In this document: positions 1 through 62,393 of the stretch, piece after piece | How the letters are laid out: each line of letters begins with the position of its first letter | Position numbering within the stretch: position 1 is the first letter of the stretch | DNA from: a virus | Virus record (IMG/VR): IMGVR_UViG_3300037485_001697 | Location: 1 to 62,393 of that record | Direction: 5' to 3' (one strand) | Length of the DNA: 62,393 bases | The notes under the pieces: generated by a model | The model's input: only the letters and a program-made list of their open reading frames with translations | The model's database searches: none | What the model was told of the DNA's origin: nothing | Program-made: the position numbers and the translations under genes

Positions 1-2
1 AC

Positions 3-551
3 AACCGGCACTACAAGGGGCAGGCCCAGAACCTCGTCACCTTCACGGTGAGCCTCGCGTCGCCGCAGATGCCCAGCGACACGCGGGTGGTGTCGCTCGA
101 ACAGGTCGGGACCACGTCGACCTACGTCCTCACCGAGAAGCGCTGCCGAAGGGTCGGCGGCAAGTGGACCGAGACGGAACTGCACGAGCCCCAGAAGATC
201 ACGGGGAAGGAGATCGCGTGGACGGTCTACAAGGCCCGCCGCGCGCTCGCCCGGGCCGAAGCCTGCTACGTCCTCGGCGAGGTCATCTACACCCGCCCGG
301 TCGGCATCACCGACCCGCTCGACCGCGCCTACGTCGCCGCGAACATCCGCGTCATCCGGCATAAGGGGGCGCAGCCCGGGAACTGCTACTACTCCTCGAC
401 CGAGGTGGTGGGCCGCTGCGATGATGCCCCGCTGACGGCTGACGACATCGCCGCGCTGAAGGCATACCCCCGGGGGCAGGTGCATCAGGTCACGGGCGAA
501 CCCGGCGACATGACCGCCACGGTCCACAGCGAGGTCGACAGCAGCGACTGA
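3..551 (+). CDS. Partial hypothetical protein, start lies left of the window
   Basis: The reading frame is already open at the left edge, so the true start is probably outside; a GTG at 48 is the first possible start inside. About 182 codons are visible. I recognise no family: the visible part is mixed charge with no transmembrane segment, and the acidic C-terminus ends HSEVDSSD. A 74-nt gap holding a leader hairpin separates it from the next gene on the same strand. Confidence 0.6.
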   Translation, partial: NRHYKGQAQNLVTFTVSLASPQMPSDTRVVSLEQVGTTSTYVLTEKRCRRVGGKWTETELHEPQKITGKEIAWTVYKARRALARAEACYVLGEVIYTRPVGITDPLDRAYVAANIRVIRHKGAQPGNCYYSSTEVVGRCDDAPLTADDIAALKAYPRGQVHQVTGEPGDMTATVHSEVDSSD

Positions 552-598
552 GCGACGGATCCAGTTACGACCACCGCAGACAACACCGCAGACCCAAC

Positions 599-612
599 GG
601 GCATGGATGCCC
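599..612 (+). promoter_or_regulatory. 5' leader hairpin ahead of the gene at 626
   Basis: GGGCA-TGGA-TGCCC forms a 5-bp stem with a 4-nt loop, followed by the Shine-Dalgarno CGGAGC and a GTG at 626. It belongs to the recurrent leader-hairpin family of this window. I see no clear -10 or -35 upstream; CAGTTAC at about 570-576 is the nearest candidate. Confidence 0.5.
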
Positions 613-625
613 AACGGAGCCTCAA

Positions 626-925
626 GTGAACGCACCCTTCGACCGCAACACCCACCGTCTTGTCCGCAACCCGCGCATCGCCTCCGAGGTGTGCAAGGGC
701 ATGCAGTACCCCTGCATGGGCTGCGGGACCGTCAAGCACGACGTGCTCTGGGAGTACGACCTCGACCGGCGCGAGGTGCTCGCGGTGACCTGCCTCAACC
801 ACGACGCCTGCGAGGCACGACGGATCGCCAAGGAGGAAGCCGACGAGGCTGCCTACCTTGAGCACCTCGACCGCGAGGCCGACCGCGCCACCTACCAAGC
901 CGCGCACGAAGGGGGCTGGGCATGA
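626..925 (+). CDS. Small zinc-motif protein
   Basis: 99 residues, GTG start chosen because CGGAGC lies 8 nt upstream and a leader hairpin precedes it. Residues about 29-32 hold CMGC, and a second pair CLNHDAC follows near residues 56-62, together a plausible zinc site. The C-terminal half is acidic and helical. It overlaps the next gene by ATGA-type coupling, so these small proteins are probably made together. Function unknown. Confidence 0.7.
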   Translation: MNAPFDRNTHRLVRNPRIASEVCKGMQYPCMGCGTVKHDVLWEYDLDRREVLAVTCLNHDACEARRIAKEEADEAAYLEHLDREADRATYQAAHEGGWA

Positions 926-1203
926 GCCACCCCAACGCACGACGCTTCCACTTCGCAGGCGACCTCGACAAGGTAGCGCCGCGCAAGCGCCTGCAGCTGC
1001 ACCTCCTCGACGAGGCGCTCGCCACGGTCAAGGCGCTGTGCCCGCCACACGCGACGGACCATATGGTTCGCGCCGTGAAGGCCCTCACCCTCGGCGACTA
1101 CGTCTTCGTCCCGAACGCCGGGTGGCTCTTCTGCGTGAACCCGCCTGAGCCCTGCGGCGTCTGCAACGGCAGCGGCTGCGCTGAGTGCGACCCGAACCGA
1201 TGA
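922..1203 (+). CDS. Small protein with C-terminal zinc-knuckle motif
   Basis: 93 residues. The C-terminus carries CGVCNGSGCAEC, a CxxC-x4-CxxC arrangement like a single DnaJ-type zinc repeat. The body is basic and helical. The start overlaps the stop of the gene at 626 (ATGA), and the stop overlaps the start of the next small gene (ATGA). A copy of the dispersed GGNCCRTAYGGNCC palindrome (1056-1069) lies in its coding sequence. Function unknown. Confidence 0.7.
   Translation: MSHPNARRFHFAGDLDKVAPRKRLQLHLLDEALATVKALCPPHATDHMVRAVKALTLGDYVFVPNAGWLFCVNPPEPCGVCNGSGCAECDPNR
1056..1069. repeat. Dispersed 14-bp palindrome, copy 1
   Basis: GGACCATATGGTTC, one mismatch from GGNCCRTAYGGNCC. It lies inside a coding sequence. 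Confidence 0.6.
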
Positions 1204-1352
1204 CGTCTGAACCGCTACACCGCTGCCCCGCGTGCGGACGCATCTTCCATACACCTCAAGGACTCGGTCTGCACTTCATGCATCAGCGCAAGAGACGAGA
1301 ACGGAACCCGCCCGATCCCCCTTGCACGAGCCCACCCCAAAAAAAGTGTTGA
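1200..1352 (+). CDS. 50-residue C2H2 zinc-finger peptide
   Basis: A short gene starting ATG with ATGA overlap on the preceding stop, which supports the start. The peptide contains CPAC at residues 9-12 and HFMH at 25-28, i.e. C-x2-C-x12-H-x3-H, a classical C2H2 finger, followed by a strongly basic stretch (QRKRRERN) and a proline-rich tail. The fold and basic tail suggest DNA or RNA binding; the target is unknown. It is the last of three coupled zinc-motif genes. Confidence 0.6.
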   Translation: MTSEPLHRCPACGRIFHTPQGLGLHFMHQRKRRERNPPDPPCTSPPQKKC

Positions 1353-1359
1353 CCCCCAT

Positions 1360-1723
1360 CTGAACGCGTGAGAGAAAGCACTCGTCGCCCGGTAGTTTTC
1401 TTCGCGGAGAGCTGCTGGGACTGGACGAAAGCGGGGATCGCTGACGGCGCAAGCCTGATTGGTCCCCGACGGAAGCCAGCCGAATCGCTGACCGGGACAC
1501 AGGGCTCCGACTAAGCCCCACAACGGCCTCCGACCTGAACCCCTCACCCGGGCCAAGGACAGAGACCGCGCCTTCCAACGGACCCCGCAAGGGGAATCGA
1601 GGAGGGTGACAGCGGAGGGTCGGGACCGCGCGGAACGACGCGCTCGTCCACGAGGTCTGTCCTCGCAAGAGGTCGGGCCGAAGAGAACGGGAAGAAGGCA
1701 CTGGAGCAATCCAGTGCTTTTTT
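1360..1723 (+). ncRNA. Candidate structured non-coding RNA, about 360 nt
   Basis: A 415-nt stretch without a credible gene lies between the C2H2 peptide and the gene at 1768. It contains at least three stems capped by the GNRA tetraloop GCAA (GGC/GCC at 1446-1455, CCCC/GGGG at 1583-1594, CCTC/GAGG at 1661-1672) and GCGCG/CGCGC near 1629-1644. It ends in an intrinsic terminator whose loop is also GCAA. Long-range complementarity between GGTCC-CCGAC near 1460 and GTCGGGACC near 1617 is possible. I looked for the RNase P RNA, tmRNA and group I intron cores and did not find them. The 5' end is not defined. Confidence 0.5.
1698..1723 (+). terminator. Intrinsic terminator
   Basis: Perfect 8-bp stem GCACTGGA/TCCAGTGC with loop GCAA, followed directly by six T. 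It closes the structured non-coding region and lies just before the promoter of the next gene. Confidence 0.85.
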
Positions 1724-1749
1724 CGTTTGTGGCGCAGTTTTCCAAAGCC

Positions 1750-1757
1750 CCTGTTAC
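1750..1757 (+). promoter_or_regulatory. CCTGTTAC promoter-like element
   Basis: CCTGTTAC followed by exactly 10 nt and the ATG at 1768. It is a member of the TGTTAC-N9/10-ATG class, which predicts a leader of only a few nucleotides. Confidence 0.55.
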
Positions 1758-1767
1758 TGCCCGGGGC

Positions 1768-2217
1768 ATGTGGCCATTCTCGAAGCCCGATCCGTTCTGC
1801 GCGCACATCATCGCGAGCCTCACTGCTCACCCTGACGACTGGAAGCTCACAGAGACGCGGACGCAGACCGGCTGGGAGTCCGGTGATGCAGGAGATGAAG
1901 GGGCTCAGAAGATCAACGAGATTCGCTGGAACGGCAGCTCCTACGTCGCGCTTTACCGCCGCCCTACGTGGCAGCCTGCTCTGCAGCTCGCGCATGCAGG
2001 CGGGGACATCACCCTGCGAGACCCAGACGCTTCCAACTACGCCGGGTGGGTGATCGAGAAGCCAGCGCACGTCCTGACGTCGAAGGCCGACAGCAAACTG
2101 CTCTCGGAGGCTGTCAAGCAATGGCGAGAGGGCCGCGTCGCTGCGGCCCTGAGTGCCAGCGTCGCTGACCAGAAGCAGATCGATGAAGCGATGCGCGAAC
2201 TCGACTCGCTCAAGTGA
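1768..2217 (+). CDS. Hypothetical protein, 149 residues
   Basis: Start chosen by the CCTGTTAC-N10-ATG arrangement. The protein opens with an aromatic N-terminus (MWPFSKPDPF), has a mixed beta/alpha body with several Trp residues, and ends in an acidic helix. No signal peptide or membrane segment. It stands alone between a terminator upstream and a convergent minus-strand gene whose 3' end it overlaps by 8 nt. Not recognised. Confidence 0.75.
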   Translation: MWPFSKPDPFCAHIIASLTAHPDDWKLTETRTQTGWESGDAGDEGAQKINEIRWNGSSYVALYRRPTWQPALQLAHAGGDITLRDPDASNYAGWVIEKPAHVLTSKADSKLLSEAVKQWREGRVAAALSASVADQKQIDEAMRELDSLK

Positions 2218-2446
2218 GCGGTTCGCTTCGTTGAACCAGTACCCGCTGCAATCGCTCCAGCACTCGCTGACCTCCATCGAAGTGGAGGGTCACCTTCCGC
2301 ACGGTCCCGAGTCGGGGCGACCCGTTCTTCCGCTTGGACGTGCGTGGGGCGCGCTTCACGTCGATGCGAGTCACCTCGTGGAGCGTTCCTTCGACCATCA
2401 GCTTGTCGCCGACCGAGATCTTTGAGGGGATAATCATCGCGAGCAT
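2210..2446 (-). CDS. Small basic hypothetical protein
   Basis: 78 residues, start at the ATG preceded by AGGAG and the leader hairpin. The sequence has a short beta-strand pattern (SVGDKLMVEGTLHEVTRIDV) like a small SH3/OB-type barrel, then a basic segment. It has one of the best defined promoters of the window. Function unknown; a small host-takeover protein would fit the strong promoter, but that is inference. Confidence 0.7.
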   Translation of the reverse strand: MLAMIIPSKISVGDKLMVEGTLHEVTRIDVKRAPRTSKRKNGSPRLGTVRKVTLHFDGGQRVLERLQRVLVQRSEPLT

Positions 2447-2462
2447 GGGACTCCTCTGGTGG

Positions 2463-2531
2463 CGGCAACCCTGCCGTGATCCCATTGTAACACCATGCGC
2501 GTAGAAGTCAACAGATCAGTTCAGATGAACT
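2463..2531 (-). promoter_or_regulatory. Promoter with operator and 5' leader hairpin
   Basis: Read on the minus strand: operator AGTTCATCTGAACT (2518-2531), -35 TTGACT (2506-2511), 16-bp spacer, -10 TACAAT (2484-2489), then hairpin CGGCA-GGGT-TGCCG (2463-2476) starting about at the predicted +1. AGGAG and the ATG at 2446 follow. Confidence 0.75.
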
Positions 2532-2632
2532 TGTGACCAGCCGTAAGCGCCGGGTCCATGTCAGCTCCCAGACAAGGTAGGAGAGCACCCGGCGGTTCCG
2601 CCGTCGCTGTCGACGAATCGCTTGACCGATGG

Positions 2633-2836
2633 TCACTCGGTCACCTCGTCGTAGTCAACGGTCACCACCGGGGCGATGAACCGCACGGCATCCGCCAATC
2701 GGTCCGCCGCCTGCACCTTGCGCTCAAGGAAGTCGAGGCGGCGAAGGGCGGCTGCGATGGCCTCAGCCTCGCCGTCGAAGACCACGTCGGTCGCCTTGAG
2801 GGTCGCCTTCTGCTCTTCCGTCAGTGGCTCGCTCAT
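2633..2836 (-). CDS. Hypothetical helical protein, 67 residues
   Basis: The ATG at 2836 is preferred over upstream in-frame codons because it overlaps the stop of the upstream minus gene (ATGA). Predicted all-helical: two amphipathic helices (EAEAIAAALRRLDFLERKVQ) and a short acidic end. Probably translated from one message with the gene at 2833-3120. Not recognised. Confidence 0.65.
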   Translation of the reverse strand: MSEPLTEEQKATLKATDVVFDGEAEAIAAALRRLDFLERKVQAADRLADAVRFIAPVVTVDYDEVTE

Positions 2837-3120
2837 GGCTTGCTCTCGGTTCCAGCCTGTCGGCTCCAGTCTGTCGGATGGAAGCCACCTTTTCGGAGCC
2901 ACCCATCGAGATCCTCAATGGCATGCACCAAGTCGAGGACGAAGGGCGGGACCTCATCCCCGTAGGCGTTGGTGCGATTGACAAGTTCTCGGATGGTCTT
3001 GAGCGTTTCGTTGGGGTCCACGGGACCTACTTCCTGCCGCAACACGGCGATGTGGTCGGTGCAAGACACGCACTTCACATCGGTAGGCGTAACAGAAGTC
3101 CGCGATGATCGGTGGACCAT
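2833..3120 (-). CDS. Hypothetical protein with CxxC motif
   Basis: 95 residues. The ATG at 3120 is preferred to a TTG at 3147 because GAGG precedes it; curiously that ATG lies within a copy of the dispersed palindrome (GGACCATGTGGTCC on the plus strand). CVSC lies near residues 16-19. The middle resembles a helical hairpin with conserved Trp (DLDGWLRKGGF). Coupled by ATGA to the gene downstream. Function unknown. Confidence 0.65.
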   Translation of the reverse strand: MVHRSSRTSVTPTDVKCVSCTDHIAVLRQEVGPVDPNETLKTIRELVNRTNAYGDEVPPFVLDLVHAIEDLDGWLRKGGFHPTDWSRQAGTESKP

Positions 3121-3127
3121 GTGGTCC
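3114..3127. repeat. Dispersed 14-bp palindrome, copy 2
   Basis: GGACCATGTGGTCC; arms perfect, centre varied. It overlaps the start codon of the minus-strand gene ending at 3120. Confidence 0.6.
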
Positions 3128-3233
3128 TCAGATGAAACCGCCCCCAAGACAGCTTGAAAACCTCCCCGAAACCTCCCCGAAACCTTGGCTGCTAGTTTTC
3201 TGTTCAGTGCCTACAGGTCAACATCGATGGGAT

Positions 3234-3241
3234 TGAGTTAC
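3234..3241 (+). promoter_or_regulatory. TGAGTTAC promoter-like element
   Basis: Variant GAGTTAC, 9 nt before the ATG at 3251; the spacing equals the CCTGTTAC class and helps choose the start. Confidence 0.4.
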
Positions 3242-3250
3242 TGCTCGGCC

Positions 3251-3637
3251 ATGAAGAACGTGAAGAGCAACAACTACTCCCCGGAAGAACTTGCGACCAT
3301 GCTGGAGAAGATGAAGGCTGTTTGCCAAACCTTCTACTGGCAGGCTGCGAACACTGGCTGCCACACCTTCATCGAGTTCGCGGGGTTGATGAACGAGTTC
3401 ATCAAGGTCTGCGAACAGTCGGCGGCAGCAGGCGTCGACTTCGCGAATGCCAGCACTCACACAGGGAAGCCCCTCGTGGTCTACACCTACAACGCCGCCT
3501 ACATCGTCGAGAAGCTGGACTGCATCTTCGGCCCGACCATCAAGTCCAGCCCAGAGGTCCGCGCGGAGTTCGCAAAGATCCTTGGCCGCTTGGATGTCTT
3601 CACGCACAGTCCCGATCTGTACGGAGCAGAACAGTGA
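3251..3637 (+). CDS. Hypothetical protein, 128 residues
   Basis: Start at 3251 chosen from the GAGTTAC-N9-ATG spacing; the 22 residues encoded upstream look non-coding. Helical protein with several Cys and aromatic residues, no membrane segment. Its stop overlaps the GTG start of the following gene, so the two form a pair. Not recognised. Confidence 0.7.
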   Translation: MKNVKSNNYSPEELATMLEKMKAVCQTFYWQAANTGCHTFIEFAGLMNEFIKVCEQSAAAGVDFANASTHTGKPLVVYTYNAAYIVEKLDCIFGPTIKSSPEVRAEFAKILGRLDVFTHSPDLYGAEQ

Positions 3638-4032
3638 ACGCCGAAGCCTTTGTCGACCATCTGACATCCCTACCTGCATCCAACTCACCTCGCCGCACTG
3701 CCCGGGAGGTGCTGGAATGGATCGACGTCCGTCTGGCATCTGCAGGCGCGGACGCAGCCACGACCATCTTCACCAAACCGTGGCAAGACGCAGGGAAGGA
3801 CGCCGGACTGACGAACAACCAGACCCCGGAGGTGGCTGAAGTTTTCTACTTCATGCGGAGAGCCTCAGAGAGAATCGAAGGGCTGTCTCCCCAAGCAATC
3901 GTGAGCATCCTGAGCTGCACCCTTCCATTGAGGGCCCACCCAGAACGCGCCGTCTTTGTGGTCGCAGCCGAGAGACAGCTCCTCGCTCTAGGGGAGGACC
4001 GCGTCGAAGACATCATGAGGGGGCTGCGCTGA
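3634..4032 (+). CDS. Hypothetical protein, 132 residues
   Basis: GTG start overlapping the stop of the previous gene (GTGA). Mostly helical with a C-terminal amphipathic helix (LGEDRVEDIMRGLR). No domain recognised. It ends 14 nt before a convergent minus-strand gene. Confidence 0.7.
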   Translation: MNAEAFVDHLTSLPASNSPRRTAREVLEWIDVRLASAGADAATTIFTKPWQDAGKDAGLTNNQTPEVAEVFYFMRRASERIEGLSPQAIVSILSCTLPLRAHPERAVFVVAAERQLLALGEDRVEDIMRGLR

Positions 4033-4046
4033 CCCTGACCTGTTGT

Positions 4047-4424
4047 TCAGGCAGCCTCAGCCGCAGGGGCGCAGCGAGCCTTCTGAGTCTCATCGTCCTC
4101 GTTCTGGAGAGAGCGTTTCGCGCGCTCCTTCATCAGCCGGAGGATCTTCTTCCCGAAGGCCACGTCGGAGAGGCTCGACACGTTGGTGCTGAGGCCGATG
4201 TGCGCCCGGACATGTTCAGCTGAGACTCCCATCGGCCTAGAGACCATCTCGTACATGCGAAGGCGCTCGATGAAGAGGTCGGCGTTCTTCAAGGTGATCT
4301 CGCCCAAGTCCACCGCTATCGTCAGCCAGATGAGAGCGTCAGTCACCGCTCGAATCTCACCCTCTGGGGTAAGACAAACCGTCGCGCTGTTGTGAACCTT
4401 GGTGAAGTCGAAGTGCAGAGCCAT
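4047..4424 (-). CDS. Hypothetical protein, 125 residues
   Basis: ATG at 4424 follows a leader hairpin. The N-terminal half is beta-rich (HFDFTKVHNSATVCLTPEG), the middle is helical and the tail is acidic and Ala-rich. No catalytic motif seen. It is transcribed alone toward the convergent plus-strand pair at 3251-4032. Confidence 0.7.
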   Translation of the reverse strand: MALHFDFTKVHNSATVCLTPEGEIRAVTDALIWLTIAVDLGEITLKNADLFIERLRMYEMVSRPMGVSAEHVRAHIGLSTNVSSLSDVAFGKKILRLMKERAKRSLQNEDDETQKARCAPAAEAA

Positions 4425-4800
4425 ATGGAGCCTCGCCAGTCAGTGGCAGCAAACCTGCTGCACCCCATAGGTAACTCGGATCCAAAAACGCTTCTCTGAC
4501 GACTCGTTCATCTGAGGCCAGAGGATCTAATCAGTCGGTGCGCGTGATTTGTCATCACCCAAAGAAAGACTCTTCAGAACCCCCATAGGGAAAGTTCCAT
4601 CCCGAACACCCCTCATTCTGCCCCTCCCCCTCACTCTTCCCCACTTTCCCCTCACTCTTCCCTCCCCACTTTCCCCTCCCCATCTAGTTTTCCGACCCGG
4701 ACCCCCGGGGAGGGGGTGCCCGGCTGACCCGGCTGACCCGGCTGACCCGGCGGAGCTGACCAGCCGCTCTGATGATCGCTGATTTTCTTCGAGCAGATCT
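4425..4800. other. Intergenic region with G-free tract and 9-bp tandem repeats
   Basis: About 375 nt without a credible gene. 4621-4686 has no G on the plus strand and is almost pure pyrimidine; it contains two imperfect copies of a TCACTCTTCC...TTTCCCC unit (4630-4651 and 4652-4677). A C-rich/G-rich hairpin follows near 4700-4717, then three exact tandem copies of CTGACCCGG (4724-4750). The only reading frame here (4549-4782) is proline-rich low complexity and is rejected. Confidence 0.6.
4446..4475 (-). promoter_or_regulatory. TTAC element and leader hairpin
   Basis: On the minus strand GTTAC (4471-4475) precedes the hairpin GCAGCA-GGTT-TGCTGC (4446-4461), then the gene start at 4424. No convincing -35. 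Confidence 0.5.
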
Positions 4801-4849
4801 AGTTCACTTGAACACTCTTGGTTGACAACGCTGCGAGCTGTGTTATGAT
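4801..4849 (+). promoter_or_regulatory. Operator and sigma-70-like promoter, leaderless
   Basis: AGTTCACTTGAACA (4801-4814), then TTGACA (4822-4827), 16-bp spacer, TATGAT (4844-4849). The ATG at 4856 is 6 nt beyond the -10, so the transcript should start at or next to the start codon. Confidence 0.75.
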
Positions 4850-4855
4850 GTTGGT

Positions 4856-5038
4856 ATGAACACGATCAACGACCCCCGGACCCCTGAAGAGATCGAAGAG
4901 TCCTGCTGCCTGTGGGCCGAGGAACTCAAGGATCTCATCGGCAAGTCCGTGTGGGACGTCATCTGCGAGGATGAACGCGACTTCGCAGAGGAACAGCGGG
5001 ACATCGAAGCCGACGCCCGTCAGTACTTCGGGCACTGA
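4856..5038 (+). CDS. Small acidic protein, 60 residues
   Basis: Very acidic (many Asp/Glu, two adjacent Cys, several Trp), no Shine-Dalgarno, and predicted to be leaderless from the promoter just upstream. Acidic phage early proteins of this size often act as DNA mimics or host-enzyme inhibitors; that role is only a suggestion here. Followed after 39 nt by another small gene on the same strand. Confidence 0.65.
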   Translation: MNTINDPRTPEEIEESCCLWAEELKDLIGKSVWDVICEDERDFAEEQRDIEADARQYFGH

Positions 5039-5077
5039 CCCACACGCACCATCGCTCACCAAGAAAGCAGGCACGCC

Positions 5078-5293
5078 ATGAAAGCCACTGTTGCAGGAAG
5101 CCCCGCCGAAGCACGAGAACACGGCGACCCCCGCCCACGCCTCACCCGCGACGGCTACACCCGTGCCGGAGGGAGTCCGACCCCGTTGCAGGTGAAGTGG
5201 GAGGGTCGTTGGCGCCGCGTCTACCTGACGCAGACGAGCAACGCAGGCACCACGTTCATCCGCCCGTTCCTCGTCGTCGCGGTGTCGCCCTGA
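5078..5293 (+). CDS. Small basic hypothetical protein, 71 residues
   Basis: ATG preceded by AAGCAGGC. Arg-rich, with a beta-rich C-terminal half (WEGRWRRVYLTQTSNAGTTF). No family recognised. Probably co-transcribed with the acidic gene at 4856. Confidence 0.55.
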   Translation: MKATVAGSPAEAREHGDPRPRLTRDGYTRAGGSPTPLQVKWEGRWRRVYLTQTSNAGTTFIRPFLVVAVSP

Positions 5294-5407
5294 GCGTCCC
5301 ACGTTGAGATGGCCAGCTCGTTCGCATCGAGCGGCTCCCGGTCGTAGTTTTCCGAGCCCCGAGCCCCGAGCCCCCGGGAGGGAATGGCCCTCGAAGGACC
5401 GGGCCCA

Positions 5408-5629
5408 CTACTCAGAGTCGTCGATGTTGCCGAACTCCTGAATCAGGAAGTCCGAGGGGATCGGCTGCTGGAGGATGAGCAGCTTCTCGCGGAGAGCGTT
5501 GGCCTCCAACCCGGCCAGCACTCTTGCGTGCTTGCAGGGGAGAGCCGCCTCCTTCGCCTTCGCGATGCAGAAGCGCAGCGCGACCTTGCTGAGGTGAGGA
5601 GCAGTCGGGGCAGCGGTGAGGGTCGTCAT
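5408..5629 (-). CDS. Hypothetical protein, 73 residues
   Basis: The ATG at 5629 is chosen because AGGAG and a leader hairpin precede it; an earlier in-frame start at 5653 would lie inside the hairpin region. Helical N-terminal two thirds with one Cys pair spread apart, acidic end. Divergent from the gene at 5794, sharing the operator region between them. Not recognised. Confidence 0.65.
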   Translation of the reverse strand: MTTLTAAPTAPHLSKVALRFCIAKAKEAALPCKHARVLAGLEANALREKLLILQQPIPSDFLIQEFGNIDDSE

Positions 5630-5647
5630 GGTCTCTCTCCTGTGTGG

Positions 5648-5707
5648 CGGCAAACGTGCCGCACAAAGGAGGTAACAGGCTTTCGTGCAGATCTGTTTCG
5701 CAGATCT
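5648..5707 (-). promoter_or_regulatory. Divergent promoter side with leader hairpin
   Basis: On the minus strand: perfect palindrome AGATCTG-CGAAA-CAGATCT (5689-5707), CCTGTTAC (5672-5679), hairpin CGGCA-CGTT-TGCCG (5648-5661), then AGGAG. The operator at 5708-5721 is shared with the plus-strand promoter. Confidence 0.6.
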
Positions 5708-5779
5708 AGTTCACTTGAACTGATCCGAGCTTGACATTCCTGTCCACCGGCGTACACTCAGATCACGGCAAGGATGCCG
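5708..5779 (+). promoter_or_regulatory. Promoter with operator and 5' leader hairpin
   Basis: Operator AGTTCACTTGAACT (5708-5721), -35 TTGACA (5731-5736), 16-bp spacer, -10 TACACT (5753-5758), hairpin CGGCA-AGGA-TGCCG (5766-5779) about at +1, then GGGAG and the ATG at 5794. Confidence 0.8.
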
Positions 5780-5793
5780 CAAAGGGAGAGCAG

Positions 5794-6135
5794 ATGGCCA
5801 ACCTCATCGTCAGCGCCAACGTCGGGTTCGAGATCTTCGACGCGGAGGGCGAGTGCATCGACTACCGCGAGTACGCGGTGGAGGCACAGGTCAGCCCGCC
5901 TGTCCGGGCAACCTACGAAGACCCCGCTGAAGGCGGTGAGATCGTCAGCGTGATCACCATCTGCTTGATCATCGACGCGAAGAAGGGCCAGTACGGTCCC
6001 ATCCTCCCCGAGGGGGACTTCACCGACGCGCAGGTCGCGATGATGGTCGAGGCCATCTACGACAACGTCGGCGACGGCTACTGCTGCGATGACGACTTCG
6101 ACCACGGCTACGCCGACGAGTACATGAATCGTTAG
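5794..6135 (+). CDS. Acidic hypothetical protein, 113 residues
   Basis: ATG after GGGAG; the promoter and hairpin leader exclude the longer in-frame form from 5731. Beta-rich N-terminal half (NLIVSANVGFEIFDAEGE) and a very acidic C-terminus with CC followed by several Asp. No domain recognised. It is followed by a 230-nt non-coding stretch with a possible terminator. Confidence 0.7.
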   Translation: MANLIVSANVGFEIFDAEGECIDYREYAVEAQVSPPVRATYEDPAEGGEIVSVITICLIIDAKKGQYGPILPEGDFTDAQVAMMVEAIYDNVGDGYCCDDDFDHGYADEYMNR

Positions 6136-6181
6136 CCCGTCTGCTCGGCAGGTCAGCCCGGCGGGTCTGCCCGGCGGGCCC

Positions 6182-6203
6182 CTAGTTTGCCGAAACTTTT
6201 TTC
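6182..6203 (+). terminator. Possible weak terminator
   Basis: AGTTT-GCCG-AAACT followed by a T-rich run; the stem is only 5 A/T-rich pairs, but a G+C-rich 5-bp hairpin lies just upstream. Placed after the gene ending at 6135. Confidence 0.4.
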
Positions 6204-6282
6204 TTCTCCGCTTCGAGGATTTTTCGGGAAACCAGACCCCCCGCTACCCCCTCTTGGCACCGAGGCCAGTTTTCCAGTGGAG

Positions 6283-6311
6283 TTGACAAAGCGGTTTTCA
6301 GAAAAGAGAAA
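6283..6311 (+). promoter_or_regulatory. Possible promoter
   Basis: TTGACA (6283-6288) in the context GGAGTTGACAAA, nearly the same as the context at 10727; 17 nt later only GAGAAA is found, so the -10 is weak. TGAGTTAC lies further down, before the gene at 6369. Confidence 0.4.
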
Positions 6312-6368
6312 CCGTGTGGGGTGAGTTACTTGCTGCTCAGTCAGCCGAATCTCAACCCGGAGCAACCC

Positions 6369-7064
6369 ATGTCCCGCAAGTACGAACCCCCTGTTGAGAC
6401 TGAGGAGCACGGGCACGCACGGGAAACCAAGATCACGCACCCGTCGTTCGGTCAGATCGGAGCGAGCCGGGTTCAGGGCGGCACCCAGCTCTACGGGTCA
6501 GATCTGCAGCACCAGCACTACATGACCATCACCATCCGGCGCAGCACCATGCACCGGACCTTGAGCAGCGAGCACGCCTACGCGGGGGAGGAGTTGATCG
6601 AGGTCGCCCTCTCGGAAGCGCAGTGGGCCACGTTCGTCTCCACCCCCAACAGCGGCTTCGGGGTCGCCTGCACCCTCCAACACTTCGACCGCAAGCAAGT
6701 CCCGCAACTGCCGCCCCCTACGAAGACCCAAGGAGAGCGGTTCCAGAAAGACATCCAAGAGGTTCTGGGGAAGATCCTCCACGGGATGGACGGCCTATCC
6801 ACACAGCTGGAAGGGGCCCTCCCGAAGACCAAGGTGGCCGATCTGAAGAAGCAGGCTGAGATGCTGCGTCAGCAGCTGCAGAGCAACACGCGCTTCGTCG
6901 CCGACATGTTCGTAGAGCACATGGAGAACGTGGTCGAGAAGGCGAAGATCGAAGTCAACGCCTACGCGACGGCGACCATCCAGCGGGCGGGGTTGACAGC
7001 CCTCGCCGAGAAGAACGGGGACGCCCCGGTTACGCTCCTGATGCCTGAGAAGACGAAACCCTGA
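6369..7064 (+). CDS. Hypothetical phage protein with coiled-coil half
   Basis: 231 residues from the ATG at 6369 (CGGAGC upstream; an in-frame GTG at 6321 would add 16 residues). The N-terminal half is polar and beta-rich and holds HQHYMTITIRRS. The C-terminal half is long amphipathic helix (KKQAEMLRQQLQSN), suggesting oligomerisation. No catalytic motif seen. It heads a run of coupled small genes to 9790. Confidence 0.75.
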   Translation: MSRKYEPPVETEEHGHARETKITHPSFGQIGASRVQGGTQLYGSDLQHQHYMTITIRRSTMHRTLSSEHAYAGEELIEVALSEAQWATFVSTPNSGFGVACTLQHFDRKQVPQLPPPTKTQGERFQKDIQEVLGKILHGMDGLSTQLEGALPKTKVADLKKQAEMLRQQLQSNTRFVADMFVEHMENVVEKAKIEVNAYATATIQRAGLTALAEKNGDAPVTLLMPEKTKP

Positions 7065-7081
7065 AGAGAGGACGGTGCCCG

Positions 7082-7330
7082 ATGGGTCACGACACCACCC
7101 TCCCCAGAAAGAGAGTGCCGACCATGAGCAGCTGGGAGAGCCGCCGAGACTTTGACGCGGAGCAGCGCCTTGCCAAGCAAGAGGCGTTCGACCTGATGTT
7201 GGAAGCCCTCGAAGCCATCTCCCCGATGCTGCCCCGGTCCCTCAACACGTTGGCGTGGGGAGACCCTGAGTGGACCCGCGCCATCGCCCTTGTCGAAGAA
7301 GCAATCAAGAAAGCCCGAGGACCAACATGA
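7082..7330 (+). CDS. Hypothetical protein, up to 82 residues
   Basis: Two starts are plausible: ATG at 7082 (GAGAGG 10 nt upstream) and ATG at 7124 (GAGAG 8 nt upstream), the latter giving 68 residues. The shared part is a helical protein with a Pro-Met-Leu-Pro turn. Its stop overlaps the next start (ATGA). Not recognised. Confidence 0.6.
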   Translation: MGHDTTLPRKRVPTMSSWESRRDFDAEQRLAKQEAFDLMLEALEAISPMLPRSLNTLAWGDPEWTRAIALVEEAIKKARGPT

Positions 7331-7590
7331 GCATGACCGTCGCCCAGCTCGCCACCATCGTGAACGCCGCCGTGGAGGCCGGGAAAGGGGACGCGCGCGT
7401 CATGTTCGACACCGACGCCGCCTGCTACCGAGTCCACTTGGTAGAGGTGCGCGCCTGCATGGAGGACGCAGAGACGACGGTGGACGGCCAACCCATGCTG
7501 CTCCTCTCGACCCCCGACTACCACGGCATCTGCGAAATCCGGCGCCGCCTGACCACCCCTGCCACCCCTGAAGGAGAGCCCACCCCATGA
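7327..7590 (+). CDS. MTV-type small phage protein, paralogue 1
   Basis: 87 residues, beginning MSMTVAQLATIVNAA. It resembles a common family of small phage proteins that start MTVxxLI and carry a beta-rich core with Asp-containing turns (here VMFDTDAACYRVHLV). No biochemical function is established for that group. The start overlaps the previous stop (ATGA). The next gene is a second member, suggesting local duplication. Confidence 0.7.
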   Translation: MSMTVAQLATIVNAAVEAGKGDARVMFDTDAACYRVHLVEVRACMEDAETTVDGQPMLLLSTPDYHGICEIRRRLTTPATPEGEPTP

Positions 7591-7814
7591 GCATGACCGT
7601 GAAGCAACTGATCGCACTCCTGAAGAAAGAAAAACCAGAGGCCCTCGTCATCCTGTCGCTGGACGGAGAAGGGGACCTGTTCAGCCCTCTGAGCAAAGCG
7701 AAAGCGTCTATCTACCGAGCGGTCCGCCCTTGGTACGGAGAGCTTGAGGATGACGCCGAGCCCTCCAAGGAGGACGGCACAGTCGAAGCCGTCGTGCTCT
7801 GGCCATCCACCTGA
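7587..7814 (+). CDS. MTV-type small phage protein, paralogue 2
   Basis: 75 residues beginning MSMTVKQLIALLKKEKPEA, followed by a beta segment VILSLDGEGDLFSP typical of these phage proteins (hydrophobic strand, then D-x-E-G). ATGA overlap with the previous gene. Related in its first 15 residues to the gene at 7327, more diverged after that. Confidence 0.7.
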   Translation: MSMTVKQLIALLKKEKPEALVILSLDGEGDLFSPLSKAKASIYRAVRPWYGELEDDAEPSKEDGTVEAVVLWPST

Positions 7815-7824
7815 GGGAGCGCCT

Positions 7825-8100
7825 GTGAAACACACCATCGGAATCGAGCCGGACGAGGATGAAAGCTTGCCGGTGGCTGGGAACTACAAGATCGTCATCC
7901 GTCGGAAGAACGGGGACGAAACAAGCACCCCTCTGCGAGGCGTGGATGAGAACACAGCGCGGGCAATGCTCCCGGCTGTGAGCAGCGCCTTTCTTTGCGG
8001 GGTCCGGTCAGCCGGTTGGATCACGACAAGGGCGATCGACCACATCGAGCTGAACAATGCACCTGACGTCGCGATCGTCGTGAAGAAGACGACCCCATGA
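7825..8100 (+). CDS. Hypothetical protein, 91 residues
   Basis: GTG start with GAGGGAG upstream. Beta-rich N-terminus (YKIVIRRKNGDE), helical middle and a hydrophobic C-terminal strand. No membrane segment. Same strand and operon as the MTV-type genes. Not recognised. Confidence 0.65.
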   Translation: MKHTIGIEPDEDESLPVAGNYKIVIRRKNGDETSTPLRGVDENTARAMLPAVSSAFLCGVRSAGWITTRAIDHIELNNAPDVAIVVKKTTP

Positions 8101-8113
8101 AGGCGGTGACTTT

Positions 8114-8572
8114 ATGAGCAGTCGGACCCTTTGCCCTATCTGCGGGATGCCGGAGCGTGGCGTGCTGGCCCTCAACTGGCCGCACAACGTGACCGCCGAG
8201 TTCAGCGATCCCCGCTGCACCGTCTGCGACTTGGTCGGCATGACCTCCCAGCAAGTCCGGTGGGCCGACGACGAGGACCGGGGCTACGACGCGGAGGGCG
8301 AGAGCATCAACGCCGTCGAACATTGGGTGGCACTCGACGAAGCGGGGGCCGACCCCAGTTTTCGGGACAGATGCAACTCCGTTTTGGAGACCCGGGCGAC
8401 TTCCCTCTGGGAGCCGCGCGTGCCCGTGCGGACCCCGAACTTCGGTCTGCTGATCCGCGACTTCCCGACCGGGCTCGATGCGTGGCGAGGAGCGGGGATC
8501 GGAACCAACAACGCTGGGGAAGTCATCTGGAACGAAGAGGACCATACGGACCCTGTTACGGAGGCCGCATGA
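8114..8572 (+). CDS. Zinc-motif hypothetical protein, 152 residues
   Basis: CPIC at residues 7-10 and CTVC near 36-39 form a likely treble-clef or zinc-ribbon site. The rest is acidic with conserved Trp. The 3' end of the gene contains both a palindrome copy (8539-8552) and a CCTGTTAC element for the next gene. Its stop overlaps the next ATG. Confidence 0.7.
   Translation: MSSRTLCPICGMPERGVLALNWPHNVTAEFSDPRCTVCDLVGMTSQQVRWADDEDRGYDAEGESINAVEHWVALDEAGADPSFRDRCNSVLETRATSLWEPRVPVRTPNFGLLIRDFPTGLDAWRGAGIGTNNAGEVIWNEEDHTDPVTEAA
8539..8552. repeat. Dispersed 14-bp palindrome, copy 3
   Basis: GGACCATACGGACC, directly abutting the CCTGTTAC element at 8552-8559, i.e. at the place a -35 region would occupy. 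Confidence 0.65.
8552..8559 (+). promoter_or_regulatory. CCTGTTAC promoter-like element
   Basis: 9 nt before the ATG at 8569, lying inside the end of the upstream gene; the dispersed palindrome abuts it on the upstream side. Confidence 0.5.
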
Positions 8573-8928
8573 GAACCGAAGCAGAGATGAAGTGCGACGT
8601 CTGCGGGTGCGTCACCGGCCACCTGACCATCGCCAAGCCGCCGAAGCGCCCGAAGGACGAGTGCCAGAAGTGCTACTGGACCCGCGAGCTGAACGTCGAC
8701 GGGCTCAAGGCGGAACGCGACGCTGCAGTCGCCGAGGCGTGGAGGCTCAACGCGGTCGAAATGCTGAAGAAGTCCGCCGAGACTGACCTGCTGGCGGCGC
8801 TGACGCAGCTTGTTTGCTGCGTCAGCCACATGAACGAGCACCCAGCGATGGTCAACGCTTACGACGTCATCAAGAAAGCCCGAGCCCTCGCCGCCTCAGG
8901 CTCCATCGATGGGCAGGAGCAACCATGA
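8569..8928 (+). CDS. Zinc-ribbon hypothetical protein, 119 residues
   Basis: CDVCGC near residues 9-14 and CQKC near 34-37 make a zinc ribbon; a long helical C-terminal part follows with a second cysteine pair (CC). The ATG overlaps the previous stop and the gene may also have its own promoter (CCTGTTAC-N9-ATG). Role unknown. Confidence 0.7.
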   Translation: MRTEAEMKCDVCGCVTGHLTIAKPPKRPKDECQKCYWTRELNVDGLKAERDAAVAEAWRLNAVEMLKKSAETDLLAALTQLVCCVSHMNEHPAMVNAYDVIKKARALAASGSIDGQEQP

Positions 8929-9380
8929 CCGACTGGACCGATGACAAAATCACTGCGTTTATGGCCAACGAGGCAGACCGCTGCGCATCCCGCATCGTCA
9001 ATGCCCTCGACCGTGGCAACCTGCCGACTGGCAACAGCGACGTCGAGAGCGCCATCAAACGCGCAATCCACCGCGTCGAAGACCGCGCCGACGCCGCCGA
9101 GCAGATGGTGGCGGAGTTGCGGGCGGTACTGGTGAGGCGGCACGCCCACGACGTGGCGGGCGGTATCTGCGATACGCCAGAGAGGTGCTCATGTGACGAT
9201 GACGTCACCGCCATCCTTGAACAAGCCGCCCCCATCGCCGGTCGGTGGGTGTCGAGGTCTGCCTACGACGAGGCCCTCAACGCCATCATGGAGGGCGACA
9301 AGAGGCTTGAAGCTGCCATCGCTCGTGCGGAGAAGGCAGAGGCGGAACTGGCGCAGCGTCCAGAAGCGACAGGCCTATGA
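8925..9380 (+). CDS. Helical hypothetical protein, 151 residues
   Basis: ATGA overlap with the preceding gene. Mostly amphipathic helix with a short Cys-containing loop (CDTPERCSC) in the middle and a C-terminal coiled-coil-like stretch (IARAEKAEAELAQ). No domain recognised. Coupled to the next gene by ATGA. Confidence 0.7.
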   Translation: MTDWTDDKITAFMANEADRCASRIVNALDRGNLPTGNSDVESAIKRAIHRVEDRADAAEQMVAELRAVLVRRHAHDVAGGICDTPERCSCDDDVTAILEQAAPIAGRWVSRSAYDEALNAIMEGDKRLEAAIARAEKAEAELAQRPEATGL

Positions 9381-9790
9381 CCACCCGCCCTCGCTGTTCG
9401 GCTTGCAGGGGTCCTCTCTGGCGAACCGACTGCCGCCTCTGTTGGCTCTACTTCACAGAGGACGACCGGAACAAGCCAATCGCTCAAGGATTCTGGTGGC
9501 GTCGCAAAGAGGGCGCCCAGTTTTCAAATCACTTCGACTGGACCGGGCTGACTGCGCTTGGCATCGCCCGGGTAGCGGCCCGGGCTGCTGTGGGAACGAA
9601 GGCAGAGGCCAACAGCACCGTAGGATCCCCAGCCAAGAGCGACTGGTTGCCTGCTCATTCTCGGGCCCTCCCCAACCTTCTGCTACCTGACCCCGCCCGG
9701 TACCAGCTTTGGCTGACGACGCGCGCGTACAGTTTTGAGGGTCTGGCCATCCAAAGGATCCCCGGTGACATCGGTGTTCGCCTGCGCTGA
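9377..9790 (+). CDS. Zinc-motif hypothetical protein, 137 residues
   Basis: The N-terminus holds CSAC (residues 7-10) and CRLC (19-22), a compact zinc site. The remainder is of mixed composition with a beta-rich C-terminus. ATGA overlap upstream. Last gene of the chain starting near 8114. Not recognised. Confidence 0.65.
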   Translation: MTTRPRCSACRGPLWRTDCRLCWLYFTEDDRNKPIAQGFWWRRKEGAQFSNHFDWTGLTALGIARVAARAAVGTKAEANSTVGSPAKSDWLPAHSRALPNLLLPDPARYQLWLTTRAYSFEGLAIQRIPGDIGVRLR

Positions 9791-9791
9791 T

Positions 9792-9799
9792 CCTGTTAC
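9792..9799 (+). promoter_or_regulatory. CCTGTTAC promoter-like element
   Basis: 9 nt before the ATG at 9809; no Shine-Dalgarno lies between, in line with a leaderless transcript. Confidence 0.55.
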
Positions 9800-9808
9800 T
9801 TCGTCTGC

Positions 9809-10132
9809 ATGCCCGACTTCATGGTCCTGACTGCCCCTACCTGCCAATCGGTTCGCGAGTGGGTCCGTATGGTCCCGTCTGAGTCCATCCCCGGGACTAC
9901 CTACCGGGTCGAGTACGGGGAGACGTTCAACCCCCGGGGGGTGCAGCGAGACTACTCCTGCACCTGCCCCGCCTACGTCAAGAACGGCGGGCAGAAGTAC
10001 TGCAAGCACATCAACGCTGTTCGCAAGGACCGCTGCCGCTGGAATTCGCACATGGAACCATATGCGATTCCGGCAGACCACAAGTGCCCCGAATGCGGCG
10101 GTCCCCTCGTCTTTGAAAAGGTGGCTGTGTGA
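9809..10132 (+). CDS. SWIM zinc-finger protein
   Basis: 107 residues. Residues about 50-67 fit the SWIM pattern CxCPxY-x(n)-CKH (CTCPAY, then CKHI). A CPECGGP zinc ribbon follows near 93-99. SWIM fingers bind DNA or protein and are common in phage and transposon accessory proteins. A palindrome copy lies in its coding region in the frame reading VRMV. One of two SWIM proteins in this window (the other at 23372-23569). Confidence 0.8.
   Translation: MPDFMVLTAPTCQSVREWVRMVPSESIPGTTYRVEYGETFNPRGVQRDYSCTCPAYVKNGGQKYCKHINAVRKDRCRWNSHMEPYAIPADHKCPECGGPLVFEKVAV
9862..9875. repeat. Dispersed 14-bp palindrome, copy 4
   Basis: GGTCCGTATGGTCC inside the SWIM gene, read in frame as V-R-M-V. Confidence 0.65.
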
Positions 10133-10575
10133 ACGACGAACAGAAAAGTCCTCCTCGCGATGGCAAGGGAACCATGACGTGCCGAGGATGCGGGCCAAGC
10201 CCCGACCCAGAGCAGGACCGCGAGCACAACGACTGGTGCCCTGACAATCCACGTAGCACTCACGGTGGCAAGGATGACGCCGTCGCGCTGCGCGCGGAGA
10301 ACGAGCGCCTGCGCGCCGCCCTCGCCGACGCCGCTGCGGTCATGTCGTCCATCTATGAGTCGTTCCGAGACGGCGAGAAGATTGACCCCGCCGTCGTAGA
10401 CATCGGGATCGGGTGCTGGCTTGAAAAGCACGCCCCCGGCTCGCTGCCGGAAAAGGACGCCGTCGTCCCTGAAGAGGAACGGTTGCTGGCTGAACTAGCG
10501 GGCCTTGGAACTGGGGTGTCGACCGATGACAGTGCTCATCGGATGGAGCAGATCCTTCCGGCGCCTGCGTCATGA
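10129..10575 (+). CDS. Hypothetical protein with short zinc motif and coiled coil
   Basis: 148 residues from a GTG overlapping the SWIM gene stop. CRGC (residues 18-21) with a later Cys, then a leucine/alanine coiled-coil (LRAENERLRAALADAAA). The acidic C-terminal half has no motif. Probably translated with the SWIM protein. Function unknown. Confidence 0.65.
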   Translation: MNDEQKSPPRDGKGTMTCRGCGPSPDPEQDREHNDWCPDNPRSTHGGKDDAVALRAENERLRAALADAAAVMSSIYESFRDGEKIDPAVVDIGIGCWLEKHAPGSLPEKDAVVPEEERLLAELAGLGTGVSTDDSAHRMEQILPAPAS

Positions 10576-10598
10576 CGTGTGCAAAAACCACTCTGAAA

Positions 10599-10641
10599 TG
10601 AACACGTCTGCTCGACGTGTTCATGCCGTGAACACGTTTTT
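10599..10641 (+). terminator. Three-arm terminator, possibly an attenuator
   Basis: TGAACACGT (10599-10607), ACGTGTTCA (10615-10623) and TGAACACGT (10629-10637) followed by five T. Arms 2 and 3 make a 9-bp terminator; arms 1 and 2 make an equally long alternative hairpin that would remove it. It lies after the gene ending at 10575. Confidence 0.75.
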
Positions 10642-10729
10642 AGTTTTCCGCTTCTCCGCTTCGGCGGTCGACCTCATCTGAGGAGGGCCCCTGCACCCCC
10701 TGAACACAGAGGGGCTTTCAGCAACGGAG

Positions 10730-10758
10730 TTGACAAAAAACGGTGAGCGTTCTGTTAC
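10730..10758 (+). promoter_or_regulatory. TTGACA-N17-TGTTAC promoter
   Basis: TTGACA (10730-10735), 17-bp spacer, TGTTAC (10753-10758), and 9 nt to the ATG at 10768. This is the clearest case showing that TGTTAC sits where a -10 box should be. Confidence 0.75.
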
Positions 10759-10767
10759 TGTCGATCC

Positions 10768-11268
10768 ATGAGCGCGATTCTCAACACGCAGGCGGAGCGC
10801 CGATGGGTCACTGAAACGCTGTCGGACCGTTCTGGCGTCGTTCATGACCGCGTGATCGGGTACCTCCACATCATCGATACCCTTGGCGGCGTCATCGACT
10901 CGCTCCAAAAGGAACGGATCGACGCGCTGGGTGCCCTCACGATGATCGACACGGGCACAGGCATCACGTTGGCCGACAAGATCAACGAACTGCGCTCCCT
11001 GTGGGTTTCTGAAGCCCGCAAGCGGCAGATGCTTCAAGCCTCCGTTGAGGCAATGCTGGCGTGGCCATACAGCGAAGACCCTTCACTGGGTTGTGAGCAG
11101 GCGACGGCTCAGGCTCAGGCCGCGTTGGCTTCGGTAGAAGAGTCACCCGGGCCGAGTTACACCGAGGAAGAAGTTCGTCAGGCTGTGAAGTACGTCTCCG
11201 GACGGGACAGCGTCTTCGCCGTCGACGACACCATCGACTACCTCCGTTCCAATAGGACTGCGACATGA
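10768..11268 (+). CDS. Helical hypothetical protein, 166 residues
   Basis: Start set by the promoter 9 nt upstream. Largely alpha-helical, Ala- and Glu-rich; the C-terminal part (YTEEEVRQAVKYVSG) resembles a small helical module but no family is recognised. First gene of an operon that runs to 13836; the next gene overlaps by ATGA. Confidence 0.7.
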   Translation: MSAILNTQAERRWVTETLSDRSGVVHDRVIGYLHIIDTLGGVIDSLQKERIDALGALTMIDTGTGITLADKINELRSLWVSEARKRQMLQASVEAMLAWPYSEDPSLGCEQATAQAQAALASVEESPGPSYTEEEVRQAVKYVSGRDSVFAVDDTIDYLRSNRTAT

Positions 11269-11789
11269 CCGTCAACGACATCGCTGCCATCATCGACGCT
11301 GAAGTGACGATCGGTAAGAAGAACAAGGTGCTCGCGACCGCTCTCAAAATCGCTGCGGAGCGTGAGCACGCCCCCATCGTGCTCCTCGTTGGCGACAACG
11401 ACGTCTGCCCGGTCGCGGGTCAATACAAAGACGACTACGAGAAGGACATGTTCGTCGCGGGCATCCAGCGCATCGCCGCCGCCATGAAGGCACACACCAG
11501 CGTGTTCATCCACGAGGCGTGGCTGACGGTCCTCCCTGCGGGCAAGAGGATTCCCACCGACGAAGAGATCACCCTCATGCGAACGTCTGGTGCGCTGCGG
11601 CAGGAAGCGCTCATCGTGTCCATCGAGAGGCGCGGGAAGCCTCCAATGGTCGTGTCAGCAATGATCGGCGTCGAAGGAGGTCTGGGCACCCGCAAAATCG
11701 GTCCGTTCGAGCGTCTCCCGGGGACCGCGATGACCGGACGCATGCTCGACATGCTGGGTGAGCTTGAGACTGGTGGGGAGACCGTTTGA
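11265..11789 (+). CDS. Hypothetical protein, 174 residues
   Basis: ATGA overlap upstream and TTGA overlap downstream. An alpha/beta protein: N-terminal helix, then a hydrophobic strand (APIVLLVGDNDV), later strands and a C-terminal helix. No nucleotide-binding or metal motif is evident. Lies two genes before the dNMP kinase. Confidence 0.7.
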   Translation: MTVNDIAAIIDAEVTIGKKNKVLATALKIAAEREHAPIVLLVGDNDVCPVAGQYKDDYEKDMFVAGIQRIAAAMKAHTSVFIHEAWLTVLPAGKRIPTDEEITLMRTSGALRQEALIVSIERRGKPPMVVSAMIGVEGGLGTRKIGPFERLPGTAMTGRMLDMLGELETGGETV

Positions 11790-12001
11790 CTTACAACCAC
11801 GTCATCCAAGTCGACCGACGAGCGCGGGTTGTGTTCCCATCCGACTCGCCGTCTGCGTACACAGACCTCGCCAACGAAGTAGATCGTTTGAACGTGAAAA
11901 ACGCTGCGTTGGAGGCTGAGGTCTTGGACCTCACCACGCGGCTCCGCGACACTGAGAAGGTGCGCGATCAAATTGCAATGACGAGGCACGGATGCGGATA
12001 A
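11786..12001 (+). CDS. Small coiled-coil protein, 71 residues
   Basis: TTG start overlapping the previous stop, with GGGGAG upstream. The C-terminal half is a heptad-like helix (LANEVDRLNVKNAALEAEV). It overlaps the start of the dNMP kinase gene by 10 nt. Not recognised. Confidence 0.6.
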   Translation: MTYNHVIQVDRRARVVFPSDSPSAYTDLANEVDRLNVKNAALEAEVLDLTTRLRDTEKVRDQIAMTRHGCG

Positions 12002-12552
12002 TTGGAATGACCGGACGGAAGCGCAGCGGCAAGGACACCGTCGGCGCGTACCTGCGGATGAAGCACTCCTTCGCGCAGGAGTCGTTTGCCAAGCCTCTGA
12101 AGGAGGCGGTGCGCTACATCTACGGGTGGGGCCACGAGCACCTCGACGGTAGTTTGAAGGAGGTCGTCGATCCTTACTGGCAAACCACGCCCCGGGCCGT
12201 GCTCCAGTCCTTCGGGACCGAGATAGGTCGGCAACTCGACCAGAACCTCTGGGTGAAATCGCTCCAGCGCAGGCTTGAGAGCTTCCAGACCGGCTCAGGC
12301 GGGCCGACCTCCTTCGTCATCACCGACGTCCGCTTCCCCAACGAAGCCGAGGTCGTGAAGTCGCTGGGCGGCGAAATCTGGCGCATCACCCGGCCCGCTC
12401 TCGGAGAGCGCACGGACCACCACGCCTCCGAAATCGGCATGGACGCCTACGTCGCTGACCGTGAGATCCTGAACACGGGCTCCATCAAGGAGATCCACGA
12501 TCAGGTCGACACTTTTCTTCAAGACATGAACGCAGACTTGGAGTCAAAATGA
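11992..12552 (+). CDS. Deoxynucleoside monophosphate kinase
   Basis: 186 residues, the usual length for phage dNMP kinases. The N-terminus has a P-loop (GMTGRKRSGKDT, residues 5-16) and the middle holds the family signature VRFPNEAE. The enzyme phosphorylates dNMPs to dNDPs in the cytoplasm, so it supplies precursors for phage DNA synthesis together with ThyX (39.1 kb) and the MazG-like enzyme (34.2 kb). It overlaps genes on both sides and is therefore translated within the operon. Confidence 0.9.
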   Translation: MRIIGMTGRKRSGKDTVGAYLRMKHSFAQESFAKPLKEAVRYIYGWGHEHLDGSLKEVVDPYWQTTPRAVLQSFGTEIGRQLDQNLWVKSLQRRLESFQTGSGGPTSFVITDVRFPNEAEVVKSLGGEIWRITRPALGERTDHHASEIGMDAYVADREILNTGSIKEIHDQVDTFLQDMNADLESK

Positions 12553-13568
12553 TCGTCCACAACCTCGTCAACAAAGCCTTCCGGTTCGCGGACAGAGCCG
12601 TCGGCAAGCTCTTCGGTTCCTACGTCTCGGAGCGCCAGAAGCTCCAAGACGGGACCGTCAAGGAGCACTACGGTCCTCGCGCCCATCTCCACTGGCAGAA
12701 CCTGAACGACAACGAGCGAGGCAAGCCGAAGGGCGTCCCCTACGAGGGTCGTTGCTGGCTCTGGTTCCGTGGCTTCGGCGAGAGAGACAGGAACATTGGC
12801 TTCTCGTGGAACTTCTGGGACCCGCACTGGCTCTTCAACTTCCATGTCGCCTTCAAGGACGACGAGAGCGACGTCCAGTTCGGCCTCGGCCTCTGGCCCG
12901 TCTCGTTCCATCTCAGCTTCGAGAACTTCTTCCCGCGCCGGTTCAAGGACTGGTGGCATGCGAAGTACGAGTACAGCGGCCGTGAGGTCTGGATCTATGC
13001 GACCCGTGATGAGTCGATCACGGGCGGCGTGAACTTCTGCTGGAACTTCTGGAGAGACCCGGACGGTGGGAGCATGAAGAAGACTTGGCGCGAGAAGATC
13101 GTCACCTTCCCCGACGTCATCCTCTCCCCGCTCTTCGGCAGGATCAAGCACTCCGAGGAGACGCTCGAAGACAAGGACATCACCATCCCGATGCCCGAGG
13201 GTATGTACGAGGGCAAGGCGAAGCTGAGCCGCTCGACGTGGAAACGTCCTCGTCTGCCATTCACTTCTCATGTTCGTCATGGTGCTTGGGTCGACATCCC
13301 CATCGGCATTCCCTACGAGGGCAAGGGCGAGAACTCTTGGGACTGTGGAGAAGACGGCATCTTCGGCATCGGCACCGACAAGCCGTCGTACCCTGCTCTC
13401 ATTGCCCGTGTCGTTGAGCATGTCCTCAGTCAGCGCAAGAAGCGCGATGGGAACATGTACGCCAAGTACCCCGACCCGGCTCTTCGCAAGACGGAGTTCG
13501 AGAAGCGTCGCGCTGAGGCAGAGGTGAAGCGGGCTCGTGGCGAAGACCAGCCGATGAGCGCTTCCTGA
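12549..13568 (+). CDS. Conserved phage protein of unknown function, 339 residues
   Basis: ATGA overlap with the dNMP kinase. Rich in Trp, Phe and charged residues. The middle alternates aromatic strands (WFRGFGERDRNIGFSWNFW) and the C-terminal part carries GKGENSWDCGEDG. I know proteins with a similar Gly-Lys-Gly-Glu-Asn-Ser-Trp-Asp-Cys signature from several phages, all without assigned function. No signal peptide. Its position next to the kinase suggests early expression rather than a virion role. Confidence 0.8.
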   Translation: MIVHNLVNKAFRFADRAVGKLFGSYVSERQKLQDGTVKEHYGPRAHLHWQNLNDNERGKPKGVPYEGRCWLWFRGFGERDRNIGFSWNFWDPHWLFNFHVAFKDDESDVQFGLGLWPVSFHLSFENFFPRRFKDWWHAKYEYSGREVWIYATRDESITGGVNFCWNFWRDPDGGSMKKTWREKIVTFPDVILSPLFGRIKHSEETLEDKDITIPMPEGMYEGKAKLSRSTWKRPRLPFTSHVRHGAWVDIPIGIPYEGKGENSWDCGEDGIFGIGTDKPSYPALIARVVEHVLSQRKKRDGNMYAKYPDPALRKTEFEKRRAEAEVKRARGEDQPMSAS

Positions 13569-13614
13569 AGCACGGACCCTGTTCATCAGTAATTCTGCAA
13601 CAAAGGACTAGCTC

Positions 13615-13836
13615 GTGCCCATCCACGAATACGAGTGCTCCGGGTGCAAGACCCGCGTCGAAGTTTTCTCCCCGAAAGAGTCCCCTCCGACGGAGTGCAT
13701 GGGCTTCTACATCGTGCTGAACGAGAACCGAGAGCCCGTCGGAGGCCGGAAGTGCGATGGCACCTACGAGCGGGTCTTCTCTGCGTCCACGAGCTTCGTC
13801 TTGAAGGGCAAGGGCTGGGCGAAGGACGGCTACTGA
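13615..13836 (+). CDS. FmdB-like zinc-ribbon protein
   Basis: 73 residues from GTG. Begins MPIHEYECSGC and ends FVLKGKGWAKDGY, both characteristic of FmdB-family zinc ribbons (usual start MPxYEYxCxxC, usual end LKGxGWxxxxY). The second metal pair is irregular: TEC and RKC are far apart, with an insertion between. Members are thought to be small regulators, but no phage role is established. Its 3' end overlaps the convergent phosphoesterase gene by 7 nt. Confidence 0.8.
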   Translation: MPIHEYECSGCKTRVEVFSPKESPPTECMGFYIVLNENREPVGGRKCDGTYERVFSASTSFVLKGKGWAKDGY

Positions 13837-14624
13837 ACCGTCTTCGAGGGCCGGGCCGACCACGCTGACATCCAGTCCTCCCGCGAGGAGTCCACGCCGG
13901 TCGTCCAGAACCGCTGGTGCGACTTCGATTGAACGAAGTGCGCCTCCTCGACCCAATACCCGGTGAGCACCCCGCCGTAGCAGCAGCTCGTGTCGATGCC
14001 CATCGTCCACGCGGTCCCATACGGTCCCAGCCGGTGGTCGTGCCGGACCGCCCTGAGCGGCTGGTGGCCGTAGATGACCGAGACCCGCCCGGTTGCCCCG
14101 CCCGTGTAGCGTTCGGGCCAGAAAACGGTTCGTGGGGGCTGAGAAATGCCGTCTGCCGAGCCCTTCGACTCGCCGGTCTTCTCATCGACGAAGCGGATGC
14201 GGCAAGAATTCAGGACCGGAGCCTCGGGAGGGGAGTCGACGGCGAAGCCGCCGTGGACAACGACGAGTTCAGGGTGCAGCCAGATCGTGAGGGGGAGGGC
14301 TGCCATCCAAGCCCATTCCTTCCCCGTGAAGGTCTTGTGGACCTCGGGGTGAGGCATCTGCATGGGGATCTTGTACTTCCGGTCCCAAGCCTTCATCGCG
14401 TGCCTGCGGTAGCGCAGGTGCTTCTCCTCGTGGTTCCCCAGCACGCACTCCGCGCCGGTCTCCATCGCGAAGCGGACCACTCCAACAGAGTCAGGGCCCC
14501 GGTCGACCAAGTCGCCGACCAGAACCAGCCGATCGGTTCCTTGGCGGAAGCCTGCCCGCGAGAGCAGCTGCTTCAGTTCTTGGAGATATCCGTGGATATC
14601 GCCCACGACGAAAGTTCGCGTCAT
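13830..14624 (-). CDS. Metallophosphoesterase (lambda-type Ser/Thr protein phosphatase family)
   Basis: 264 residues. The metal-binding motifs are intact: GDIHG (residues 8-12), GDLVDRG (about 38-44), GNHE (about 63-66), with HGG and GHQP later. This is the calcineurin-like fold of lambda phosphatase, PrpE and ApaH. Substrates may be phosphoproteins or dinucleoside polyphosphates; the sequence does not decide. CCTGTTAC (minus strand) lies 9 nt before the ATG, so the message should be leaderless. It is the only gene of its transcript. Confidence 0.88.
   Translation of the reverse strand: MTRTFVVGDIHGYLQELKQLLSRAGFRQGTDRLVLVGDLVDRGPDSVGVVRFAMETGAECVLGNHEEKHLRYRRHAMKAWDRKYKIPMQMPHPEVHKTFTGKEWAWMAALPLTIWLHPELVVVHGGFAVDSPPEAPVLNSCRIRFVDEKTGESKGSADGISQPPRTVFWPERYTGGATGRVSVIYGHQPLRAVRHDHRLGPYGTAWTMGIDTSCCYGGVLTGYWVEEAHFVQSKSHQRFWTTGVDSSREDWMSAWSARPSKTVQ
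14013..14027. repeat. Dispersed palindrome, copy 5
   Basis: GGTCCCATACGGTCC, one base longer in the left arm; inside the phosphoesterase gene. Confidence 0.6.
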
Positions 14625-14633
14625 GACGCAGGT

Positions 14634-14641
14634 GTAACAGG
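14634..14641 (-). promoter_or_regulatory. CCTGTTAC promoter-like element
   Basis: Minus strand, 9 nt before the ATG at 14624. Confidence 0.55.
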
Positions 14642-14686
14642 ATCGGGACGACGCCTTACGGGGCGCACGGAAGCCGTCGGGGGCTG

Positions 14687-17600
14687 ATGACCGACCCGAC
14701 CCGCCGTGGTATCGGTGGGGACTACAAGTTTTCTATCGAGGTGCCTGTGGCTGATGTCGACCGTGCGCTACAGCTTGTTTCCTTGGCCGAACACCGTCGC
14801 GTGGCTGCAACGGGTACTTTGGAGGTTGGGCAGGTCGTGTTGGGATCGACCGGGACTCTCACGGTCAAGACCCAGACCCTGACGGACGACCTGCTTTTCT
14901 CGCTGGGCGCAACAGAAGTTGGGCGCTTCTCCTCGGCGGGCCTCACGCTGCCCGGTGCCTCGAACATCATCTTCGGCAACGCTGCCAATCACTCGATCAC
15001 GACGACACAGTCCGTCAGCACGGTCGGGAGAGCCCTGACAATCAGCGCAGGCAGCTCTCCAGCCACGGCTACGGCTGCGAGCCAGACCGGCGGCGCAGTT
15101 CAGATCGTCAGCGGTGCAGGTGCCACAGCAGTGGACCTCACGTTCAGCGGGGGTTCGGGCGGGGACTTCACTGTCACGACCGGGGCAGGTGGGCAGGGCG
15201 CCGGGAACCAGTCAGGTCAGCAAGGTGGAAACATCCTACTGACTGGTGGGCTGGGCGGGAATGCCGGTGCGACGGGCTTCGGCGGTGGCTCTGGTGGAGC
15301 CTTTCAGTTCACGGCGGGTAACGGTGGCACGGCGGGAACGACTACCGGACCCGGCGGCGCGGGTGGTGGTATCACCATCACGACAGGCAACGGTGGAAAC
15401 GCTTCGACTGGTTCCCAGTCGGGCGGCACCAGCGGCAGTCTCATCCTGACTACTGGTCTCGGAGGTGCAGCGTCGGCTGCTGCTGCTGCTGGCACCACCA
15501 GCAGCATCACTCTCTCCCCGGGCAACTCACAACCTGCTTTGGGTACGAGGCAGGCAGGCAGCGCGGGAGGCGTGATCGTCAGTCCCGGTGCGGGCGGGGC
15601 GGGCGGTACCTCCACAGGTGGTTCGAGCGCAGGTCAATTTCTCACCCTTGGCAGTGCGGGCGGCATCGCGGGTACGGTGTCAGGGTCGGCTGGAAGCGGG
15701 AGCAGCTTCAGCTGGTCCGGAGGCGCAGGCGGCGCGGCCAACACAGGCACAGGTGCGGCTGGAGCGGGTGGTGCGTGGACGTCGACGGCTGGCGCAGGCG
15801 GCGCGGCCACGACAACGGGCGCGGCGGGTATCGGCGGTAGTTTTACACTCACGGCGGGTGTCGGTGGTAGCAGCGCCGCTTCGGTGAACGCTGCAGGCGT
15901 CGGTGGGAGCCTCACCTTTGCAGGCGGCGCGGGAGGCTCCAACGGCGGCGCTGGCGGTAACAACGGCGGCGGGGTCACCCTCCGGGGTGGTGCGGCAACC
16001 GGCGCAGGTGTTAGCGGCGTTGTGACCATTGGTGCCACGAACACGTCGGCAGTGAACATCGGCGCAGCGTCGATCACGACGACCATCTCAGGAACTGCAC
16101 GAGTCTCGGCTGGGGGACGACCGGACCTCCTCTTCGTCGATGCAGGCACCGCCCGCGTAGGCATCAACCGAGCAGCTGGTACTCACGGGGCAACGCTGGA
16201 CGTCGACAACCTCGCGGTTTCCGAGGACATATTCTATGCGCGCCAGAACGGCACCGCTCGCGTTTTGATTGGCAGTAGCGGACATACCCAAATCCAGCCG
16301 GGATCGAGCGCAGGAGCCACCGCACTGACGCTTTCCAGTGCAAGCTCAAGCACAGGCCGTCTTCTGGACATGGACGTTCGCAGCACCAGCACCACGGGAC
16401 TGCGCCAGTTCCTCGGCGGGTCTGGAAACCCGACCAAGGGAATCGAGATTGACTGGGCGACCAACTACGTGGGAACGAACGCAGCCGACTTCGCAATGCT
16501 GGAACTCGACAGTCCTGTGATCACCAAGTCATCTGGTGTGTCTCCGTCCACGTATCACGGTGTTTTGCTTGACGCGTCCCTCGGAGGGCTCACGCACACG
16601 TCCACCAACACACTGACGTGGTACGGCAACCGTGTCGTCATGCCGAGTGTCACCAAGGCAGCCGTAGGCGGGACGCTGAACGCACGCGGTGTGGAGGTCA
16701 ACATCGGTACGTTCGGCGGCGACTACGGTGTCGCCACTGGTCTTCGTATCACCGCATCAGGGACCGGGGCACGCACCCAAGTAGGGTTGGCGGGGATTGA
16801 CATCACCAACGTGACGCCCGGTACGGGAGGTAGTGCAGCTGTCGGCATTCAGGTGGGCACGGGATGGGACTCGGGTGTTCTCAGCTACTCTCCGGTTCTC
16901 GTAGCCAGCGACAGGTCTTCCAACGGCGTGACCAGCTTGGGGCTTGTTCCACTCGGACTGACGGCTCAACCTGCCAGCACTGAGATCAGCGACTTCGCTC
17001 TGAGCAGCGGAACCATCCAGTTCAACACTGGAGCGCTTGCCCTTCAGAGGAGCAGCAGGCTTGAGAGTCAGACCTACAGTTTTGTCGGAGCATCAACGAT
17101 CGCGAACGCGGTTGGGCTGGAGGTGTCTCCTCCAAAGGCAGGGACCAACGCAACAATCTCGGCTGCCTCTGGCATCCGAGTACCTACAACGAACGTGAAC
17201 CCCGGGGGGACGCTTGTCACCACTGCGTATGGCATCCTTGTAGCGCCTCCCACGGGGGCCACGCAGAACTACGCAGGGCGACTCACGGGGCCGGTCTTCA
17301 TTGGGTCATCAACATCCGCTGACACAGCGGAAGGAAAGTTTGCTGCGTTGTATGCAACGGGGACGACGCTGACGGGACAGACAGCAGGCACTCCCGTCTT
17401 TGACGTCATTCTTGGGCCTACCATCCCAACAACATCCATCCAGTACAACTCGGGGAGCATAGGGTTACAGGCCACGACCTTAGTCGGAAACCGAACCTAC
17501 TCGTTCACCGCTGCGTCCACCATATCGGAAGCTTCGACTCTCTATGTAGCAGGCGCTCCGATCGCTGGGACCAACGCCACCATCGTTGAGAACCGCGCTT

Positions 17601-18334
17601 TGTGGGTACAGGCAGGCACCACTCACCTTGGCGGCGGCGTAGAGGAACCGAAGCGGGCCCTCTACTCGTTTGAGTTCATCGACGACATGGTTCGGACAAG
17701 CGGGCAACCGATCTCAAGCGACAGTCGGTGGGCAGCGGTCTCGACGGGGGCTGTCGCAGGTCAAACATCGGCGCCGATCCCGGGGCTCACGAACAACAGC
17801 TTCGGCATCTCGTCGATGAACACAGGCGTCGCTGCCACCTCAGGAATCCAGTACGTTTTCGGCACGACCGATCTGGTCCGGCCCAACTTTGGAAAACTGG
17901 TGTGCGGCGCGCGTATTCAGTTCTCGACTCTTTCCACCGCTTTGCAGGAGTATGTGTTCCGCTTCGGGTTCTCAAACACCACTGGTCAGACCGCAGGGAC
18001 CGACTACGCGATGTTCGAGTACAATCGCGCCGCGCTCGGTACAAATGTCTGGTTCACAGTGACCGGCAACGACGGCGTAAACACATCCTCGCAGGAGTCG
18101 GCGGTTGCTGTGAACACTTGGTACGATCTTCGTATCGAGTGGGACCGCACTGCCTCCTCCGTTGAGTACTACATCGACGATGTCCTCGTGCAGACCCAGA
18201 CCGGCGCACCCGTACCGACCAACGCCGACCTGTTCGGTATCCAGCTTCAGATATTCAAGCTCGTTGGCACCACTGCACGCACCGCGTTCGTCGACTTCGT
18301 TTATGGACACTGCTACTTCAACACTGAGCGGTGA
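14687..18334 (+). CDS. Large glycine-rich fibre-like structural protein
   Basis: 1215 residues. After about 100 residues of beta-type sequence comes a long Gly/Ala/Ser/Thr-rich region (about residues 110-440) made of imperfect GGAGGxxT-type repeats, then beta-rich repeats (SAINIG- and TTIS-like turns), then a C-terminal domain of about 170 residues resembling a concanavalin/LamG fold (WYDLRIEWDRTASSVEYYID). This architecture fits a trimeric tail fibre or adhesin whose tip binds carbohydrate. No signal peptide. It starts a plus-strand operon with three small genes to 19423. Start context is weak (GGGGCTG before the ATG). Confidence 0.8.
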   Translation: MTDPTRRGIGGDYKFSIEVPVADVDRALQLVSLAEHRRVAATGTLEVGQVVLGSTGTLTVKTQTLTDDLLFSLGATEVGRFSSAGLTLPGASNIIFGNAANHSITTTQSVSTVGRALTISAGSSPATATAASQTGGAVQIVSGAGATAVDLTFSGGSGGDFTVTTGAGGQGAGNQSGQQGGNILLTGGLGGNAGATGFGGGSGGAFQFTAGNGGTAGTTTGPGGAGGGITITTGNGGNASTGSQSGGTSGSLILTTGLGGAASAAAAAGTTSSITLSPGNSQPALGTRQAGSAGGVIVSPGAGGAGGTSTGGSSAGQFLTLGSAGGIAGTVSGSAGSGSSFSWSGGAGGAANTGTGAAGAGGAWTSTAGAGGAATTTGAAGIGGSFTLTAGVGGSSAASVNAAGVGGSLTFAGGAGGSNGGAGGNNGGGVTLRGGAATGAGVSGVVTIGATNTSAVNIGAASITTTISGTARVSAGGRPDLLFVDAGTARVGINRAAGTHGATLDVDNLAVSEDIFYARQNGTARVLIGSSGHTQIQPGSSAGATALTLSSASSSTGRLLDMDVRSTSTTGLRQFLGGSGNPTKGIEIDWATNYVGTNAADFAMLELDSPVITKSSGVSPSTYHGVLLDASLGGLTHTSTNTLTWYGNRVVMPSVTKAAVGGTLNARGVEVNIGTFGGDYGVATGLRITASGTGARTQVGLAGIDITNVTPGTGGSAAVGIQVGTGWDSGVLSYSPVLVASDRSSNGVTSLGLVPLGLTAQPASTEISDFALSSGTIQFNTGALALQRSSRLESQTYSFVGASTIANAVGLEVSPPKAGTNATISAASGIRVPTTNVNPGGTLVTTAYGILVAPPTGATQNYAGRLTGPVFIGSSTSADTAEGKFAALYATGTTLTGQTAGTPVFDVILGPTIPTTSIQYNSGSIGLQATTLVGNRTYSFTAASTISEASTLYVAGAPIAGTNATIVENRALWVQAGTTHLGGGVEEPKRALYSFEFIDDMVRTSGQPISSDSRWAAVSTGAVAGQTSAPIPGLTNNSFGISSMNTGVAATSGIQYVFGTTDLVRPNFGKLVCGARIQFSTLSTALQEYVFRFGFSNTTGQTAGTDYAMFEYNRAALGTNVWFTVTGNDGVNTSSQESAVAVNTWYDLRIEWDRTASSVEYYIDDVLVQTQTGAPVPTNADLFGIQLQIFKLVGTTARTAFVDFVYGHCYFNTER

Positions 18335-18342
18335 GGTGACTC

Positions 18343-18867
18343 ATGACTTTGTACGCTGTTTTGCTTGTAGGTCCGGATGACCCACGTGGACGACCTGTAG
18401 GGAGTGTCGACAGTTCGCTGCTCCTCAGAGCAGGTGATGTCTGCCCGCCCAATCGCATCGAGATGGACGATGTCGCGCTTGAAGAGCTACACGCTGAGTT
18501 TTCGTCAGCTGTGGCTCTCTCCGTGGCCGCAGAAAGACTGGCTCGCACCAAGGAACGCTGCATCCACCGACTCAAGTATGACGTGACTCGGAACGTCATC
18601 GAGGCGCGTTACTCCGATGCCCAGCAGCGTTCCCTGATGATGCTCTACCAAGAGGCCCAAGTGCTCGGGTACGTCAACCGTGTGGCTCTGATTCAGATGG
18701 CGATCGACTGGATCAAGTCCGTCCTTCAGCACTACTACCTCAAGCGGGACGAAGTCCTCGCCGCTCCCGACAGCGCAGCAGTCGACGCTGTTGTTGTGGA
18801 CCTCGCATCGTTGGCGGCAGCCGACCCTCAAGTCAGCCTCGAAGACGTTATCGCGCTCAACAACTGA
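18343..18867 (+). CDS. Hypothetical protein downstream of the fibre, 174 residues
   Basis: ATG 8 nt after the fibre stop, with GAGGTGACTC upstream. Helical, with several Tyr/Gln-rich helices (AQQRSLMMLYQEAQ) and an acidic C-terminus. The position directly after a fibre gene is typical of a fibre chaperone or assembly protein, but I see no known chaperone motif; the role is inferred from context only. Confidence 0.7.
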   Translation: MTLYAVLLVGPDDPRGRPVGSVDSSLLLRAGDVCPPNRIEMDDVALEELHAEFSSAVALSVAAERLARTKERCIHRLKYDVTRNVIEARYSDAQQRSLMMLYQEAQVLGYVNRVALIQMAIDWIKSVLQHYYLKRDEVLAAPDSAAVDAVVVDLASLAAADPQVSLEDVIALNN

Positions 18868-18881
18868 CGTCTGAGGTCTCC

Positions 18882-19187
18882 ATGTCGTGCGAGAAACCGT
18901 CTTGGGAACAGCCTCAACCACTCAACGTCTACCCGGTGACCTTGGGTGGGCTGACTGAGGATCCAAGCTCGTGCGATGTTCCATCCTACGAGCAGCCGCA
19001 GGATCTGAACGTCTATCCGGTGACGCAAGGTGCCTCGACGACCGTCGGTCCTCCGACGGGGCGCTTCTACGAGTGCATCGATGGGCAACCCGGAACCCTG
19101 TCGGCCAAGCTTTCAAGTGTGCCAGCGCCGAAGGGTCGACTTTCAATTCTTTCGTACCCAATAGGGACCATCAAGGTGCTGCCATGA
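18882..19187 (+). CDS. Hypothetical protein with internal duplication, 101 residues
   Basis: ATG after TGAGGTCTCC. The first 45 residues are a tandem duplication: SCxxPSxEQPQxLNVYPVT occurs twice (residues about 2-20 and 30-48). The repeat also shows in the DNA. The C-terminal half contains a Cys and a Gly/Pro turn. Perhaps a small virion or fibre-attachment protein, by position only. Overlaps the next gene by ATGA. Confidence 0.7.
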   Translation: MSCEKPSWEQPQPLNVYPVTLGGLTEDPSSCDVPSYEQPQDLNVYPVTQGASTTVGPPTGRFYECIDGQPGTLSAKLSSVPAPKGRLSILSYPIGTIKVLP

Positions 19188-19423
19188 AGTTCACTCCACA
19201 ACAGGCGCTCGACTCAATAAACGCCGAAGCAGCTCGCATCATCCGAAGCCCCATCATGGACGCATCCTCGACGAAGATCGCCGAGTCGCTGATACGGAAT
19301 TTCGTTCAAGGCAAGCTGGACTTCATGCTGGAGCGCGCGCACATAGATGCGAAGGTCCAGTTTTCTCTCACGCACGATCGAGAGACTGGTACCTTCATGG
19401 CTTCCCTGAAAGGAAGCTTCTGA
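19184..19423 (+). CDS. Hypothetical protein, 79 residues
   Basis: ATGA overlap with the duplication gene. Helix-rich N-terminus and a C-terminal beta hairpin. No domain recognised. Its stop abuts the end of the convergent peptidase gene (19424). Confidence 0.65.
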   Translation: MKFTPQQALDSINAEAARIIRSPIMDASSTKIAESLIRNFVQGKLDFMLERAHIDAKVQFSLTHDRETGTFMASLKGSF

Positions 19424-20020
19424 TCACTTCGTGATGTAGACCGCTCGGATGGCGACGGCGCGATAGAGCTTCTGCTTTGGACCCCAGAACACGTCCGGCT
19501 TCTCCAAGTTCGCGTCGAGCGTGATCGTCTTGCCAAGCGCAGGGTCGCTACACAGGAAGCTGTCACCGTCGCGACCGACACATGCGATGGTGTGGTCGCC
19601 CTTCCCGTCACCGTCGATGTCCACGCGCACTGCGGCCATCCCGTGCGTCATCGCCTCGGCCAGCGTCCCGGCGAGGTCCGCGTTGTCGTCGACCTTCAGT
19701 TTTCCAAAGTCGTAGCGCGGCTTGAGCCCGGGGACCGCAGCGACCGACTCATCGCAGAGCACGCCGAAGGCTTTGCAGACCACCGGCCAGACCATCAGGC
19801 TGCCGGGGGACTTCCCTCGGCTGTTGACGAGGGCACCGGGCGTTTTGCGACACTTGGTCAGCACGTCCATCGGTGTGATGACCTTCCCCAGCAACATCGA
19901 AAGGATGATGGCGGAGGTGCTGATGACGCATCCGCTTCCTCCCATCGAGACCCCGGGGAAGATCTGTTCAGTGCCCCACGGCTTTCCACCCTGCCAGTAC
20001 TTCACGGGAACCATGCTCAT
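19424..20020 (-). CDS. C39-like cysteine peptidase, possible lysin
   Basis: 198 residues from the ATG at 20020 (GAGG upstream; the frame is open further but shows no coding character). The N-terminus WGTEQIFPGVSMGGSGCVIS matches the start of C39-type papain-fold domains: a Gly-x-Gly-Cys with the catalytic Cys near residue 31. The matching His is probably in GDHTIACVG and the Asp in FLCSDP. It could cut peptidoglycan peptides (lysis) or process proteins. No signal peptide or membrane segment. Lies downstream of and on the same strand as the gene at 20065. Confidence 0.75.
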   Translation of the reverse strand: MSMVPVKYWQGGKPWGTEQIFPGVSMGGSGCVISTSAIILSMLLGKVITPMDVLTKCRKTPGALVNSRGKSPGSLMVWPVVCKAFGVLCDESVAAVPGLKPRYDFGKLKVDDNADLAGTLAEAMTHGMAAVRVDIDGDGKGDHTIACVGRDGDSFLCSDPALGKTITLDANLEKPDVFWGPKQKLYRAVAIRAVYITK

Positions 20021-20064
20021 GTGAACCTCTACGTCCGAAGCGGACCTGAGGACCCTAGCAGGGG

Positions 20065-21225
20065 TCAGACCACTTTCACGATGTGGGTCGTTCGTGGCGT
20101 GTCTGATGGTTCCTTGTCGGCGCCCTTCCAGAAGGGTTGGATCCACAACAGCTTCCGCAAGGAGTTCTGAGGGCCGTGAGGCTGCTGACGCCAGTGTCCT
20201 CGCACAGAGAAGCGGACCTGTGGGGATGCACCAACAGCGCCGGTCCCACTTGTGGAGGAGCGCAGAGCCTTCTGCACCGCTTCGCCGAGGATGTGGTAGC
20301 GGCATCGCACCCGCCACTCGCTCAGGTACTTCTCGCGGACGCGCCGCCCCTGAATCCGCTTCGCGTGCTCTATCTTCTTGGAAGGAACGCCATAGTCCTC
20401 GTCGTGGCGAACGTCTTCGCGGACGTTGGCGACGTAGAGAAGAGTGTTGGCGACGAGCCGGGTCCAGATGGGGACTTGGGATGCGTTCGGTCCCATGATC
20501 TTTGTTGATATTGGGTCGAGTTCCTCCTTCGCGATCCACTCAGCGATGGTTTCTTTCCCCAAGCTGGCGAAGGTAAAGGACGCGAGTGCGTTGTCGTAGC
20601 TCGGGCGCCCGGGGTGAGCGAAGCCGCACGCGATGATGGTGAAGATCTCGTCGGAGAGCGTGACGTAGAAGCCGTCGAGGTCATGGAAGCCCGTGGCTGC
20701 GTGCCATACCTTCAGGCCGAGGCTTGCAGGGACAGCGATGTAGCAAGTGCTCTCAGGGATGGTGATGTTTTCAGGGACGACGGTGAGGTCTGTGTCGAGG
20801 AAGGCTTGGGCGATCTCGACGGTGAGGTCATAGATGAAGCGCCCATTGGCATCCCAGCGGTGGTGCTGCCAGTGGTGCAGGATGGACGAGTCTCGGGCGA
20901 TCTCCTCTCGCGGAGTCATCGCCATGTCGTCGATGCCAAAGTCCTTCGCGTTCCTGTGCGCGCTGACTGCTCCAAGCGTCAGCAGGATCTTGTTGCGGTC
21001 GATGTCCAGAACGCCGGGACGAGGGTTCCCGTTGAAACCATCCCGAATGAGGGACTGCGTGTATCGATAGAGGTCCCCGATCGTCTTGATCTGGAGCGAA
21101 CCATCGACCTTCTCGTAGTCCATCGCAGGACCGAGAGACCCCGGCTTGGTCCAGAGTGTCGATCCGTCCGGCATCGCCGTAGTCGGGTCGCTTTCCATGT
21201 AGAGCGGGTACTTCGGGTGCTTCAT
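20065..21225 (-). CDS. Unrecognised 386-residue protein with conserved RGHWR tail
   Basis: Start set by the minus-strand CCTGTTAC 10 nt upstream. The body is alpha/beta with no catalytic motif that I can name. The C-terminal part carries VRGHWRQQPHGPQNS followed by LLWIQPFWKG. I have seen similar tails (His-Trp/Phe-Arg, Tyr/His-Gly-Pro, Trp-Ile-x-Pro-Phe-x-x-Gly) in uncharacterised phage and bacterial proteins. A DNA-binding role is possible but not shown. Probably co-transcribed with the C39 peptidase 45 nt downstream. Confidence 0.75.
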   Translation of the reverse strand: MKHPKYPLYMESDPTTAMPDGSTLWTKPGSLGPAMDYEKVDGSLQIKTIGDLYRYTQSLIRDGFNGNPRPGVLDIDRNKILLTLGAVSAHRNAKDFGIDDMAMTPREEIARDSSILHHWQHHRWDANGRFIYDLTVEIAQAFLDTDLTVVPENITIPESTCYIAVPASLGLKVWHAATGFHDLDGFYVTLSDEIFTIIACGFAHPGRPSYDNALASFTFASLGKETIAEWIAKEELDPISTKIMGPNASQVPIWTRLVANTLLYVANVREDVRHDEDYGVPSKKIEHAKRIQGRRVREKYLSEWRVRCRYHILGEAVQKALRSSTSGTGAVGASPQVRFSVRGHWRQQPHGPQNSLRKLLWIQPFWKGADKEPSDTPRTTHIVKVV

Positions 21226-21235
21226 GCCTGATCCA

Positions 21236-21243
21236 GTAACAGG
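21236..21243 (-). promoter_or_regulatory. CCTGTTAC element joined to the dispersed palindrome
   Basis: Minus strand, 10 nt before the ATG at 21225. The palindrome at 21242-21255 overlaps its upstream edge, as at 8539-8559. Confidence 0.55.
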
Positions 21244-21255
21244 CCCGTATGGTCC
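21242..21255. repeat. Dispersed 14-bp palindrome, copy 6
   Basis: GGCCCGTATGGTCC; sits exactly between the stop of a 45-residue gene and the promoter element of the gene at 21225. Confidence 0.65.
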
Positions 21256-21393
21256 TCAGTCGTCGACGACAACGCGTCCTCTGCAAGCCTGCCGCTTCGC
21301 GTGAGCCTTCTGATCCCGATGCTGACCCGCACCATTCCGATCCCACGCTTGGCGGGCGACGTAGGAACGTGTCTTGAGCTTGATGGTTTTCAC
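21256..21393 (-). CDS. 45-residue basic peptide
   Basis: GTG start overlapping the stop of the upstream gene (GTGA), which supports its reality despite its size. The peptide is strongly basic (VKTIKLKTRSYVARQAW..., then KAHAKRQACRGR) and ends in two Asp. It could bind nucleic acid. The stop lies immediately before palindrome copy 6. Confidence 0.5.
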   Translation of the reverse strand: MKTIKLKTRSYVARQAWDRNGAGQHRDQKAHAKRQACRGRVVVDD

Positions 21394-21641
21394 ACCACCT
21401 CCGCCATCGCCCACATGACGTCAAATTCCGCAAGGATCATCGAGAAGACAAGGTCTTCCGACCAGTCGGCCTGCTCGGCGAGCCCTTCTTCGACAAACCG
21501 GCTGAACAGTTCGGCCATGAGCGTCTCAGGGTCGGCATCCGGGCACAGATGGATCGACCGCTTGATGACGGACCGCATCTCGCCGACGAGAGGCCGGGAG
21601 GCGATGAACTTCGGGTTCTCGGTGGAATTCTTGCGTGACAT
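21390..21641 (-). CDS. Acidic hypothetical protein, 83 residues
   Basis: ATG at 21641 with AAGGA upstream. Basic first 20 residues, then an acidic, helical, Met- and Trp-containing C-terminal part. A CTGTTAC element lies about 40 nt upstream. Coupled to the 45-residue basic gene by GTGA. Not recognised. Confidence 0.65.
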   Translation of the reverse strand: MSRKNSTENPKFIASRPLVGEMRSVIKRSIHLCPDADPETLMAELFSRFVEEGLAEQADWSEDLVFSMILAEFDVMWAMAEVV

Positions 21642-21807
21642 GGGTGTCCTTATGAGCATTGAGCTTGTTGTCTGGAGAGTAGTAACAGCTCAGAAGTAGG
21701 CTCAGGACACCAGCTTCGCGCTACCTGAAGCGATATTTGCGCAGATTCTCCATCGCAGCCAAGCTTCAGTGCGAAGAACGACTGAACTACAACCCCCGGG
21801 GTCCTCG

Positions 21808-22266
21808 ATGAATCCTGAAGAAGAAAACTCGGAACTCGAAGCTACGGACGGGCTGACTTCCGACGATCTCGCGAGCATCGCCGTCGACCCATCGCAGGCC
21901 CCTGTGCTGGAGCCGGTCGTGGCGCAGGAATCTGGGCCCCTCGGCGCCTTTGTAGCGGTTGTCGTGTTGATGCTGGGTCTCGGCAAGAAGCTGGAGACGG
22001 TCCTGAAGGTGCGGCACGAGGAGCGCATGAAGGAGATTGCGGAGTCGGCGAGTATCAACGCCATCGAAACTGAGGCCGTTCTTCAGCAAGAGCTTGAGGT
22101 TGTCGCGGAGCTGAAGACCTCGCTGGAGAAGGATCTCGTTGTCGCCGAAGAGGCACCTCCATGTGCTTGTGCGGACAACCGAGTTGCCATCGATGAGTTG
22201 GCGACGCGGCTGAAGCGGCTGGAAAACTGGAAGAAGCGCGGCGTTCGATCCTCAAAGTCTAGCTGA
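21808..22266 (+). CDS. Single-pass membrane protein with coiled coil
   Basis: 152 residues from the ATG at 21808. An acidic N-terminal segment of about 48 residues precedes one hydrophobic helix (GAFVAVVVLMLGLG, about residues 50-66). A long heptad-type region (AVLQQELEVVAELKTSLEK) and a basic end follow. One membrane helix plus coiled coil resembles spanin or holin-accessory proteins, but the long cytoplasmic N-terminus is unusual and no partner is seen. Isolated on the plus strand. Confidence 0.65.
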   Translation: MNPEEENSELEATDGLTSDDLASIAVDPSQAPVLEPVVAQESGPLGAFVAVVVLMLGLGKKLETVLKVRHEERMKEIAESASINAIETEAVLQQELEVVAELKTSLEKDLVVAEEAPPCACADNRVAIDELATRLKRLENWKKRGVRSSKSS

Positions 22267-22268
22267 CC

Positions 22269-22478
22269 TCAGTCAGGATCCTCGCTTCGCCTGCGAGCCT
22301 CCATCCAGCTCTCGCCCTGTGCGCAGTTGCACGGGTAGCGAAAGCGCTCGCGGTGTTTCACAATAGAAAATTCTGACTCGCCCTTCCGGCGCCAGTGCGC
22401 GGTGCTGTAGCGCACGCACGAGATCCAAACGAACCCGCCGTCGTCGCAGACACCGCAGGCGATCCACGTGAGCGTCAC
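22269..22478 (-). CDS. Small Cys-rich protein, 69 residues
   Basis: GTG start overlapping the stop of the gene at 22475 (GTGA). CGVC and a later CNC may form a zinc site; Trp- and Arg-rich. Convergent with the membrane-protein gene that ends 3 nt away. Function unknown. Confidence 0.6.
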   Translation of the reverse strand: MTLTWIACGVCDDGGFVWISCVRYSTAHWRRKGESEFSIVKHRERFRYPCNCAQGESWMEARRRSEDPD

Positions 22479-22753
22479 CCGTAGAACCCGGCTCCCTCAC
22501 ACTCATCGCAGTGCGCTCTGTTGCATCCCGGGTAGCCGCAGGGTCGCCACCCCTTCGAGGGGCGGGGAGCGGCGCGCACCGGGCCTGTCGAGGCGACGTA
22601 GCTGCCCTTCGGGCCCGCTCCTGTGACGAGCGCCATCGCGGCATCGAACTTATCGTCAGGGACGTTCCAGCACTTCTGCGTGCCATCCCATCGACCTCCG
22701 AGAGACTTGATCTGATCCTTCACGGGGAAGGTGTTTCCGGTGACGGCTTTCAT
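22475..22753 (-). CDS. DUF5710/HARP-like small protein
   Basis: 92 residues from the ATG at 22753 (GGAGA upstream). The first 35 residues (VTGNTFPVKDQIKSLGGRWD, then KCWNVP) match the short module in which a Lys-Asp-x-x-Lys-x-x-Gly-x-x-Trp pattern is followed by a Trp-x-Val-Pro strand. This module occurs in DUF5710 and HARP-like nucleic-acid proteins. A C-terminal zinc knuckle (CGYPGC...CDEC) follows. Related in its core to the C-terminal half of the protein at 24081. Confidence 0.75.
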   Translation of the reverse strand: MKAVTGNTFPVKDQIKSLGGRWDGTQKCWNVPDDKFDAAMALVTGAGPKGSYVASTGPVRAAPRPSKGWRPCGYPGCNRAHCDECEGAGFYG

Positions 22754-22767
22754 GGCATTCTCCAAGT

Positions 22768-22800
22768 CGGCATTCGTGCCGGGTTGTGGGAGGGAGTAAC
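22768..22800 (-). promoter_or_regulatory. TTAC element and leader hairpin
   Basis: Minus strand: GTTACTC (22794-22800), then hairpin CGGCA-CGAA-TGCCG (22768-22781), then GGAGA before the ATG at 22753. Confidence 0.55.
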
Positions 22801-22806
22801 TTCAGC

Positions 22807-23019
22807 TCAACCGCGCGTGGCGCGGACCCGGACGTCGAAGATCTGCTCGCCGTCGCGAACCTCGAACCCCTCGGAACGGGTTTCAAGCCAGCACCCGTCG
22901 CGCTTGACGGCGGGCCCGCCCTTGGCGCAGAGGAAGGCCGTGGGGGCAGCGTCTGCGTCGAGCACCACGCCCGTGGCGCGTTCGACGATGTGAAGCTTGG
23001 TGGTCTTTGGGGTCCGCAT
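22807..23019 (-). CDS. Small beta-rich hypothetical protein, 70 residues
   Basis: ATG at 23019 with AAGGAG upstream and a leader hairpin further up. Sequence alternates short strands and turns (HIVERATGVVLDADAAP); two Cys. No family recognised. One of four consecutive minus-strand genes that each have their own leader hairpin. Confidence 0.65.
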   Translation of the reverse strand: MRTPKTTKLHIVERATGVVLDADAAPTAFLCAKGGPAVKRDGCWLETRSEGFEVRDGEQIFDVRVRATRG

Positions 23020-23033
23020 GCTTTGCTCCTTGC

Positions 23034-23049
23034 GCGACAACCGTGCCGC
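23034..23049 (-). promoter_or_regulatory. Leader hairpin
   Basis: GCGGCA-CGGT-TGTCGC on the minus strand (one G-U pair), followed by AAGGAG and the ATG at 23019. Confidence 0.55.
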
Positions 23050-23104
23050 TACGCCGAAAGCCCCGGCTTGAGACGGGGCAATGCGGGGCAGGTTGTGGGG
23101 AGGG

Positions 23105-23308
23105 TCAGCATTCACCCATCCAGTTGCGGGGGATGCCCTCGAAGCGCCCGTCGGGCGGGAAGTCCTCGTGCTCGTCGCAGTCCTCGATCTCGTCGTCGCA
23201 GTCCTCGTTGTCATCGGTTGGCGTGGAGGCAAGGATTCGGCGGGCGCCGTCAACGTCCCCGGCGTTCAGGCGGGCGATGGCAGCGGCGATGGCTTGAGTC
23301 GGTGTCAT
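23105..23308 (-). CDS. Small acidic protein, 67 residues
   Basis: Short helical N-terminus (TPTQAIAAAIARLNAGD) followed by a run of Asp/Glu/Cys and a C-terminal GIPRNWMGEC. Very acidic overall. AGGAGAG lies upstream of the ATG and a hairpin lies above that. Function unknown. Confidence 0.65.
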   Translation of the reverse strand: MTPTQAIAAAIARLNAGDVDGARRILASTPTDDNEDCDDEIEDCDEHEDFPPDGRFEGIPRNWMGEC

Positions 23309-23328
23309 GTTGGTCTCTCCTACGGAGG

Positions 23329-23349
23329 AACCCCGGGCTGACCGGGGTT
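23329..23349 (-). promoter_or_regulatory. Leader hairpin
   Basis: Perfect 8-bp stem AACCCCGG/CCGGGGTT with a 5-nt loop, directly above TACGG-AGGAGAG and the ATG at 23308. Confidence 0.55.
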
Positions 23350-23371
23350 GCGTTTCAGGTTCGGCCTTCGT

Positions 23372-23569
23372 TCACTTCGCGTGCTGCTTCATGCTCGCGG
23401 CGAGGGCCCGGAGGTGCTTGCAGGTGCGCTGCGCGGGGTTGAGCTTCTGAAACTTCCATGCGGGGCAGCTGCAGTACACGTTGCCGTCGCCGCCGCGCTT
23501 GATGGTGTAGACCACCTCGGGGTTGCTGCTGCTGGGGACGGTGGCGAGGACAGTGGCGGTGGCGATCAT
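23372..23569 (-). CDS. SWIM-type zinc-finger protein, 65 residues
   Basis: ATG at 23569 chosen from the leader (AAGGAG). Residues about 33-55 read YCSCPAW...CKHLRAL, the SWIM pattern CxCPxW-x(n)-CKH. The protein is hardly more than the finger. Strong promoter with operator and leader hairpin, so probably early and abundant. Confidence 0.75.
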   Translation of the reverse strand: MIATATVLATVPSSSNPEVVYTIKRGGDGNVYCSCPAWKFQKLNPAQRTCKHLRALAASMKQHAK

Positions 23570-23586
23570 GGCGGGCTCCTTCGGTG

Positions 23587-23660
23587 CGGCATCCGTGCCG
23601 TGAACACAGCATAACACCAGCCCCGCAAAAGTCAACGCTTGCGGTGAGTTCATTTGAACT
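23587..23660 (-). promoter_or_regulatory. Promoter with operator and 5' leader hairpin
   Basis: Minus strand: operator AGTTCAAATGAACT (23647-23660), -35 TTGACT (23630-23635), 16-bp spacer, -10 TATGCT (23608-23613), hairpin CGGCA-CGGA-TGCCG (23587-23600) about at +1. Confidence 0.8.
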
Positions 23661-24049
23661 GATCTGCGGATCAGCCAGAAAACGGCTTCCGGGCGCGGTG
23701 ATCTGCGAAGAAAAAAGTCCGCGAAAAATGATTGCGCTCAGATCCGGATCTGCAAGCGATCACCGTTTCGCGCTGAAACGGCTTTGCGACGCGATGGATC
23801 TCGTGATGTACGGGGATCGGGGCTGCATGTGGGGCGATCGGGGCTGCATGTAGGCAAACAGTCTCGGGTGCTTTTGCTCGGGATGTCCGAACCTGCTGCC
23901 CCTCTCTGGGCTCGTGGCCTCCGGGCTCGTGGTGTCCGAGTTTTCTGCCCCTCTGTCTGCGGAGTTGAGTTCCGCGACTTTCGACTGGTCTTCCGCTGAA
24001 GACTTTCCGCCGGATCTGTGAACGTGCGGGGAGCCGGTTACTCCCATCT
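23661..24049. other. Intergenic region with short tandem repeats and palindromes
   Basis: About 390 nt without a credible gene. It has an A-rich stretch near 23710-23735, a perfect palindrome CAGATCC-GGATCTG near 23740-23755, a tandem pair of GATCGGGGCTGCATGT units (about 23816-23851), and a tandem pair of GGGCTCGTGG units (about 23909-23937). This could be a control region or a secondary origin; nothing decides. Confidence 0.45.
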
Positions 24050-24069
24050 CACCGGAACGGATTTCGGTG
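24050..24069 (+). promoter_or_regulatory. Leader hairpin
   Basis: CACCGGAA-CGGA-TTTCGGTG (one G-U pair), preceded by CGGTTAC (24034-24041) and followed by GAGGAG before the ATG at 24081. Confidence 0.55.
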
Positions 24070-24080
24070 AGGAGCCTCAA

Positions 24081-25301
24081 ATGAACGCAACGCCTGTCGC
24101 ATCGAGTTTCAAGTCGCACACGGGCCGCTCCTGCTGCCGGTGCCGCAAAGACCTCACGGACATGGCATCCATCGAGGCAGGCATCGGCCCGGTCTGCCGG
24201 AAGCAGGACAACAAGCTTCTCGCGAACAGCATCCCAGCGAACCCGCCAGAAGCACTCATGGCGCTCCTGACGATCAAAGCTGACGCCAGCATCAACGTCG
24301 ACGCGCACGCGACGTATGCCGACCTGCTCGGCATGCTCACGATGAACCTCGACGGGACTGACTGGCGCATCGCCATCCGCAAGATCGAGAAGATCCTGAG
24401 CTACGACGACACCCGCTGGAAGACGCTGAAAGCCTTCTCGGAAGTCGCTCGCTGGCTGGGGTACCTCGGTGTCGCAGCTCTCTGGAACGGCGAAGCCTCC
24501 ACCGGGGACGCCACAGTCACTTTCAACCCACTCACCGCGAGGGGCCCTCGAATCCTCATCGATGGTCCACGCTGCCCCGCAGCGCGCAAGAAGCTTCACA
24601 ACCTCGGCGCGGTGTACGTCCCATCACCAAAACCGGGTCGTCGAACGATCGTCGTCGAACCAAAGCACCTCGACGCTATCGCCACGATCGTCCAGACTCA
24701 CTACCCGATGTCCATCGGACTGTCGGTGGTTCGCGCTGAGGTGGACGCGTTCCTCAAAAGCAAGACACCTACGCCGACGCCGACGCCTGCGCCGACGCCT
24801 GCGCCGACGCCTGTTACAGTGCAAGCAACCCCAGCACCCGGAGGCCCGGTGTCTTCCTGCCGAATCGAAAAGAACGGGAACAGCCTGAAGATCAACACGC
24901 CCTACGACGCGGCGTTCATCGCAGGGTTCAAGAACACGATCCCTTACAAGGACCGAAGCTGGGACGCCGCGACGAAGTCATGGATGTGTGACGCGGTCTA
25001 CCTCCCTCAGGTCACGCACCTGATCACCCTCCACTACAGGAAGACACCGACCTACGTCGACGTCGCGGCGGTCAACGCAGACATGGCCAGCGTGATGAAG
25101 CACGTCGACAACGCGCAGACCCTCGCGGACGCTGCGGCGAAGGCGAAAGCCGCCGCGCTGCACGCGAAGGAACAGGCGAAGAAGCAAGCAATGATCACCT
25201 CGCACACCCCGGTCATAAGCCTGCCGAAAGCGCCGAACAAGCCGCAGCCGCAAATGCCTGCCCCCTACGTCCCGTCGAAGCCCGACGTGCTCCCCTTCTG
25301 A
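24081..25301 (+). CDS. HARP/DUF5710-like protein with zinc motif and Pro-Thr linker
   Basis: 406 residues from the ATG at 24081. Residues about 18-40 form a Cys motif (CCRCRKDL ... GIGPVCRK) seen in small phage zinc domains. Residues about 45-225 are alpha/beta, ending in a HARP-like strand pattern. Then comes a low-complexity linker of TPAPTP repeats (about 234-250). After it a second HARP-like module (SLKINTPYDAAFIAGFKN, then WDAATKSWMC) and an Ala/Lys-rich coiled coil. HARP modules bind forked DNA in SMARCAL1-type proteins, so a fork- or ssDNA-binding role is plausible. Confidence 0.75.
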   Translation: MNATPVASSFKSHTGRSCCRCRKDLTDMASIEAGIGPVCRKQDNKLLANSIPANPPEALMALLTIKADASINVDAHATYADLLGMLTMNLDGTDWRIAIRKIEKILSYDDTRWKTLKAFSEVARWLGYLGVAALWNGEASTGDATVTFNPLTARGPRILIDGPRCPAARKKLHNLGAVYVPSPKPGRRTIVVEPKHLDAIATIVQTHYPMSIGLSVVRAEVDAFLKSKTPTPTPTPAPTPAPTPVTVQATPAPGGPVSSCRIEKNGNSLKINTPYDAAFIAGFKNTIPYKDRSWDAATKSWMCDAVYLPQVTHLITLHYRKTPTYVDVAAVNADMASVMKHVDNAQTLADAAAKAKAAALHAKEQAKKQAMITSHTPVISLPKAPNKPQPQMPAPYVPSKPDVLPF

Positions 25302-25309
25302 GGTGCCTC

Positions 25310-25540
25310 TTGAACGTGAAGAAAGGTGACCGAGTTCGTCTCGTCCACATGCCTGATGACCCGCATCCGATCCCCGTCGGTACCGAAGGCACAGTCCACA
25401 CTGTCACGGTCTTTGAACGGAGCCCATCTGGGGTCTCCAAGGAGTGGCAACTTGGAATCCGCTGGGACAACGGGCGCACGTTGTCGGTCATCTGCCCGCC
25501 TGACATCGTCGACATTATTCCGAGCCCGGAGGTTGTCTGA
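25310..25540 (+). CDS. DUF4314-family protein
   Basis: 76 residues from TTG (GAGG upstream) or 74 from a GTG at 25316. The sequence KKGDRVRLVHMPDDPHPIPV, then GTEGTV, is the family signature: a small SH3-like barrel found in many phages and plasmids, function unknown. The next gene overlaps by one base. Confidence 0.8.
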   Translation: MNVKKGDRVRLVHMPDDPHPIPVGTEGTVHTVTVFERSPSGVSKEWQLGIRWDNGRTLSVICPPDIVDIIPSPEVV

Positions 25541-25758
25541 TGAGCGACCCAGAGACGCCTGTTCCTCTGCGTGACGACCCGACCGTTCGGTTGCTGATGC
25601 TGCCGCTCTTCCTTGAGCAGAAGGAGGAGGTCGTGTGGGCCGCGCGGTGCTGCAACCGGGTCAGCGTCAACTGCCGCCAAGCGCCAACGAAGTGCGGCGT
25701 CTGTGGGAAGCCACCAGTGGACGTTGAGGCCCTTCGCCCCGATGTGATCGTGGGATAG
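25540..25758 (+). CDS. Small zinc-motif protein, 72 residues
   Basis: ATG overlapping the previous stop by one base (TGATG). CC near residues 37-38, a further Cys, and CGVC at about 52-55 could bind zinc. No family recognised. Lies between the DUF4314 gene and the thaumatin-like lipoprotein. Confidence 0.65.
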   Translation: MSDPETPVPLRDDPTVRLLMLPLFLEQKEEVVWAARCCNRVSVNCRQAPTKCGVCGKPPVDVEALRPDVIVG

Positions 25759-25796
25759 GGTCCGCCAACCTCGATTCCCGGGGTGCGGAGTTTTCC

Positions 25797-26753
25797 ATGA
25801 AGATTTTTCCAGCTGCGATCGCGGTCGCGGTTTTCTTCGCCGGGTGCCCAGCGCCTCCGGCTCCTTCCCCAGCCCCAACAGCACCTGACGCGGGCCCAGC
25901 GCCTCTCGTGGGGCGCTCGCTCAAAGTCCTCAACCAGTGCGCCGACACGGTGTGGATTCAACAGCAGGGACACACCGGCTCGCCAGACACGACGAAGCTC
26001 GCCAAGGGCGACACCGCGACGTACCCGATCCCAGACGCTGGCCTTCCATCAACGCGCTACTGGCCGAAGACCGGCTGTGACGACACCGGCAACAACTGCA
26101 AGGTCGGGCAGTCGTCTCCTCCTTGTCCGGTCAATGGCTGCGCCCCTCCCGTCGACTCAAAACTGGAAGCGACGTGGGGTTGTTCACTTGCCGACAAGAC
26201 GAAGTGCGCAATCACGCAGCAAGGCAATCCTGTCGGCAACACCTTCTGGAATGCGTCCGCTGTCGACGGCTACACCATGCCGTTCCGAATCGAAGCGTCC
26301 ACCGAGTCCAACGGATGCATGGACGTGGACTGCTCTGGTCTTGACCTGAACCAGTGTCCGACGTCAGAGAACCTCTCGCAGGGTCTCGCGCAGCAGCACC
26401 CCGAGTTTTCGGCTGTCGACCTCCGGGTCGCTGGCGAAGCCGGGGCCTGCTTCTCGCCGTGCGCGGTGCTCACGTACCCGACCTTCGGTGGCAAAGGCCA
26501 GCAGCCCCCGGCTGCGGACGCACCAGCCCCGTACTGCTGCCCCACACCCCCGGTCTCCTCGGACCAGTGCAGAGGGGGCCCCGTGGTGAAGACCAAGTAT
26601 GTGGAGGCGGTCCACGCGGCCTGCCACAGCACGGCCTATGGCTACGCCTACGACGACACGCTGGGCCTCCGTCAGTGCGACCCGAAGGTGGAGGTCACGA
26701 TGGTCCTCTGCCCCGGTGTACCTGCGGTGGTTGTTCCACCCTTGGGCGGCTGA
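25797..26753 (+). CDS. Thaumatin-like lipoprotein
   Basis: 318 residues. The first 17 (MKIFPAAIAVAVFFAGC) are a lipoprotein signal peptide ending in a lipobox Cys, followed by a Pro/Ala linker. From residue 40 the sequence follows the thaumatin (PR-5) family: LKVLNQCADTVW, then AVDGYTMPF, DCSGLDL, YCC, and near the end ACHSTAYGYAYDD with a closing LCP. The family has a disulfide-rich beta sandwich, and over 20 Cys are present. Plant members bind beta-glucans or act on membranes. A lipid-anchored phage version may alter the infected cell surface or the virion. Its own terminator follows. Confidence 0.82.
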   Translation: MKIFPAAIAVAVFFAGCPAPPAPSPAPTAPDAGPAPLVGRSLKVLNQCADTVWIQQQGHTGSPDTTKLAKGDTATYPIPDAGLPSTRYWPKTGCDDTGNNCKVGQSSPPCPVNGCAPPVDSKLEATWGCSLADKTKCAITQQGNPVGNTFWNASAVDGYTMPFRIEASTESNGCMDVDCSGLDLNQCPTSENLSQGLAQQHPEFSAVDLRVAGEAGACFSPCAVLTYPTFGGKGQQPPAADAPAPYCCPTPPVSSDQCRGGPVVKTKYVEAVHAACHSTAYGYAYDDTLGLRQCDPKVEVTMVLCPGVPAVVVPPLGG

Positions 26754-26784
26754 GTTTTCACAGCCCCGCCCAGCGCGGAATTGA

Positions 26785-26817
26785 AAAGACCCCGGACCAT
26801 ACGGTGCCGGGGTCTTT
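26785..26817 (+). terminator. Intrinsic terminator with the palindrome in its loop
   Basis: 11-bp perfect stem AAAGACCCCGG/CCGGGGTCTTT; the loop ACCATACGGTG is a copy of the dispersed palindrome core. The stem starts and ends with A/T runs, so it can work on either strand. Confidence 0.85.
26794..26808. repeat. Dispersed palindrome, copy 7
   Basis: GGACCATACGGTGCC, located in the loop of the terminator at 26785-26817. Confidence 0.55.
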
Positions 26818-26912
26818 CGTTTGTGGGGAACGCCACAAAGGCCGAACCCCGCCCCTACAGAATCGCAGGTGCGGGGTCCACGAGCAGTTGCTTGGGCTGC
26901 ACGGGAGCAGGT

Positions 26913-26948
26913 TGTCATCTCCGTCCTTCAAGGTCAACGGAGATGACA
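26913..26948. terminator. Strong hairpin between convergent genes
   Basis: Perfect 12-bp stem TGTCATCTCCGT/ACGGAGATGACA with a 12-nt loop, no T run. With a 7-bp ACCCCGC/GCGGGGT hairpin just upstream it fills the 200 nt between the lipoprotein gene and the convergent gene ending at 26958. Confidence 0.5.
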
Positions 26949-26957
26949 GGCTGCGGC

Positions 26958-27245
26958 TCAGGCGTCGGCGCCAGCCTGCATGAAGGTGCCGTCACCCTCG
27001 TGTTGGTCCTGCAGGTTCTGCATCTCCTTCGAGATGGCTTCAATGCAGGCTTGGGCGAGATCGTTGGGGTTGGCACCCTTCTCCAGCAGGAGGCCAGCGA
27101 CGACATGGACCACTGCGCGCATCGTGCGGCGTCGATCCTCCTCGCGGTTGAGGTCGAGACCGGGGACCGCTGCAAGCGCGCCGTGAATCGAGGGAGTGAC
27201 GACGTTCTGGATGAGGGTGCGGCGGACAGCGTTGTTCTTGTTCAT
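26958..27245 (-). CDS. Hypothetical protein, 95 residues
   Basis: ATG at 27245 after AGGAGA and a leader hairpin. Helical throughout, with an Arg-rich N-terminal half and an acidic Gln-rich C-terminus (KEMQNLQDQHEGDG). No domain recognised. A self-complementary GGATCCGG element separates it from the sigma-factor gene. Confidence 0.65.
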   Translation of the reverse strand: MNKNNAVRRTLIQNVVTPSIHGALAAVPGLDLNREEDRRRTMRAVVHVVAGLLLEKGANPNDLAQACIEAISKEMQNLQDQHEGDGTFMQAGADA

Positions 27246-27260
27246 CTGCGTCTCCTGTTG

Positions 27261-27294
27261 GCGGGAACCATCCCGCTCTGAGGTTGTAGTAACA
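27261..27294 (-). promoter_or_regulatory. TGTTAC element and leader hairpin
   Basis: Minus strand: TGTTAC (27289-27294), hairpin GCGGGA-TGGT-TCCCGC (27261-27276), then AGGAGA and the ATG at 27245. Confidence 0.6.
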
Positions 27295-27297
27295 GAG

Positions 27298-27329
27298 CGG
27301 ATCCGGTTTTTTTACACCGGATCCGCTGT
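27298..27329. terminator. Inverted repeat after the sigma-factor gene
   Basis: GCGGATCCGG and CCGGATCCGC flank a T-rich 10-nt loop. A 10-bp perfect stem lies 4 nt after the end of the sigma-factor gene; there is no T run after the stem, so it is a candidate terminator or operator. Confidence 0.5.
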
Positions 27330-27332
27330 AGT

Positions 27333-27980
27333 TCAGAGAGCGGCTGAAAGTGCGTCGCGCAGTGCGGTCTCCATTTTGTAGACCGTCGCCGAGGTCACCT
27401 TGTGCTTCGCGGCGATGCTCGCGGCGCTCTGGGCAACATCGATCAGGATGCGCTGGGTGATCACGTCGTTGGCGAGAGCCACTTGCTCCCCTGCGCAGGA
27501 AGGGATTGCTTCGCGGAGGGCGATTCCGATCACACGGAGGGTCTCCATCATCTCAACCTGCTGGGCAGGCAGGGGACGGTCGTCTTTGAGGTCTGCGTCG
27601 ACCCAAGCCCCTTCCTCGTTCAGCTGGAGGAGTGCGTCGTCGCGCACAGCCTGACGCCCTGTGTGGGCATTGTATGAGCCCGCGCCCGTGCTCACGACGG
27701 ACTTGCGTCGGTTGCCTTCGCGGCGAGCGTAGAGTTCAGCGTAAGTCCAAGCCGCGAAGGACCACGACACGACCTCGGGCCCCTTCCACGCCTTCCATGC
27801 GAGCAGGACACCCTCATAGGCTGCTGCCAAGAGGTCGTCCTTGTCGCTTGCACAGTTCACCCACTTGTGGTGGCGACGTGCGGCCCGAGAAGCGATCGTC
27901 ATCGCCTCCTTCATCGCGTCGTTGTAGGTGACGCCGAACTTGGTGGTCTGGTGTTCGGCGCGGGACTTGGTGCTGGTCAT
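27333..27980 (-). CDS. Phage sigma-70-family RNA polymerase sigma factor
   Basis: 215 residues. Residues about 45-95 resemble sigma region 2: DDLLAAAYEGVLLAWKAW (2.1-2.2, core binding), then a Trp/aromatic stretch SWSFAAWTYAELY (2.3-2.4, -10 reading), and a basic segment REGNRRKS. The C-terminus (AASIAAKHKVTSATVYKMET) is a helix-turn-helix like region 4, which would read the -35. Size and layout fit a small FliA/RpoH-like or sporulation-type factor. It would redirect host RNA polymerase to phage promoters, possibly the TGTTAC class. Its own promoter is sigma-70-like with a leader hairpin. Confidence 0.72.
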   Translation of the reverse strand: MTSTKSRAEHQTTKFGVTYNDAMKEAMTIASRAARRHHKWVNCASDKDDLLAAAYEGVLLAWKAWKGPEVVSWSFAAWTYAELYARREGNRRKSVVSTGAGSYNAHTGRQAVRDDALLQLNEEGAWVDADLKDDRPLPAQQVEMMETLRVIGIALREAIPSCAGEQVALANDVITQRILIDVAQSAASIAAKHKVTSATVYKMETALRDALSAAL

Positions 27981-27999
27981 GTCTGCCTCCGTCTCGTGG

Positions 28000-28062
28000 G
28001 CCTGATCCGTCAGGCGCCCGGACTTTCTTCGGCCAGCATAGCGCGATCCGCATTGGAGTCAA
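28000..28062 (-). promoter_or_regulatory. Sigma-factor promoter with leader hairpin
   Basis: Minus strand: -35 TTGACT (28057-28062), 16-bp spacer, -10 TATGCT (28035-28040), hairpin GCCTGA-CGGA-TCAGGC (28000-28015). The first nine bases upstream (CGCAAGCG) equal those of the promoter at 23630. Confidence 0.75.
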
Positions 28063-28166
28063 CGCTTGCGTTCAGTGCGCCAAGTAACCGAAAAATACGG
28101 CTACACGAAGCCATGTAAGCGAAACATTTTCCCCGTGAAAACCGGCGGATCCGGGATCTATTTCGA

Positions 28167-28180
28167 GGACCGTATGGTCC
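28167..28180. repeat. Dispersed 14-bp palindrome, copy 8 (perfect)
   Basis: GGACCGTATGGTCC in the intergenic stretch between the sigma-factor promoter and the gene ending at 28201. Confidence 0.7.
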
Positions 28181-28200
28181 AGACGGATCACTTTCGGCGA

Positions 28201-28428
28201 TCACACCAGCTGGGAGATCAGGGCCCGCACGCGGTCAATCAGGTCGATGTTCGTCTCCTCTGCGTACAGCGTAGAAAACTTCAATGCCCAGCCGTAGTCC
28301 GAGAAGTCAGCGACCCATCCAAGCACGTCATCCTCGACGAGATAGAGGCCAAACGCGTCTGCGTCAGCCTCTTCCACAAACGCAACCTCGCCTCCGTCCA
28401 GAAAAGCCACCGCGCGCAACTCAAGCAA
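28201..28428 (-). CDS. Small acidic protein, 75 residues
   Basis: TTG start with AGAGG 6 nt upstream. Acidic with a beta-rich N-terminal half (AVAFLDGGEVAFVEEADA) and a helical end. Divergent from the gene at 28539; the operator-like AGTTCA element at 28441 lies between them. Not recognised. Confidence 0.6.
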   Translation of the reverse strand: MLELRAVAFLDGGEVAFVEEADADAFGLYLVEDDVLGWVADFSDYGWALKFSTLYAEETNIDLIDRVRALISQLV

Positions 28429-28440
28429 GACAGACCTCTG

Positions 28441-28506
28441 AGTTCAAGTGAGCTGATCTGGAACTTCCAAAACATGAGTTACATCTCGTCTACCGCACGT
28501 TTGCGG
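28441..28506 (+). promoter_or_regulatory. Operator-like element, TTAC box and leader hairpin
   Basis: AGTTCAAGTGAGCT (28441-28454, one mismatch from the operator), GAGTTAC (28476-28482), hairpin CCGCA-CGTT-TGCGG (28493-28506). No clear -35. The gene start is at 28539. Confidence 0.6.
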
Positions 28507-28538
28507 TGCAGCCGAGAGGCAGAAAGCAGGCTAGGAAA

Positions 28539-28925
28539 ATGTGGATTTTTTCGAAGGCAGGATTCTTCAGCGTCGTCGATAAGAAGTCCCAAGGTCGAGG
28601 CGTCGGCGAGGTGTGTGTCCGGACCCGCGTCCTTGCTGACTTCGAGAGCCTGCACCAGCTCTACTTCCCAGAGATGCCCGACGTCGTTGTCGAGGAGCAC
28701 TCCGACTACCCCTACCGCATCTACGTCGGGAAGCGACAGTGGGCGAAGGTCGCCGCACTGATGTCCGAGGATGTCACCTACGACAACTTCAAGTCGATGG
28801 TTGGCAAGGTGCAGGGCTACGACCGCGCTCACCTCTACGGCGAGATCTGGAGCGTCATGTTCGGCGCCGAGCAGAAGCTCGCCCGTACCACCACCACCAA
28901 GAAGCGAGTCTCCAATGGCCACTGA
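28539..28925 (+). CDS. Conserved MWIF-type hypothetical protein
   Basis: 128 residues beginning MWIFSKAGFFSVV. This start, a later DLE/FES-x-L region, YPYRIYV, and the DYDNFK-like segment TYDNFKSMV with a closing Trp-Ser-x-Met identify a widespread family of bacterial and phage proteins without assigned function. ATG preceded by AGGAAA. It overlaps the next gene by 11 nt. Confidence 0.8.
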   Translation: MWIFSKAGFFSVVDKKSQGRGVGEVCVRTRVLADFESLHQLYFPEMPDVVVEEHSDYPYRIYVGKRQWAKVAALMSEDVTYDNFKSMVGKVQGYDRAHLYGEIWSVMFGAEQKLARTTTTKKRVSNGH

Positions 28926-29124
28926 AAAAACCGACCTCGATCTCACCGTCACCTTCCAGCGCTTGAGCAGCGGCAGTCGAGTCAAAGACTCCGTCAACCT
29001 CGAAGCCACGTCGCCGAAGGACGTCGAGGTTGACTTCTGGCTCGGCGACGAGAGCCTGCTGGGATCGTTGCACGTCACCCTCGACGATGTGCTGACGGCG
29101 ATCAAGCTCCTGCGCTCGCGCTGA
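28915..29124 (+). CDS. Hypothetical protein, 69 residues
   Basis: ATG inside the end of the MWIF gene. Beta-rich (LDLTVTFQRLSSGS) then a helical end. No family recognised. It ends 2 nt before the convergent gene at 29126. Confidence 0.6.
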   Translation: MATEKTDLDLTVTFQRLSSGSRVKDSVNLEATSPKDVEVDFWLGDESLLGSLHVTLDDVLTAIKLLRSR

Positions 29125-29125
29125 C

Positions 29126-29431
29126 TCAGGGCTGGTCAGCGTCAACGACGGGAGCTGGAGGCGCCTTGGGCGCTCTCGGCTTTCGTGGTGCCTTGACCGA
29201 GGCATCAGGGAGTGCCGCCTTGCCCTCGATCTCAGCCTGCAACCGGGACGTCTCTTCATGCAGCTCGGCGTTGGCCGCGAGCAGTTTTGCGTTCGTTGCG
29301 GTGAGTTCGCGGTTCATGGTCTGGAGGGCGTCCAGCTGAAAACTGTGCTGGATGGCGTCGGCTTGCAGCTGGGCCACCAGCTTGTCGATGGCTTCGTGGG
29401 CGTGGGCGATGACAGCGTTCTGAACAGGCAT
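29126..29431 (-). CDS. Coiled-coil protein with basic Pro-rich tail, 101 residues
   Basis: Residues 10-70 form a continuous amphipathic helix (IDKLVAQLQADAIQ..., LLAANAELHEETSRLQAE). The tail is Lys/Pro/Ala-rich (KAPRKPRAPKAP), suited to nucleic-acid or surface contact. Probably an oligomeric accessory protein. 15 nt downstream of the next minus gene. Confidence 0.65.
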   Translation of the reverse strand: MPVQNAVIAHAHEAIDKLVAQLQADAIQHSFQLDALQTMNRELTATNAKLLAANAELHEETSRLQAEIEGKAALPDASVKAPRKPRAPKAPPAPVVDADQP

Positions 29432-29446
29432 GGGCAGGTCTCGTGG

Positions 29447-29914
29447 CTAGCGTTTTGGGTGAGTGGAAATCACAGATCCGGACTGTTCGATGACAAGGGG
29501 TCTTTTGAGGCGACCTCCGATGGACAGATTGAGATGATCGGCGCCCGCGTCAATGAGGATCGACCACGAGGAACCCATGTCCTCCATGTGAAGCGTCGCT
29601 TCACGGGCCACCACTTCGTCCAGAAGACCTTTGTCGTCATGCCGAAGTTCTATCTTGGGGATGCGCCCTTGGCTTGCGAACACCTCTTCGACGGCTTTGG
29701 TGTCTCGGGGGTAGCTGCTGTCGAAGCTGTCGACCCATTCGATCGCACGCAAGGCGGCTGAGACCTTCTCCATCAAGTCGGAGAGCTTCTGGCGCTGCTC
29801 AATCTGGTGGTCGTTGAGTTCAAGCTTCCGGCCTCCGGTTGTCGTCTGATTGCGAAGAGCATCGACGATGTCGTTGATGCGCCCGTAGGCGTAGTCCCAG
29901 CTTCCACCGCTCAC
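29447..29914 (-). CDS. Conserved SGGSxDYAY-type hypothetical protein
   Basis: 155 residues from a GTG (AGAGG upstream) that overlaps the stop of the upstream gene by GTGA. Begins VSGGSWDYAYGRINDIV and has a central IEWVDSFDSS, the hallmarks of a common phage/bacterial family of unknown role. The rest is charged with an ILIDAGAD strand near the end. Confidence 0.78.
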   Translation of the reverse strand: MSGGSWDYAYGRINDIVDALRNQTTTGGRKLELNDHQIEQRQKLSDLMEKVSAALRAIEWVDSFDSSYPRDTKAVEEVFASQGRIPKIELRHDDKGLLDEVVAREATLHMEDMGSSWSILIDAGADHLNLSIGGRLKRPLVIEQSGSVISTHPKR

Positions 29915-30123
29915 GATGTACCTCTGTTGTCCGTGTTCCAGTTGTGGACCGCGACGGCCTCGGTGTCTCCGGGCTTTCCAGAGATGTCGCAACCCATACA
30001 GTCGACAACAAAGCGACCATCGCGCTTGAGGATGCGACGTGGCGCGTCATAGGAACAACGCGCACACCGCGTTGTTTTCCGCAGGCACCACCACTCGACG
30101 ACGTTATTCCAAACAGCAAACAT
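29911..30123 (-). CDS. Lar-like zinc-binding protein
   Basis: 70 residues from the ATG at 30123. CARCSYD and CMGCDIS form a zinc ribbon, and the C-terminal EAVAVHNWNT is the pattern of Lar-family proteins (restriction alleviation in Rac prophage). Lar reduces host type I restriction; whether this one does is unknown. Coupled by GTGA to the SGGS-type gene. Confidence 0.72.
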   Translation of the reverse strand: MFAVWNNVVEWWCLRKTTRCARCSYDAPRRILKRDGRFVVDCMGCDISGKPGDTEAVAVHNWNTDNRGTS

Positions 30124-30188
30124 GCGTGGGTTCCCTACTCCGGGCGGACGTAACACAAAAACCAAAGCCTCTCGCCAACTTTCAGAAG

Positions 30189-30203
30189 GGCACGTAAGGT
30201 GCC
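30189..30203 (+). promoter_or_regulatory. Leader hairpin
   Basis: GGCAC-GTAAG-GTGCC, followed by CGGAGG and the GTG at 30226; a 5-nt loop variant of the family. Confidence 0.5.
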
Positions 30204-30225
30204 GTGTCTTTCAACGGAGGTTCAA

Positions 30226-31020
30226 GTGAAGCGTCTCAAGCTCGTTCTGTCTGGCTCTGGAACGCGGTACCCGGTTCAGATCGGCGCAGTCTGCGAACTG
30301 CTGGACATGGGGTTCACGTTCCCCGAGATGGTCGGGGCGTCAGGTGGCGCGATCACAGCTGCTGCTGCAGCGAAGTTCAAGACCAGCGCGGAGCTGGAGT
30401 CGCTGGCGTTGACCCTCCTCCCCAGCACGTTCCTTACGACGAACTGGTTTCCGTTCGGAGGTCAAGCAGGGATCTACACGAAGGACGGACTGCTCAAGGT
30501 CTTCAAGAAGCACCTCCACCCGAAGGTCGAAGACGGTCACTCGAAGCTGCACATCGTCACAACAAACTGGACGAAGGGGGAGTCAAAGGTCTGGACGTCG
30601 GGCGACCTTCCCATCCGGCTATTCGCGAGCATGTGTCTCCCGATCTTTGACATGGCTGAGATCGACGGCGACCTCTACGAGGATGGCGGCGTCCGCATGA
30701 ACTTTGCGCTTGACTATGAGGGCTGGGCCAATCCCAACGACGGTGTCCCTGTGTTGGGCCTCAAGGTCCGCAGCCCCAATGAGTCGAAGCCGCGCAAGCC
30801 TCCCTTCACGAAGATCGATCGCGCAGAGGGCACCATCAGCAACATGCTGGCAGCGCAGGACCGCGAGCACATCGAAGACGCCAACTGGGCCAAGGTCGTC
30901 ATGCTCGACACCAAGGCAGATGGCCTGAACCTCGGCATGGGCGAGAAGGAAGTCCGCGCGATGTTGCTTGAAGGGCGCGCGGCCATCAAGAAGGCACAAA
31001 TCAAAGGCCAGCTCGGATAG
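30226..31020 (+). CDS. Patatin-like phospholipase
   Basis: 264 residues from GTG (CGGAGG upstream). The patatin fold signatures are present in order: a Gly-rich oxyanion loop LSGSGTR (residues 6-12), the nucleophile elbow GASGG (about 41-45), and the catalytic Asp in DGG (about 152-154). Such enzymes are lipid acyl hydrolases, used as bacterial toxins, defence effectors (CapV) and perhaps phage lysis factors. No signal peptide, so it would act from the cytoplasmic side. Alone on its transcript with its own leader hairpin. Confidence 0.85.
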   Translation: MKRLKLVLSGSGTRYPVQIGAVCELLDMGFTFPEMVGASGGAITAAAAAKFKTSAELESLALTLLPSTFLTTNWFPFGGQAGIYTKDGLLKVFKKHLHPKVEDGHSKLHIVTTNWTKGESKVWTSGDLPIRLFASMCLPIFDMAEIDGDLYEDGGVRMNFALDYEGWANPNDGVPVLGLKVRSPNESKPRKPPFTKIDRAEGTISNMLAAQDREHIEDANWAKVVMLDTKADGLNLGMGEKEVRAMLLEGRAAIKKAQIKGQLG

Positions 31021-31195
31021 TCGGTTCGGCAGTGTAGCTGGCCTCACGACCGGCTACGTGACCGAAGACCAGCCCGGCGATGACCCCGGCCCGGCTGAGA
31101 GCGATGACGAGGGAGAGGGCAGCCTCTCCCTTTGTCGTTCGGGGGAACCCTGCGAAGGCGCTTGTTGAGGAGCTGGGTGGTTCAATCGCCATTGA
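31001..31195 (-). CDS. Possible small hydrophobic protein, 64 residues
   Basis: Frame from the ATG at 31195 with a hydrophobic stretch (AALSLVIALSRAGVIAGLVF). No Shine-Dalgarno, and a 20-nt convergent overlap with the patatin gene. It would be the last gene of the minus operon. Uncertain. Confidence 0.3.
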   Translation of the reverse strand, partial: SMAIEPPSSSTSAFAGFPRTTKGEAALSLVIALSRAGVIAGLVFGHVAGREASYTAEPTIRAGL

Positions 31196-31223
31196 TGGGT
31201 AGGGGTACGTCACAGAGGCTCCG

Positions 31224-31457
31224 TCAGCCCGAGTCGGGCGGCGAGTGGTCGTCCAAGTGTTTCTGCAGGCCCAAATCAATCATCTTCAAGGCGGTGTCGA
31301 CGAGTTCCTGCATCGGCGTGTCGTCGGCAAGGCTGAGATGAGCGGCTATGGCGCGCAGTGCTGCATCACGGCGCTCGACCTCGAACGTCAACTCGTCAAA
31401 GTCGCGCTGGCAGTCGGCGATCTGCATGCGCAGGATGGTGACCTCATTCGAGGACAA
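31224..31457 (-). CDS. Helical hypothetical protein, 77 residues
   Basis: TTG start with GGAGG 6 nt upstream; an ATG at 31427 is the alternative. Helix-rich with an acidic His-containing end. Its start overlaps the upstream gene by 14 nt. Part of the minus-strand operon 31224-32786. Confidence 0.65.
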   Translation of the reverse strand: MSSNEVTILRMQIADCQRDFDELTFEVERRDAALRAIAAHLSLADDTPMQELVDTALKMIDLGLQKHLDDHSPPDSG

Positions 31458-31683
31458 TTTCGACCTCCAGTCTCTCCAGCAGATCGGCGTTCTTTGGGTT
31501 CACGATGCACTCCCAATGAGCGACCTGCGCTCGTGCAATACGAGCGTCGTCATCATCCAACGCAACGGGAAGAAGCCCGACCGGACTGTCGGGTGTGACA
31601 AGCAAGCCGCACAGACCACACTTCTCAGGGCGTCCGCACTCCTCAAAACGACGAACTCGAAAGCGGTACTTCTGGTCGGTCAT
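31444..31683 (-). CDS. Zinc-motif hypothetical protein, 79 residues
   Basis: Basic N-terminus, CGRPEKCGLC near residues 16-25, later Cys in HWEC, ending in an acidic strand. The C/H set suggests a zinc site. ATGA overlap with the gene upstream. Confidence 0.65.
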   Translation of the reverse strand: MTDQKYRFRVRRFEECGRPEKCGLCGLLVTPDSPVGLLPVALDDDDARIARAQVAHWECIVNPKNADLLERLEVEIVLE

Positions 31684-32018
31684 TTCAGGTCTTCGTCTTT
31701 GGAGGCGTCAACAGACAACCACAACTGGCGTTCCGATAACTCGGCATCGCGGTTCTCTTGTTCGACCCGGTTCTTCTCCGCTGCGATGGCGGCGTCCAGA
31801 CGTAGATCGGTACCATACGGTGCTCCATACACAAGCACGTCGTCAGTCCATCCACGAGGGCGATAGGGAACCGGGCCCGTGACCGCTAACTTCGCGACTG
31901 CTGATGGTTCGCCTTCGTCGTGGAGGGCCTCTTCCTTGAACCGCAGAGCGTCGTGCTCGTCATCGGCAAGACAGGCGTACTCGAAGCCAACAGAGACGAT
32001 GTAGAGCTTCTTGGTCAT
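31680..32018 (-). CDS. Hypothetical protein, 112 residues
   Basis: CAGTTAC lies 9 nt before the ATG, matching the leaderless class, though the start also overlaps the upstream stop (ATGA). Beta-rich N-terminal third (KLYIVSVGFEYACLADDE), then charged helices. A palindrome copy lies in the coding sequence. Not recognised. Confidence 0.68.
   Translation of the reverse strand: MTKKLYIVSVGFEYACLADDEHDALRFKEEALHDEGEPSAVAKLAVTGPVPYRPRGWTDDVLVYGAPYGTDLRLDAAIAAEKNRVEQENRDAELSERQLWLSVDASKDEDLK
31810..31823. repeat. Dispersed palindrome, degenerate copy 9
   Basis: GTACCATACGGTGC; core CCATACGG kept, outer arms GTA/TGC instead of GGN/NCC. Confidence 0.5.
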
Positions 32019-32323
32019 GGCTGGGAAGTAACTGACAAGAGCTTCAGAGCGTTGATCTCGTCCTGCGCTGCACTCAACTTCTTGTGCAGGTCGTCGATCG
32101 TCTCGATGAGTGTGACGACCGCAGCTTCGGGCTTCGGGTGTAGTTTTCGCTCCGCCGCAGCCCCGGAGGCCCGGACCTCGGCCAGCAAGACCGCGAGGGC
32201 TTTGATGTCCTCGTCCACTCGGTCGTTTTCGTCGACGTCACTGTCAATCCAGTCTTGAACTACTCCAGTGTGCTTTCGCAGGTAGAAGCAAGCCGCTGCG
32301 CTCCGGTCTTCTGTTGTCGTCAT
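32015..32323 (-). CDS. Helical hypothetical protein, 102 residues
   Basis: Begins with a Cys/Tyr segment (AAACFYLRKHTG), then long acidic helices with a coiled-coil C-terminus (DDLHKKLSAAQDEINALK). ATGA overlaps on both sides. No family recognised. Confidence 0.68.
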   Translation of the reverse strand: MTTTEDRSAAACFYLRKHTGVVQDWIDSDVDENDRVDEDIKALAVLLAEVRASGAAAERKLHPKPEAAVVTLIETIDDLHKKLSAAQDEINALKLLSVTSQP

Positions 32324-32535
32324 GGTAGCTCCCCTTCTTCATGGTTCACGGCGAAGAACGCCGCGTCGATGACCTTCAAGTCTGCTTGGAAGACGTCGAA
32401 GGTGCATCGGCATCCCGGAATCCCAGTGTCGCGAAGGCGCTGGCATCGATCATCGTGCCCTGCCGGAGCAAACTCAATGAGCCACTCGCGCGAGAGCTTG
32501 AGCGCAGCCTTGAGCTGGACTTCGTTCGGTGTCAT
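32320..32535 (-). CDS. Hypothetical protein, 71 residues
   Basis: Helical, with CQRL...GCRC in the middle that may bind metal. ATGA overlaps on both sides place it firmly in the operon. Function unknown. Confidence 0.65.
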   Translation of the reverse strand: MTPNEVQLKAALKLSREWLIEFAPAGHDDRCQRLRDTGIPGCRCTFDVFQADLKVIDAAFFAVNHEEGELP

Positions 32536-32786
32536 GCCGAATCCTCGGTGTCAGGCTTATTGTACCAAGCAGAGTTGCCCCAGATCTTTCCGAGCGTTTC
32601 ACGGATGCGATTGGACTCTCGCAGGATGATGGCAGCACGGGTCGTGGCCCCTTTTGAGGACTGCACTGTGAACACCTGACCATCAAGGTCACTGGTGTGG
32701 TGCTCGATCTCGTCGAGAGCGCTCTTGATGGAGTCGAGGTTTCTTTCGAGGATTTCCAAGTCCTCGACCTGCTTCTCAGACGGCAT
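32532..32786 (-). CDS. Helical hypothetical protein, 84 residues
   Basis: Two long acidic helices (VEDLEILERNLDSIKSALDE) and a Trp-containing end. Overlaps the nucleoside-enzyme-like gene upstream by 11 nt. Not recognised. Confidence 0.65.
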   Translation of the reverse strand: MPSEKQVEDLEILERNLDSIKSALDEIEHHTSDLDGQVFTVQSSKGATTRAAIILRESNRIRETLGKIWGNSAWYNKPDTEDSA

Positions 32787-33177
32787 GAGTGAACCTCGGC
32801 TTCAATGTCTTGATCCAGTCAGCGACGTCATCATGGATGGCTGTGCCTCCCCGGTTCGACCACATGTCCACTTCGAGACGTGGGATGCCGAGCCTCCTTG
32901 CCTGCAGCTCCTCTGCGATGGCTCCGGTCGACCGATCCCACCCGTCGATGAGGATGACTCCGTCGCAGCGGCGCATCATCTCCAGCGTGCCTTGCAACCA
33001 GAACTCGTCGCCTTCGACTGCGCCGTCGAAGTGAGCGGTGTTGCTGTGCGGGATCATCGGGTAGGCCCCAGCCTTCGCGACGACGACTCCCCACAGACGC
33101 GCGTTGTGGATGTTCTTCTGGACGCCCCACGTCGTGGGAGCGCGGTACGGGCCTGCAACGTAGACGAGGAGAGTCAT
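32776..33177 (-). CDS. DUF1937/DUF4406-like, nucleoside 2-deoxyribosyltransferase fold
   Basis: 133 residues. Opens with YVAGPYRA (strand and loop binding the nucleoside in this fold), then N-x-x-x-A-R helix, MIPHSNTAHF, a CDGVILIDGWDRS segment with the acidic loop, and SxGAIAEEL. These match DUF1937/DUF4406 proteins related to nucleoside deoxyribosyltransferases. It may alter or salvage nucleotides; the catalytic Glu is probably in AEEL. Follows a gap of 100 nt that holds only a doubtful 19-codon frame. Confidence 0.78.
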   Translation of the reverse strand: MTLLVYVAGPYRAPTTWGVQKNIHNARLWGVVVAKAGAYPMIPHSNTAHFDGAVEGDEFWLQGTLEMMRRCDGVILIDGWDRSTGAIAEELQARRLGIPRLEVDMWSNRGGTAIHDDVADWIKTLKPRFTHAV

Positions 33178-33277
33178 GGAGAATCCTTCTTGATGAGAGC
33201 CGCCAAAGGAAGGTCGTCGACGTCAACAAGCACATCGACGACCTCTTCTTTTCGTTTGAGCTACAGGATGGTGTCGG

Positions 33278-33616
33278 TCACTTTGGAGGCTTCGGGTTCT
33301 CAATGTTGATCTTCAATCCGAAGGCTTCCAGCTTCGCGCAGTAGTCCACCACGGACTGAGGCACCTGTTGTATCTCAGGGGAGAAGTTCTTCCCCCTGCC
33401 TCGAGTGCCTTCGATCGTCAGAGCGGAGCCGTGTTCAGTCCACTTCCGGGTCAAATGGAAGGAGCTGGTGCCCGATCGAGTTCTGATGACCTCAATCAGT
33501 CTCTCGTTGCTCAACTCGCCAGTCGCGATCTGTTGGTCGCTCAACGTCGACAAGAACAGCGCAGTCAACTCACTTACCTGATTCCGCAAGTCGTGGATGT
33601 CTTCTTCAATACCCAT
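33278..33616 (-). CDS. Hypothetical protein, 112 residues
   Basis: ATG at 33616 with AAAGG and a leader hairpin upstream. Helical N-terminus, a central beta region with an Arg/Gly loop (TRGRGKNF), and a Pro/Lys-rich C-terminus. No family recognised. Confidence 0.68.
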   Translation of the reverse strand: MGIEEDIHDLRNQVSELTALFLSTLSDQQIATGELSNERLIEVIRTRSGTSSFHLTRKWTEHGSALTIEGTRGRGKNFSPEIQQVPQSVVDYCAKLEAFGLKINIENPKPPK

Positions 33617-33635
33617 GAGCCACCGCCTTTCAGAG

Positions 33636-33668
33636 CCCGATCCGTCGGGTTCTGCGGGGTGTAACAGG
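33636..33668 (-). promoter_or_regulatory. CCTGTTAC element and leader hairpin
   Basis: Minus strand: CCTGTTAC (33661-33668), hairpin CCCGA-CGGA-TCGGG (33636-33649), then AAAGG before the ATG at 33616. Confidence 0.6.
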
Positions 33669-33672
33669 CCGA

Positions 33673-33900
33673 TCAGCTGTTCTTCTGGAACTTCTTTGGG
33701 TCGAAAGCATCGGCCAACGCCTCATAGACCCGCCCACGCACGCGGGCGATGGCCGCTTGCTCGGTAAAGAAGTCAGCCTTCACCGACTCGACGCTCAACA
33801 CCCCGTCGAAGAGGGAGATCGCATCGGCAAACTTGCGAGCGTCCTCTTCCTTCAGGTCTTGCTTGAGGGTCACGACGAACGAGGTCACTCGATTGGACAT
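33673..33900 (-). CDS. Hypothetical protein, 75 residues
   Basis: ATG at 33900 lies inside the end of the upstream gene (16-nt overlap). A ferredoxin-like beta-alpha-beta pattern is possible (VTSFVVTLKQDLKEE ... VLSVESVKADFF). Basic end. Function unknown. Confidence 0.65.
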   Translation of the reverse strand: MSNRVTSFVVTLKQDLKEEDARKFADAISLFDGVLSVESVKADFFTEQAAIARVRGRVYEALADAFDPKKFQKNS

Positions 33901-34160
33901 GCGGGCTCCGGTTTCTGGCGGATCACATCTCGGCACAGCCGCTTCGCGCGTGCAAAGCATGCCGCTGCAGTTGTGAGGTGGTCTCTCTGGTCTTCAGGGT
34001 CTGAGACCGCCTCCGCAAGCTCGATGAACAAGCTCCCTGCGGCAGCCTGCTTCTTGGCCTCGGCTTGCTTGTGCCGAAAGAGCTGGTCCTTCTTGGACTG
34101 CTTGAGCAGCAACTTTGCCCGACCGTGCAGATCTTCCAGAGCAGACTCTGTGTCGGTCAT
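33885..34160 (-). CDS. Helical hypothetical protein, 91 residues
   Basis: Almost all helix, Lys/Gln/Ala-rich (KDQLFRHKQAEAKKQAAAG), resembling a small TPR-like hairpin, with a Cys-Pro end. ATGA overlap with the MazG-like gene upstream. Confidence 0.65.
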   Translation of the reverse strand: MTDTESALEDLHGRAKLLLKQSKKDQLFRHKQAEAKKQAAAGSLFIELAEAVSDPEDQRDHLTTAAACFARAKRLCRDVIRQKPEPACPIE

Positions 34161-34480
34161 TCCGTGCGGTTCCGGCTGGCTTCGGTACTGAACCCGTCTG
34201 GGTACCGCTTCAGGAGCTTCAGGATGTTCGCTTGCGCGATGTCGTCCAGCGACAGATTGTGCAGCGTGGCGAGGTCGGACAGGTACCAGAGCACGTCGCC
34301 CAACTCTTTCGACAGCTTCTCAGGGTCCGCGTCGTGCCCGTGGCCGATCTCCTTCTTGAGCAAGTCGATGACCTCTCCGGCTTCACCGGCGAGGCCCATC
34401 GCACTGACGGCGATCGAGAGCTTGGTGATGGGGCGGGACGAAGTGCGCGCAGCGGCCTTCTGGTACTCGTTCAGGTCCAT
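34157..34480 (-). CDS. MazG-like nucleotide pyrophosphohydrolase
   Basis: 107 residues from the ATG at 34480, one MazG module. The metal-binding pattern is present: GLAGEAGEVIDLLKKEIGHG followed by KLSKELGDVLWYLSDLA, i.e. ExxE...ExxD. It hydrolyses NTPs or dNTPs to monophosphates and may clean the pool or lower (p)ppGpp during infection. The start codon lies in a copy of the dispersed palindrome (GGTCCATATGGTCC on the plus strand). Confidence 0.85.
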   Translation of the reverse strand: MDLNEYQKAAARTSSRPITKLSIAVSAMGLAGEAGEVIDLLKKEIGHGHDADPEKLSKELGDVLWYLSDLATLHNLSLDDIAQANILKLLKRYPDGFSTEASRNRTE

Positions 34481-34487
34481 ATGGTCC
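34474..34487. repeat. Dispersed 14-bp palindrome, copy 10 (perfect)
   Basis: GGTCCATATGGTCC overlapping the start codon of the MazG-like gene. Confidence 0.65.
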
Positions 34488-34490
34488 TCG

Positions 34491-34862
34491 TCAGGTCTGG
34501 GGAGGCACTTCTCGGCCCACAAGGGTCAAAGAGAACTCACTGTTGACGATCATCGACCCCAACGCTGCTGTCGGAGGAACTTCGCGTGCAGCTTCGATGA
34601 GCTTCAGCAGGGCTTTCTTCAGCAGGTCTGTGTCGGCTCTGGCAGCCTCGACCTTGGGCCAGTACCGAGATCGCGCAGCTTCGTATCCCTCGTTCCGCGA
34701 CGCCTTGTGCTCGTGGAAGAACTGCTCCCACTCAACTGAACGCGTCCGCAGCGCTTCCATCTCGGATGTCAGTCCGTCGACAAGGAATTTCAGGCGGCTG
34801 ACCTCTGTTTGGAGAGCGATGTTTTCGGTCGCTACACGCCTGACTTCGTCTTCATCAACCAT
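34491..34862 (-). CDS. Coiled-coil hypothetical protein, 123 residues
   Basis: ATG placed 10 nt after TGTTAC, with AGGAGG also upstream. Long heptad region at the N-terminus (ENIALQTEVSRLKFLVDGL) and further helices; short beta end. No catalytic motif. First gene of the transcript that includes the MazG-like enzyme. Confidence 0.68.
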   Translation of the reverse strand: MVDEDEVRRVATENIALQTEVSRLKFLVDGLTSEMEALRTRSVEWEQFFHEHKASRNEGYEAARSRYWPKVEAARADTDLLKKALLKLIEAAREVPPTAALGSMIVNSEFSLTLVGREVPPQT

Positions 34863-34872
34863 ACGCCCTCCT

Positions 34873-34878
34873 GTAACA
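34873..34878 (-). promoter_or_regulatory. TGTTAC promoter-like element
   Basis: Minus strand, 10 nt before the ATG at 34862. Confidence 0.5.
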
Positions 34879-34886
34879 CGGAACCC

Positions 34887-35324
34887 TCAGCGCTTCCCGC
34901 CGTCGTAGGCGACAGCGGCACCGGCCACGACCATGTGCTCGTTCAGGTTCAGCCCGTCGAGCCAGAGGGTGGCGAGGAACCGACCGTACTTGTCCTTGGG
35001 GTCTGGCTTCGCCGTCTTCATCAGGATGGCCGTTCCGGGGACGAGGAGCGTCGAGAGCAGGGCCTTGCTGGCCAGACCCTCCTTCGCGGTCGCCCCGGAC
35101 GATTCTGGCGCGTTGATTCCGAGCATCCGCACCTGCTTTCGGATCTCCATATGGATTCCGAACCCCACGTCCTTCTGGATGTCGACCTCGACCGTGTCTC
35201 CATCGAGGACCCGCACCACCTTGGCGACATACTCGAACAGGGTGTGCCCGGTCGGCGGGGAGGATGTAGGTACGGGGGCAGCTGCCAGTGCGGGTGCGGG
35301 TTTCTTAGCCACGGAAAACTCCAT
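34887..35324 (-). CDS. Thermonuclease (staphylococcal nuclease-like domain)
   Basis: 145 residues: a Pro/Ala-rich N-terminal stretch of about 25, then one SNase OB fold. Landmarks: VVRVLDGDTVEVDI (metal Asp), VRMLGINAPE (catalytic Arg and Glu), and DKYGRFLATLW (second Arg). Such nucleases degrade DNA or RNA with Ca2+. No signal peptide, so a cytoplasmic role such as host DNA breakdown or DNA processing is likelier than secretion. A small hairpin CCCGC-CGAGA-GCGGG abuts the ATG. Confidence 0.87.
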   Translation of the reverse strand: MEFSVAKKPAPALAAAPVPTSSPPTGHTLFEYVAKVVRVLDGDTVEVDIQKDVGFGIHMEIRKQVRMLGINAPESSGATAKEGLASKALLSTLLVPGTAILMKTAKPDPKDKYGRFLATLWLDGLNLNEHMVVAGAAVAYDGGKR

Positions 35325-35538
35325 CCCGCTCTCGGCGGGGCGTTGGGATCAGCTCTGGGGGAGACATGCCTCGCGTCGCGGAGTGGCGCTCCACCCGGAC
35401 AGGCTGTCTCAATGGGATGACTCGCGTGCAGCCCGGGCATACGACTGATTCGCGATCCTCATGCGGAGGCGGATGAAGAAAGTCCACACCAAGGCAAGTT
35501 GAACAGACTGCTTTCAGGTAGGTCACTTTGCCCTTCAC
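35305..35538 (-). CDS. Zinc-ribbon hypothetical protein, 77 residues
   Basis: GTG start. CSTC (residues 12-15) and CPGC (34-37) form a zinc ribbon; the C-terminal half is basic and Pro/Arg-rich. Overlaps the nuclease gene by 20 nt, so the two may be co-translated. Confidence 0.6.
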   Translation of the reverse strand: MKGKVTYLKAVCSTCLGVDFLHPPPHEDRESVVCPGCTRVIPLRQPVRVERHSATRGMSPPELIPTPRRERDGVFRG

Positions 35539-35631
35539 ATCTCGTCACACCCGGCTTTGTCAATCACGCAAGGTGTGTGCGTTTTCTTTCTACTGCTCTA
35601 CGATGCGCGTGTCTTCACCCTTGGAGTCTAC

Positions 35632-35847
35632 GTGGCTTTTTTCAAGTACCTCGGTGAACCGCCTCGTCCCACTCTTGTCGAGAGCTACGGCCCGACGAAG
35701 AAGCTCTGCGTCCCAAAGATGGACGGGGTTCCGACCATCTTGGAGAATCCGACGGGGTTCCCGATCGGCGAGCAGATTCCCTTCGACTTTGTCGATGAAC
35801 TTTCTCTGCTGATCCTCGACGCAGACCCCCGCTTCGAGCGCATCTAG
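35632..35847 (+). CDS. Hypothetical protein, 71 residues
   Basis: GTG with TTGGAG upstream. Begins VAFFKYLGEPPRPTLVESYG, Pro-rich, and ends in a helical acidic segment. Divergent from the minus operon. First plus-strand gene of the right half. After it lie three CCTCCACAGTC-like units (about 35860-35890). Not recognised. Confidence 0.6.
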   Translation: MAFFKYLGEPPRPTLVESYGPTKKLCVPKMDGVPTILENPTGFPIGEQIPFDFVDELSLLILDADPRFERI

Positions 35848-35917
35848 CGCTGCCCGTTCCCTCCACAGTCCCTCCACAGTCCCTCCTCCCAGACTTGACT
35901 GAAAGAAGGCCCTCCAC

Positions 35918-38278
35918 ATGCCAAATCAAACTGCTCTCATTATCGATGGCGGAACACAGCGCCGGATTCTCTCGACTGACATCCTCCAAGTCGGTGCGGG
36001 GATCGATTCAGCGGGTACAACCCTCGCCGTTGGTGCCAGCGCCAGCGCAGGCATCACCATCGGCGGCGGCGGCATCACGACCTCGTTCCCCGGTCCGGTG
36101 GCTCTGGACGGCGGCGTCACGACGGTCACCGGCACGACGTTCGTGACGAGCGCCACTTTCCAAGGCGACGTGACCTTCGGTGTCGTTGGCGTTGATGGCC
36201 CCGACACCGTCACGCTCGTTTCGACCATCGTCTCCGACATCGTGATGGACGGTGTGTCGGCGGCTACGGGAACTGCAACGTCAGGCGGCGCGAGCACTCT
36301 CACCGACTCCGGTGCGTCTTTCGGCGTCAACGCCTTCGCTGGCAACGTCGTGCAGATCACGGCAGGCTTGGGTGTCGGTCAATCGCGTGTCATCGCGTCG
36401 AACACCGCTACGGTGCTGACGACTGCGACGGCGTGGACCCTGCCCGGTGTTGACAACACCAGCGTCTACGACATCCGGACGGAGAACTCGCGCCTGCGCA
36501 ACCTCGCCGACCCGACGCTCCCCCAAGACGCCGCGACCAAGGCATATGTCGACGCTGCAAGCACAGCTCCGGGCGGCACCGACGGCGCGGTCCAGTACAA
36601 CAACGGCGGCGTCTTTGGCGGCGTGGCTGCGCAGCTGTTCTACAACGACGGAGCCGACCAGCTCGGTATTGGCACCAACAGCACCAACGAGAAGCTGACG
36701 GTCTCAGGCGTCATCTCCATCGGAGAGGGTGCAGCGCCGACTTTGACGTCCGCCTTTGGCAAACTGTGGGCGAACTCGGCAGCGGACGCTCGGCCCTACT
36801 TCCAAGACGACTTGGGCCAGAGCTACAACCTCACCCTCGATCGGTTCAACCCTCTGGCGGCGGGTGGTGCGATCACCATCGACACCGACCCGATCAAGCC
36901 CATCTACAACTCGGTCACCCTCAACGGCAACGCAACCTTCTCGACGACCGGGCTCGGAAACGGTCGTGGTGCCTCGGTTCGAGTCCAGTGTGATGGAACG
37001 ACTCGCACGCTCAATTGGCCTGCGGGTTGGACGTGGTTGGGGTCTGAGGCCACTGGTCCTTCTTCACTTGCGGCAGGTGACGTTGGCTACCTCTCGATCG
37101 TTGCCTTCGGTGGCCTCGACAGCGATGTCGTCGCAGCTTGGTCTTACGAGAACGCTCCTGCGATGGTCACGGGCTCAGGCACCGCAAACCAAGTCGCGTT
37201 CTGGTCGACGAGCAGCGCCATCGCTGGCGACACCCAGCTGACCTACAACTCCGGCACGGACACGCTCGCCTTGGTTGGCAGCCTCACGGTGACTGTGGGC
37301 ACGGTGTCCCTGACGGGCGGCGCAGCCTCCACGCTGGCGACCACGGCAGGTGACTTGACGCTCGACGCGCAGGCGGCGTCGCTCATCCTCGACGGTGGTG
37401 AAGCGGCGGCTGACGCGGTGCGAATCGTGGCAAGCAACGCGGCGGGCGGCATCGATGTGGACGCCGGTACGGGCGGCATCACCATCGATTCGACGGGGAC
37501 GTTCTCGATCGATGGCGCGACGTCGTCGAACGTCACTGTCACGGGCTCGGCCCAGAGCCTCACGCTTGCAGCAGCGGGCGGCGGCGCTCAGAAGGTGCTC
37601 GTCCAATCAGCTGGTACGGGTGTCGACGCTATCGACTTGGTCGCTTCGGCAGGTGGCTTCTCCATCGACGGTGTGGCTGCTTCCAACGTCTCGGTCACGA
37701 GCGCGAACCTCACGCTCTCGACCATCACGTCGGGCGTGGTCAACTTGACGGCAGCGGGAAATCTGCAAATCAGTGCCAACGGCAATGCGACGACGTGGCC
37801 GACGGCGGTTGGCGCAGCCAGTACGGTCTTGACGAACGACGGCGCGGGAGCGCTGACGTGGTCCGCGCCTTCGACCTCGTCGGCTGCCATCGACGTTGTC
37901 TCGGTGGCTCAACAGAACCTGCTGCTCGGCGACTTGGTTCGCTACGTCGACAACGTCGGCACGCCGAACGTGCAGAAGGCCGACTCGAACGATACGGCCC
38001 GTCAGGGTCCGGTCGGGTTTGCCATCGCTGCAGCGTCTGCCACGGCAGCGGTGACGATCCGGATCGCGGGTGTGGCGTCGGTTCCAGCAGCGCTGTTCGA
38101 CGCAGCACCGACAGTGGCGGACGTCGGTAAGCGTGTGTTCATGTCAGTCGACCCCGGTAAGATCACGCTCATTGCACCCGTCGCGACCGGCGATGTCGTT
38201 CAGCGCATCGGCATCTTGGTCGATGGCAGCGGCAGCCCGAAGGTTCTTGTTCAAGTCGGCGAGCCCATCACGCTCTGA
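35918..38278 (+). CDS. Fibre-like structural protein with beta repeats
   Basis: 786 residues. Very rich in Gly, Ala, Ser, Thr and Val, with many repeated motifs such as LTLDAQAASLILDGG and GFSIDGVAASNVSVT that predict a long beta-helical or tri-stranded shaft. The last 140 residues form a compact domain (LLLGDLVRYVDN ... GPVGFAIAAASAT ... VLVQVGEPITL) like the small beta-barrel end domains of phage head or tail fibres (DUF2190-like). Likely a virion fibre. A strong terminator follows. Confidence 0.75.
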   Translation: MPNQTALIIDGGTQRRILSTDILQVGAGIDSAGTTLAVGASASAGITIGGGGITTSFPGPVALDGGVTTVTGTTFVTSATFQGDVTFGVVGVDGPDTVTLVSTIVSDIVMDGVSAATGTATSGGASTLTDSGASFGVNAFAGNVVQITAGLGVGQSRVIASNTATVLTTATAWTLPGVDNTSVYDIRTENSRLRNLADPTLPQDAATKAYVDAASTAPGGTDGAVQYNNGGVFGGVAAQLFYNDGADQLGIGTNSTNEKLTVSGVISIGEGAAPTLTSAFGKLWANSAADARPYFQDDLGQSYNLTLDRFNPLAAGGAITIDTDPIKPIYNSVTLNGNATFSTTGLGNGRGASVRVQCDGTTRTLNWPAGWTWLGSEATGPSSLAAGDVGYLSIVAFGGLDSDVVAAWSYENAPAMVTGSGTANQVAFWSTSSAIAGDTQLTYNSGTDTLALVGSLTVTVGTVSLTGGAASTLATTAGDLTLDAQAASLILDGGEAAADAVRIVASNAAGGIDVDAGTGGITIDSTGTFSIDGATSSNVTVTGSAQSLTLAAAGGGAQKVLVQSAGTGVDAIDLVASAGGFSIDGVAASNVSVTSANLTLSTITSGVVNLTAAGNLQISANGNATTWPTAVGAASTVLTNDGAGALTWSAPSTSSAAIDVVSVAQQNLLLGDLVRYVDNVGTPNVQKADSNDTARQGPVGFAIAAASATAAVTIRIAGVASVPAALFDAAPTVADVGKRVFMSVDPGKITLIAPVATGDVVQRIGILVDGSGSPKVLVQVGEPITL

Positions 38279-38294
38279 AGGTGATGTCCTCCTC

Positions 38295-38320
38295 AAAAGG
38301 GCCCCTGACGGGGCCCTTTT
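38295..38320 (+). terminator. Intrinsic terminator
   Basis: 11-bp stem AAAAGGGCCCC/GGGGCCCTTTT with loop TGAC, ending in four T; can act on both strands. Confidence 0.9.
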
Positions 38321-38363
38321 CGTTTGAGTAGTTCACATGATGGGAGACGAAAATTCTGTCGAC

Positions 38364-38388
38364 CCTGTTACTCCTGCCTCAACAGGAG
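38364..38388 (+). promoter_or_regulatory. CCTGTTAC element and SD-sequestering hairpin
   Basis: CCTGTTAC (38364-38371) runs into the hairpin CTCCTG-CCTCAA-CAGGAG (38371-38388), whose 3' arm is the AGGAG ribosome site for the ATG at 38394. Confidence 0.55.
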
Positions 38389-38393
38389 ATCGC

Positions 38394-38699
38394 ATGACAA
38401 GCACCGACACCCGCAAGGTCAAGATCGAGAAGAAGCTTCGCAAGAAGGTGACCGACGTCGTCGTCGACGCTATCTTGAGCAGCTCTGTGCATGAGCTGGA
38501 GGACCGCCTCACACGGCTTGCTTCCCACGAGACGGACACCGAGGAGGCTCTGGAGGAAGACAAGGTCGTGACCGACCTGAAGGATCGCCTCGCCCAAGCA
38601 AAGGGTCCGTACACGGATACTCTGAAAGGCATCAAGTTGCAGCGCAACTTCATCGCCATCACCCTTTCGGAACGTGGGAAGACCCCCACAGTCATCTGA
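38394..38699 (+). CDS. Charged helical protein, 101 residues
   Basis: ATG after AGGAG, which is partly buried in a hairpin. Lys-rich N-terminus (TRKVKIEKKLRKKVTD), then acidic and mixed helices. No domain recognised. Followed by the holin-like gene. Confidence 0.68.
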   Translation: MTSTDTRKVKIEKKLRKKVTDVVVDAILSSSVHELEDRLTRLASHETDTEEALEEDKVVTDLKDRLAQAKGPYTDTLKGIKLQRNFIAITLSERGKTPTVI

Positions 38700-38708
38700 A
38701 AGTGGTCA

Positions 38709-38743
38709 ACCTCCCCCCACCGTGACAGCATCGTGGGGGAGGT
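38709..38743 (+). promoter_or_regulatory. Hairpin that hides the ribosome site of the holin-like gene
   Basis: The 5' arm ACCTCCCCCCAC (38709-38720) pairs with the 3' arm GTGGGGGAGGT (38733-38743), 11 pairs with one bulged C. The 3' arm contains the Shine-Dalgarno GGGGGAGG for the ATG at 38749. It may delay translation. Confidence 0.65.
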
Positions 38744-38748
38744 CTTTC

Positions 38749-39006
38749 ATGGAAAATCTTGAACACATTTTTGCTCTCGCCGGGGTTTTGGTCCCGTTGG
38801 TGTCGATGGTGGCCAGCCTTTTCAACACCAACATTCGACATCGGCAGCTTGAGGGGCGCGAAATCCCTCCGAAGCTTGCAGCGGCGGGAGCCGTCCTCAA
38901 CACGCTGGCAGTCAACCTCGACAAAGCCGCCTCGCTCTCCGCAGCAGCGAGGGGCAAGCCTTTGGTCTCTGGGACTGTGACGGCGTCAAAGGCAGGGCCT
39001 CGATAA
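38749..39006 (+). CDS. Holin-like single-pass membrane protein
   Basis: 85 residues. One hydrophobic helix at the N-terminus (IFALAGVLVPLVSMVASLF, about residues 7-25), then a short basic loop and an amphipathic helical tail. Size and topology suit a class III-type holin or lysis regulator, but many small phage membrane proteins look the same. The SD site lies in a stable hairpin, as one might expect for a gene that must be held back. Confidence 0.55.
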   Translation: MENLEHIFALAGVLVPLVSMVASLFNTNIRHRQLEGREIPPKLAAAGAVLNTLAVNLDKAASLSAAARGKPLVSGTVTASKAGPR

Positions 39007-39066
39007 GACACGCTCTCTTGAAGAGTCTTGCTCCTCAAGAGCGGTCATGCTCAGGTGCTTTGAGAG

Positions 39067-39882
39067 GTGCCTTTGCAGAGAACTGACCGGACCGCTGTCC
39101 TCGATGCAGGCTACGTTCAACTGATTGACTGGATGGGAGCTGAAGAGTCCATCATCGAGGCTGCTCGTATGTCGACGAGCGGCGGGTTCGTCTCGTGGGA
39201 TCCATACCCTGACCACCCGAAGGGCGACGACGGACTCCTGACCTACCTCTACCGTGAGGGGCACCACACGCCGTTCGAGATGTGCGAGCTGCTCGTTGAA
39301 GTGCAGCTCCCCATCTTCGTTGCTCGGGAGTGGATGCGGTCGAGAACCCTGTCCTACAACGAGCTTTCCGCTCGCTACGCGCAGATGCCGAACCTGCACT
39401 ACGTCCCGCCGATGGACCGTATGGTCCAGCAGTCCAAAGGAAACAAGCAAGGCTCGGCGCTTGAGCCTCTCGACCCTCTGCTGGCCGACAGCCTCGTGAC
39501 AGGCTTCCGAGACGAGCAGCAGGACGTCTACGATCGGTACGAACGGGCTCTTGAATCTGGTCTTGTGCGCGAAGTTGCTCGTGTGAACACGCCGGTCGCT
39601 CGCTACACGCGCATGCGCGTGAAGGGGAATCTGCGGAACTGGCTGCACTTCCTTGGGCTGCGGATGGCGCCAAACGCACAACAGGAGATTCGCGTCTACG
39701 CCGAGGCGGTTGCGAAAATCGTTCAGCACAACTGGCCACGCACCTACGCTCTGTTCGAGGAGTGGGATCTGAAGGGGGAACGCGTGAGTCGGACACAGTT
39801 GGAGCAGCAAAAGCTGGTCCGAGAACGTCTGAAGGACCTTGAGAATCACCTCGACTTGGTTGAGCCCGGCTGGCGGGGGTAG
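39067..39882 (+). CDS. thyX: Flavin-dependent thymidylate synthase ThyX
   Basis: 271 residues from GTG. FAD-dependent conversion of dUMP to dTMP using methylenetetrahydrofolate. The hallmark region reads REWMRSRTLSYNELSARY: the N-E-x-S-x-R-Y part is intact, but the usual RHR of the motif is RSR here (His to Ser). HHTPFE near residue 65 and RxxMRxKGNLRNWLHFL near 185 also fit. Works with the dNMP kinase at 12.0 kb. Contains a perfect palindrome copy (39414-39427). Confidence 0.92.
   Translation: MPLQRTDRTAVLDAGYVQLIDWMGAEESIIEAARMSTSGGFVSWDPYPDHPKGDDGLLTYLYREGHHTPFEMCELLVEVQLPIFVAREWMRSRTLSYNELSARYAQMPNLHYVPPMDRMVQQSKGNKQGSALEPLDPLLADSLVTGFRDEQQDVYDRYERALESGLVREVARVNTPVARYTRMRVKGNLRNWLHFLGLRMAPNAQQEIRVYAEAVAKIVQHNWPRTYALFEEWDLKGERVSRTQLEQQKLVRERLKDLENHLDLVEPGWRG
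39414..39427. repeat. Dispersed 14-bp palindrome, copy 11 (perfect)
   Basis: GGACCGTATGGTCC inside thyX, read in frame as D-R-M-V. Confidence 0.7.
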
Positions 39883-39910
39883 GTGCCCTTCTGAGCAAGT
39901 TTTCCGCAAC

Positions 39911-39918
39911 CCTGTTAC
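39911..39918 (+). promoter_or_regulatory. CCTGTTAC promoter-like element
   Basis: 12 nt before the ATG at 39931 with GGGAGG in between; AGTTTTCC lies 7 nt upstream as at 1735-1742. Confidence 0.5.
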
Positions 39919-39930
39919 GGGAGGGAGAGC

Positions 39931-40152
39931 ATGGCGTTCCGTGAGATTCTCTCGACGGTCGAATTTCGAGAAAAAAAGTCTCCGGAAACGGAGGCTGAAG
40001 ATCAACACATCCTTGAGTGCCAATATCGGCGCGGGGTGTCGGGGTGCGGAGAGTGCAGCAACTACGACTCGTGCGAAGTGCTCAAGAATCACCTGCGCGC
40101 CAAGGTTGGCTTGCCACCGCTTGGCGATGGATCTCTGAAGGACGATGGATGA
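39931..40152 (+). CDS. Small Cys-rich protein, 73 residues
   Basis: Charged N-terminus, then CQYRRGVSGCGECSNYDSC (residues about 30-48), a dense Cys cluster likely to bind zinc or iron. GGGAGG precedes the ATG. The stop overlaps the next ATG. Function unknown. Confidence 0.68.
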   Translation: MAFREILSTVEFREKKSPETEAEDQHILECQYRRGVSGCGECSNYDSCEVLKNHLRAKVGLPPLGDGSLKDDG

Positions 40153-40583
40153 CAAAGAAGAAAGCAATCACGGTTCCGGTCTCTAACGTCGAGTTTGACG
40201 AGTTCACGCAAGCTGCCAAAGACGAGAACCTCACTCTGGCGGAGTGGGCCCGCAGACGGCTCCGAGGCGACCTCCGGGCTTCTCCCGCTGTGATGGACGA
40301 AGCATTCCGCCAGCTCGACGTGAGCGACCGCAAGCGCGATCTGTCAGACAGGCCAGTTCCTCCGCCGTCCCCTCCTCCTCCACCCAAGCTCGTTGAGATT
40401 GGGGTTCGTCAGCCCACCAACCATGTCTGCCAGCACTTCGCGCACATGGTTCGCCAAGACGGCGGACCACCGATGGTCTGCACCTCGTCCCATCAGCATG
40501 GTCGTCCTTGCTACTTCTCGTCTGCCGGTGCAGCGGACTGCCCTCTCTTTGCTCCCCGGGCGCGCGGCTTTTCGGGAGTTTGA
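40149..40583 (+). CDS. Possible ribbon-helix-helix protein with Cys/His tail
   Basis: 144 residues. Residues 4-40 (AITVPVSNVEFDEFTQAA ... LTLAEWARRRL) follow the strand-helix-helix pattern of RHH/Arc-type DNA-binding domains. A Pro-rich linker (PPPSPPPPPK) leads to a C-terminal part with C/H pairs (CQHFAHM, CTSSHQHGRPC, C). ATGA overlap upstream. Could be a transcription regulator. Confidence 0.6.
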   Translation: MTKKKAITVPVSNVEFDEFTQAAKDENLTLAEWARRRLRGDLRASPAVMDEAFRQLDVSDRKRDLSDRPVPPPSPPPPPKLVEIGVRQPTNHVCQHFAHMVRQDGGPPMVCTSSHQHGRPCYFSSAGAADCPLFAPRARGFSGV

Positions 40584-40688
40584 AACGGCGCGGTAGGGCG
40601 CCGAACATTCGCTTGCCGGGATGGGGGTTCAAACCGTCCTTTCTGGAGTGACGACGTCAGGATCGCGCGGTGAAGCCGTGAAAATCGG

Positions 40689-40721
40689 TGTTACTCCTCC
40701 AGCACGCGGGATGGCTCCCGC
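40689..40721 (+). promoter_or_regulatory. TGTTAC element and leader hairpin
   Basis: TGTTAC (40689-40694), hairpin GCGGGA-TGGC-TCCCGC (40706-40721), then CGGAGG and the ATG at 40733. The rest of the 150-nt gap holds a G+C-rich 6-bp hairpin after the previous gene. Confidence 0.6.
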
Positions 40722-40732
40722 ACGGAGGCAAC

Positions 40733-41266
40733 ATGACCGACAAGACACCCAGCATCGCCGCCATCGTCCACGTCCTCACGCATCGCGGCGAGTTCGAGAA
40801 GCCTACGGCTGAACTCTCGCTCGCAGAGCAAGTCGAGGCCTACGCCACCATCCACTTCATCGAAGAGGTCTCGAAGGGTCGACGCGAAGTCATCCGCGAG
40901 TCCCTCCTTGTTGAAGCTGACAAAGGCGAGGCGACTGAAAAGGGAGGGTTCCGGCTCCCGGTCGGAAACCACACCGTCATCAAAGAACGGCGAGTCGCAT
41001 CGGCGCCTGATGAGAAGCAGCTGATGGCACTTCTGGAGAAGAAGAAGATCGCCACCGCTCAAGCCTTCGACAAGGTCACCGTCCACGTCGCGAACCCCAG
41101 CAAAGTCGCGCTCCTCGTCGAGAACGGGCAGCTGACCGAAGAAGAGGCGAAGGCCCTCTACAAGGTGACTTGGGCGCTTGTGGTCAAGCCCTCCGGTGAG
41201 CTTGAGAGCCTGCTTGAAAGCAGCATCCCTCCCGGTGTGGTCCCCGCGAAGAAATCGCGGCGCTGA
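40733..41266 (+). CDS. Hypothetical protein, 177 residues
   Basis: ATG after CGGAGG. Helical N-terminal half and a C-terminal half of repeated helix-turn units (VLLVENGQLTEEEAKALYK). It resembles small phage proteins without catalytic motifs. Precedes the MoxR/VWA pair on the same strand; it may be their partner, by position only. Confidence 0.68.
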   Translation: MTDKTPSIAAIVHVLTHRGEFEKPTAELSLAEQVEAYATIHFIEEVSKGRREVIRESLLVEADKGEATEKGGFRLPVGNHTVIKERRVASAPDEKQLMALLEKKKIATAQAFDKVTVHVANPSKVALLVENGQLTEEEAKALYKVTWALVVKPSGELESLLESSIPPGVVPAKKSRR

Positions 41267-41318
41267 TCTCCCGTTCACTACACCACATCACCAGTTACAT
41301 CCATGTCAGGAGCAAACC

Positions 41319-42161
41319 ATGACCTCAATCGAACGACTCCCGTCTACGACTTACGCTGCGCGTGACAACCTCCCCTACGCCGACGTCTGGGGCCTCCACG
41401 GACTCTTCGATGGGCTCGCCTTCCGGTCGAACCTCATCCTCGTCGGGCCCAAGGGCATCGGCAAGACGATGTCCTTCCAGAGCTACGCAGCGAAGGCGAA
41501 GACGCCGATCGTCACCTTCGACTGCAGCGAGGACGTTCGCCGCGCCAACCTCCTCGGAATGTACGTCCTGAAGGGGAACGAGACGCCCTTCATCCTCGGC
41601 CCCATCACGACGGCGTTTGAGGTCGCCAACGAGGTCGGCTCCTGCATCCTCGTCCTCGAAGAGATCAACGGGCTCTCGCCGCAGATGCAGAAGGTGCTCA
41701 ACCCGATCGCCGACTTCCGACGCCGGATGGAGGTGCCCGAGTGCAACCGGGTCTTCGAGCTGAAGAAGGACGCGAAGCTCTGGGTGGTCGGCACGATGAA
41801 CACCTCGGCCTACGGCGGCGTGTACGCGCTGAACGAAGACCTCAAGAGCCGGTTCCGCATGCTCTCGCTGGGCTACCCCCAGCCCGAAGAGGAGGCCAAG
41901 ATCATCGCCGCGCACTTCGCGGGCAAGGTCGACCCAGTCAGCATGAAGAAGGTGATGCTGCTTGCGCAGGAGACCCGACAGAAGGCCCTTGAGTACGCAC
42001 TCAGCCCTCGCGACGTCGTTCAGGTCCTTGAAGACAGCGCCACGGTCGGGATGGAGCGCGCGCTGCGGATCGTCCTCGGCAAGTTCGAGGGTGAAGACCA
42101 GACGGTGGTCAAGGCGCGAGTGTCCTCGATCTTCGGTTACACCCTGACTGAGAAGGTGTGA
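41319..42161 (+). CDS. MoxR/CobS-type AAA+ ATPase
   Basis: 280 residues, one AAA+ module. Walker A GPKGIGKT (about residues 45-52), Walker B CILVLEEIN (about 107-115), sensor 1 VVGTMNTS, and an arginine-finger region DLKSRFRML. This is the CobS/MoxR clade, whose ATPases remodel a VWA-domain partner. The very next gene, overlapping by GTGA, encodes such a partner, so the two most likely form one chaperone complex. CAGTTAC lies 20 nt before the start. Confidence 0.87.
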   Translation: MTSIERLPSTTYAARDNLPYADVWGLHGLFDGLAFRSNLILVGPKGIGKTMSFQSYAAKAKTPIVTFDCSEDVRRANLLGMYVLKGNETPFILGPITTAFEVANEVGSCILVLEEINGLSPQMQKVLNPIADFRRRMEVPECNRVFELKKDAKLWVVGTMNTSAYGGVYALNEDLKSRFRMLSLGYPQPEEEAKIIAAHFAGKVDPVSMKKVMLLAQETRQKALEYALSPRDVVQVLEDSATVGMERALRIVLGKFEGEDQTVVKARVSSIFGYTLTEKV

Positions 42162-44386
42162 ACATGACCACTGAGCAAATCAACACAAAGCACATCACCC
42201 TCGCCTCCGACCTTGCGCTGGTCAACGACCTTGCCAGCCTTGAACGCTACGGGCAGCTGCTCGCGATGGAGTCAGAGGAGAGCGTCCTACGGGACCGACT
42301 CGTCGCTGCGACGAAAACGGTGACAACCTTCAGCCGCCTCTTGGGGCGCAGGTTGGACCTGATCGATGCGAAGTTCGCGTACACCGACGGCGTGAACATC
42401 GGAGCACCAGTCAGCCACCCCTACTTCTACGAATTTGTCGAGCACGAGATCTCGCACAACCTGTTCAAGTCGAACTTCGAGGCGAAGAAGACCTTCTGCG
42501 AGCAGTACGTCCTGCAGGTGTCAAAAGCCCTCGCTGCCTTCGGCACGGTGATGAATGACACCGACCGCAACCACCTGACAGGCATGGTCGCCACGATCTT
42601 GAACGTCATCGAAGACCACCGCGTCAACAGCCTCTGGGCCATGCTCTACCCGGGCAGCTACAAGCGCCTCGAAGAACACAGCCGCGCCATCGTCCAGAAG
42701 AAGAAGGCGACTGCCCACGACGACATCATCGGCTACTTCCTCTGCGTGGCCTACAACGCGAAGGTCCCTTCCGGCGTGTTCGACCGCTTCGAGCCTGCGA
42801 TGGTCGCTTCGCTGAAGAAGGTTGAGCGCAAAGGTCCCGGGTCTACGTTCGTGATTGGCAAGTGGCTGATGACCCAGATCGTCTCTGAGATGATCCGCAT
42901 CACCAAGAAGCTCCCGCCTCCTCCCAACGCAGGCAAGTCGACCATGAAGACCGACCTCGACGACATGGGGAAGGACTCCGGGGGAGACCCCGGATCTGAC
43001 GGGGACGCCGGTGACGGAGACGGTTCTGACGGTGACGGTGACGGTGACGGAGACGCAGGCGACGACGGCGGCGCACCGGGCCTCGATGGTGCTCCTCCTG
43101 CCAAGGGCAAGCCGAAGGCCGGTGACGACGACAAGGGCAGCAGCAAGGGGGCTCAACCTGACGACACCGCACAGTCCTCGACGCAACCTTCGTCCCCGGC
43201 TTCTAGCGGCGACGGGAGTGGTGCAGGCGGAGGAGCGGATTGGGAACCACCCAAGGTAGACGCCACTCCAGAAGAGCGGATTGACGCCTTCAAGAAGCTC
43301 CTCGACGCTGCAAGAGCGATCGGTCAGGCAGCGAAGTCACCCATGCAGACAGCCCTCGATCGGGTCAACAACGACAGACCCTCTGCTGTAAAGGACAACA
43401 GCTTCTCGACCAACGCACGGAAGCTCGTCGCAGACGCCTACGCGACCGACGTCTCCAACAAAGACGCCCTCGATGCCTTCCTCGACAAGTCCGAGGAGGA
43501 CATGGTCAAGGTGATGGACACCATCCAAGAGGCCCTCGAACAGGTGGCTGATCCTTCGGAGCGCGACTGGAGCACGCGCAACGTGGGCGACCGGGTGGTC
43601 TTCAGAGACATCGACGTCGCGACACACAAAGTGCAGGCCCTCAAGCCTGATGACCTCCGCACGGTGGCGCGCATGAAAGATATCTTCCGCCGCGTGAAGA
43701 ACCGGAATGCGAAGGCGCTTACCGACGACGGTGTCGAGATCGATGTGCAGGCCCTCATCGCGCAAAGAGTGTCTGGCCAAGTCGGCCCGGTGTTCCGCAC
43801 CGACATATCCGGGCGCGGGTTCAAGGTACTGATCCTCACCGACCGCTCTTCCTCGATGGAGGGGCATCCCTCCGTAGCAGTCGAGCGCGCCGCTCGGATC
43901 TTGCGAGGAGCCTTGAAAATCCAGAACGTCGAGATGCACTCATGGGGCTTCCACGGGTCAAACAAGTCGGTGTGCATCTCACGCATCGCACCAAACATCG
44001 ACGTCGCTGATAGCCACGAGATGCCTGCGATCGGAACGACGCCGATGGCGACAGCGATCCGGATTGCGCTGAACTGGTTGAGCGCAGGGTACGAGAAGAA
44101 GCACCTCATCCTACTGACCGACGGAGAGCCAAACCACGACGACACCCTTGATGGTAAGTCCGCCTACGATGCCGTTCATCGAGAGCTGACGCGCGCGTCG
44201 AAGCTGAAGGTTGAGACCACAACGCTCGTGATCGGAGATGGCATCGACACCGCCGCTTGCCACAAGATGTTTGGCAACAAGCGCCGATGGAGGCGTGTCA
44301 AGCAGGGCAAGAATTTCGAGTCTCTGACGAAAACACTGGTGGATCTGGTCTCGACATCGGTTGCCAACCACCTCAAAGGTGGTTGA
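42158..44386 (+). CDS. Metallopeptidase-VWA partner of the MoxR ATPase (CobT-like)
   Basis: 742 residues from GTG (ATG at 42164 possible). Residues about 85-170: HEISHN, an HExxH zinc motif, with IEDHRVN 50-60 residues later as in DUF2201-type metallopeptidase domains. Residues about 255-365: a very acidic Asp/Gly/Pro-rich linker. Residues about 545-742: a VWA domain with MIDAS loop DRSSSM (D-x-S-x-S), GTTPM (Thr ligand) and LLTDGEPNHDD. CobT-like proteins work with CobS ATPases to insert metals or remodel complexes. The phage target is unknown. An intrinsic terminator follows. Confidence 0.82.
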   Translation: MNMTTEQINTKHITLASDLALVNDLASLERYGQLLAMESEESVLRDRLVAATKTVTTFSRLLGRRLDLIDAKFAYTDGVNIGAPVSHPYFYEFVEHEISHNLFKSNFEAKKTFCEQYVLQVSKALAAFGTVMNDTDRNHLTGMVATILNVIEDHRVNSLWAMLYPGSYKRLEEHSRAIVQKKKATAHDDIIGYFLCVAYNAKVPSGVFDRFEPAMVASLKKVERKGPGSTFVIGKWLMTQIVSEMIRITKKLPPPPNAGKSTMKTDLDDMGKDSGGDPGSDGDAGDGDGSDGDGDGDGDAGDDGGAPGLDGAPPAKGKPKAGDDDKGSSKGAQPDDTAQSSTQPSSPASSGDGSGAGGGADWEPPKVDATPEERIDAFKKLLDAARAIGQAAKSPMQTALDRVNNDRPSAVKDNSFSTNARKLVADAYATDVSNKDALDAFLDKSEEDMVKVMDTIQEALEQVADPSERDWSTRNVGDRVVFRDIDVATHKVQALKPDDLRTVARMKDIFRRVKNRNAKALTDDGVEIDVQALIAQRVSGQVGPVFRTDISGRGFKVLILTDRSSSMEGHPSVAVERAARILRGALKIQNVEMHSWGFHGSNKSVCISRIAPNIDVADSHEMPAIGTTPMATAIRIALNWLSAGYEKKHLILLTDGEPNHDDTLDGKSAYDAVHRELTRASKLKVETTTLVIGDGIDTAACHKMFGNKRRWRRVKQGKNFESLTKTLVDLVSTSVANHLKGG

Positions 44387-44413
44387 GAATTCGTCTCACA
44401 AGTTCTTAGAAAA

Positions 44414-44440
44414 GCGGCGCTCTTTGAGGCGCCGTTTTTT
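44414..44440 (+). terminator. Intrinsic terminator
   Basis: 6-bp stem CGGCGC/GCGCCG with a TCTTTGAG loop and six T (44435-44440), right after the VWA gene. Confidence 0.85.
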
Positions 44441-44447
44441 GTCAACA

Positions 44448-44525
44448 GCGAGGCACGCCGAATCTGTTTGCGTGCCTTCGGGACATCCGGCAGGAATTGG
44501 CCCCCGCTGACCGAGGCGGGATCAC
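44448..44525 (+). promoter_or_regulatory. Structured leader of the initiator gene
   Basis: Between the terminator and the ATG at 44538: an 8-bp stem AGGCACGC/GCGTGCCT (about 44450-44477) and CCCGC/GCGGG (about 44503-44520), then CTGGAG. No clear promoter boxes. Confidence 0.4.
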
Positions 44526-44537
44526 TCTGGAGCACTC

Positions 44538-46594
<2,057 letters not shown>

Positions 46595-46598
<4 letters not shown>

Positions 46599-47221
46599 TG
46601 GCTCCCCCGGCACCTCCCCAGCCTCCGCTGATGGTGTGCGACGAGTGGGCCCTGCGTCGCATGAACGTACCTGAACGCCTGTGGGGTTCGATCTACCAGA
46701 AGCTGACTCTGGAACTGAAGCGTCCGATTCACCGCTACGTCGCCAACATCCATTCGATGCTTCGCCGAGGGGTGGGCTTCTGGATCTTTGGCCCCGCAGG
46801 ATCGGGCAAGACCTGCGGTGGCATCGTGATCCTCAAAGCCGGTTGGGAACATGGCCACGTCGGTTACTACACGACGGTGAAAGAGCTTCGGCAGTCCCTC
46901 AAAGAGAACGAAGACTTTGACTCGTCAGAGTCCATCATGTCTCGTGTACGCACGGTCGACATCCTCGTCATCGACGACCTTGCAGCAGACGACTTTCGCA
47001 ACTTCACGTTCGGCATTAGCGACGTGGAGCATCTACTGAAAAGCCGGTCTGCGCGTGGGAAGACCACGGTGCTCTCTACCAGACTCGGACCAGAAGACTT
47101 TTCAATCGACTACCCGTCGATCCTTCATTCCATGCGCGGAACCTTCCACGCGGTCTCCTGTGAAGGAGCCGAGCGGCAAGATGAGGCGTCGTTGCAACTC
47201 CGAAAAGACCTTGGGGGCTGA
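46595..47221 (+). CDS. DnaC/IstB-like helicase loader ATPase
   Basis: 208 residues from an ATG overlapping the initiator stop (ATGA). Walker A GPAGSGKT (about residues 64-71), Walker B ILVIDDLA, sensor TTVLSTRLG. The length and order between initiator and DnaB identify a AAA+ loader that opens the hexamer onto the origin. The Pro-rich first 15 residues are of unknown role. DnaB starts at the next base after the stop. Confidence 0.87.
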
Positions 47222-48523
47222 GTGGCCGATCTCGACCTGTCGCTAGTCTCCGCAGTCCTTGCTGGAGGCAAGCAGAGCATCCGTCTTCTTGCTGAGAAGG
47301 GCTTCCGAGCTGACCTCCTTGAAGGGGATGGCAAGGTCGTCTACGACTTCGCCACAGCGTTCTACAAGACCTACGACGACGTCCCGTCGGCTTCGCTGGT
47401 CGAGCGAGAGACCGGGGTGCTCGTTCCTGCCCCGACGACCGATCCGCTCCCGTACCTGATCAACGCTGCCTACGACCGGAAGCTGCACACCACTCTGCAC
47501 GGTGGTGTGAAGCACCTCATCAACCTCCTCGACTTGGGGGAGCCTGCGAAGGGTCAGGCTGCTGTCGAAGACCTGCTGCGCGAGATGCGCAAGCTCGACA
47601 CCCGGACGGCTCTCGTCGAGAGCATCCCCGGCTTGGGTGGGAAGGTCATCGAGTACTACGAGAAGATCAAGCGAGGCGAGCGCGGCATCCAGACCCCGTG
47701 GCCGACCATCAATGACTCGACGCTGGGGCTCTGGCCGGAAGACCTTGTCCTGTTCGTGGCCCGCATGGGTATCGGCAAGACGTGGTCGGCGATCCTCCTC
47801 GCGGGGACGGCATGGGATCAGGGCAAGAAGGTGCTCATCGCGACGACAGAAATGTCGAAGGAAACGATGGCGATGCGCTACCTCGCCACGAAGTTCAGGA
47901 TCCCTTACGGCGACTTCAGACGCGGCAAGCTCGACTCGTTCACGGAGAAGCGCATCCGCGACGGCATCAAAGCGATCGAGAACAGCCCCAACCTGAACAT
48001 CGTCGGCGGCGACTTCGACTTCAGCATGGACTCGTTCGCAGGCATCGTGATGGATGAGAAGCCGGACCTCGTGATCGTCGACGGCGCGTACCTGCTGAAG
48101 GTCCACGGGCTCACCCGGACCGAGCGAGCTGCCAACGTCTTCGACGAGCTGAAGCGCATCGCCAAGCGCAGCAAGGCAGCGGTGGTGGCGACCATGCAGT
48201 TCAACCGCGAGGTGAAGGTCAACCAAGCCAAGACGGTGCAGGCGGACAGCATCGCGATGACGGACGTGGCAGGCTGGAACGCTGACCTCATCTTCGGCCT
48301 TATCCAGACCGAGGAGATGAAGAAGAACCGCCGCATGGCTTTCAAGCCGCTGAAAGTGCGCGAGGGCGAGAGCGAGGAGATCGAGTGCAACTGGGACTTC
48401 GAGCGTATGGACTTCTCTGAGATTCCGAAGGCAAACTTCGGCGGTTCCCCCGCGTTCGCCCCATCTGGCGTTCCGAGCGGGCCTGACGCGGCTGCTGACG
48501 ACCCTATCGGCGACCTGTTCTAG
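47222..48523 (+). CDS. dnaB: Replicative DNA helicase, DnaB-like
   Basis: 433 residues from GTG. The N-terminal 110 residues are the helical collar domain. The RecA-like motor has Walker A FVARMGIGKTWSA (Gly-Lys-Thr), EMS (H1a Glu), Walker B LVIVDGAYLL, a Gln in TMQFNRE (sensor), and the C-terminal Arg/Gly region. It unwinds the fork 5' to 3' and contacts the primase coded two genes on. The C-terminus is acidic. Confidence 0.9.
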   Translation: MADLDLSLVSAVLAGGKQSIRLLAEKGFRADLLEGDGKVVYDFATAFYKTYDDVPSASLVERETGVLVPAPTTDPLPYLINAAYDRKLHTTLHGGVKHLINLLDLGEPAKGQAAVEDLLREMRKLDTRTALVESIPGLGGKVIEYYEKIKRGERGIQTPWPTINDSTLGLWPEDLVLFVARMGIGKTWSAILLAGTAWDQGKKVLIATTEMSKETMAMRYLATKFRIPYGDFRRGKLDSFTEKRIRDGIKAIENSPNLNIVGGDFDFSMDSFAGIVMDEKPDLVIVDGAYLLKVHGLTRTERAANVFDELKRIAKRSKAAVVATMQFNREVKVNQAKTVQADSIAMTDVAGWNADLIFGLIQTEEMKKNRRMAFKPLKVREGESEEIECNWDFERMDFSEIPKANFGGSPAFAPSGVPSGPDAAADDPIGDLF

Positions 48524-48532
48524 GAGGTTGGT

Positions 48533-48928
48533 GTGGCTGAAGACGGATTCGAGGTACCAAACTACCCCATCATCTTCCGGCACATGGTTCTTGCCATTTT
48601 CTTGCGCGCGGACTTGCCTCGCGCGCGCCCCGCAAACAGTAGGAACAAGGTTCCTGTGAAGTCGTCACCGAACACAGACAACTTCGACCCGACCAAGTTC
48701 AACGCCGCGATGGACATCGCCCTCGCCCAGCTCAAGAAGTACCGTATGGTCTCTGAGTCGAGCAGCCGAGAAGCCATCTCGCTCACCTCCTACGGGCGTG
48801 AGCGGGACTCCGTTCACCGCCGCGAGCAGGGCGGCGCCACGAAAACTAAGCGGTTCGACAAATTCTACGTTCAGCTGCTCGTTGAAGAACGAAAGCGTGT
48901 CAACAAGTCGGTCATCGACATCACCTGA
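48533..48928 (+). CDS. Hypothetical protein, 131 residues
   Basis: GTG with TAGGAGG upstream. Basic, mostly helical, with an aromatic N-terminus (VPNYPIIFRHMVLAIFL). Sits between helicase and primase, so a replisome accessory is conceivable, but no motif shows it. A palindrome copy lies in its coding sequence. Confidence 0.65.
   Translation: MAEDGFEVPNYPIIFRHMVLAIFLRADLPRARPANSRNKVPVKSSPNTDNFDPTKFNAAMDIALAQLKKYRMVSESSSREAISLTSYGRERDSVHRREQGGATKTKRFDKFYVQLLVEERKRVNKSVIDIT
48739..48752. repeat. Dispersed palindrome, degenerate copy 13
   Basis: GTACCGTATGGTCT; core CCGTATGG kept. Confidence 0.5.
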
Positions 48929-48932
48929 TCGG

Positions 48933-48938
48933 TGTTAC
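48933..48938 (+). promoter_or_regulatory. TGTTAC promoter-like element
   Basis: 10 nt before the primase ATG at 48949; GGGGG lies between. Confidence 0.5.
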
Positions 48939-48948
48939 AGGGGGTGGC

Positions 48949-50007
48949 ATGCAAGCCGAGGACATCACCTACCTCTTGGATAAGATTGGGTGCAACCGCA
49001 TCCGACAGAACATGTCTGGATGGGTGAACGCTTCCTGCCCGTTCGCTCCATTTACGAAGCTGCACAAGACGCGCGAAGACAAGAGTTCCTCCTTCGGCAT
49101 CCGTATTGACGACGGGCCCAGCCACTACCGCTGCTTCACCTGCAACGCGAAGGGCTCTGTCCTTGAGTTGCTGACCCGGCTGCGGTCCCTGATGACCACC
49201 GGGGGCCACGACACCGCTGCGTTCTCGGAGATATTCCAGTGGGTTCTGGCGAAGGACCGTGACTCGATGTCGTCAACCGACATCCTGAAGGCTGCGCTTG
49301 AGAGGGCCGAACGTCGCCCAACCGGGCCGATGGACGTGGGCGGCATCCGGCTCTCCGCGAAGACCGCACAGGCTGCGCTTGGCTACGCCTACGACGTGCC
49401 GGAGACTGTCTTGGCAGAGGATGACTTGCTGGCCTTCGACCCTCTTGACGGCGAGTCGTTCGACTACCTCAAGGGCCGAGGGCTCGATGAGAAGTCCATT
49501 GCTGATTGGGAGTTCCGCTGGCACCGAACGGCCCGTCGAATCGCCATCCCCATTCGCGACTGCAAAAAAAGACTTGTTGGAATCTCAGGTCGTTCACTTG
49601 AGGGGGAAAGCAAACGAAAGTTTTTGCATTCTCTCGGCTTCCAGCGCGACCGCTACCTCTACGGAGAGGTCCGACTGAAGGAGGGCGGCGAGGGAACCGG
49701 CGTCATCGTCGAGGGATTCTTCGATGCGATCCACCTCTGGCAGCACGGCTACCAAGGCGTCGCCATCATGGGGACGCACGTCAGCCGCATCCAGATCGAG
49801 AAGCTCGTTCGCTTCTTCAAGAACATCGTGATCCTCCCCGACGGCGACACCCCCGGGCTCGAAGCAGCGGACCGGATGAAGGACGTCCTGCTCACGCGCA
49901 TCCCCACGCGCATCGCAAAGATCCCGATGAACCGCGACCCGGACGAACTCTCGGCTCTGGAGTTGGCTGAGACCCTTGGATCACCGAACGCCGTTGGAAC
50001 TCACTGA
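48949..50007 (+). CDS. dnaG: DNA primase, DnaG-like
   Basis: 352 residues. The N-terminal zinc-binding domain is complete (CPF...H...CFTC, residues about 24-62). The TOPRIM centre shows VIVEGFFDAIHLW (catalytic Glu), ILPDGDTPG (DxD) and MNRDPDEL. It lacks the helicase-interaction domain of cellular DnaG, as phage primases often do. TGTTAC-N10-ATG start. It follows dnaB with one small gene between. Confidence 0.9.
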   Translation: MQAEDITYLLDKIGCNRIRQNMSGWVNASCPFAPFTKLHKTREDKSSSFGIRIDDGPSHYRCFTCNAKGSVLELLTRLRSLMTTGGHDTAAFSEIFQWVLAKDRDSMSSTDILKAALERAERRPTGPMDVGGIRLSAKTAQAALGYAYDVPETVLAEDDLLAFDPLDGESFDYLKGRGLDEKSIADWEFRWHRTARRIAIPIRDCKKRLVGISGRSLEGESKRKFLHSLGFQRDRYLYGEVRLKEGGEGTGVIVEGFFDAIHLWQHGYQGVAIMGTHVSRIQIEKLVRFFKNIVILPDGDTPGLEAADRMKDVLLTRIPTRIAKIPMNRDPDELSALELAETLGSPNAVGTH

Positions 50008-50010
50008 GAC

Positions 50011-50018
50011 CCTGTTAC
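50011..50018 (+). promoter_or_regulatory. CCTGTTAC element after the primase gene
   Basis: CCTGTTAC lies 4 nt after the primase stop and 85 nt before the ssb start; here a longer leader with GAAGGA would follow. Confidence 0.45.
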
Positions 50019-50103
50019 ATCTTGGGTGCTTGGACGTCCCGACAAGCACATCAACCAAGGGACAACAGCAAGTGCTTCCCAGACGGAAGCCGAAGGAAAA
50101 ACA

Positions 50104-51296
50104 ATGGCTGGAAAGAGTTGGTACTCGACAGGTTTCTCGAAGGACAGCGGCGGCGGCAAGAGCGACATGTTCACGTGGGAACCGGACCGGGTCTGGATGC
50201 CTGCCAAGGACTCTCGCGACTTCGTCTTTGTTGACGATGCACCGTTGAATTGAGCGGCCTTGGGGAGTGATCCCCAAGTGAAGAACGGCGTTAATTCAGG
50301 GGAACTCTCTGGAGGGTCCAGAGACAATCCTGAGCGAAGCCAAGGGGTTTTATGTTGGTTGACAGTCAAAAAGTCACAAGCATAAAGTCCACCTCTAACG
50401 GAGGTGGCCCTTGGAACGTGCAGAGACTATCCCGCAAGGGAGTAGGGGCCGAGCGGCCTCGAAAAGCGCCGGGTCTGTTTGTGTTGCCTGTGGGGAGTGC
50501 CGCAAGATTCAAGCAAAAGGCTTGTGCTTGCGCTGCTGTCACAAAGAACAGCACTACAGATCGTGATATAGTCCGACCTCTCAGGCGACTGAGAGAGGCC
50601 AAGGTGAAGCGTCTTGGCCGCAACACAAGTGTCACCTTTGACGAGCACAACCTGAAGCTCAACGGGAACTGGAAGAACTGGATCACTTGCCTCGCGCCGG
50701 TGACCGAAGATGGCGAGCCTGCCTGCTGCCAAGTCGCAGGAAAGGACTCGCGCTACCGCGTCTCGATGCTCACGATTGTCGACACCTCGAAGTGGACCGA
50801 CAAAAAGGGCACCGTCCGCCAGTACGAGATCAAGGTGCTGCCTGCGAAGTTCAAGACTTCGCAGAAGCTCGACCGCAAGATGCAGGACTTGGCAAAAGAC
50901 GGGAAGTCGCTCATCGGGCGGCTCTACAAGGTCACCCGCGAGACCGACAAGAGTCCTGCAGTCGGAGACGACTACGAGTACACGCGCGACGTCGACATGA
51001 CGAAGCTGTTTGACCTCGTGACCTACAAGGGAAAGAAGCTGGCCGACCTCTACACCGCTGCTGACGAGAGCGCAGAGGCGTTTGCCAAGCTCTCGCGCGT
51101 GTTCGCCATCAGCAAGGGCGCCGACGGGAAGATCGTCCGGAAGCTTGTCCCCTTCCGCTACGACGCGATCTACGCCCCGAAGACCCCGAAGGAGGTCAAG
51201 GATCTGTTGGGAGGCTTTGACGCCTCTGAGAACACCCGCGACTTTGACAGTGGCAAGGGTTCAACAGCAGCTGTCGACGACGAAATTCCGTTCTGA
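50104..51296 (+). CDS. Phage single-stranded DNA-binding protein, interrupted by a group I intron
   Basis: Exon 1 50104-50245 and exon 2 50632-51296 join to 268 codons. Unspliced translation stops after 49 residues. Spliced, the junction reads DDAPF-TFDEHN, restoring the OB-fold strand that precedes LNGNWKNW. The acidic tip DDEIPF is the classic SSB tail that docks partner proteins. The protein coats ssDNA at the fork and should contact helicase, primase and recombinase. Exon 1 begins MAGKSWYSTGFSK and GAAGGA precedes the ATG. A second, bacterial-type SSB is coded at 60103. Confidence 0.85.
50246..50631 (+). ncRNA. Group I self-splicing intron without ORF
   Basis: 386 nt. P1 forms from exon CCGU with intron AGCGG, putting a U-G pair at the 5' splice site (after T50245); the intron ends in G50631. 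Core elements are present: P (TTAATTCAGGGGAA, about 50291), Q (AATCCTGAGC, about 50329; P4 pairs CAGG with CCTG), R (GTGCAGAGACTA, about 50418), and S (GATATAGTCC, about 50565; P7 pairs GACTA with TAGTC). No endonuclease frame inside. Frame and protein homology both agree with these splice sites. Confidence 0.9.
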
Positions 51297-51367
51297 CGCG
51301 CTGCGTCTGAGCATGGCTCGTGTGCAGCAATTCCTGCTGCGCACGGGCTTTTTCACAGGGTGCTGCC

Positions 51368-51607
51368 ATGCGTGTTTTGGCTGTCCGCCTCCATCGCGGA
51401 CTGAACAAGATGGATGTCCTCGTTCAGTTTTCTGAGGGCTACTTGCGCATCCCAATCTCGTGGATGACCCGCGTACCGACCGACCTTCCTCCGGTGGATT
51501 GGTACGCAACTGTCCGTCGCGAGTGCGAGTTACACAAGGCACGGACCTCATCTGCCCAGCATTCCTTGCGGGCGTTGCACAACTTTCAGGCAGGGCGCCT
51601 AAAATGA
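51368..51607 (+). CDS. Hypothetical protein, 79 residues
   Basis: ATG at 51368 (GGTGCTGCC upstream, weak SD). Beta-rich start (MRVLAVRLHRGLNKMDVLVQ), Pro/Trp turn, basic helical end. Its stop overlaps the helicase ATG (ATGA). Not recognised. Confidence 0.62.
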   Translation: MRVLAVRLHRGLNKMDVLVQFSEGYLRIPISWMTRVPTDLPPVDWYATVRRECELHKARTSSAQHSLRALHNFQAGRLK

Positions 51608-54600
51608 AGATCGTCGTGGACACGCACGCGTGGATTCCGTTGGCAGAGCTGACACACATGCAGCGAAGCGCACTCAAGGCCACGCTCACCGTCACTCCTC
51701 GCGCTTTCCCCGGGTATCCGGGCCCACCTCCTGCCCCTATCCCGCTCTACGTTGAGAAGCCCGACTTCATCGGGATTCCCCGTTCCTACTTCATGGCGAA
51801 CCGTAAGGAACACCATGAGATCGTCGACATGACGACGACGGGTCGCCAAGACTTGTGGGACGGCCCCTTCACGTTCGCCGGTTCTCTTCGACCGACTCAG
51901 CAGGAGGCGATCGACAAGATGTCCGCTGCCTTTGGGAACGGCTTCGGTGGAGGCATCATCCGAGCGACCACCGGATGGGGGAAGTGCTTGCATCCCGACA
52001 CCCCGGTGCTTCGCTTTGATGGGACGCTGGTTCCGGTCAGGACCATACGGGCCGGGGATCTGCTCATGGGACCGGACAGCACTCCTCGCCGGGTAGAGGC
52101 TGCGAACGCTGGGCACGGTCCGATGTACCGGATCACACCGACCATCGGAGACCCGTGGGAGTGCAACGACGCGCACATCCTGACGCTGGTGGACACGAAG
52201 ACGGACGCAGTTCGTGACATCCCCTTGCAGGACTACCTGAAGCTCCCCCCGAGCTGGAAGCACCGCCTCAAACAGTTCTCACCTCCGACGGGGGTCGACT
52301 TCCCGTCAGCAGAAGCCCTGCCGCTGGACCCCTACTTTGTCGGCCTCTGGTACGGGGACGGAACGAAGGCCCTGAACGGTGTCGCCGTCAGCAAGCCTGA
52401 TCCTGAGGTTTTGCAAACTTGCCACGACATTGCCGCCAAGTTCGGTCTCCACGTTCGTACTGAAGCGATCGACGGAAAGTGCCCAACGCATCACCTCTCA
52501 GGTGTCGCTGGGAAACCCAACGCGCTCCTCAACATGCTCCGCGTCATCTACGGCGACGGCACCGCTCTGCCCCACCGATACCTGACAGCGTCGCGCGCCG
52601 ATCGACAATCATTCTTGGCTGGGTACTTGGACTCAGACGGCTACCACAACAATGGATGCTACGAGGTTGTTCAGAAGAACAAAGGATTCGCCAACGGCAT
52701 TGCCTTCACCGCTCGGTCTCTGGGGATTCGCGCGACCGTCCGCCTCAAGGAAGTGAACGGGGCTCCCTACTGGCGCGTGAAGTTTGCAGGCGATTTCTAC
52801 GGGCTCCCCTTGCGGATTCCGCGCAAGAAGCCTCGTCAGCGACTTCAGTTGAAGGTCGCGACCCGCACAGGGTTCTCCGTCGAGCGTCTTCCTGACGGGG
52901 ACTTCTTCGGCATGGTCCTCGACGGGGACCATCGCTACCTGCTGGGTGACTTCACCGTCACGCACAATACTGTCTTCGCGTGCGCGGCGATGGCTCGAAT
53001 GAACTGCCCGACTCTGGTGATCGTCCACAAAGAGTTTCTGCTGAATCAGTGGCGCGACCGCATCGCTCAGTTTCTCCCCGGAGCGAAGATCGGGATCGTT
53101 CAGCAGGACCGAAGTGAGTTCAAGGGCTACTCCGTTGCCATCGCGATGGTTCACAGCTTGGTGGGCGACCGTGACTACGGCGAGGACTTCTGGGACTGGC
53201 CGGGGCTGGTCATCACCGATGAGTGCTTTCCTGCTGGAACAACACTCGCTGTAGGCGACGGGTCGAAAAAGCCGATCGAACAGTTCGCTATCGGCCATCC
53301 CATTTTGAGTGCCGCAGGCGACGACACTGTGACGGACGTGATTCGACGAAAGGTGCCTTCTACAAGGCTGCGCCTCCTGCGTTTGTCGGATGGTTCTGAA
53401 CTGGTCTGCACCGAGGAGCATCCCTTTTTGAGTCTCTATTCAGGTTGGATGCCTGCAAAAGAGCTTGCGGGGATGCTTGTGTTGACGTCTGCCGGAGGCA
53501 TCGATACCCTGTCTAGTCATGGTACGGAAACACCTGACTCCTCTGACCTGCAAAACGTGCCTGAAGCCTTCCTCAGTTCGGAGAGGGCGTCGGTACTGCT
53601 CTCAAATCTGTACCGGCAAGGCGAAACAGCGAACGGACTCTCTTCCCCTATGCGAGTGGTGTGGGGTGGTACGCACAAAGAGCAGACGATCGAAATTCTG
53701 CGGGAGCAGCTGTCGCTTGAAATTCTGGACGCAGCAAGCTCATCTAAGGGGTCCAGAGAATTCCCTGCGAGTTCAGGAGTGGCATCGACTTCACCCGAAT
53801 GTTGCGATCGAAGCGTCTACTCGGATGCTATTGAACAACCCGATGCGTTCGGAAGCAACCCGAACGAAGGTGTCGGCGACCCTTCGATTGATAGGGCACA
53901 GACCTCCCGTGCAAGGCGGGAATGGTCGGGGGCTGACACTCCCCCAGCAGATGCTTCTCAATCTGTTGGGGAAAGGGTGGGAGGCCGAGCGGGTCGTTCG
54001 TACCAACCAGCCTCGCATCAACGCGGACCGTCTGCCGAGCCACTTCAAGCTGGACCTCGCGCTGCCAACGGAGCGCCTAGCGGTGGAGATCGATGGCCGG
54101 AGTCATTGTTCGCTGCAGGCGCAGGAGCGAGACCAGAAGAAAGACAAGTGGCTGCGTTCTTGCGGGTGGACAGTGTTTCGCTTCTCCAACCAGACGATTT
54201 TGTCCGCCTTGGAATCAGTGTTGATCCAGATACAGGGTGCGTTGACGTCTTCAACATCTCCGTGAAGAAGCACCCTTCATACGTTCTTCAAGACTCGAAA
54301 CTCCTTGTACACAACTGCCATCGGACGGCGGCAGAGTCTTGGTCGCGCGCGCACACCCGGTTCCGCGCCCGCTGGCGCTTGGGCGTGAGCGCAACCCCTC
54401 GCCGCAAGGACGGGGCGGAAGAGGTCTTCCTGAAGCAGATTGGCCCCGTGATTTTCACCTCTGCCGAGCAGCGCATGAAGCCAAAGGTGCGGCGCGTGTG
54501 GACGGACTTCAAGCTCATCCAGACCCCGACCCTCAATCCTGATGTCATCTCGAAGAACGTCCTCCTCAAGTTCATGTGCAGCAACGCGGCGCGAAACAAG

Positions 54601-55035
54601 ATGATCGCCGAGCAGATCGTCCTCGCAGTGGTCGCAGGCCGGAAGCCCATCGTCCTCTCAGAACGCCTCAATCACCTCGACATGCTGGAGGCGCTGTTCA
54701 AGCAACTGTGGAAGACGGGGCAGTCGACACCCGTGCCGACAACCGGCTTCTACGTCGGCGGCATGAAGGAGGAGGAACTGGAGACGGCTGCGGAAGCGCA
54801 GGTCATCTTCGCGACTCGCCAGTTTGCCGAAGAGGGACTCGACATCCCCATGCTCGATTCGATCTTCTTGACCACGCCGTTTTCGGACGTTGAGCAGGCG
54901 GTGGGTCGCATCCTTCGCCCCATCGACGGGAAGAAAGACCCCATCGTGGTGGACATCATCGACCCGAAGGTCAACTTGTGCGTCAAGTCGGCGACCTACC
55001 GAGATCGCCTCTACAAAACGAAAGGGTGGGAGTGA
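51604..55035 (+). CDS. SF2 DNA helicase (UvsW/XPB-like) with two inteins
   Basis: One frame of 1143 codons; the mature extein is about 451 residues (51604-51984, 52969-53223, 54316-55035). Motifs: SLRPTQQEAIDKM (Q/Ia region), Walker A TTGWGK-T split by intein 1, LVIVHKEFLLNQW, motif II ITDE-CHR split by intein 2, SATPRR (III), and QAVGRILRP (VI). This is the family of T4 UvsW and Rad25/XPB, which anneals and remodels forks and recombination intermediates. It stands between ssb and recA. Without protein splicing neither ATPase motif is complete. Confidence 0.88.
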   Translation: MKIVVDTHAWIPLAELTHMQRSALKATLTVTPRAFPGYPGPPPAPIPLYVEKPDFIGIPRSYFMANRKEHHEIVDMTTTGRQDLWDGPFTFAGSLRPTQQEAIDKMSAAFGNGFGGGIIRATTGWGKCLHPDTPVLRFDGTLVPVRTIRAGDLLMGPDSTPRRVEAANAGHGPMYRITPTIGDPWECNDAHILTLVDTKTDAVRDIPLQDYLKLPPSWKHRLKQFSPPTGVDFPSAEALPLDPYFVGLWYGDGTKALNGVAVSKPDPEVLQTCHDIAAKFGLHVRTEAIDGKCPTHHLSGVAGKPNALLNMLRVIYGDGTALPHRYLTASRADRQSFLAGYLDSDGYHNNGCYEVVQKNKGFANGIAFTARSLGIRATVRLKEVNGAPYWRVKFAGDFYGLPLRIPRKKPRQRLQLKVATRTGFSVERLPDGDFFGMVLDGDHRYLLGDFTVTHNTVFACAAMARMNCPTLVIVHKEFLLNQWRDRIAQFLPGAKIGIVQQDRSEFKGYSVAIAMVHSLVGDRDYGEDFWDWPGLVITDECFPAGTTLAVGDGSKKPIEQFAIGHPILSAAGDDTVTDVIRRKVPSTRLRLLRLSDGSELVCTEEHPFLSLYSGWMPAKELAGMLVLTSAGGIDTLSSHGTETPDSSDLQNVPEAFLSSERASVLLSNLYRQGETANGLSSPMRVVWGGTHKEQTIEILREQLSLEILDAASSSKGSREFPASSGVASTSPECCDRSVYSDAIEQPDAFGSNPNEGVGDPSIDRAQTSRARREWSGADTPPADASQSVGERVGGRAGRSYQPASHQRGPSAEPLQAGPRAANGAPSGGDRWPESLFAAGAGARPEERQVAAFLRVDSVSLLQPDDFVRLGISVDPDTGCVDVFNISVKKHPSYVLQDSKLLVHNCHRTAAESWSRAHTRFRARWRLGVSATPRRKDGAEEVFLKQIGPVIFTSAEQRMKPKVRRVWTDFKLIQTPTLNPDVISKNVLLKFMCSNAARNKMIAEQIVLAVVAGRKPIVLSERLNHLDMLEALFKQLWKTGQSTPVPTTGFYVGGMKEEELETAAEAQVIFATRQFAEEGLDIPMLDSIFLTTPFSDVEQAVGRILRPIDGKKDPIVVDIIDPKVNLCVKSATYRDRLYKTKGWE
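51985..52968 (+). mobile_element. Intein 1 with LAGLIDADG endonuclease, in the Walker A motif
   Basis: 328 residues inserted between K and T of GWGK-T. Block A CLHPDTPVLRFDG with Cys1, block B NDAHIL, endonuclease motifs FVGLWYGDGT and LAGYLDSDGY, block F/G RYLLGDFTVTHN ending in HN, followed by Thr as +1. Complete splicing and homing parts, so it may be active. Confidence 0.92.
52040..52053. repeat. Dispersed 14-bp palindrome, copy 14
   Basis: GGACCATACGGGCC in the intein 1 coding sequence; the palindrome has therefore also been kept or gained inside a mobile element. Confidence 0.6.
53224..54315 (+). mobile_element. Intein 2 in the DECH motif
   Basis: 364 residues between E and C of DE-CHR. 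Block A CFPAGTTLAVGDG with Cys1, block B CTEEHPFLS, C-terminal block SYVLQDSKLLVHN ending in HN with Cys as +1. About 230 residues in the middle have no intein character in this frame; they are the frame shadow of the endonuclease gene at 53519. Splicing blocks are intact. Confidence 0.88.
53519..54265 (+). CDS. Homing endonuclease (EDxHD/DUF559-like) nested out of frame in intein 2
   Basis: 248 residues in a frame different from the intein. The N-terminus has two Cys clusters (CKTC...CSQIC and CEWC...CGSSC) like zinc fingers of homing nucleases. The C-terminal part reads KLDLALPTERLAVEIDG, then SH, then RDQKKDKWL and GWTVFRFSN, the Vsr/DUF559 fold used by EDxHD homing endonucleases (catalytic Asp, E-x-D, His). 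No SD before the ATG. The intein frame stays open across it, so both products can be made. Confidence 0.82.
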   Translation: MVRKHLTPLTCKTCLKPSSVRRGRRYCSQICTGKAKQRTDSLPLCEWCGVVRTKSRRSKFCGSSCRLKFWTQQAHLRGPENSLRVQEWHRLHPNVAIEASTRMLLNNPMRSEATRTKVSATLRLIGHRPPVQGGNGRGLTLPQQMLLNLLGKGWEAERVVRTNQPRINADRLPSHFKLDLALPTERLAVEIDGRSHCSLQAQERDQKKDKWLRSCGWTVFRFSNQTILSALESVLIQIQGALTSSTSP

Positions 55036-55047
55036 GCCCTCGGGAAC

Positions 55048-55055
55048 CCTGTTAC
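55048..55055 (+). promoter_or_regulatory. CCTGTTAC promoter-like element
   Basis: 34 nt before the ATG at 55090; GGGAG lies between, so this transcript would have a conventional leader. Confidence 0.5.
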
Positions 55056-55089
55056 TTCGACAAAAGCACGCAGTCACCGGGAGTTCCAC

Positions 55090-55878
55090 ATGCAGCCGAC
55101 CGTCGTTCCTTCTGCCCTCGACCAAGCCGTTGACTCGGCTATTGCCGCAGTCAACGCGCAGGTGGCAGCAGCCGAAGCGCTGATCCAGCAGACCGCCGCT
55201 CCTTCTGAGCCAGAAGCGTCCGCTGCCCCTGCAGCGCCACCACCGGCTGACGTCACCACAGTCACCACAGTCACCACTGTCGCCAGTCTCACTGCCGGTG
55301 ATGCCGTCACCATCAAGGGTGTTCTCGTGACCCCCGAGACGCACCTGTACGAGAACGGAGTGCCTCTGCTGACGCCTACGGGCCGTCCTCGGCTCAAGCC
55401 GGAAGCGCGCAAGACGAAAGCACCTCCGAGCGAAAGCATCCGTGTCTACCCGTCCGGCAAAGCAGCACGCGCCGAGCCTGTCGCTCTCACCGACTCTGGC
55501 GTTATCGGAGTGCCTGCCGCAACACCTCCAGCTCCGGCTGCCGCTCCTGCCCCGATTCCGCAGACGGTGAAGCCGACGACGGCGACCGTGACGACGGTGT
55601 ACGGGAAGATCGGCCTCCCAGCGACGAAGGACGAGGAGATCGCGGTCCGGACCTTTGTCAGCACTCCAGCGATGGTTGAGATCGGCTACGGGCTGACGCT
55701 GAACATCGGCAACTACGAGAGCGCGCGCATCGACGTCCGCATCTCACTCCCCTGCTACCCCGAAGAGGCCGACGGCGCCTTCTCTTTCGCGAAGAAGTGG
55801 ACCGAGGAACGCATCCAGACCGAAGTCAAAGCGATCCGCCAGATCGCATCCGGAACCAAGTCCAACACACCTTTCTGA
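55090..55878 (+). CDS. Hypothetical protein with phage beta domain, 262 residues
   Basis: The N-terminal 160 residues are Ala/Pro/Thr-rich low complexity (VTTVTTVTTVAS). The C-terminal 70 form a compact domain: VEIGYGLTLNIGNYESARID followed by VRISLPCYPEE, a pattern I know from uncharacterised phage proteins coded near recombination genes. The domain may be an OB-like fold. Lies directly upstream of recA. Confidence 0.7.
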   Translation: MQPTVVPSALDQAVDSAIAAVNAQVAAAEALIQQTAAPSEPEASAAPAAPPPADVTTVTTVTTVASLTAGDAVTIKGVLVTPETHLYENGVPLLTPTGRPRLKPEARKTKAPPSESIRVYPSGKAARAEPVALTDSGVIGVPAATPPAPAAAPAPIPQTVKPTTATVTTVYGKIGLPATKDEEIAVRTFVSTPAMVEIGYGLTLNIGNYESARIDVRISLPCYPEEADGAFSFAKKWTEERIQTEVKAIRQIASGTKSNTPF

Positions 55879-55889
55879 GAAGAGGCCCT

Positions 55890-57137
55890 ATGGCATCCAA
55901 GAAGAAGAAGCCTACTGACGTAGACGTTGACACTGACGAGACTGCATCTGCAGATGCGACGTCTGTTGTGGAGACAATCTCCGCTGCTGTTGACGATGCT
56001 GTTCCAGAGACCACGGCGGACGTCATCTCGTCGCGCATCAAACCCGGCTACGACTCAAGGTCGCAGCTCGGTGCTCTGCTGTCGTCGGAAATTATCGCGG
56101 CGACGATGAAGACCTACGGGAAGAAATCTCTCATCCAAGGGTCTGAGATCAAAGCCCGGAAGGTCCGTCGCATCCCGACGGGCATCTTCCCGATCGACTT
56201 TGCGCTGGAGGGCGGATGGGCGCAAGGCGGTGTCCACACGCTGATCGGCCACAAGTCCTCCTGCAAGACCACAGCCCTCTACTCGACCTTCGGAGAGGCT
56301 CAAAAGATGTGCGCTGAGTGCTGGATGTATATGGACCGATGCATCTGCAAGCGACCCCGAGAGCCAGTCATCGCTTACATCGACGTCGAAGGTGCGCTGG
56401 ACGCCGCTTGGGCCAGTCGCTTCTGCGACCTCGACAAAGTGCTCATCTCCGTGCCCGAATACGCCGAACAGACACTGTCGATCGGCGAGGCTCTCCTGCG
56501 GTCTGGCAAGTGTGACATCTTGGCGATCGACTCCATCGCCTTCCTCACCCCTGCCAAGGAGATTGAAGAGGCCATCGAGAAGGACCTGATGGGCCAGCAG
56601 GCGCGAGTGCTCGGCAAGGGTGTACGGAAGTTCACCGCTGCCCTCAACTCGGTCATGACGGATACCGGGAAGAGGCCCACGCTGTTCTTCACCAACCAGA
56701 TCCGAATGAAGATCGGTGTCATGTTTGGCAATCCTGAGACCACTCCGGGCGGACTGGCTCCCGGGTTCATGTCTTGGACCGAGATGAAGATGAAGACCGG
56801 CAAGTTCAAGATGGACGAGCTTGGCGAACGCCCCCTCTACGCGGATTTTGGCTTCTCTCTCGACAAGTCGAAGTCAAGCACCGCGAAGGTCGGTTACGAC
56901 TTCCGCATGATGTTGTCGGACTCTGAGAGCAAGTCTCTGGGCGACTTCTACTACGAGGACTTCATCCTCGATCACGCGGAGCGACTCGGGCTTGTCTCGG
57001 GAGGAGGAACGTCATGGAAAATTCTCGGGGAGTCTTTTGGCAAGAAGTCGGAAATCGAGAAGCGACTGGTGGCGGACCCGATCTTCAAGCGGATGGTGAC
57101 GGACGTCCTGCTGAAGTCGGTTCAGCAGGGAACTTGA
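55890..57137 (+). CDS. recA: RecA/UvsX-like recombinase
   Basis: 415 residues. N-terminal 70 residues are acidic and Thr-rich. The core has Walker A GHKSSCKTT (Cys where RecA has Gly before the Lys), a Cys insertion CAECWMYMDRCICKRP (a likely zinc site absent from bacterial RecA), the catalytic Glu in IDVEGALD, Walker B ILAIDSIAFLTP, and TLFFTNQIRMKIGVMFGNPETTPGG-type L2 region. It would form filaments for strand exchange with the SSB, UvsW-like helicase and RuvC. The stop overlaps a TTG start downstream. Confidence 0.9.
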   Translation: MASKKKKPTDVDVDTDETASADATSVVETISAAVDDAVPETTADVISSRIKPGYDSRSQLGALLSSEIIAATMKTYGKKSLIQGSEIKARKVRRIPTGIFPIDFALEGGWAQGGVHTLIGHKSSCKTTALYSTFGEAQKMCAECWMYMDRCICKRPREPVIAYIDVEGALDAAWASRFCDLDKVLISVPEYAEQTLSIGEALLRSGKCDILAIDSIAFLTPAKEIEEAIEKDLMGQQARVLGKGVRKFTAALNSVMTDTGKRPTLFFTNQIRMKIGVMFGNPETTPGGLAPGFMSWTEMKMKTGKFKMDELGERPLYADFGFSLDKSKSSTAKVGYDFRMMLSDSESKSLGDFYYEDFILDHAERLGLVSGGGTSWKILGESFGKKSEIEKRLVADPIFKRMVTDVLLKSVQQGT

Positions 57138-57403
57138 CGGACGACGGCGTCGAAAGCGCCGACCCGATGGAGGACTTTCTTCGGAGTGTGTTCACTCCAC
57201 CTGCGATCGACCGTCAAGCCACCGACGCTGTCATCGCCGCGCTGCAGTCCGATTCCGTCGATCCCATCCCTGATGTTGACGAGTGCCCCAAGTGCGCCAT
57301 GTCGTTTGTGACTGTCGAGCAGGGTGCAGGGCTGACCTTCCCCATAAAGGTCGTCTGCACCTGCAGAATTTGTGAACACACGTGGGAGCGCATCGATGAG
57401 TGA
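57134..57403 (+). CDS. Zinc-ribbon protein, 89 residues
   Basis: TTG start overlapping the recA stop (TTGA), with CAGGGA upstream. Acidic helical N-terminal half, then CPKC and CRICEHTW, a C-terminal zinc ribbon. It overlaps the next gene by 8 nt. The role may be tied to RecA by position only. Confidence 0.65.
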   Translation: MTDDGVESADPMEDFLRSVFTPPAIDRQATDAVIAALQSDSVDPIPDVDECPKCAMSFVTVEQGAGLTFPIKVVCTCRICEHTWERIDE

Positions 57404-57842
57404 GGAGGATCCCCCGGAGAAGCGTGCGCTTCCAAAGTGGTTGGACCCCAACTACGACCGCTTCAAGCGATCAAAGAAGCACGAGACCCGGCTTGCCGAC
57501 AAGCTGGGTGGCAAGCGCCTCCCGCAGTCAGGAGCCAAGCGGCTTTCAAGGCACGCCATCCGAGCCCAGACCGGCGACGAAAGACCTGAAACCATCACCC
57601 TCCGAGGCGACCTTACGATCGGAGACTTCTGGGTCGAGCATAAGCGTACTGAGACGGCAACCATGTCCATCAAACGGGAATGGTGGCTGCAGGTTGTTGA
57701 TGGTGCTCGCGCTGCGGGACAAGACCCAGCACTGTTCATCACCTTCGAGAAGCACCACAGTCCGTCGTCAAAGCCTATTGACCTCGTCGTCATCCCGCTT
57801 GATGTTTTCGAGCGGATGAGAAAACTCGCATCCGGCGACTGA
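57396..57842 (+). CDS. PD-(D/E)XK nuclease, possible Holliday-junction resolvase
   Basis: 148 residues from the ATG at 57396. The centre reads GDLTIGDFWVEHKRTE, i.e. D followed by E-x-K, preceded by a basic GGKRLPQSGAKR loop and followed by a Gln/Trp helix (SIKREWWLQVVDGARAAG) and a strand LFITFE. This is the PD-(D/E)XK core as in Hjc/RecU-like resolvases. Together with RuvC at 59495 the phage would have two junction enzymes. Confidence 0.75.
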   Translation: MSEEDPPEKRALPKWLDPNYDRFKRSKKHETRLADKLGGKRLPQSGAKRLSRHAIRAQTGDERPETITLRGDLTIGDFWVEHKRTETATMSIKREWWLQVVDGARAAGQDPALFITFEKHHSPSSKPIDLVVIPLDVFERMRKLASGD

Positions 57843-57854
57843 CGAGGCCCCGCT

Positions 57855-58295
57855 GTGACACCCAAGAATCCGTCCTCTCCCATGTGGAAGCCCCTCAAGA
57901 CTCCTCAGGTTCTGGAGGCGAAAGCTCGCTCGTGGAAGTGCGGCGGGTTGCTGGTAATCAGCGCCGTCGACCTGATGACGTCTCCGATCGACAAGGAAGC
58001 CACCACCCCAACGTGGCACGTCAGCGCATCTCGTCTCAACGCCGTCGTGAGCGACAAAGACATAGCGTTCGTTCGGAAGTCGTTCTCAATGCAGGAGGCC
58101 GAGGAGGACAACCACGAGCCCGGGCGTGCCCGACACCTATTCCTCGCTGTCAAACAGGAGCATCGAGCCGACTGCGAGTGCAACGACACCGAGGAGACCT
58201 TCGTCGAGCCAACCGGCCACCGCTGGAAGTCCCCTGCATCCGAAGCTGGGAAACGGCGCGACTGGATGGACGTCCTCTGGGGAACAGTCGACTGA
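57855..58295 (+). CDS. Hypothetical protein, 146 residues
   Basis: GTG with GAGG upstream. Mixed alpha/beta with Trp and a CEC pair; Pro-rich start. No domain recognised. Followed by the CTGTTAC element of the Cas4-like gene. Confidence 0.65.
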   Translation: MTPKNPSSPMWKPLKTPQVLEAKARSWKCGGLLVISAVDLMTSPIDKEATTPTWHVSASRLNAVVSDKDIAFVRKSFSMQEAEEDNHEPGRARHLFLAVKQEHRADCECNDTEETFVEPTGHRWKSPASEAGKRRDWMDVLWGTVD

Positions 58296-58296
58296 G

Positions 58297-58304
58297 TCTG
58301 TTAC
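58297..58304 (+). promoter_or_regulatory. TCTGTTAC promoter-like element
   Basis: 10 nt before the ATG at 58315, no SD between. Confidence 0.55.
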
Positions 58305-58314
58305 TCCACCGGAC

Positions 58315-59154
58315 ATGAGCCTTGCCAACGTACTGCGGGGAGAGACCGGTCATGGGTCGCTTCTCCGAATCATCTCTGAGACTTTTGTTCGGGATGAGCC
58401 GAAACAACCGCTCGATCCCGTCGCCAGCTACCTCCGTGCGTCTGGGATCCCATCGCTCTGCGCTCGTGAAGAGGTGCTCTGCACTCTCAACAAGATCGTT
58501 CGGAGGGACACCGTCGACGTCGGCCTCAACCTGACCTTCTTGCACGGAACCGCCCTCCATTGGGCTGTTCAGAACGAGCTGCTTGGCCCGTCGGGCGTGC
58601 TCTACGGGACGTGGGAGTGCTTGGGGTGCTTGAAGCGATACGGCGAATACATCGACGGTACACGCCCGGAGGACTGGTCCCGGCCACAACCGAAGGTGTG
58701 CCTGAAGTGCGAGAGCGCAGCGTTCCGATTCATCGAGCACAAGTTCGTCGACCACGCGCTGCGACTGACGGGGCACAGCGACGGGTTCCTTGTGCTTCCC
58801 GGCCTCCAAGGCATGGGCATCCTTGAGATCAAAAGCATCGGGGAGCGCGGCGGACGGGAGATCAAGCAGGTGCCGCAGATCGCGCACATGGTGCAGACCC
58901 ACCTCTACATGATGTTCACCGGGTTCAAGTGGGGGAAGATCCTCTACTGGCAGAAGGCCGAGAGCGGGCTTGGCAGCCTCGTGGAGCATCACATCGACCG
59001 CGACGAGGACACCATCGACCTTGTCCGCAACCTCATCAGGTCCGTATGGTCCGGTATGGAGTCGAAGACCCTGCCCGACCGCATCTGCGGCAACGACTCC
59101 TGCGCTCGCGCTAAGGCGTGCCCGGTGTCCAAAGCCTGCTTCGGTAGCCCATGA
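58315..59154 (+). CDS. Cas4/RecB-type PD-(D/E)XK exonuclease
   Basis: 279 residues. GHSDGFLVL (catalytic Asp), GILEIKSI (E-x-K), and the Gln motif HMVQTHLYM are those of RecB/Cas4/AddB-type nucleases. An early CLGC/CLKC pair and a late Cys set (CGNDSC...CPVSKAC) could bind an Fe-S cluster as in Cas4. It would resect DNA ends to start recombination. The start lies 10 nt after CTGTTAC. A palindrome copy lies near its end (59039-59052). Confidence 0.87.
   Translation: MSLANVLRGETGHGSLLRIISETFVRDEPKQPLDPVASYLRASGIPSLCAREEVLCTLNKIVRRDTVDVGLNLTFLHGTALHWAVQNELLGPSGVLYGTWECLGCLKRYGEYIDGTRPEDWSRPQPKVCLKCESAAFRFIEHKFVDHALRLTGHSDGFLVLPGLQGMGILEIKSIGERGGREIKQVPQIAHMVQTHLYMMFTGFKWGKILYWQKAESGLGSLVEHHIDRDEDTIDLVRNLIRSVWSGMESKTLPDRICGNDSCARAKACPVSKACFGSP
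59039..59052. repeat. Dispersed 14-bp palindrome, copy 15 (perfect)
   Basis: GGTCCGTATGGTCC in the Cas4-like gene, read in frame as S-V-W-S, a frame different from copies 4 and 11. Confidence 0.7.
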
Positions 59155-59498
59155 TGCGCGACGACCCACTTGCATCTCTGAGCCTTGTCAACCCTCTTCC
59201 GCAGAAGCTGTGGGGCGCCCACTGCGCCAAGTGCGACAAGCCACAAGCCCGGTGGGGCATCACTGTTGGTCGACAGTCGCCGCTGTTCATCTGCGGCGCG
59301 TGCGTTCTCTACGAGAGCGCATGGGGGAAATCTCAAAGCCCTCTTGTACCGTCTACCATCGCTTCAATTGAACGAAACTCAGACAGACGCTTTGTTTTCA
59401 CCGATGGGCGCCTTTCGTCCAAAGACGCTGACGACGTCCTTGGCGTAGTCATTCTCACAGAGCGAACCGCCGCTCGCATCCCACCGAGTCGACGATGA
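59151..59498 (+). CDS. Zinc-motif hypothetical protein, 115 residues
   Basis: ATGA overlap with the Cas4-like gene. CAKC (residues 25-28) and CGAC (48-51) form a zinc ribbon in the first half; the rest is beta-rich and basic at the end. Coupled by ATGA to ruvC, so perhaps a resolvase accessory. Confidence 0.65.
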   Translation: MMRDDPLASLSLVNPLPQKLWGAHCAKCDKPQARWGITVGRQSPLFICGACVLYESAWGKSQSPLVPSTIASIERNSDRRFVFTDGRLSSKDADDVLGVVILTERTAARIPPSRR

Positions 59499-60238
59499 AC
59501 GAATCTCCTCTCGCCCCGCTTGGTTCTTTCCGGCCTCTCTACGTGCTGGGCATCGACCCGGGCTTCGCGTCGATCGGCCTCTGCGTCTACGCCGTCGGAC
59601 CAAATCCACAGGACGACCGTCCGGTGAAGATGACTGTGTGTCGCACCTCAAAGGCGACTGCAAAGCGGAAGGTCCGAGCCTCCGACGACAATCTGGAGCG
59701 TGCCAAAGAGATCGCATCGTGGCTGAACTCTGTGGTGTCGTCCTACGACATCAAGATCATCTGCGCGGAGACGATGTCCTTCCCCCGAAGCTCCTCCGTC
59801 GCGGCGAAGATGGCGATGTGCTGGGGGGTGATTGCGGCCTTCTCGGCGCTCAAGAGGATCCCTGTGACGCAGGCGTCCCCGCAAGAGATCAAGAAGACCA
59901 TGTGCCAGAATAAGTCCGCATCCAAAGAGGAGGTACAGGCATCGCTGAACCTTCTTTTCCGTGCCGACCTCGTGGGGCCCACCGGCTTGATGACGCAATC
60001 CGGTATCCCAGCCAGCCAGATTGAGCACCCTTATGACGCACTTGCGGCTGTAGTCGCTTGCCGCGATAGTGCGGAGGTCTTGCTTCTGCGAAGGATGGTT
60101 GAATGCGCGGCCTCAACCGAGTCTTCATTGCTGGACACGTCACTGATCGCATCACCTTCTCCAAAACCCACGTCCAAGGCGCGGACGCCTGCACGTTCTT
60201 CATCGAGTCCGAGCGTCCCACGAACCGAGGAAGCTTGA
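59495..60238 (+). CDS. ruvC: RuvC-like Holliday-junction resolvase
   Basis: 247 residues. RNase H-fold motifs: VLGIDPGFASIG (first Asp), IICAETMS (Glu), SKEEV, and EHPYDALAAV (last acidic residues). The catalytic domain ends near residue 205. The Ser/Pro-rich last 45 residues are coded where the next gene overlaps in another frame for 136 nt and are probably a by-product of that overlap. It cuts four-way junctions before packaging or during recombination. Confidence 0.88.
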   Translation: MNESPLAPLGSFRPLYVLGIDPGFASIGLCVYAVGPNPQDDRPVKMTVCRTSKATAKRKVRASDDNLERAKEIASWLNSVVSSYDIKIICAETMSFPRSSSVAAKMAMCWGVIAAFSALKRIPVTQASPQEIKKTMCQNKSASKEEVQASLNLLFRADLVGPTGLMTQSGIPASQIEHPYDALAAVVACRDSAEVLLLRRMVECAASTESSLLDTSLIASPSPKPTSKARTPARSSSSPSVPRTEEA

Positions 60239-60474
60239 CGGTCTGCGTCAAAATCAACGTCTACATCGACGGGCTCGTTGAGGCGTGTCGCGGAAAACTG
60301 GAGAAAGGCTGTTACGTCCTCGTCGAAGGCGAGCTGATGAACCGCGACTCTCCCGTTGGACGAGCGACTGAGATACGGGCATGGGAGCTGTCTTTCTTTG
60401 GCCCGCCGCAGCCAATCCGTGGAGGAATCTTTGACGAACCCAACCGCCGCTCTGACGTTGATCCCGAACCCTGA
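60103..60474 (+). CDS. ssb: Bacterial-type SSB (OB fold)
   Basis: 123 residues. LNRVFIAGHVT (strand 1), ACTFFIESER, VCVKINVYIDGLVEACRGKL, YVLVEGELMNRDS and TEIRAWEL match the OB fold of bacterial SSB/PriB. The expected acidic tip is degenerate (RRSDVDPEP). The first 136 nt lie inside ruvC in a different frame; the OB fold needs this start, so the overlap is real. Second SSB of the window. Confidence 0.82.
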   Translation: MRGLNRVFIAGHVTDRITFSKTHVQGADACTFFIESERPTNRGSLTVCVKINVYIDGLVEACRGKLEKGCYVLVEGELMNRDSPVGRATEIRAWELSFFGPPQPIRGGIFDEPNRRSDVDPEP

Positions 60475-61492
60475 AGAGGAGCCCAAGAACTACCGAGTCG
60501 ACGTCGACGTGGGGTCGAAGTCGTGGGCAGGTCGCATCAGACACCGGGCCCGGGTGCTCGCAGAGCAAGTCGAGACGGGCTACCTCGAACTCGGCGAGAT
60601 TCTCTACCGCATCTACGACGCCCCGGTGGACGGCGATCCAAAGAACGGCTCCGTGCTGGCAAAGTGGGGCTACAACAACATCGGTGAATTTGCCGAGAAG
60701 GAGCTGTCCCTTCACTACAAGAAGGCGCAGCGTCTGGTACGCATTTTCTACCGCGTCGAAGTGGAACTGGACGGACTCGGACAGAACCCGGAACTGAAGA
60801 AGCGATTCATCCGCTTGGGTTGGTCCAAGGCCCGAGAGCTGGTCCGCATTCTCACGAAGGCGAACATGGTCGAGTGGATCGACCGCGCAGAGACGGTGAA
60901 CTACACGACGCTGGTCGAGATCATCAAGCGCACCGTCGCGATGGAACAGGCCCGCCAGATTCAAGCCGACATCGCACGTCAGCCAGACCCCGTCTTGGCC
61001 TCCAACGAGATTCCTGAGGGGCTGCTTCCAACCGAGAACTCACCTGAGATACCGGGCGCAGAGCCCAGTAAAGCAATACTTATTCCGCACTCGGTACCTC
61101 CAGCACCGAAAGCTCGCCCGACCGGCGACTACGCGGACACCGCCAGCGAAGCGTTCGTGGACCGGAAGTGGGTCAGCAAGGTCTTCCAGTTGGAGTCTGA
61201 GCAGGCTGAGACGGTGAACCTTGCCCTCAAGCGCGCACAGGATCTGGTTGGTCGCGACACCAAAGCGCCTTCCACGCTCATCTCGCTCATCTGCCTCGAC
61301 TTCCTCTCGGGGGCGGACTGGAGTGGTGCGTCCATCGAGCAGCGTCTCCGCTTCCTCTCCAAGATCGAGAAGTCGGTGGGCCTCCGCTTGGTGGTGGTCG
61401 ACGACGACGACGAGGTGGTGTATGGCCTCGGTGCCCTTGCTGCCGCTGCCAAAGCTGCCAAGTCACAAACCGACGAACCGGAGTCCAATTGA
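60431..61492 (+). CDS. Conserved hypothetical protein, 353 residues
   Basis: TTG start with GGAGG 5 nt upstream, overlapping the ssb end by 44 nt. Residues about 30-175 are helical with a WGYNNIGEFAEKEL...HYKKAQRLVRIF segment, resembling phage and integrative-element proteins in which such helices form an HTH-like unit. The middle is a Pro-rich linker; the C-terminal part is a second helical domain ending in an Ala-rich tail. DNA binding is plausible. TTGA-type coupling to the next gene. Confidence 0.72.
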   Translation: MTNPTAALTLIPNPEEEPKNYRVDVDVGSKSWAGRIRHRARVLAEQVETGYLELGEILYRIYDAPVDGDPKNGSVLAKWGYNNIGEFAEKELSLHYKKAQRLVRIFYRVEVELDGLGQNPELKKRFIRLGWSKARELVRILTKANMVEWIDRAETVNYTTLVEIIKRTVAMEQARQIQADIARQPDPVLASNEIPEGLLPTENSPEIPGAEPSKAILIPHSVPPAPKARPTGDYADTASEAFVDRKWVSKVFQLESEQAETVNLALKRAQDLVGRDTKAPSTLISLICLDFLSGADWSGASIEQRLRFLSKIEKSVGLRLVVVDDDDEVVYGLGALAAAAKAAKSQTDEPESN

Positions 61493-61710
61493 ACAACCCG
61501 TGGCCAATCACCGCCGAACTTCTCGCAGGTGAACTGAACCTCCTCGCCTCGGTTGTCGAACGGTGGCGGTCTCGCTTCGGCGACGAGGCTTGGTTGCAGG
61601 CTCTGGACGCGTCATCTGACGCGGATCGCGACACGCTCTTTCACCAGTTCACCAATGAGATGAAGGTGGTTGCTTCCAAGAGCGCCACCCTCGTCGAAGT
61701 CATCCAATAG
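61489..61710 (+). CDS. Helical hypothetical protein, 73 residues
   Basis: TTG overlapping the previous stop (TTGA). All-helical (AELLAGELNLLASVVERWRS) and acidic in the middle. Not recognised; located just before the ParB-like gene. Confidence 0.62.
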   Translation: MNNPWPITAELLAGELNLLASVVERWRSRFGDEAWLQALDASSDADRDTLFHQFTNEMKVVASKSATLVEVIQ

Positions 61711-61719
61711 GACGCCCCC

Positions 61720-61795
61720 TTGAGCAATCCTGACGTCAAACCCGGTCGCATCGAACTTCGTCACATCCCCATCGACCTCATTCACCCGAACTCGT
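61720..61795 (+). CDS. ParB-like gene, first exon only
   Basis: TTG start (AGGA upstream). 25 codons end in IELRHIPIDLIHPNS, the first strand and HPN turn of ParB/Srx nuclease-like domains, which continue W-N-x-N. The frame stops just beyond, but a group I P1 helix at the break places the 5' splice site after T61795, so the rest of the gene should lie right of the window. Confidence 0.65.
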
Positions 61796-62393
61796 GGAAC
61801 TTGACCTGACCTTGCGAGTATCGGTATGTTTGGAGGATGCTTGAGGCTTGTTGGTTGGCAGGGATACTCGATGGGGAGGGTGCGTTGTACATCGGGCGCA
61901 AGGGGGGTCTGCGTCACGCGGATGGGACACCTCGGGTGTCTTACTCTCCAGAAATCCGAATCTCGATGGCAGACGCTCCTTCAATTGAACATGCGTCGTC
62001 GATCCTCAAGTCACACGGTGTCACCTGTACCGTGACGCATCAAAAGGCGCGATCTCTGAAGTGGAAGCCTCAGAGTCTTCTCAGGGTTGGAGGGGTGCCC
62101 AACATCGAAGGTGTTCTTCGCCTGACGTCCTCGATGCTTGTGACCAAAGCCCGCCACGCCGTCGTTTTGCGTGTGTACTGTGAGCGTCGAAGGGGACTAC
62201 AGGAGATTCGCTACGCCAAGGGCCATCGCCGAACACAGCGCCTCATCGCAAGCGAAGATCACGATCTCTACGCTGAGATGCTTCAACTGAATGCACGCGG
62301 GCCGCTTGCGAGTGTGAATCCTTTTCCCGATCGTTCCCCCGCAGCGTCTCCTGAGAATCTGTCTTGGCTCGCAGGTCTTCTGGACGGGGAAGG
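61796..62393 (+). mobile_element. Group I intron with LAGLIDADG endonuclease, cut by the window edge
   Basis: P1: exon ACTCGT pairs with intron GCGAGT (61814-61819), five Watson-Crick pairs plus U-G at the splice site. Most of the intron is occupied by the endonuclease frame from 61837. The catalytic core is expected beyond 62393. Confidence 0.65.
61837..62393 (+). CDS. LAGLIDADG homing endonuclease, partial
   Basis: ATG with TGGAGG upstream; the frame is open to the edge (185 codons). Two LAGLIDADG motifs are visible: CWLAGILDGEGALYI at the start and WLAGLLDGEG at the very end, so it is a two-motif, monomeric type. Between them are beta strands and a basic helix. It should drive homing of the intron in the ParB-like gene. 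Confidence 0.85.
   Translation, partial: MLEACWLAGILDGEGALYIGRKGGLRHADGTPRVSYSPEIRISMADAPSIEHASSILKSHGVTCTVTHQKARSLKWKPQSLLRVGGVPNIEGVLRLTSSMLVTKARHAVVLRVYCERRRGLQEIRYAKGHRRTQRLIASEDHDLYAEMLQLNARGPLASVNPFPDRSPAASPENLSWLAGLLDGE

What the first reader, a model, noticed from the sequence alone, without database searches (positions are those of the whole stretch)
53224..54315. Homing endonuclease gene nested out of frame inside a helicase intein
Intein 2 of the UvsW-like helicase keeps its own frame open for 364 codons with intact splicing blocks and HN/Cys end. The stretch 53519-54265 codes in another frame for a 248-residue EDxHD/DUF559-like endonuclease with two Cys clusters. Thus one DNA segment codes for intein residues and, overprinted, for a separate homing nuclease. 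Endonucleases are normally in frame with the intein or in an intron. An invasion of a mini-intein by a free-standing endonuclease gene that had to keep the intein frame open would explain it.
Basis: partly seen in the sequence, partly recalled or inferred. Interest (0 to 1): 0.88.

Follow-up and report, generated by a model that had tools for sequence, protein, structure and literature searches.

The report
Endonuclease gene hidden inside helicase intein
In this phage, a self-splicing protein insert in a DNA helicase gene carries a second gene for a DNA-cutting enzyme, written in another reading frame of the same DNA, and the same overlapping design recurs, unannotated, in dozens of other phages and prophages.

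Summary
Intein 2 (53224-54315) is open for 364 codons and models as a HINT splicing fold split by ~210 mostly disordered residues. The same DNA, shifted one base, encodes a 248-aa zinc-cluster plus EDxHD (DUF559, Vsr-like) nuclease (53519-54265; Pfam E 7e-13; pLDDT 90; fold of I-Bth0305I). Of 80 IMG/VR loci chosen only by nuclease homology, 76 have this arrangement, always at +1; so do all eight named phage loci read and 23 bacterial-genome loci. The inteins sit at the DExx (Walker B) box of SF2/SNF2/XPD-like helicases or in terminases. The nuclease frame is under purifying selection; the intein frame in the overlap is essentially just kept open (0 stops in 83 loci, 559 expected after synonymous shuffling). 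Phages ~99% identical to the window lack both helicase inteins precisely. Three relatives are 'fractured' split-intein genes with the same registers, suggesting that overprinted inteins can give rise to split inteins. Nearest published cases: in-frame intein endonucleases, Dassa-type fractured genes, and the 2025 'hidden HNH' in a non-intein insertion. Splicing, cleavage and translation of the nuclease remain untested.

The parts
51604..55035 (+). SF2 helicase gene (ResIII domain) containing two inteins
   Evidence: one open frame; ResIII 1.1e-14 and PHROG 16 DNA helicase 5e-35
51985..52968 (+). intein 1, at Walker A (GWGK^C...HN^T), with an ordinary in-frame LAGLIDADG endonuclease; absent in L173
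   Evidence: Hom_end_hint, Hom_end, LAGLIDADG_3; coordinates and precise absence
53224..54315 (+). intein 2, at the DExH box (DE^C...HN^C), 364 codons, host frame open throughout; absent in L173
53224..53523 (+). HintN half of intein 2 (folded, residues 1-100)
   Evidence: pLDDT 94-98 falling to 75 at residues 91-100
53519..54265 (+). overprinted EDxHD/DUF559 homing endonuclease gene, +1 relative to the intein frame, ATG to TGA, 248 aa
   Evidence: PF04480 E 7.2e-13; pLDDT 90.3; Foldseek 3hrl, 3r3p
53524..54156 (+). stretch where only the nuclease is folded; in the intein frame a mostly disordered linker kept free of stops
   Evidence: intein-frame residues 101-309 mostly pLDDT < 50; stop avoidance; codon-position pattern
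53549..53713 (+). two Cys4 (zinc-finger-like) clusters of the nuclease, residues 11-31 and 45-65
   Evidence: the second cluster is invariant in nine aligned phage and window sequences
54086..54133 (+). presumed EDxHD catalytic motif, residues E190, D192, H196, D205
   Evidence: invariant in 40 relatives
54157..54265 (+). dual-coding tail: nuclease residues 214-248 over the first part of folded HintC
   Evidence: both frames folded; third-position change reduced in the GW+8 segment
54157..54315 (+). HintC half of intein 2 with block F/G and terminal HN
   Evidence: pLDDT 94-97

Best explanation
Intein 2 is a mobile element made of two overprinted genes. Read in the helicase frame, the DNA gives a HINT domain (HintN and HintC joined by a long unstructured linker) that excises itself from the helicase. 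Read one base ahead, the linker DNA gives an independent zinc-cluster EDxHD homing endonuclease. The endonuclease is inferred to cut intein-less alleles near the conserved DExH codons; repair from the occupied copy then inserts intein and endonuclease together. The intein makes the insertion harmless, the endonuclease makes it mobile. Selection acts on the endonuclease amino acids and, in most of the overlap, on the intein frame only by excluding stops. Shown computationally: both frames, predicted folds, selection pattern, recurrence at one register, precise empty sites. Inferred: splicing, cleavage, homing and internal translation of the endonuclease.
For: Nuclease family and fold. Intein fold. 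Recurrence: 76 of 80 IMG/VR loci selected only by nuclease homology, eight phage loci, 23 bacterial-genome loci, with intein ends at the DExx box. Stop avoidance: 0 of 559 expected host-frame stops, while the four relatives without an open host frame hold 14-23 each. Substitutions in the overlap fall on nuclease position 3 but on intein-frame position 3 outside it. Empty/occupied pairs: window versus L173, phi673 versus phi674. Shine-Dalgarno enrichment before the internal ATG, 43% versus 12% of controls, p 1.7e-6.
Against: No experiment. The window's own nuclease ATG has no Shine-Dalgarno match, so how it is translated is open. Intein-frame Pfam scores are below curated cut-offs for the intein alone. 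Presence/absence in close relatives cannot by itself tell gain from loss.
Confidence: 0.85

Rival explanations
1. The nuclease is made as an intein-nuclease fusion by programmed frameshifting (into +1 after HintN), so it is a recoded domain of the intein and not a separate gene.
For: The register is always +1; the window and some relatives lack a Shine-Dalgarno site at the internal ATG.
Against: A constant register is also explained by common descent. Many members have a strong internal ribosome site. The intein frame is strictly stop-free through the whole overlap, which shows that it is read through. No shared slippery site or stalling structure was noticed; a shared hairpin was tested and not found.
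Confidence: 0.07
2. The open intein frame is a by-product (codon usage or chance), so there is no real two-frame constraint; the nuclease alone is coding and the inteins are dead.
For: Intein-frame residues in the middle of the overlap are poorly conserved and predicted disordered.
Against: 559 expected against 0 observed stops with the nuclease's own codon usage preserved; the third frame holds 2-24 stops in the nested loci; HintN, HintC and exteins are conserved with frame-typical third-position change; splice-junction residues are intact.
Confidence: 0.02
3. The nested protein is a DUF559/Vsr-like nuclease with another role (for example repair, or a domesticated function) and not a homing endonuclease.
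For: DUF559/Vsr-like proteins have varied roles; no cleavage assay exists.
Against: Its nearest solved homing relative is I-Bth0305I. The element occupies the same DExx codons in many different NTPases and is precisely present or absent between near-identical phages, as homing predicts. Free-standing relatives next to intein-less helicases (L034, L040) fit intronless homing.
Confidence: 0.08
4. The insert is removed as RNA (group I or II intron) and the open host frame is irrelevant.
For: The window does hold a group I intron nearby, at about 50236-50631.
Against: No Rfam match in 51400-55200 even at E 0.1; HINT fold and splice-junction residues are present; host frame is kept open.
Confidence: 0.01

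Closest known systems
Full-length inteins with an in-frame homing endonuclease domain (PI-SceI type; also intein 1 of this gene)
   Same: HINT domain with the endonuclease coding segment in the same slot, between HintN and HintC; splicing plus mobility in one insertion.
   Different: There the endonuclease is a domain in the intein's own frame (PMC3943268). Here it is a separate ORF one base out of frame, and the intein's own residues in that slot are a disordered linker.
Fractured genes: split inteins with a free-standing EDxHD/Vsr-like endonuclease between the halves (Dassa et al. 2009; recalled and cited in PMC10448857 and PMC12350094, not readable here)
   Same: Same nuclease family, same slot; relatives L088, L090 and L100 have exactly that arrangement.
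   Different: In the window and most relatives the host gene is not broken: the intein frame runs through the nuclease gene without a stop.
ShiLan domain: out-of-frame 'hidden' HNH endonuclease in a phage methylase (Arsenault, Gosselin and Gogarten 2025, PMC11855218)
   Same: Mobile insertion open in the host frame whose endonuclease is in another frame.
   Different: Different nuclease (HNH), different host gene, and no splicing domain: its authors conclude it is neither intein nor intron. Here an intein surrounds the nuclease.
I-Bth0305I, founding EDxHD homing endonuclease (PDB 3r3p)
   Same: Same nuclease fold (Foldseek probability 1.00, target TM-score 0.77; hmmsearch E 0.011).
   Different: A 'mobile intron protein' by its PDB title, not overprinted on an intein; about 20% identity in the aligned domain; the N-terminal Cys clusters were not matched to it.
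gp41-1 split intein (PDB 6qaz)
   Same: Best solved fold match of the intein frame; from memory, gp41-1 comes from a fractured phage helicase gene.
   Different: Split and without an overprinted gene.

Membership tests
Intein | HINT fold | tested here: met
   AlphaFold model, Foldseek probability 1.00 to solved inteins
Intein | Cys/Ser at position 1, His-Asn at the end, Cys/Ser/Thr as first extein residue, insertion in a conserved motif | tested here: met
   C1, HN, +1 Cys, DExH box; intein-less homologues read through the site
Intein | Protein splicing activity | not testable with these tools
   needs expression
EDxHD homing endonuclease | Vsr-like/DUF559 nuclease fold | tested here: met
   PF04480 7.2e-13; 3r3p and 1vsr fold matches
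EDxHD homing endonuclease | Conserved E, D, H, D residues | tested here: met
   E190, D192, H196, D205 invariant in 40 relatives; their assignment to the motif is by position, inferred
EDxHD homing endonuclease | Mobile with its insertion: precise empty and occupied alleles | tested here: met
   window/L173, phi673/phi674
EDxHD homing endonuclease | Site-specific cleavage of the empty allele | not testable with these tools
   needs purified protein
Intein with in-frame endonuclease domain | Endonuclease in the frame of the intein | tested here: not met
   nuclease is at +1
Fractured gene (split intein plus free-standing endonuclease) | Host gene broken into two ORFs by stops | tested here: not met
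   one open frame 51604-55032; met in relatives L088, L090, L100
ShiLan-type hidden-HNH insertion | HNH nuclease, no splicing domain | tested here: not met
   EDxHD nuclease and a HINT domain are present
Group I intron with endonuclease ORF | Catalytic intron RNA at the insertion | tested here: not met
   no Rfam match in 51400-55200 at E 0.1

The most novel reading that the evidence does not exclude
Overprinted inteins are a widespread class of mobile element, founded once by insertion of an EDxHD gene at +1 into a mini-intein, since spread through the DExx box of many phage and bacterial NTPase genes, and a source from which fractured genes and natural split inteins arise when stops enter the overprinted host frame.
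Probability: 0.5. Interest if true: 0.88.

Novelty: new variant of a known kind. Interest (0 to 1): 0.83.

Why it matters
Homing endonucleases of inteins are described as domains fused in frame to the intein. Here the two activities are separate ORFs written over each other, in 70 clusters of loci (90% nuclease identity), and they escape annotation because only the host frame is called. This gives a large natural set of long same-strand gene overlaps with two independent functions. It also suggests a route from continuous to split inteins: the fractured relatives keep the exact registers of the overprinted ones, so the origin of split inteins becomes testable with defined pairs.

Tried and rejected
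(a) RNA hairpin around the nuclease start as a shared control: suggested by inverted repeats in a few members (L016, L012, L002), but folding z-scores over 67 starts do not differ from control ATGs. (b) Group I intron at intein 2: rejected. (c) L087 first looked like a second member with a broken nuclease frame; its start lies after the stop, so only L028 is broken. (d) The window nuclease alone found no confirmed relative in IMG/VR; a nine-sequence alignment found at least 275. (e) One quick tree (142 columns, many open forks) separates this clade from ordinary DUF559 proteins (support 97) and groups the fractured genes (99) among nested ones, but root and inner order are weak. (f) Distances of nuclease, HintN and extein are correlated (Mantel r 0.26-0.53, all p 0.0005), but nuclease and HintN are not more tightly tied to each other than to the extein, so this neither proves nor refutes movement as one unit over long times. 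(g) The literature searches found no report of an out-of-frame endonuclease inside a true intein; Dassa 2009 and Taylor 2011 are not held, so mention there cannot be excluded.

Full report
WHAT IS THERE. The window is an IMG/VR virus record of 62,393 bases. Its helicase gene (51604-55035) holds two inteins. Intein 1 (51985-52968) interrupts Walker A and carries an ordinary in-frame LAGLIDADG endonuclease. Intein 2 (53224-54315) interrupts the DExH box, between DE and CHR, and is open for 364 codons. ORF 53519-54265 lies wholly inside it, one base ahead of its frame, and encodes 248 residues with two Cys4 clusters and a C-terminal DUF559 nuclease domain (E 7.2e-13). AlphaFold models that protein at mean pLDDT 90.3, and Foldseek places it with 3hrl, the EDxHD homing endonuclease I-Bth0305I (3r3p) and, more weakly, Vsr. 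The same DNA read in the intein frame models as two HINT halves (residues 1-100 and 312-364, mostly pLDDT 94-98) joined by a mostly disordered stretch. The closest solved folds are inteins, gp41-1 first.

IT IS A CLASS, NOT A SINGLE CASE. tblastn of the 248-aa protein against annotated phages hit 40 records, under features annotated as helicase, P-loop protein, coil-containing or hypothetical protein. Eight loci covering the main types were read: each has one open helicase CDS, the nuclease in its +1 frame, an intein starting after DE and ending HN before C, and no annotation of the nuclease. An IMG/VR scan by nuclease homology alone gave at least 275 relatives, of which the best 80 were fetched. 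In 76 of these the +1 host frame is open through the nuclease match while the third frame holds 2-24 stops; in four it is not. Where the contig holds the junctions, the host frame shows intein ends, nearly always after DE or DEAH at the N side and HN or SN before C or S at the C side. Hosts include ResIII/DEAD helicases, SNF2 and XPD-like helicases, and terminase large subunits. Genome contigs add 23 nested bacterial or prophage loci, for example in Ktedonobacter racemifer DSM 44963 (L093), while more distant, ordinary DUF559 proteins have stops in that frame. Counting phages and IMG/VR, 85 nested loci form 70 clusters at 90% nuclease identity.

SELECTION ON THE TWO FRAMES. Shuffling synonymous codons of the nuclease keeps its protein and codon usage. 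In 83 nested loci this predicts 559 stops in the intein frame; none is seen, and 70 loci are individually below 0.01. The loci are related, so they are not 83 independent trials, but the divergence between them is large. The four relatives without an open host frame hold 14-23 stops each. Because the codon sets have already been purged, the test is conservative. In pairs of relatives, differences inside the overlap concentrate on nuclease codon position 3, which is intein position 1 (window versus L012: 57/54/118), whereas in HintN, HintC and the extein they fall mainly on host-frame position 3. So in most of the overlap the nuclease residues matter and the intein frame is just kept readable. 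The exception is the 3' end, where the nuclease strand GWTVxRFxN lies over the HintC strand RVDSVEV; there nuclease position 3 is also slowed (0.33 against 0.52 differences per codon, p 4e-5), although positions 1 and 2 are slowed as well. One relative, L028, has a stop in the nuclease frame and an intact host frame. Among the loci read, the reverse occurs only in split genes and in the two free-standing copies.

MOBILITY. L173 and L174 encode the same helicase at 99% identity with neither intein, and L173 is about 99% identical to the window in flanking DNA. L175 and the more distant L177 are also empty, while L012 (same contig as L176) is occupied at site 2 only. Phages phi673 and phi674 are a second occupied/empty pair, 99% identical across this gene, with a precise 906-base difference and Val in place of Cys at the first extein residue. 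The describers of those phages noted the presence/absence of an intein (PMC6132909) but no second frame. Vibrio phage PS65A.1 has, at the same site of the same helicase as L004-L007, a ~140-residue mini-intein with no nuclease. Presence and absence alone do not separate gain from loss.

RELATION TO FRACTURED GENES. L088, L090 and L100 are split: helicase-HintN ends in a stop just inside the nuclease gene, and HintC-helicase starts inside its 3' end. Nuclease and halves keep the registers of the overprinted form (nuclease at +1, both halves in one frame). In a quick tree these three form a 99-supported group placed among overprinted members. The simplest reading is that stops accumulated in an overprinted host frame once trans-splicing allowed it. 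This is inference: the tree has few columns and no inferred root. L034 and L040 carry the nuclease as a free-standing gene just upstream of an intein-less SF2 helicase.

EXPRESSION OF THE NUCLEASE. The ATG nearest the first Cys cluster has a strong Shine-Dalgarno match (-5 kcal/mol or better) in 43% of 67 loci against 12% of 1179 control ATGs (p 1.7e-6), so internal initiation is likely for many members. The window's own ATG has none. A shared hairpin was looked for and not found. Ribosomal frameshifting is not needed and is not favoured by the data.

WHAT IS KNOWN. [quoted passage not shown] An out-of-frame HNH in an in-frame phage insertion was reported in 2025 (PMC11855218; a further example in PMC12613952), but in an element whose authors found no splicing domain. 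EDxHD endonucleases between split-intein halves are Dassa's fractured genes, recalled here and cited by PMC10448857 and PMC12350094. I found no report of an out-of-frame endonuclease inside a true intein in the library searched; the Dassa and Taylor papers could not be read here.

VERDICT. The finding widens to a common, unannotated form of mobile intein. Protein splicing, DNA cleavage and translation of the nuclease remain to be shown at the bench.

Noticed in passing
window 50236-50631: A group I intron (Rfam RF00028, 56.2 bits, E 1.9e-13 in the local search) lies in or before the gene of ORF 50352-51296; 385 bases (about 50247-50631) are absent from L173, which is about 99% identical around it. 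Three self-splicing or intein insertions within 4 kb all differ between near-identical phages.
   Followed up: partly
window 50352-51296: Because of that intron, the ATG of the 314-aa ORF called here lies inside the intron; the real N-terminus is probably encoded upstream of 50247.
   Followed up: no
L088, L090, L100: Split-intein (fractured) helicase genes with the EDxHD nuclease between the halves, in the same registers as the overprinted loci.
   Followed up: yes
L034:3800-4429 and L040:3355-3996: Free-standing copies of the nuclease directly upstream of, and slightly overlapping, an intein-less SF2 helicase ORF, as expected for intronless homing.
   Followed up: partly
L010 (Vibrio phage PS65A.1), CDS 2492-5623: Helicase with a LAGLIDADG intein at Walker A and a ~140-aa mini-intein at the DExH box, the same two sites as in the window but without the overprinted nuclease.
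   Followed up: partly
L015 and L038: The overprinted intein also occurs in phage terminase large subunits (Terminase_6C, Terminase_3), so the target is shared by different NTPase families.
   Followed up: partly
window 53499-53535, L012, L016: The nuclease start of the window and two relatives has no Shine-Dalgarno match but a shared GATACCNTGTC stretch with imperfect inverted repeats around the ATG; its meaning is unknown and the hairpin is not significant in the family as a whole.
   Followed up: partly
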